This document shows positions 1 through 11,428 of a stretch of DNA of 11,428 bases, piece by piece. The position numbers were made by a program, and so were the translations under genes. The notes below the pieces were generated by a model. The model was not told the DNA's origin. It was given only the letters and a program-made list of their open reading frames with translations, and did no database searches. The DNA is from a bacterium (lineage in GTDB: Bacteria > Blakebacterota > Blakebacteria > Blakebacterales > Blakebacteraceae). The stretch spans positions 1-11,428 of the forward strand of contig JALGWK010000022.1 in assembly GCA_025774205.1 (NCBI GenBank). Reading direction: 5' to 3'. How positions within the stretch are numbered: the stretch's first letter is position 1; each line of letters opens with the position of its first letter.

Positions 1-219
1 ATAGGCGACGTTGTTTTCCTGCCGGCAGGCATCCATGCAGACAGTGCAGTCCTCACGGCACCTGGTGAGATCGATGACCATCGCCCACTTCTTGCCGGCC
101 AGGGGGCTGTCGCTTCTGACATCCCGGCCGGAACAGGAGGTGAGGAGGGGCAGGCCCATAGCTCCGGAGACGCCCGCCAGCGCGGGACCGCTCTTCTTCA
201 GGAATACTCTACGCTTCAT
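1..219 (-). CDS. dsrO: DsrO-like periplasmic iron-sulfur protein, N-terminal part (runs off left edge)
   Basis: Only the first 73 codons are present; the gene continues beyond position 1. The product starts MKRRVFLKK, a twin-arginine (RRxFLK) signal followed by a hydrophobic stretch (about residues 11-26), so it should be exported folded through Tat. The mature part has WAMVIDLTRC and then C54-X3-C58-X2-C61-X3-C65, the first 4Fe-4S ligand set typical of DsrO, the periplasmic ferredoxin-like subunit of DsrMKJOP. A possible lipobox, LTSC ending at Cys29, follows the hydrophobic segment, so this could be a Tat-exported lipoprotein (inference). The start is set by a strong GGAGGTGA ribosome binding site lying inside the last codons of dsrJ, 3 nt after whose stop this gene begins. 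DsrO should pass electrons between the DsrJ haems and a membrane subunit (DsrP in known systems), which would be encoded beyond the window. A related Tat-exported ferredoxin subunit of another complex is the alternative; the adjacent dsrJ favours DsrO. Confidence 0.85.
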   Translation of the reverse strand, partial: MKRRVFLKKSGPALAGVSGAMGLPLLTSCSGRDVRSDSPLAGKKWAMVIDLTRCREDCTVCMDACRQENNVAY

Positions 220-222
220 GAC

Positions 223-636
223 TCACCTCCTCCCCGGCAGGGTAACGTTTTCAGCAGCTGTCTCCGGGTAGTAATGGCACCCGAAGCAGTCGAGCGTCAC
301 GCTGGCTTCCGCGTGACACCGGTCACAGAACCGGTCCCGGTTCAGATGGCAGGTTCCGCATCCGGCCAGGGTGACTTCATCCCTGATCCCGTGCCGGATG
401 ACCTTGTCCCGGATCTCCTTCAGTACGTCCATGTGGCGGAAGCGCATCTCGGTGGAGTCCCTGATGCAGTTCTCCCACTGCGGATCGACCGACTCGAGAA
501 AGACTTCGGGTGTCTCGGGGGGCCTGGGAATATGGAGCCCGAACGCGCTGAGACCGATGGGCAGGAGGATGACGATCGCGAAGATGGTGGCCCAGGTGCT
601 CCGGTTCCTCTCTGTCAGGATCGTGCTGCGTTTCAT
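223..636 (-). CDS. dsrJ: DsrJ-like triheme cytochrome c, membrane anchored
   Basis: This 137-residue protein has a short cytoplasmic N-terminus, one hydrophobic helix (about residues 15-34, probably an uncleaved signal anchor) and a periplasmic domain with three CX2CH haem sites: C93-C96-H97, C104-C107-H108 and C117-C120-H121. Cys57 in WENCIRD and the following MRFRHM segment match the DsrJ pattern; in Allochromatium DsrJ a cysteine upstream of the haem motifs is a distal haem ligand, so Cys57 is the likely equivalent and His68 a further candidate ligand. Size and layout fit DsrJ (about 130-150 residues). DsrJ is the periplasmic cytochrome of DsrMKJOP, which links the quinone pool or periplasm to cytoplasmic DsrC/sulfite reductase chemistry. 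The ATG overlaps the qmoC stop (ATGA), implying translational coupling. The oddity is context: it follows qmoC rather than dsrK. Confidence 0.92.
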   Translation of the reverse strand: MKRSTILTERNRSTWATIFAIVILLPIGLSAFGLHIPRPPETPEVFLESVDPQWENCIRDSTEMRFRHMDVLKEIRDKVIRHGIRDEVTLAGCGTCHLNRDRFCDRCHAEASVTLDCFGCHYYPETAAENVTLPGRR

Positions 637-1886
637 GGCTTTGCCCCCTCTCCGGCTTCACGCCCGAACCGTTCGGCCATGACCATGGCGGTGGTTCGAT
701 AGAGCAGATGGGAGAGTTTCGAATAAGGGAGGTAGATCAGTAAGGAGAACACGAACACCAGGTGGATGAAGTAGATGACCTGCCGGTGAGGTACCATCCG
801 AAGGTAATGGAGCACCTCGGTGGCGAATCCGGTCACCACCACCAGGAAGATCGACCAGACCAGCAGCCAGTCGAAGTAACTGCTGGTGCCGGCCAGGTGC
901 CCGAAATAGAGACGTTCCCAGATCATGAGGAGACACCCGGCCAGGACCGCCAGCCCGCCGACGTTGGCCAGGAGCTTCCACGGACTCCAGAAGCTGAACG
1001 GATAGATGAAGTCACTGCCGATCAGGGGATTGACGGGGCCGGTGATGATCCAGAAGGTCACCAGGGCAAGGGAGAGGAATCCGAAGAGCACGAAGAAATG
1101 AGAGATCGAACGGGAGTGGTCGGTCTCACACTGTGTGAACCGGTCGTGCACGAGGATCTTCAGCACAACCGATCCGAGACTCGAGAGGATTCCCTTCACC
1201 GGTTGCGGGTCAGGCCCCCAGACACTCGATCCCCTCAGCCCTCTGGAGAACCTCACGATCCCGATAACCGCCGCGACGAGCGCCAGGAATCCGAAGAATC
1301 CGAAGAAGCAGTTGATGAGCCAGTGGGGCAGGGAGGGCATGAAGGAGTAGACGATCTCCTCTCCCGCCGGAGGGGAGAAACCGAGCGCGTTCCCGATTCC
1401 GTCACGGAACCGGATGGCGAGACCGAGCAGGACCGCCGGGATGGCAAGCAGGATCGGTATGAAGGCCGGCCTGGTCACCCATCGGGCCAGGAAACGGGGG
1501 AAGGCGTAGTGCTGTACGCTCTGCTCCCGCACCGCCGCCAGCACGTCTCCCGGTCGTCCGGTTCGCGGACAGTTGGTCGAGCAGTCGTTGCAGTGGTGGC
1601 AGAGCCAGACATCGGGATCCGTCATGAGCTGGTCCTTCAGGCCCCAGAGGGCCCAGGCCATCTCTTTTCGCGGGAACGGATGCAGGTCTGGTGAGAGGGG
1701 GCAGGACGCGGAACACGTCCCGCACTGGAAGCACTTCTTCAGTGACTCGCCGCCGCTGCGGCGCAGGGCCCGGATGAACTCGAGATCGGGATCGACCTTC
1801 ATCGGTCGAACCCTCGCTGTCTGCGCGAGTTGAGGCTGCTCTTCAGTCTCGGGAGTGCCGGGCGCCGTAGTCTCAACGGTCGCCAT
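633..1886 (-). CDS. qmoC: QmoC: membrane subunit of quinone-interacting oxidoreductase (HdrC-HdrE fusion)
   Basis: QmoC joins an HdrC-like ferredoxin domain to an HdrE/NarI-like haem-b membrane domain, and exchanges electrons between the quinone pool and the soluble QmoAB flavoproteins. In these 417 residues, two 4Fe-4S sites are visible, C52-X2-C55-X2-C58-X3-C62 and C96-X2-C99-X2-C102-X3-C106. About six hydrophobic helices follow (roughly 141-159, 190-212, 262-282, 304-323, 339-358, 370-388). His263, His360 and His375 lie in or beside helices and are candidate haem-b ligands. The N-terminus has an acidic, Thr/Pro/Glu-rich tail of about 30 residues before the first FeS motif. The ATG has a GAGGAG ribosome binding site 36 nt downstream of qmoB. 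No catalytic HdrD-type CCG domain is present, so this is QmoC and not a DsrMK fusion. Confidence 0.93.
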   Translation of the reverse strand: MATVETTAPGTPETEEQPQLAQTARVRPMKVDPDLEFIRALRRSGGESLKKCFQCGTCSASCPLSPDLHPFPRKEMAWALWGLKDQLMTDPDVWLCHHCNDCSTNCPRTGRPGDVLAAVREQSVQHYAFPRFLARWVTRPAFIPILLAIPAVLLGLAIRFRDGIGNALGFSPPAGEEIVYSFMPSLPHWLINCFFGFFGFLALVAAVIGIVRFSRGLRGSSVWGPDPQPVKGILSSLGSVVLKILVHDRFTQCETDHSRSISHFFVLFGFLSLALVTFWIITGPVNPLIGSDFIYPFSFWSPWKLLANVGGLAVLAGCLLMIWERLYFGHLAGTSSYFDWLLVWSIFLVVVTGFATEVLHYLRMVPHRQVIYFIHLVFVFSLLIYLPYSKLSHLLYRTTAMVMAERFGREAGEGAKP

Positions 1887-1922
1887 GGTTGCAGCTCCTC
1901 AAGAAGTCTGGCCTGTTGTCTG

Positions 1923-4205
1923 TTACATCCCCTTGAACGGGTTGTAGCCGATCTCCTCGATCAGTTCGTCGAACTTCTCGAAGATCCCGGGTAACTGCCT
2001 GAATTCATCGATGGCGAGTTCGTGGAGCTCAATGCGCTCCAGATCCATCGCCATCTGTTCCAGCTTTTCCCTGGCGTTCTTCTGTCGAACCGAGGCCAGT
2101 TCACTCCCCGTGATGAAGTGACACTGGTAATCATCTCCATACTTGCAGCCGAGGAGGATGACCCCGTCGTAGCCGGCTGACATCGCGTCAGTGATCCAGA
2201 CGTTGTTCATCGATCCAAGGCATCGGATAGGAACGACCCGGATCCACGGGCTCCCCTTGAGACGATGCTCACCCATCAGGTCGAGAGCGGGAAAGGCGTC
2301 GTTCTCGCAGGCCAGGACAAGGACCCTCGGTTTCTCATCCCACTCATCAGGGACGTTCACGGCCTTGATCATCGAACCGATCATATGGACCGAGTAATCC
2401 CTGAACGAGATGATCCGCTCCGGACAGGCGCCCAGGCAGATGCCGCACCGCCGGCACCGTGTCTCCTGCAGCAGCGGTGTTCCCTCCACATCCTCGTTGA
2501 GCATGCCGAAGGGGCACTCCTCGGTGCATCGCTTGCACTTGGTGCAGCGCGACATCTGGAATTCGGGATACGACCTGTCTCCCGCCCGCGGGTGGAGCGC
2601 CTCTCCCCGGGAGGTCATCTCGATGCACTGGATGGCCTTCAGTGCCGCTCCGGTGGCGTCGTCGATGCTTCCAGCCCCGTCGACCGGTTCCCGGACGGCG
2701 CCGGTGGGATAGATACCCGTCCGGCGGCTCTCGTAGGGGAAACAGATGAAGTGGGAGTCGGGGAAGCCGTACTCCAGCGCCGGCAGGTCGGGGCCCTGAC
2801 GGTAGACGAGGTTGAGGATCTCGGTGCCTTCGTGGTGTTTGAGGTCCTCCACCAGCTGGGCGGCCTCCTCCTTCTTCTGCTCCGAGTCTCCGTCCACCAT
2901 GGTGACGCGGGCATCCCCGAGGGTGCGGATCGCTTCTCCATCGGCGGCATTGGGGGCCATCCCGGCCGCCATCACCACCAGGTCGACCTGCACCTCGATA
3001 TCTTCGCCGAGCATGGTGTCCCGGGCCCGGAGTGTGAAGTTACCGCTCCCGTTCCGGGTCACTTCGGAGATCTCGCCCCGGGTGAGGAAAATCCCGGGAT
3101 CGTCCTGCGCCTTCCGGTAGAACTCCTCGTAGAGGCCCGGTGTCCGCATGAATTCGTAGAAGATGAAGGCTTTGGCGTCCTCATCCCCTTCCCGCAGGTA
3201 CATCGCCTGCTTCAGCGAGGTCATACAGCAGATCGAGGAGCAGTACGCCGGCGGTTCCAGACCGACACAGCCGCCGCACTGCAGGAAGGCGATGCTCTTC
3301 ACTTCCTTCCCGTCTGAAGGGCGGGTGATCTTCCCTTCCTCCTTGACCATCGCTTCCAGGTCGACGTTCAGGATGACATCATCAAGGTCGCCCCAGGAGA
3401 GGTCGCCCCGGGGGTCGTTCGGCTTCCACCCGGTGGCCTGGATGATCGCGCCCACCCGGAACTGCTCGAGGGTCTCTCCTGCCGGTTTGCCGTTCCCGGA
3501 GGAGGTGAGGGTGACGTCGAAAAGGCCGGGTGCGCCGACGATCTCACCGGTCGTGGCTGCAGTGTGAACGGTAATTCCGGAGTGGGCCTCGACCGCCTCG
3601 ATCAGCTCCCCGATACCGGTCTCTTCCAGATCGCGATAGGGAGGCCGGGTGGGGAAGGAACGATGCTGCTTCGCCAGCCAGCCGCCGAGCTGGTCGGACT
3701 TCTCCACCAGGCGGACCTGGAACCCCGACTCGGCTGCTTCCCGGGCCGCTGTCAGTCCGGCGATCCCGCCGCCGACCACGAGGATGGTCCGGTCCAGTTC
3801 CACTTCCGGATCGAAGGGCACCAGGGGCAGCATCTCGCGTACTTTGGTGAGATACATCCTCAGGTAGTCCTCGGCGGCCATCTGGGTGTCTTCCTCACCG
3901 GGTGGGAGGACCCAGATTACCTGCTCCCGGAGGCCGACCATCTCCACGATCACGTCATCGGGGAAGGCGTTGTCGGCATACCGGCGGGGTGAGATCCCGG
4001 CAATGACGACTTTCGTCAATCCTTCCGCGCTGATGTCAGCGTTGATCGCGTCGAGACCGGGCCCCTCGCAGGAGTCCACCGTTTTGCAGAACGGTACCTT
4101 GAATTCATCCGTGGCCACGGCGCAGAGGGCGTCGATATCGAGCGCCTCAGCCAGCCCGTAGCCCGTGCAGATGAAGACGCCGATTTTGTCTTCTGATTCA
4201 GTCAT
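1923..4205 (-). CDS. qmoB: QmoB: HdrA-like flavin/iron-sulfur subunit with C-terminal MvhD-like domain
   Basis: This 760-residue cytoplasmic protein matches the QmoB layout. After an N-terminal segment of about 130 residues comes an FAD-binding fold with G145-G147-G150 (VVGGGIAGLTAA). An HdrA-type cysteine cluster follows, C310-X2-C313 and C322-X3-C326-C327 (YCSSICCM). Next are two classical 4Fe-4S sites, C554-X2-C557-X2-C560-X3-C564 and C584-X2-C587-X2-C590-X3-C594. The last ~130 residues resemble MvhD/FrhD (VLVLACEND, PIRCLGSMN, GCKYGDDYQCH), the domain that delivers electrons in Hdr complexes. In sulfate reducers QmoB works with QmoA and QmoC to connect menaquinol to APS reductase; flavin-based confurcation has been proposed. 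The start overlaps the qmoA stop as ATGA, so stoichiometric coupled translation is likely. No damage is seen. Confidence 0.94.
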   Translation of the reverse strand: MTESEDKIGVFICTGYGLAEALDIDALCAVATDEFKVPFCKTVDSCEGPGLDAINADISAEGLTKVVIAGISPRRYADNAFPDDVIVEMVGLREQVIWVLPPGEEDTQMAAEDYLRMYLTKVREMLPLVPFDPEVELDRTILVVGGGIAGLTAAREAAESGFQVRLVEKSDQLGGWLAKQHRSFPTRPPYRDLEETGIGELIEAVEAHSGITVHTAATTGEIVGAPGLFDVTLTSSGNGKPAGETLEQFRVGAIIQATGWKPNDPRGDLSWGDLDDVILNVDLEAMVKEEGKITRPSDGKEVKSIAFLQCGGCVGLEPPAYCSSICCMTSLKQAMYLREGDEDAKAFIFYEFMRTPGLYEEFYRKAQDDPGIFLTRGEISEVTRNGSGNFTLRARDTMLGEDIEVQVDLVVMAAGMAPNAADGEAIRTLGDARVTMVDGDSEQKKEEAAQLVEDLKHHEGTEILNLVYRQGPDLPALEYGFPDSHFICFPYESRRTGIYPTGAVREPVDGAGSIDDATGAALKAIQCIEMTSRGEALHPRAGDRSYPEFQMSRCTKCKRCTEECPFGMLNEDVEGTPLLQETRCRRCGICLGACPERIISFRDYSVHMIGSMIKAVNVPDEWDEKPRVLVLACENDAFPALDLMGEHRLKGSPWIRVVPIRCLGSMNNVWITDAMSAGYDGVILLGCKYGDDYQCHFITGSELASVRQKNAREKLEQMAMDLERIELHELAIDEFRQLPGIFEKFDELIEEIGYNPFKGM

Positions 4206-5455
4206 CTGTTCAGGTCCTGGATAGCTTTGAGGGCAGCTGCCGTGGCTTCTTTCGTGGCGGTCGAGACGTCACAGGGATGCCGGGAGCATCCCGCGGCGTG
4301 GACACCTTCGACGCCCGTGCCTCCATCGATGAAGCCGTAATCGTCGTACTCGAGTTCGATGGGGACGGGTGCGTCGGCGGTGTTGGGGACGATACCGGTG
4401 GCCAGCACCACCAGATCGAACTGCGGAGTCGGTTTCTCCCCGGCGATGGTGTCCTCGACCTCGAGGATCAGGTTGTTCCCGTCATCTTCGCTGATCCCGG
4501 CGACCTTCCCCTTCACGAAGGTGATGTTCTCATCCTCGAGAAGGTCGTGATAGAAACTCTCCAGCCTTCCGATGGTACGGATGTCGATGTAGAAGATGGT
4601 GATCTTCGCATCTTCATCCTGCTCCCTGAGGTACCTGGCCTGCTTCAGGGAGGCCATGCAGCAGACGCCGGAACAGTAGGGGAGATGGTTCTCATCCCTC
4701 GAGCCGGCGCACTGGACGAAGGCGACATTCCCGGGCGCCTCGCCGTCGGATGGCCTGAGGATCGTGCCCCCGGTCGGCCCGCCCGGCGCTGCCAGGCGTT
4801 CCATCATGAGATTGGTGATGACATTCGGGCACTGGCCGAAGGCGAGATTCTCAAGCTTCGCCGCGTCGTAGGGACGCCAGCCGGTGGCGATGATGATGGC
4901 GCCCGCGTCGAGGTGGAATTCCTCCTCGGTCTGGCCCATATCGATCGAACCGGGTGGGGCCACTTCGGTCAGCGTCAGCATGTCCGCCTCCGAGAGTGCC
5001 TCCCGGTCCACGACATGCAGGGGAGGCCAGGCGGAGTCATGCGGATAGTAAACCGCCCCGGTTGTCCCGATCTCCATGTTGAACGTATCGGGACGTTCCG
5101 AACTCAGCTGTTCAATGACCGAGCCATCGAGAGAATGATTCCCGGTGACATAGCGGGGGCTCGTTTTAAGCCTTACCCGGAAATCACCCGCTGATCCCGT
5201 GATCTCTTCCACAGTGGTCAGGGTATGTACGGTGATCCGGGGGTTGCTGCGGATTCTGCGGACATTGATCTCGAATCCGCAGGAGGGAGGACACATCTTG
5301 GGGAAATACTTGTGCGATCGTATAACGCGGCCCCCGAGAAAGGCTTCTTTTTCGATGAGGACCACGGAATAGCCGACCTCTGCGGCCTCGACGGCCGCAG
5401 TCATCCCCGCAATACCTCCTCCAATAACCAGGATCGGCTTCGCGTCAGGATTCAT
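4202..5455 (-). CDS. qmoA: QmoA: HdrA-like FAD subunit of quinone-interacting oxidoreductase
   Basis: First gene of the operon; 417 residues from the chosen ATG, close to the usual QmoA size. The product is a soluble HdrA-like flavoprotein. It has a Rossmann FAD motif at the N-terminus (VIGGGIAGMTAA, G12-G14-G17), the HdrA cysteine region C249...C261-X3-C265-C266 (PYCSGVCCMASLKQA) and a C-terminal FAD-contact segment (VHAAGCSRHPCDVSTATKEA). Unlike QmoB it lacks ferredoxin and MvhD domains, which separates the two paralogues. The reading frame stays open to an ATG at 5527, but the start at 5455 is preferred: it has GGAG about 7 nt upstream, and its protein begins right before the FAD motif as in relatives. 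The longer start would also place the candidate operator and -10 element inside or against the coding region. It overlaps qmoB by 4 nt. Confidence 0.94.
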   Translation of the reverse strand: MNPDAKPILVIGGGIAGMTAAVEAAEVGYSVVLIEKEAFLGGRVIRSHKYFPKMCPPSCGFEINVRRIRSNPRITVHTLTTVEEITGSAGDFRVRLKTSPRYVTGNHSLDGSVIEQLSSERPDTFNMEIGTTGAVYYPHDSAWPPLHVVDREALSEADMLTLTEVAPPGSIDMGQTEEEFHLDAGAIIIATGWRPYDAAKLENLAFGQCPNVITNLMMERLAAPGGPTGGTILRPSDGEAPGNVAFVQCAGSRDENHLPYCSGVCCMASLKQARYLREQDEDAKITIFYIDIRTIGRLESFYHDLLEDENITFVKGKVAGISEDDGNNLILEVEDTIAGEKPTPQFDLVVLATGIVPNTADAPVPIELEYDDYGFIDGGTGVEGVHAAGCSRHPCDVSTATKEATAAALKAIQDLNR

Positions 5456-5508
5456 GCCACACTCCGTGGTAAGGACGGGCACATTTTTCAATCGGCAGAT
5501 TGCGGCCC

Positions 5509-5537
5509 ATTCTGTGATAAATTTCACAATTTGTCAA
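5509..5537 (-). promoter_or_regulatory. Candidate sigma70-type promoter of the qmoABC-dsrJO operon
   Basis: Read leftward, a perfect TTGACA (5537-5532) is followed after 17 bp by CAGAAT (5514-5509; 4 of 6 to TATAAT). The implied transcript starts near 5502 and leaves about 47 nt before the qmoA ATG at 5455. The spacer contains the TGTGA-N6-TCACA site. Consensus matching only; no start-site data. Confidence 0.5.
5513..5528. promoter_or_regulatory. Perfect CRP/FNR-family operator, TGTGA-N6-TCACA
   Basis: The sequence TGTGATAAATTTCACA has perfect 5-bp arms. Read on the minus strand it is TTGTGA-N6-TCACAG, very close to the operator recognised by CRP and by HcpR-type CRP/FNR regulators, which control hcp and sulfate-reduction genes in Desulfovibrio (established knowledge). 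It lies between the -35 and -10 of the candidate qmo promoter, a position that usually means repression. No regulator of this family is encoded in the window, so the identity of the binding protein is inference. Confidence 0.6.
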
Positions 5538-5558
5538 AGAGCATATATGCTCTATGCT
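5531..5558 (+). promoter_or_regulatory. Candidate rightward promoter for the haem-sensor kinase operon
   Basis: TTGTCA (5531-5536, 5 of 6) is followed after 16 bp by TATGCT (5553-5558, 4 of 6). The implied start is near 5565, giving a leader of about 100 nt before the kinase ATG. Its -35 covers almost the same bases as the -35 of the leftward qmo promoter, so polymerase could probably not occupy both at once. The spacer contains the 16-bp palindrome. Confidence 0.4.
5538..5553. promoter_or_regulatory. Perfect 16-bp palindrome, probable operator
   Basis: AGAGCATATATGCTCT is fully self-complementary, and its right half is followed by a repeated ATGCTCT (5554-5560). It sits just upstream of the leftward -35 and inside the spacer of the candidate rightward promoter, so one bound dimer could repress the kinase operon and contact polymerase at qmo. 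I do not recognise the cognate regulator. Confidence 0.45.
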
Positions 5559-5637
5559 CTTCGGAAGAGAAGGACACCCCGCAAAAGAGGGGCACCCGGC
5601 CGCTCTCAGTCGCTCCGAAGGCAAGCGGTCGGACCCG

Positions 5638-5681
5638 GAAGACCATGGATGATCACGTAGAAGACCATGGATGAACACGTA
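5638..5681. repeat. 22-bp tandem duplication across the kinase start codon
   Basis: Two adjacent 22-nt units (5638-5659 and 5660-5681) are identical at 21 of 22 positions; the single difference is T5653 versus A5675. Each unit contains GAAGACC followed by ATGGATGA, so the kinase start region is present twice. Since 22 is not a multiple of 3, the upstream ATG (5645) is out of frame with the kinase. Confidence 0.9.
5645..5674 (+). other. Nine-codon upstream open reading frame created by the tandem duplication
   Basis: From the first ATG the reading is MDDHVEDHG then TGA at 5672-5674, which overlaps the kinase start at 5667. GGAAG lies 4 nt upstream of this ATG, slightly better than the signal in front of the kinase ATG. 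If translated, it could deliver ribosomes to the kinase start by stop-start coupling. It may equally be a neutral by-product of the repeat. Confidence 0.25.
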
Positions 5682-7628
5682 ATAGAAGAGGAGAGTCTCA
5701 GGCCGGGGCTCCGCAGCGCCCTGCGGAGAATGCGCCTGGTCTGGAAGGTCAACGGCTTCTTCCTCCTGATCCTGGTCTCTGCCCTCGGCATCCTCGGCTA
5801 CATCGGCAACCTCGATCTTGAGCGGGCGGAGATCAGATCCGCCCGCGAGACCTCCATCAACAGTTCCGAGCTGATCATCAGCCGACTTGACGAGATCATG
5901 ATGGGCCATGCACCGGATGAGCTGCCCGACCTGGTGAACCGGATGGCGACGGAGAACCCGGTCTACCGGTACATCCGTCTGCTGGCTCATTCAGGACGGG
6001 TAATCGTCACGCAGCTGCCTGCTGACACGCTCATGGTCACGGAGGAGGAGTGGCCCTGCAACGTCTGCCACGTGGCTCCGGATCAGCTCGCGGAGGTAAC
6101 CGCTGACATGTGGAGTGAGGTGGTGGAGTATGACGGGGAGGGGCGCGCCCTCTCGGTGGCCACGCAGATCCTCGTCGAAGATGGGTGCAGTACCGACATC
6201 TGTCATACGGGACTGGCGACCGGTGCCGTGCTTGCGGTCCTCCAGGCAGATTTCAGCCTGGAGAGGGTAGACAACCTCATCACCCAGCAGAACCGGAACA
6301 CGGCCCTGGCGATCCTCATCTCCCTCATCGTCGGCATGGCCGTCACCTGGATGATGACCGAGCGTCTTCTCGGCCGGCGAATCAGGTTGATGCGTGAAGG
6401 GGCGATACGGCTGGCCGAAAAGGATTTCAGTTTCAGGTTCGAGGATACGACCGGTGACGGTCTCTCGGAAGTAGTCAGCGTCTTCGATAACATGGCCTCC
6501 GAGCTGTCGAGCACCATCACCGAACTCATGGACACCAAGGAGTACCTGCAGGGCATCGTCGAGAACTCCGCCGACATCATCATCACCGTAGGCCCGGACG
6601 GATTGATCCGTTCCTTCAACGCCGGCGCGGAGCATGCCCTCAGGTATAGTCGTGACGAGGTCATCGGACAGAACATCGAAATGATCTTTGCCGATCCCCG
6701 TGACAGGGCGAAAGCCATCGAACAGATGAGGAACGATGAGCATGTGGTGAACTACATGACCCGGTTCGTGACGAAAGATGGCGAAACGAGACGGGTGATG
6801 AACACCCTCTCCCGGCTCCGGGCCGCGGATGGAACGCCTATCGGCACTATGGGCATCAGCAAGGATATCACCGAGGAACTCCAGCTCCAGGTCCAGCTGC
6901 TCCGCTCGAAGCGGATGGCGGCCCTGGGCCAGGCCCTGACCGGGATCCAGCACTCGATCAAGAACATCCTCAATGTCATGAAGGGCGGCTCCTACATGGT
7001 GAAGCTCGGACTGGCCAAGGAGGATATGCCGCTGGTGACCGAAGGATGGGATATGGTCCGGAAGGGCATCGACGAAATGACCGATATGTCGATGAGCATG
7101 CTCGATTTCGCCAAGACGAGGAAACTGAATCTGAAACCTGTCGACCTGACCGAACTGGCTATCAAGGTGCACGACCTGAGCCGGGTCAGGATCGGCGATC
7201 TGGGCATCGGCCTTGAACTCGAGATCGAACCCGAACTGCCGCGGGTCATCTGCGACAACGAGGGGATCCGGTCGGTGGTCATGGACCTGCTTTCGAATGC
7301 GATGGATGCCTGTGCCTGGAAAGATTACCCTGATGGGGAGAGCCCCCGATTGACGTTGCGGGTGGTCCAGGCGGAGCTGGACAGGCGGATTGAGATCCAG
7401 GTGATCGATAACGGGGAGGGGATGTCGGAAGAGGTACAGAGCCGGATTTTCATGCCGTTCTTCAGTACCAAGGAGAAGAAAGGTACCGGGATGGGACTGG
7501 CGGTGGTGAACAGGATAGTCGAGGCGCACGAAGGCGAGACGATCGTCGAATCCGTGCCCGGGGAAGGTACGACGTTCAGAGTGTCCCTGCCGATCCAGGG
7601 GCCGAGCATAACAGAGGAGCACCATTAA
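5667..7628 (+). CDS. Membrane histidine kinase with periplasmic c-type haem sensor, HAMP and PAS domains
   Basis: This 653-residue kinase has one transmembrane helix at about residues 28-47, a periplasmic sensor of about 165 residues, a second helix (about 213-233), HAMP (about 234-288), PAS/PAC (about 297-404), a DHp region and a C-terminal ATPase domain. The sensor holds two covalent haem motifs, C131-X2-C134-H135 and C174-X4-C179-H180; CX4CH is a recognised variant in multihaem cytochromes. This suggests periplasmic redox or ligand sensing. The H-box is GIQHSIKN with His429 as the likely phosphorylation site, different from the common HE(I/L)xN form. N544 is the N-box Asn, D581-G583-G585 form G1 and G606-G608-G610 form G2. 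The stop overlaps the next ATG by 1 nt (TAATG). The ATG at 5667 has a weak ribosome binding site; Met22 (5730) is an alternative that still keeps both helices. It is divergent from the qmo operon, suggesting it senses that respiratory chain (inference). Confidence 0.9.
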   Translation: MDEHVIEEESLRPGLRSALRRMRLVWKVNGFFLLILVSALGILGYIGNLDLERAEIRSARETSINSSELIISRLDEIMMGHAPDELPDLVNRMATENPVYRYIRLLAHSGRVIVTQLPADTLMVTEEEWPCNVCHVAPDQLAEVTADMWSEVVEYDGEGRALSVATQILVEDGCSTDICHTGLATGAVLAVLQADFSLERVDNLITQQNRNTALAILISLIVGMAVTWMMTERLLGRRIRLMREGAIRLAEKDFSFRFEDTTGDGLSEVVSVFDNMASELSSTITELMDTKEYLQGIVENSADIIITVGPDGLIRSFNAGAEHALRYSRDEVIGQNIEMIFADPRDRAKAIEQMRNDEHVVNYMTRFVTKDGETRRVMNTLSRLRAADGTPIGTMGISKDITEELQLQVQLLRSKRMAALGQALTGIQHSIKNILNVMKGGSYMVKLGLAKEDMPLVTEGWDMVRKGIDEMTDMSMSMLDFAKTRKLNLKPVDLTELAIKVHDLSRVRIGDLGIGLELEIEPELPRVICDNEGIRSVVMDLLSNAMDACAWKDYPDGESPRLTLRVVQAELDRRIEIQVIDNGEGMSEEVQSRIFMPFFSTKEKKGTGMGLAVVNRIVEAHEGETIVESVPGEGTTFRVSLPIQGPSITEEHH

Positions 7629-8077
7629 TGCCGAAGAGAGTCCTTGTGGTAGATGATGATGAGAGCACACGTCGCTTCCTCACGGTCGCCCTGGAAGAGA
7701 ACGGGTATGAGGCCGTGACTGCCGAGGATGGTGATGATGGTTTGAAGAAGGTCCAGGAATCGCCCCCCGACCTGATCCTGCTGGATGTCATGATGCCGAA
7801 GAAGACCGGATTCACCCTCTTCAAGCAGCTCCGGAAGACTGAAGAGTACTGTGATATCCCGGTGATAATGCTGACCGGAGTGGCGGGGGCTCTCGAAGAG
7901 GACGAGGAACGGGCCGACGGCGATACCATGGAAAGCCCGTTTGACAGCCTGCGGGACACTCTTGCCAAAGCCATTACGAAAATGCGTGAAGAAGGACTGG
8001 TAAAGCCGGAGGTCTTCATCGACAAACCGATCGATCCGGAGGACCTCATTGCAGCCGTGAAGGGACTCATCGGATAG
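7628..8077 (+). CDS. Stand-alone response-regulator receiver protein with an internal insertion
   Basis: A 149-residue CheY-like receiver. The acidic pocket is D9-D10-D11 (VVDDDE), the phosphoacceptor is D53 (LLDVMMP), the switch Thr is T83 (IMLTG) and the conserved Lys is K133 (DKPIDP). There is no DNA-binding or enzymatic output domain. The distance from T83 to K133 is 50 residues, against about 22 in CheY, so roughly 28 extra residues, acidic and then probably helical (LRDTLAKAITKMREEG), are inserted between beta4 and beta5. Its ATG overlaps the kinase stop by 1 nt and an intrinsic terminator follows, so it is almost certainly the kinase's partner. Output must go through protein contacts or a further phosphotransfer step. 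Confidence 0.92.
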   Translation: MPKRVLVVDDDESTRRFLTVALEENGYEAVTAEDGDDGLKKVQESPPDLILLDVMMPKKTGFTLFKQLRKTEEYCDIPVIMLTGVAGALEEDEERADGDTMESPFDSLRDTLAKAITKMREEGLVKPEVFIDKPIDPEDLIAAVKGLIG

Positions 8078-8112
8078 CGGTCGGGGAGCCGGCGGCCATG
8101 TTCCATCCTGAT

Positions 8113-8150
8113 GCCCGGGCGGGAATGTCCCCGTCCGGGCGTTTTCTGTT
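8113..8150 (+). terminator. Intrinsic terminator after the kinase-receiver operon
   Basis: GCCCGGGCGGG (8113-8123) pairs with CCCCGTCCGGGC further right (through 8140), giving a GC-rich stem of about 11 bp with one G-T wobble and a short loop. It is followed by GTTTTCTGTT. It lies 36 nt after the receiver stop, as expected for the end of a two-gene transcript. Confidence 0.85.
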
Positions 8151-8374
8151 CGAAGCAGGTTCCACCATTGGCCGGCCAATGGAAGGGAAGCATCACACGT
8201 GATACTACCGGCGCTCCTGTTCACGTTCGTTACCATCCTCCAGGAACCATCATCCGACAGTTGGGCCTGCCCGGGGATCCGACCATGGAGATCATCGGGA
8301 ACTTCATCCGTCGATATCGGCGGTAGCCATCCCGCCTGCCGGCAGTTCCTGTGAAACCGTTTCCCCTTCCGGGA
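8151..8374. other. Gene-free spacer rich in short palindromes
   Basis: No supportable gene is seen between the terminator and the DUF427 hairpin; the open frame crossing it (8111-8326, plus) begins inside the terminator and has no ribosome binding site. The spacer holds a perfect 18-bp palindrome (8165-8182), ATCAC-AC-GTGAT containing CACGTG (8192-8203), a near-perfect 16-bp inverted repeat centred on CGATATCG (8308-8323) and CTGCCGGCAG (8336-8345). I cannot name a clear promoter. Confidence 0.6.
8165..8182. promoter_or_regulatory. Perfect 18-bp palindrome CCATTGGCCGGCCAATGG
   Basis: All nine positions of each arm match. With no loop it is better explained as a dimeric DNA-binding site than an RNA hairpin. 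It lies 15 nt beyond the terminator tract, about 230 nt before the DUF427 gene, and is followed 9 nt later by a second symmetrical element (8192-8203). The binding protein is unknown. Confidence 0.4.
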
Positions 8375-8411
8375 CACTCACCTGTAAACCATGAAAGGGT
8401 GGAGGTGAGTG
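8375..8411 (+). promoter_or_regulatory. RNA hairpin sequestering the DUF427 ribosome binding site
   Basis: CACTCACCT (8375-8383) is perfectly complementary to AGGTGAGTG (8403-8411). The right arm contains most of the Shine-Dalgarno GGAGGTGA (8401-8408) that precedes the ATG at 8415. CCA (8389-8391) can also pair with TGG (8400-8402), extending the stem past a bulge. The fold would hide the ribosome binding site, so translation may depend on melting or on a bound factor. This is a prediction from complementarity only. Confidence 0.5.
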
Positions 8412-8414
8412 CGG

Positions 8415-8696
8415 ATGAAAGCGATCTGGAATGAAACGGTCATCGCGGAGAGCGATGAAACCAGGGTGGTGGAGCGGAACCATTATTTCCCGCCCGAGAG
8501 CATCAACCGGGAATACTTCGTCGAGTCGGACAATAATACGATCTGCCCGTGGAAGGGTGAGGCGAGTTATTACCATGTGGAGGTAGATGGCGAGGTGAAC
8601 CAGGATGCCGCCTGGTACTATCCGGAACCGAGCAAGGCCGCGGCCGAGATCAGGGATCACGTGGCGTTCTGGAAGGGTATTCGCGTGGAGGAGTAA
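8415..8696 (+). CDS. DUF427 domain protein
   Basis: A 93-residue protein filling one DUF427 domain. Recognisable family segments are MKAIWN, NHYFPPESI, CPWKGEASYY and DAAWYYPEPSKAA, ending in VAFWKGIRVEE. DUF427 proteins are small, single-domain, probably cytosolic and of unknown biochemical function; the conserved Trp-Tyr-Tyr-Pro and Cys-Pro-Trp-Lys patches suggest a ligand pocket, but no role should be assigned. A GTG at 8409 is in frame, but it lies only 3 nt after GGAGG; the ATG at 8415 has correct spacing (9 nt) and gives the usual family N-terminus. The stop lies inside a 17-bp tandem repeat. It appears monocistronic. Confidence 0.9.
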   Translation: MKAIWNETVIAESDETRVVERNHYFPPESINREYFVESDNNTICPWKGEASYYHVEVDGEVNQDAAWYYPEPSKAAAEIRDHVAFWKGIRVEE

Positions 8697-8733
8697 GACA
8701 CGTGGAGGAGTAAGACGCGTGGATGAGTCTGAC
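8684..8733. repeat. 17-bp tandem repeat, about 2.9 copies, over the DUF427 stop codon
   Basis: Units are 8684-8700, 8701-8717 and a diverged partial unit 8718-8733. The first two differ only at the last base. Each intact unit carries GTGGAGGAGTAAGAC, so the last codons and TAA stop of the DUF427 gene are copied downstream. The protein itself ends in the first unit. Likely replication slippage. Confidence 0.88.
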
Positions 8734-8757
8734 TGGATGTAATATTAATATGGCATA

Positions 8758-9477
8758 ATGCAAGATGTAACCGCCATGTTGATCAAGAAACTCGTCACCC
8801 TTGTCCTTACCGCTCTCTCACTCTGTCGCCCGATCTCACTCGGCCCGACAGCTGAATCCCGAATCCAGGAAATCGATCGTGTCGCGCTGGATCGGATCTC
8901 GGAGATGGTAGATAGCTTCATCGAGGCCGGTTATGTAGTCGGTGCCGAGCTCCTGATCATCCACGACCGACGGACTGTTCTCCATAAGGCATACGGCGAT
9001 CGGGATATCGAAGCTCAGCTGCCGATGGAGCGGGGGACGCTGTTCAACATCCGTTCGATGGCCAAGCCGATCGTGGGATCGATAGCCCCGTTCACGATCG
9101 GCAGCGGCACGACCTGGTACTCAACTCCTGAGGATTATGCGCGTCTGCTTTCAGCCTGGCTGGATGAGGGAATGGTGGGGGGAGAGCAATGGCTGTCGAA
9201 AGAGTCTGTACAGCGGGCTCTCACGCCACGATCGATTATGCCATATGCCAGCCAGGTACCGGAGTGTGAGGTCATGTACGGTCAGATGTGGCAGGTATAT
9301 GTGCGCACCAATGAGGCTGAACGAGGTGAGCGGGCCGCCTTCGGACATAGCGGTTCCGACGCAACGTACAGCTGGGTCTGGCCGGAACATGGACTGGTGG
9401 TGCTCTATTTCACGCAATCGAGGGGACAGCGAACCCGCCTGCTGCTCGAACCGTATCTTGTTAATATATTTCGGTGA
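8758..9477 (+). CDS. Serine hydrolase of the class C beta-lactamase-like family with a large internal deletion; probable pseudogene
   Basis: The 239-residue reading starts with a signal-like segment (KK then LVTLVLTALSL, about residues 10-22). Family signatures remain at both ends: SMAK at S100-K103 is the nucleophile motif SxxK, and HSG at 197-199 with SWVWPEHGLVVLYFTQS resembles the C-terminal HxG region. Normally about 150 or more residues, including the YxN catalytic motif, separate SxxK from the STPEDYARLLSAWL segment seen here; these abut near residue 107. Intact relatives are about 350-420 residues. The deletion is in frame, so the frame stays open, but the product should lack a full active site. 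No ribosome binding site is visible at 8758 or at the alternative ATG 8776. Assembly collapse is the alternative to true gene decay. Confidence 0.7.
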   Translation: MQDVTAMLIKKLVTLVLTALSLCRPISLGPTAESRIQEIDRVALDRISEMVDSFIEAGYVVGAELLIIHDRRTVLHKAYGDRDIEAQLPMERGTLFNIRSMAKPIVGSIAPFTIGSGTTWYSTPEDYARLLSAWLDEGMVGGEQWLSKESVQRALTPRSIMPYASQVPECEVMYGQMWQVYVRTNEAERGERAAFGHSGSDATYSWVWPEHGLVVLYFTQSRGQRTRLLLEPYLVNIFR

Positions 9478-9501
9478 GTGATTTGAACACAGGAGGTGGA
9501 C

Positions 9502-9612
9502 ATGACATCGCGAGCAGCGGTCGATCAATTCCTCTCACGGAAGCATCTGGCCCTGGCGGGAGCCTCACGGAACAGGAAGAAATTCGGCAAACTGCCGAAA
9601 GAGGGTTCCTGA
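9502..9612 (+). pseudogene. Truncated CoA-binding (YccU-like) protein remnant
   Basis: A strong AGGAGG lies 5 nt before this ATG, and the 36-residue reading begins MTSRAAVDQFLSRKHLALAG then ASRNRKKFG. This matches the start of the CoA-binding domain 2 family: helix, first beta strand, the GASR nucleotide-binding turn and the KKFG segment. Intact members are about 130-140 residues. Here the match stops after KKFG and the frame ends after six unrelated residues. I find no remainder of the domain in any frame of the next 50 nt, so most of the gene is deleted rather than frameshifted. The good translation start suggests recent loss. Together with the hydrolase upstream it marks a degraded patch. 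Confidence 0.65.
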
Positions 9613-9661
9613 ATCCCTTTTCTGACCTGCTCGATCCGCACTGGTATCTGAGTAACGCGCG

Positions 9662-11020
9662 TTGAATCACGAGTCCTCGGAATCAGCCCTCACCCACGGC
9701 AACCTGAACCGGGCGATACGGATTCTGGCCGTCCCCATGGTCCTGGAGATGTCCATGGAGTCGGTCTTTGCCGTGGCCGATGTCTTCTTCGTCAGCCGTA
9801 TCAGCACCGATGCCGTGGCTGTGGTGGGGCTGACCGAGGCGTTTCTCTACCTGGTATATGCCATCAGCTTCGGTCTCGCGATAGGCACCACCGCCCTGGT
9901 GGCCCGCCGTATCGGGGAGAAGAAGCCGGCCGTTGCGGCCCGGGCAGCGGTCCAGGCGAACTGGCTGGGAGTACTGGTCTCCCTGCCGATCGCGGTGGTC
10001 GGCCTCCTGGCTGGTGGAAAACTGTTGATGGCCATGGGGGCCTCGGCCGAACTGGCCTCCTCCGGTCGCGTCTACCTTGCCGTCGCCCTGGGTGGCAATG
10101 CCGTGATCATGCTCCTCTTCATCAACAACGCGGTCTTCAGGGGCGCCGGTGACGCGAAGATGGCCATGTGGTCACTCTGGCTCGCCAACGGGATCAACCT
10201 GGTCCTCGATCCCTGCCTGATCTTCGGCCTGGGACCCTTCCCCGAACTGGGTCTGAAGGGCGCGGCCATCGCCACCGTCATCGGTCGCGGGACAGGGGTC
10301 GCGTATCAGATCGTCAGGCTGAGAAAGGGCAGCGGACGCATCAAGCTCGCTGAAGTAAAGCTGCGTCCCCGTCCGGATGTCATGCGGCGGCTGGCCCGGC
10401 TTTCCTTCGGTGGTATGGCTCAGCAGCTGGTGGAAACCACCAGCTGGCTCATACTGGTCAGGATCGTGGCCTCGTTCGGAACGGCAGCGGTCGCCGGATA
10501 CACGATCGCCTTCAGGATTCTGTCGTTCGTCTTCCTGCCGGCCTGGGGGCTGGCCAACGCCGCGGCCACCCTGGTCGGTCAGAACCTGGGTGCGGGACGA
10601 CCTGACCGGGCGGAACGCGCGACCTGGATCACAGCCGGGTATGCGGCCGGATTCCTCTTCATCATCATGCTGCTGTGGATCCCCCTGGCCGAGACCCTGA
10701 TCAGGATATTCACCTCTGATCCGGAGGTGGTCAGAATTGGTGAGCAGTGTCTCAGGATCGTCAGTTACGGGTATGTCTTCTTCGGCTTCGGTATGGTGAT
10801 GACGGAAGCCTTCAACGGCGCCGGCGACACGATGACCCCGGCCTGGCTCCACCTGGTCACCCTGTGGCTCATCAAACTCCCGCTGGCCATCATCCTTGCC
10901 AACTCGCTGGGATTCGGTCCGGTCGGGGTGTTCATCGCCGTCACCATTTCGTACTGCATCCTGGCGGTATTGGCGGTCGTGATATTTCGACGGGGACGGT
11001 GGAAGGATCGAGTGGTCTGA
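9662..11020 (+). CDS. MATE-family multidrug/organic cation efflux transporter
   Basis: A 452-residue polytopic protein, the normal MATE length, with about 12 hydrophobic helices in two homologous halves. Signatures include AVPMVLEMSMESVFAVADVF in helix 1, the amphipathic loop VARRIGEKKPAVAARAA, FRGAGDAKMAMW at the end of the first half and the paired AFNGAGDTMTPAW in the second half. Such transporters sit in the inner membrane and expel cationic drugs or metabolites in exchange for Na+ or H+; the substrate cannot be told from sequence. The only start giving a complete helix 1 is TTG at 9662: an in-frame TAA lies at 9653-9655 and the next ATG falls inside helix 1. No ribosome binding site is obvious. 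The TTG overlaps a TGA (TTGA) ending a different upstream frame, which may be a relic of translational coupling to a lost gene. Confidence 0.9.
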   Translation: MNHESSESALTHGNLNRAIRILAVPMVLEMSMESVFAVADVFFVSRISTDAVAVVGLTEAFLYLVYAISFGLAIGTTALVARRIGEKKPAVAARAAVQANWLGVLVSLPIAVVGLLAGGKLLMAMGASAELASSGRVYLAVALGGNAVIMLLFINNAVFRGAGDAKMAMWSLWLANGINLVLDPCLIFGLGPFPELGLKGAAIATVIGRGTGVAYQIVRLRKGSGRIKLAEVKLRPRPDVMRRLARLSFGGMAQQLVETTSWLILVRIVASFGTAAVAGYTIAFRILSFVFLPAWGLANAAATLVGQNLGAGRPDRAERATWITAGYAAGFLFIIMLLWIPLAETLIRIFTSDPEVVRIGEQCLRIVSYGYVFFGFGMVMTEAFNGAGDTMTPAWLHLVTLWLIKLPLAIILANSLGFGPVGVFIAVTISYCILAVLAVVIFRRGRWKDRVV

Positions 11021-11027
11021 GTTGCTC

Positions 11028-11066
11028 TCAGGGTGGTACCTGAACTACGTCTTCCGGGTCCCGGAA
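11028..11066 (+). terminator. Two short hairpins after the MATE gene; weak terminator candidate
   Basis: TCAGG (11028-11032) pairs with CCTGA (11039-11043). TTCCGGG-T-CCCGGAA (11052-11066) is a perfect inverted repeat around one base. No T-run follows, so this is not a classical intrinsic terminator; it could stabilise the mRNA end or be a protein-binding palindrome. Confidence 0.3.
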
Positions 11067-11124
11067 AAGCGGTTCACCTGACTGAACAGCTCAGATGATC
11101 GCTTCATCGCCGGTATTGCTGATT

Positions 11125-11153
11125 TTGTCCCATATTCTGTTTATTGATATACT
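11125..11153 (+). promoter_or_regulatory. Candidate sigma70-type promoter for the pilin-like gene
   Basis: TTGTCC (11125-11130, 4 of 6) and TATACT (11148-11153, 5 of 6) are separated by exactly 17 bp in an AT-richer stretch. Transcription would start near 11160, about 63 nt before the ATG at 11223. Confidence 0.55.
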
Positions 11154-11199
11154 TGGCTCCTGGCTGCTGCTTTACTTACGGGATGTCAGCATGCACTCG

Positions 11200-11235
11200 A
11201 TACTTGGGCTGGTATTGAAAGTATGAACGCAATAC
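11200..11235 (+). promoter_or_regulatory. Alternative hairpins around the pilin start codon
   Basis: ATACTT (11200-11205) can pair with AAGTAT (11219-11224), which includes the first two bases of the ATG. GTATTG (11212-11217) can instead pair with CAATAC (11230-11235), placing the ATG in the loop. The two folds overlap and exclude each other. The ribosome binding site is weak (GAAAG). Stems are only 6 bp. Confidence 0.25.
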
Positions 11236-11428
11236 TACGGCATCCTCGAGCGTACCTCAGGCGCGCCGTGGCCTTTACCATCATCGAGGTGATGATTGTG
11301 ATGGCGCTGCTCGGCACACTGACGGCGATCGTGATGCCCCTCTATACCGATTACACCACGGAAGCAAGGATCCTGAAGGGGATTCTGGATATACGTCTGA
11401 TGGAAACGGCCATTGCAGCATTCGAGCG
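11223..11428 (+). CDS. Type IV pilin-like / pseudopilin protein, N-terminal part (runs off right edge)
   Basis: The first 68 codons are present and the gene continues past the window. The product has a 17-residue basic leader, MNAILRHPRAYLRRAVA, followed by the prepilin motif FTIIEVMIVMALLG, with Phe at +1 and Glu at +5 (E22 of the precursor), then a long hydrophobic helix. This is the class III signal cut and N-methylated by prepilin peptidase; such proteins build type IV pili, type II secretion pseudopili or related filaments in the inner membrane and periplasm. The residue before the cut is Ala17, not the usual Gly, which is tolerated by some prepilin peptidases but uncommon. Without the C-terminal half, major pilin, minor pilin and secretion pseudopilin cannot be separated. 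It has its own candidate promoter and is probably unrelated to the MATE gene. Confidence 0.85.
   Translation, partial: MNAILRHPRAYLRRAVAFTIIEVMIVMALLGTLTAIVMPLYTDYTTEARILKGILDIRLMETAIAAFE

Follow-up and report, generated by a model that had tools for sequence, protein, structure and literature searches.

The 11,428-nucleotide stretch of DNA analysed here (the window) carries an operon in which the genes of a Qmo complex run directly into those of the DsrJ-DsrO-DsrP module. We mapped 22 stand-alone copies of this hybrid operon, all in the same gene order and some cut by contig ends, in uncultured bacteria of five phyla: Gemmatimonadota, Acidobacteriota, Zixiibacteriota, Planctomycetota and the window's own small phylum. 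In these operons, the periplasmic haem-c/iron-sulfur/quinone module of the Dsr complex would have been taken over by a specialised second Qmo complex. On balance, we lean towards a single QmoABC-DsrJOP complex that would pass electrons from a periplasmic cytochrome or menaquinol to APS reductase; gene order, co-inheritance and retained cofactor ligands all suggest assembly as one unit.

The window is the whole of contig C15 of genome G000 (3.09 Mb in 527 contigs, 85.9% complete), and its minus strand carries qmoA-qmoB-qmoC-dsrJ-dsrO', with the contig edge cutting dsrO (Table 1). The qmoA and qmoB genes overlap by 4 nt, a gap of 36 nt separates qmoB from qmoC, qmoC and dsrJ overlap by 4 nt, and 3 nt lie between dsrJ and dsrO. 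Coordinates and family models thus confirmed the sequence-only reading that these five genes are consecutive with overlaps or minimal gaps. The ATG start taken for qmoA corresponds to the start in the same-genus copy, and a GTG at 5527 is also in frame. QmoB has two C-terminal 4Fe-4S motifs, and QmoC scored 386.7 bits against NF038018, above the curated cut-off of 300. DsrJ reached 63.1 bits against NF038038, which is below the cut-off of 100 yet its sole family match, and the DsrJ of the other hybrids tested also stayed below that cut-off (47-71 bits). The full-length DsrO of the same genus scored 286.6 bits against NF045797 (cut-off 200). Sequence searches of the PDB with the window DsrJ and a canonical DsrM as queries gave zero matches, and therefore no template for the Dsr complex.

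Table 1. Genes in the window, with coordinates counted from its first nucleotide.
Feature	Position	Strand	Description
qmoA (hybrid type)	about 4202..5455	-	HdrA-like FAD protein; Pyr_redox_2/HdrA family matches
qmoB (hybrid type)	1923..4205	-	HdrA-like FAD protein with FlpD/MvhD domain; FlpD 114.6 bits
qmoC (hybrid type)	633..1886	-	HdrC-like double 4Fe-4S domain fused to haem-b membrane domain
dsrJ-like (hybrid type)	223..636	-	membrane-anchored tri-haem cytochrome c; three CxxCH and conserved Cys57
dsrO, N-terminal 73 aa (signal region and first Cys motif)	1..219	-	runs off contig; NF045797 44.7 bits
sensor histidine kinase, HAMP-PAS-HATPase	5667..7628	+	divergent from operon; CNVCH and CSTDICH in N-terminal sensor part
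single-domain response regulator	7628..8077	+	Response_reg 81.6 bits

The rest of the operon is most likely to be found on contig C439 of this genome, whose end holds the last 84 aa of a DsrO followed by a DsrP-like gene (397 aa; L015, 4930 down to 3452), so that about 89 aa of DsrO would be missing between the two contigs, a gap of about 270 bp. Downstream of the DsrP-like gene, C439 carries an OPT-like (oligopeptide-type) transporter gene (L015, 1327-3321). In another genome of the same genus (G001; L030, contig C270), the entire qmoABC-dsrJ-dsrO-dsrP operon lies on one contig and encodes a DsrO of 246 aa. A dsrP beyond the contig edge, which the sequence-only reading had entertained, is thus accounted for by C439 and by the complete dsrJOP of G001. 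The operon contains neither dsrM nor dsrK; qmoC lies immediately upstream of dsrJ, here as in the remaining stand-alone copies. Furthermore, no CCG-type (HdrD-like) cytoplasmic subunit is encoded in the window operon or the other mapped copies. Neither aprBA nor sat adjoins the window operon, whereas the canonical copy on contig C11 does have them.

The canonical sulfate-reduction genes are present in the same genome. Contig C11 carries aprA-YkgJ-qmoABC-sat-OsmC-dsrC-dsrM-dsrK', and contig C450 carries 'dsrK-dsrJ-dsrO-dsrP-dsrA. We considered a genome devoid of dsrMK and rejected it on the strength of these two clusters; the proposal that dsrM and dsrK are lacking therefore holds for the operon and fails for the genome. 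QmoC occupies the position of DsrM and DsrK in the gene order, but canonical dsrMKJOP and qmoABC are both encoded elsewhere in the genome, and a role of QmoC as substitute for DsrMK in the organism is not supported. DsrK has an established role in the DsrC reaction of DsrMKJOP, and since the hybrid operon encodes no DsrK-type catalytic subunit, its product could not replace DsrMK at DsrC. Because the canonical apr-qmoABC-sat-dsrC-dsrMKJOP-dsrA set is also present, and because a second QmoC was found in 22/22 hybrid-bearing genomes (as a partial gene in G014), the window operon is a second Qmo with its own J-O-P, that is, an extra complex rather than a replacement.

Several other gene sets were seen alongside. 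A YkgJ-like cysteine-rich protein is encoded between aprA and qmoA (L017, 8921-9853), as in most canonical operons of these phyla, and the stand-alone hybrid operons are without it. Contig C175 of G000 (L018, 637-5596) holds a third Qmo-like set, perhaps of the 'type II' Qmo kind, that comprises a FlpD-like protein, two HdrA-like flavoproteins, a small HTH-like protein and a QmoC-like haem-b protein with only 27% identity to the window QmoC. Contig C395 encodes a 983-aa fusion of two HdrA/QmoA-like halves (L019, 602-3553), followed by a CCG-type protein and a further HdrA-like gene at the contig edge (L019, 4294-5439 being also assigned to this region). Hmc-like sets occur on C464 (L238, 936-5835), C414 (L239, 915-5814) and C527 (L237); they contain a DsrK/HdrD-like protein, a small membrane protein and an NrfC-like Fe-S protein, to which the C464 and C414 sets add a membrane protein of ~645 aa with six CxxCH motifs.

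We scanned GTDB species genomes with the window QmoC, followed by phylum-wide scans, and confirmed new operons by mapping; the count of 22 leaves out the variant G627 and the interrupted copy G015. On the contigs from the GTDB scan, which came from Gemmatimonadota, Acidobacteriota, Zixiibacteriota and Planctomycetota, dsrJ, dsrO and dsrP come after the hybrid qmoC for as long as the contig lasts. QmoC was found in 7/395 Gemmatimonadota genomes (hybrid in 3 of those 7), 20/396 Acidobacteriota genomes (hybrid in 5 of those 20) and 45/132 Zixiibacteriota genomes (hybrid in 10 of those 45); in the Zixiibacteriota scan, hybrid QmoC scored 477-545 bits and the others ≤292. The joining of a Qmo module to DsrJO(P) in one operon, as proposed from the window, is therefore borne out: the qmoC-dsrJ adjacency recurs in all 22 stand-alone copies, and dsrP comes next wherever the contig allows. 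An assembly or binning artefact, or a decaying duplicate, might be suspected from MAG data, from a window that stops inside dsrO and from G015, where the hybrid qmoC is interrupted and dsrA is absent. Such an origin is barely credible, since it is refuted by the identical order in independent genomes of five phyla; moreover, QmoC is 85% identical between the same-genus copies (canonical copies diverge to a similar degree), the reading frames are open and the cofactor ligands are kept. The identical junction likewise rules out a misassembly between qmoC and dsrJ. A separate dsrMKJOP does exist, as foreseen in the case that the window genes were non-conserved duplicates, but that case is rejected because the extra dsrJ and dsrO are conserved across phyla. 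G015 was not counted as evidence of decay, because its chromosome record looks scaffolded and the interruption probably stems from scaffold joins; the apparent lack of a canonical dsrJ in G006 is no true absence either and looks like a scaffold break within dsrP.

The hybrid co-occurs with sulfate-reduction genes. A dsrA above cut-off was found in 21/22 hybrid genomes and in the variant G627. Among the genomes compared, dsrA was not seen to be tied more closely to the hybrid than to canonical Qmo; most genomes with canonical Qmo alone have it as well, and the hybrid is therefore an accessory found in a minority of the genomes that carry sulfate-reduction genes rather than a marker in its own right. 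In two Acidobacteriota loci (L148 and L234), a canonical aprBA-qmo cluster and the hybrid operon lie on a single contig with the kinase pair between them.

In maximum-likelihood trees, hybrid QmoA, QmoB, QmoC, DsrO and DsrP each formed one fully supported clade (100/100 for QmoB) distinct from the canonical copies that these genomes also carry, and the family trees thus set the QmoC and DsrO of the hybrid off as distinct lineages, a point on which the sequence-only reading had looked to phylogeny. In an enlarged tree, 23 hybrid-type QmoC fell on one side of a 99/99 branch. The hybrid QmoC clade neighbours the canonical QmoC from this group of phyla, a position consistent with a duplication after which J-O-P became attached. 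Hybrid DsrP lies on a very long separate branch and scored 67-79 bits against NF045798, below the cut-off of 350 (442.7 for a canonical copy); membership of the NrfD family and an NrfD-type fold with ten long helices are kept. Inter-subunit distance correlations were moderate only (0.26-0.76).

These data bear on whether the operon encodes one complex or two. The hybrid QmoABC could act alone, with the hybrid DsrJOP either binding to DsrMK or having no partner; co-transcription would then reflect only a need for both under shared conditions. Canonical Qmo functions without JOP, canonical dsrMK is available in the same genomes, and the distance correlation between QmoC and DsrP (0.47) is moderate only. 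Against this, the hybrid O and P clades are distinct from the DsrMK-associated canonical copies, the P branch being very long, a complete canonical JOP already accompanies canonical DsrMK, and the QmoC-DsrJ junction is kept in five phyla, often with overlapping genes. We therefore regard two separate complexes as quite improbable and continue with a single QmoABC-DsrJOP complex.

For each subunit, 18-23 hybrid sequences were compared with 8-21 canonical sequences (alignment A1 for QmoA). Both [4Fe-4S] motifs of the inserted ferredoxin-like domain were gone in 18/18 hybrid-type QmoA, which have no CxxC at all, whereas all canonical QmoA tested retain at least the first motif. The AlphaFold model of the window QmoA (pLDDT 87) gave its best PDB matches to HdrA (8rwn, 8rvy and 5odc; TM 0.91-0.92) over its length, and since the predicted fold still matches HdrA, the domain appears to have stayed while the clusters went. 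In two canonical QmoA (L150, 13032-14297; L162, 7412-8695), the first [4Fe-4S] motif is kept and the cysteines of the second are lost; the second QmoA cluster seems dispensable in some canonical Qmo as well. Hybrid QmoB differs from canonical QmoB in the change of the N-terminal Cys16 to Tyr and the loss of Cys71; its C-terminal cluster motifs and FlpD cysteines are retained. In hybrid QmoC, all 8 cluster cysteines and the membrane-part histidines 247, 263, 375 and 393 are retained. Every hybrid DsrJ read has three CxxCH motifs, with C57 and H68 invariant between hybrid and canonical DsrJ, and hybrid DsrO retains its cluster cysteines. Given ligand retention in QmoC, DsrJ and DsrO against the losses in QmoA and QmoB, the parts in the periplasm and the membrane appear competent for redox chemistry, and the end of the complex that faces the cytoplasm is, as judged from these ligands, rebuilt. 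This putative cofactor change is absent from the canonical copies compared here. The motif loss in QmoA, which the sequence-only reading had not noted, argues against a simple carry-over of a canonical bifurcation-type module.

The same losses mean that the cytoplasmic partner and electron path may differ from those of canonical Qmo, and the partner need not be APS reductase. One six-subunit transmembrane complex could instead serve another partner, for example a soluble Hdr-like or a ferredoxin/NADH-linked one, as a general conduit of the Tmc/Hmc-like kind. Loss of the QmoA [4Fe-4S] motifs in all hybrids and of Cys16 and Cys71 in QmoB would suit such a role, as would stand-alone operons that mostly do not lie beside apr or sat and an adjoining regulator that scores best against the DVU0259 family. 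Other observations point back to APS reductase: Fe-S-free QmoAB occur in an apr operon (L043), a J-O module occurs in an apr-type context (G627), the hybrid co-occurs with sulfate-reduction genes, and the window's own genome already has Hmc-like sets, including NrfD-type proteins with six CxxCH motifs. We consider a different partner unlikely, though it is the most serious of the alternatives. The below-cut-off DsrJ and DsrP scores, the reliance on single-contig bridging cases and the moderate distance correlations also speak against the favoured reading of one complex acting on APS reductase.

The two bridging cases, each a single MAG contig that could be chimeric, connect the hybrid with canonical operons. 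In G627 (Acidobacteriota; L236), a 5.9-kb contig (C256) carries YkgJ-qmoA-qmoB-qmoC-dsrJ-dsrO, with apr not on the contig. It combines a canonical [4Fe-4S]-containing QmoA and a canonical QmoB with a hybrid-type QmoC that is the sole QmoC match of that genome and sister to all other hybrid QmoC; G627 is thus an intermediate between canonical and hybrid operons. Because YkgJ sits between aprA and qmoA in canonical operons, the Qmo-JO of G627 probably serves APS reductase. In L043 (Planctomycetota, 4415-9248), an Fe-S-free QmoA and a hybrid-type QmoB are found in a sat-aprBA-YkgJ-qmoABC operon with a non-hybrid QmoC, no J-O-P and a DUF3034 protein next. Taken together, the two cases point to separate acquisition of the J-O-P module and of the Fe-S-free QmoAB, each of which would be able to work at the level of APS reductase. 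From these contexts and the shared contigs of L148 and L234, we infer APS reductase as the partner.

In most copies the hybrid operon is accompanied, on one side or the other, by genes for a sensor kinase and a response regulator. The regulator scored 91.7 bits against NF045717 (the DVU0259 family), its best family and below the cut-off of 160; we take the DVU0259 family regulator to lie near tmc in Desulfovibrio vulgaris. CxxCH and CxxxxCH motifs are present in the N-terminal sensor part of the kinase in the window and eight other loci, whereas most Zixiibacteriota kinases are shorter and without these haem-c-like motifs. The motifs and the gene neighbourhood suggest that the kinase may bind haem c and control the operon. 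A haem-c-like sensor in this place would also suit periplasmic redox sensing by an electron outlet running in reverse, in which sulfite or sulfide oxidation, or the disposal of excess reductant, would send electrons from Qmo on the cytoplasmic side out to cytochromes of the periplasm and on to terminal acceptors. Sulfur oxidisers, Chlorobi among them, also employ Qmo and Dsr complexes (PMC10504309). The canonical cluster of these genomes looks complete for sulfate reduction, and nothing among the genes identified here marks an oxidative partner set; we regard reverse flow as very improbable.

In the single complex that we favour, DsrJ (three c haems) and DsrO (4Fe-4S) would face the periplasm, DsrP (10-helix NrfD type, quinone) and QmoC (haem b) would lie in the membrane, and the 4Fe-4S domain of QmoC, QmoB and QmoA (flavins) would face the cytoplasm. 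Electrons would pass from a periplasmic cytochrome partner and/or menaquinol to the cytoplasmic Qmo flavoproteins and on to APS reductase, moving towards the cytoplasm during sulfate reduction. The complex would operate alongside canonical QmoABC and DsrMKJOP as a second electron route to APS reductase, perhaps switched on by the haem-c sensor kinase. More tentatively, it could represent a new class of respiratory complex, a kinase-controlled periplasmic-cytochrome:APS-reductase oxidoreductase whose cytoplasmic path was rebuilt after loss of the QmoA clusters; this is doubtful at present, and if true, sulfate activation would be fed straight from periplasmic donors or extracellular partners. 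Qmo and DsrMKJOP are usually seen as separate electron inputs to sulfate reduction, at APS reductase and DsrC, respectively. Conservation of the chimera suggests a portable periplasmic JOP module that can be wired to Qmo, and in lineages with sulfate-reduction genes outside Desulfobacterota it may let electrons from periplasmic cytochromes reach the APS step directly. The systematic loss of the QmoA iron-sulfur motifs, with the same-genome canonical copies as controls, offers a natural experiment on the role of these clusters in Qmo.

No description of a qmoABC-dsrJOP operon was found in the open-access full-text literature searched. The broad survey of Dsr and Qmo evolution by Neukirchen et al. 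(2023; PMC10504309) sets out two types of Qmo, I and II, along with QmoAB-HdrBC variants, and the portion of it covered here contains no link of Qmo to DsrJOP. The hybrid is a chimera of two known complexes. Like QmoABC (type I in PMC10504309), it has the order QmoA-QmoB-QmoC, a QmoC above the curated cut-off and HdrA-like flavoproteins; a FlpD domain in QmoB and HdrC and haem-b domains in QmoC are shared as well. Unlike QmoABC, it is a second copy, mostly not linked to apr, followed by dsrJOP and placed in a separate clade, with a QmoA that lacks the two [4Fe-4S] motifs and a QmoB that lacks two N-terminal cysteines. With DsrMKJOP (HmeABCDE) it shares the J-O-P order, a tri-haem DsrJ with an extra Cys, a DsrO above cut-off and a 10-helix NrfD-type DsrP, but QmoC replaces DsrM and DsrK in the gene order, there is no CCG-type catalytic subunit for DsrC, DsrJ and DsrP fall below their curated cut-offs, and DsrP has its very long separate branch. 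The QmoAB-HdrBC and QmoAB-HdrD variants likewise recombine Qmo modules with other modules; in them, Hdr proteins replace QmoC and the membrane link is thought to be lost (PMC10504309). The hybrid, in contrast, gains a second membrane and periplasmic module. In overall plan it resembles Tmc and Hmc. These complexes of Desulfovibrio have a periplasmic cytochrome c, a 4Fe-4S protein, haem-b subunits (with an NrfD-type subunit too in Hmc) and an Hdr-type cytoplasmic part; that part is an HdrD/CCG protein in Tmc and Hmc, whereas in the hybrid it consists of the QmoAB flavoproteins.
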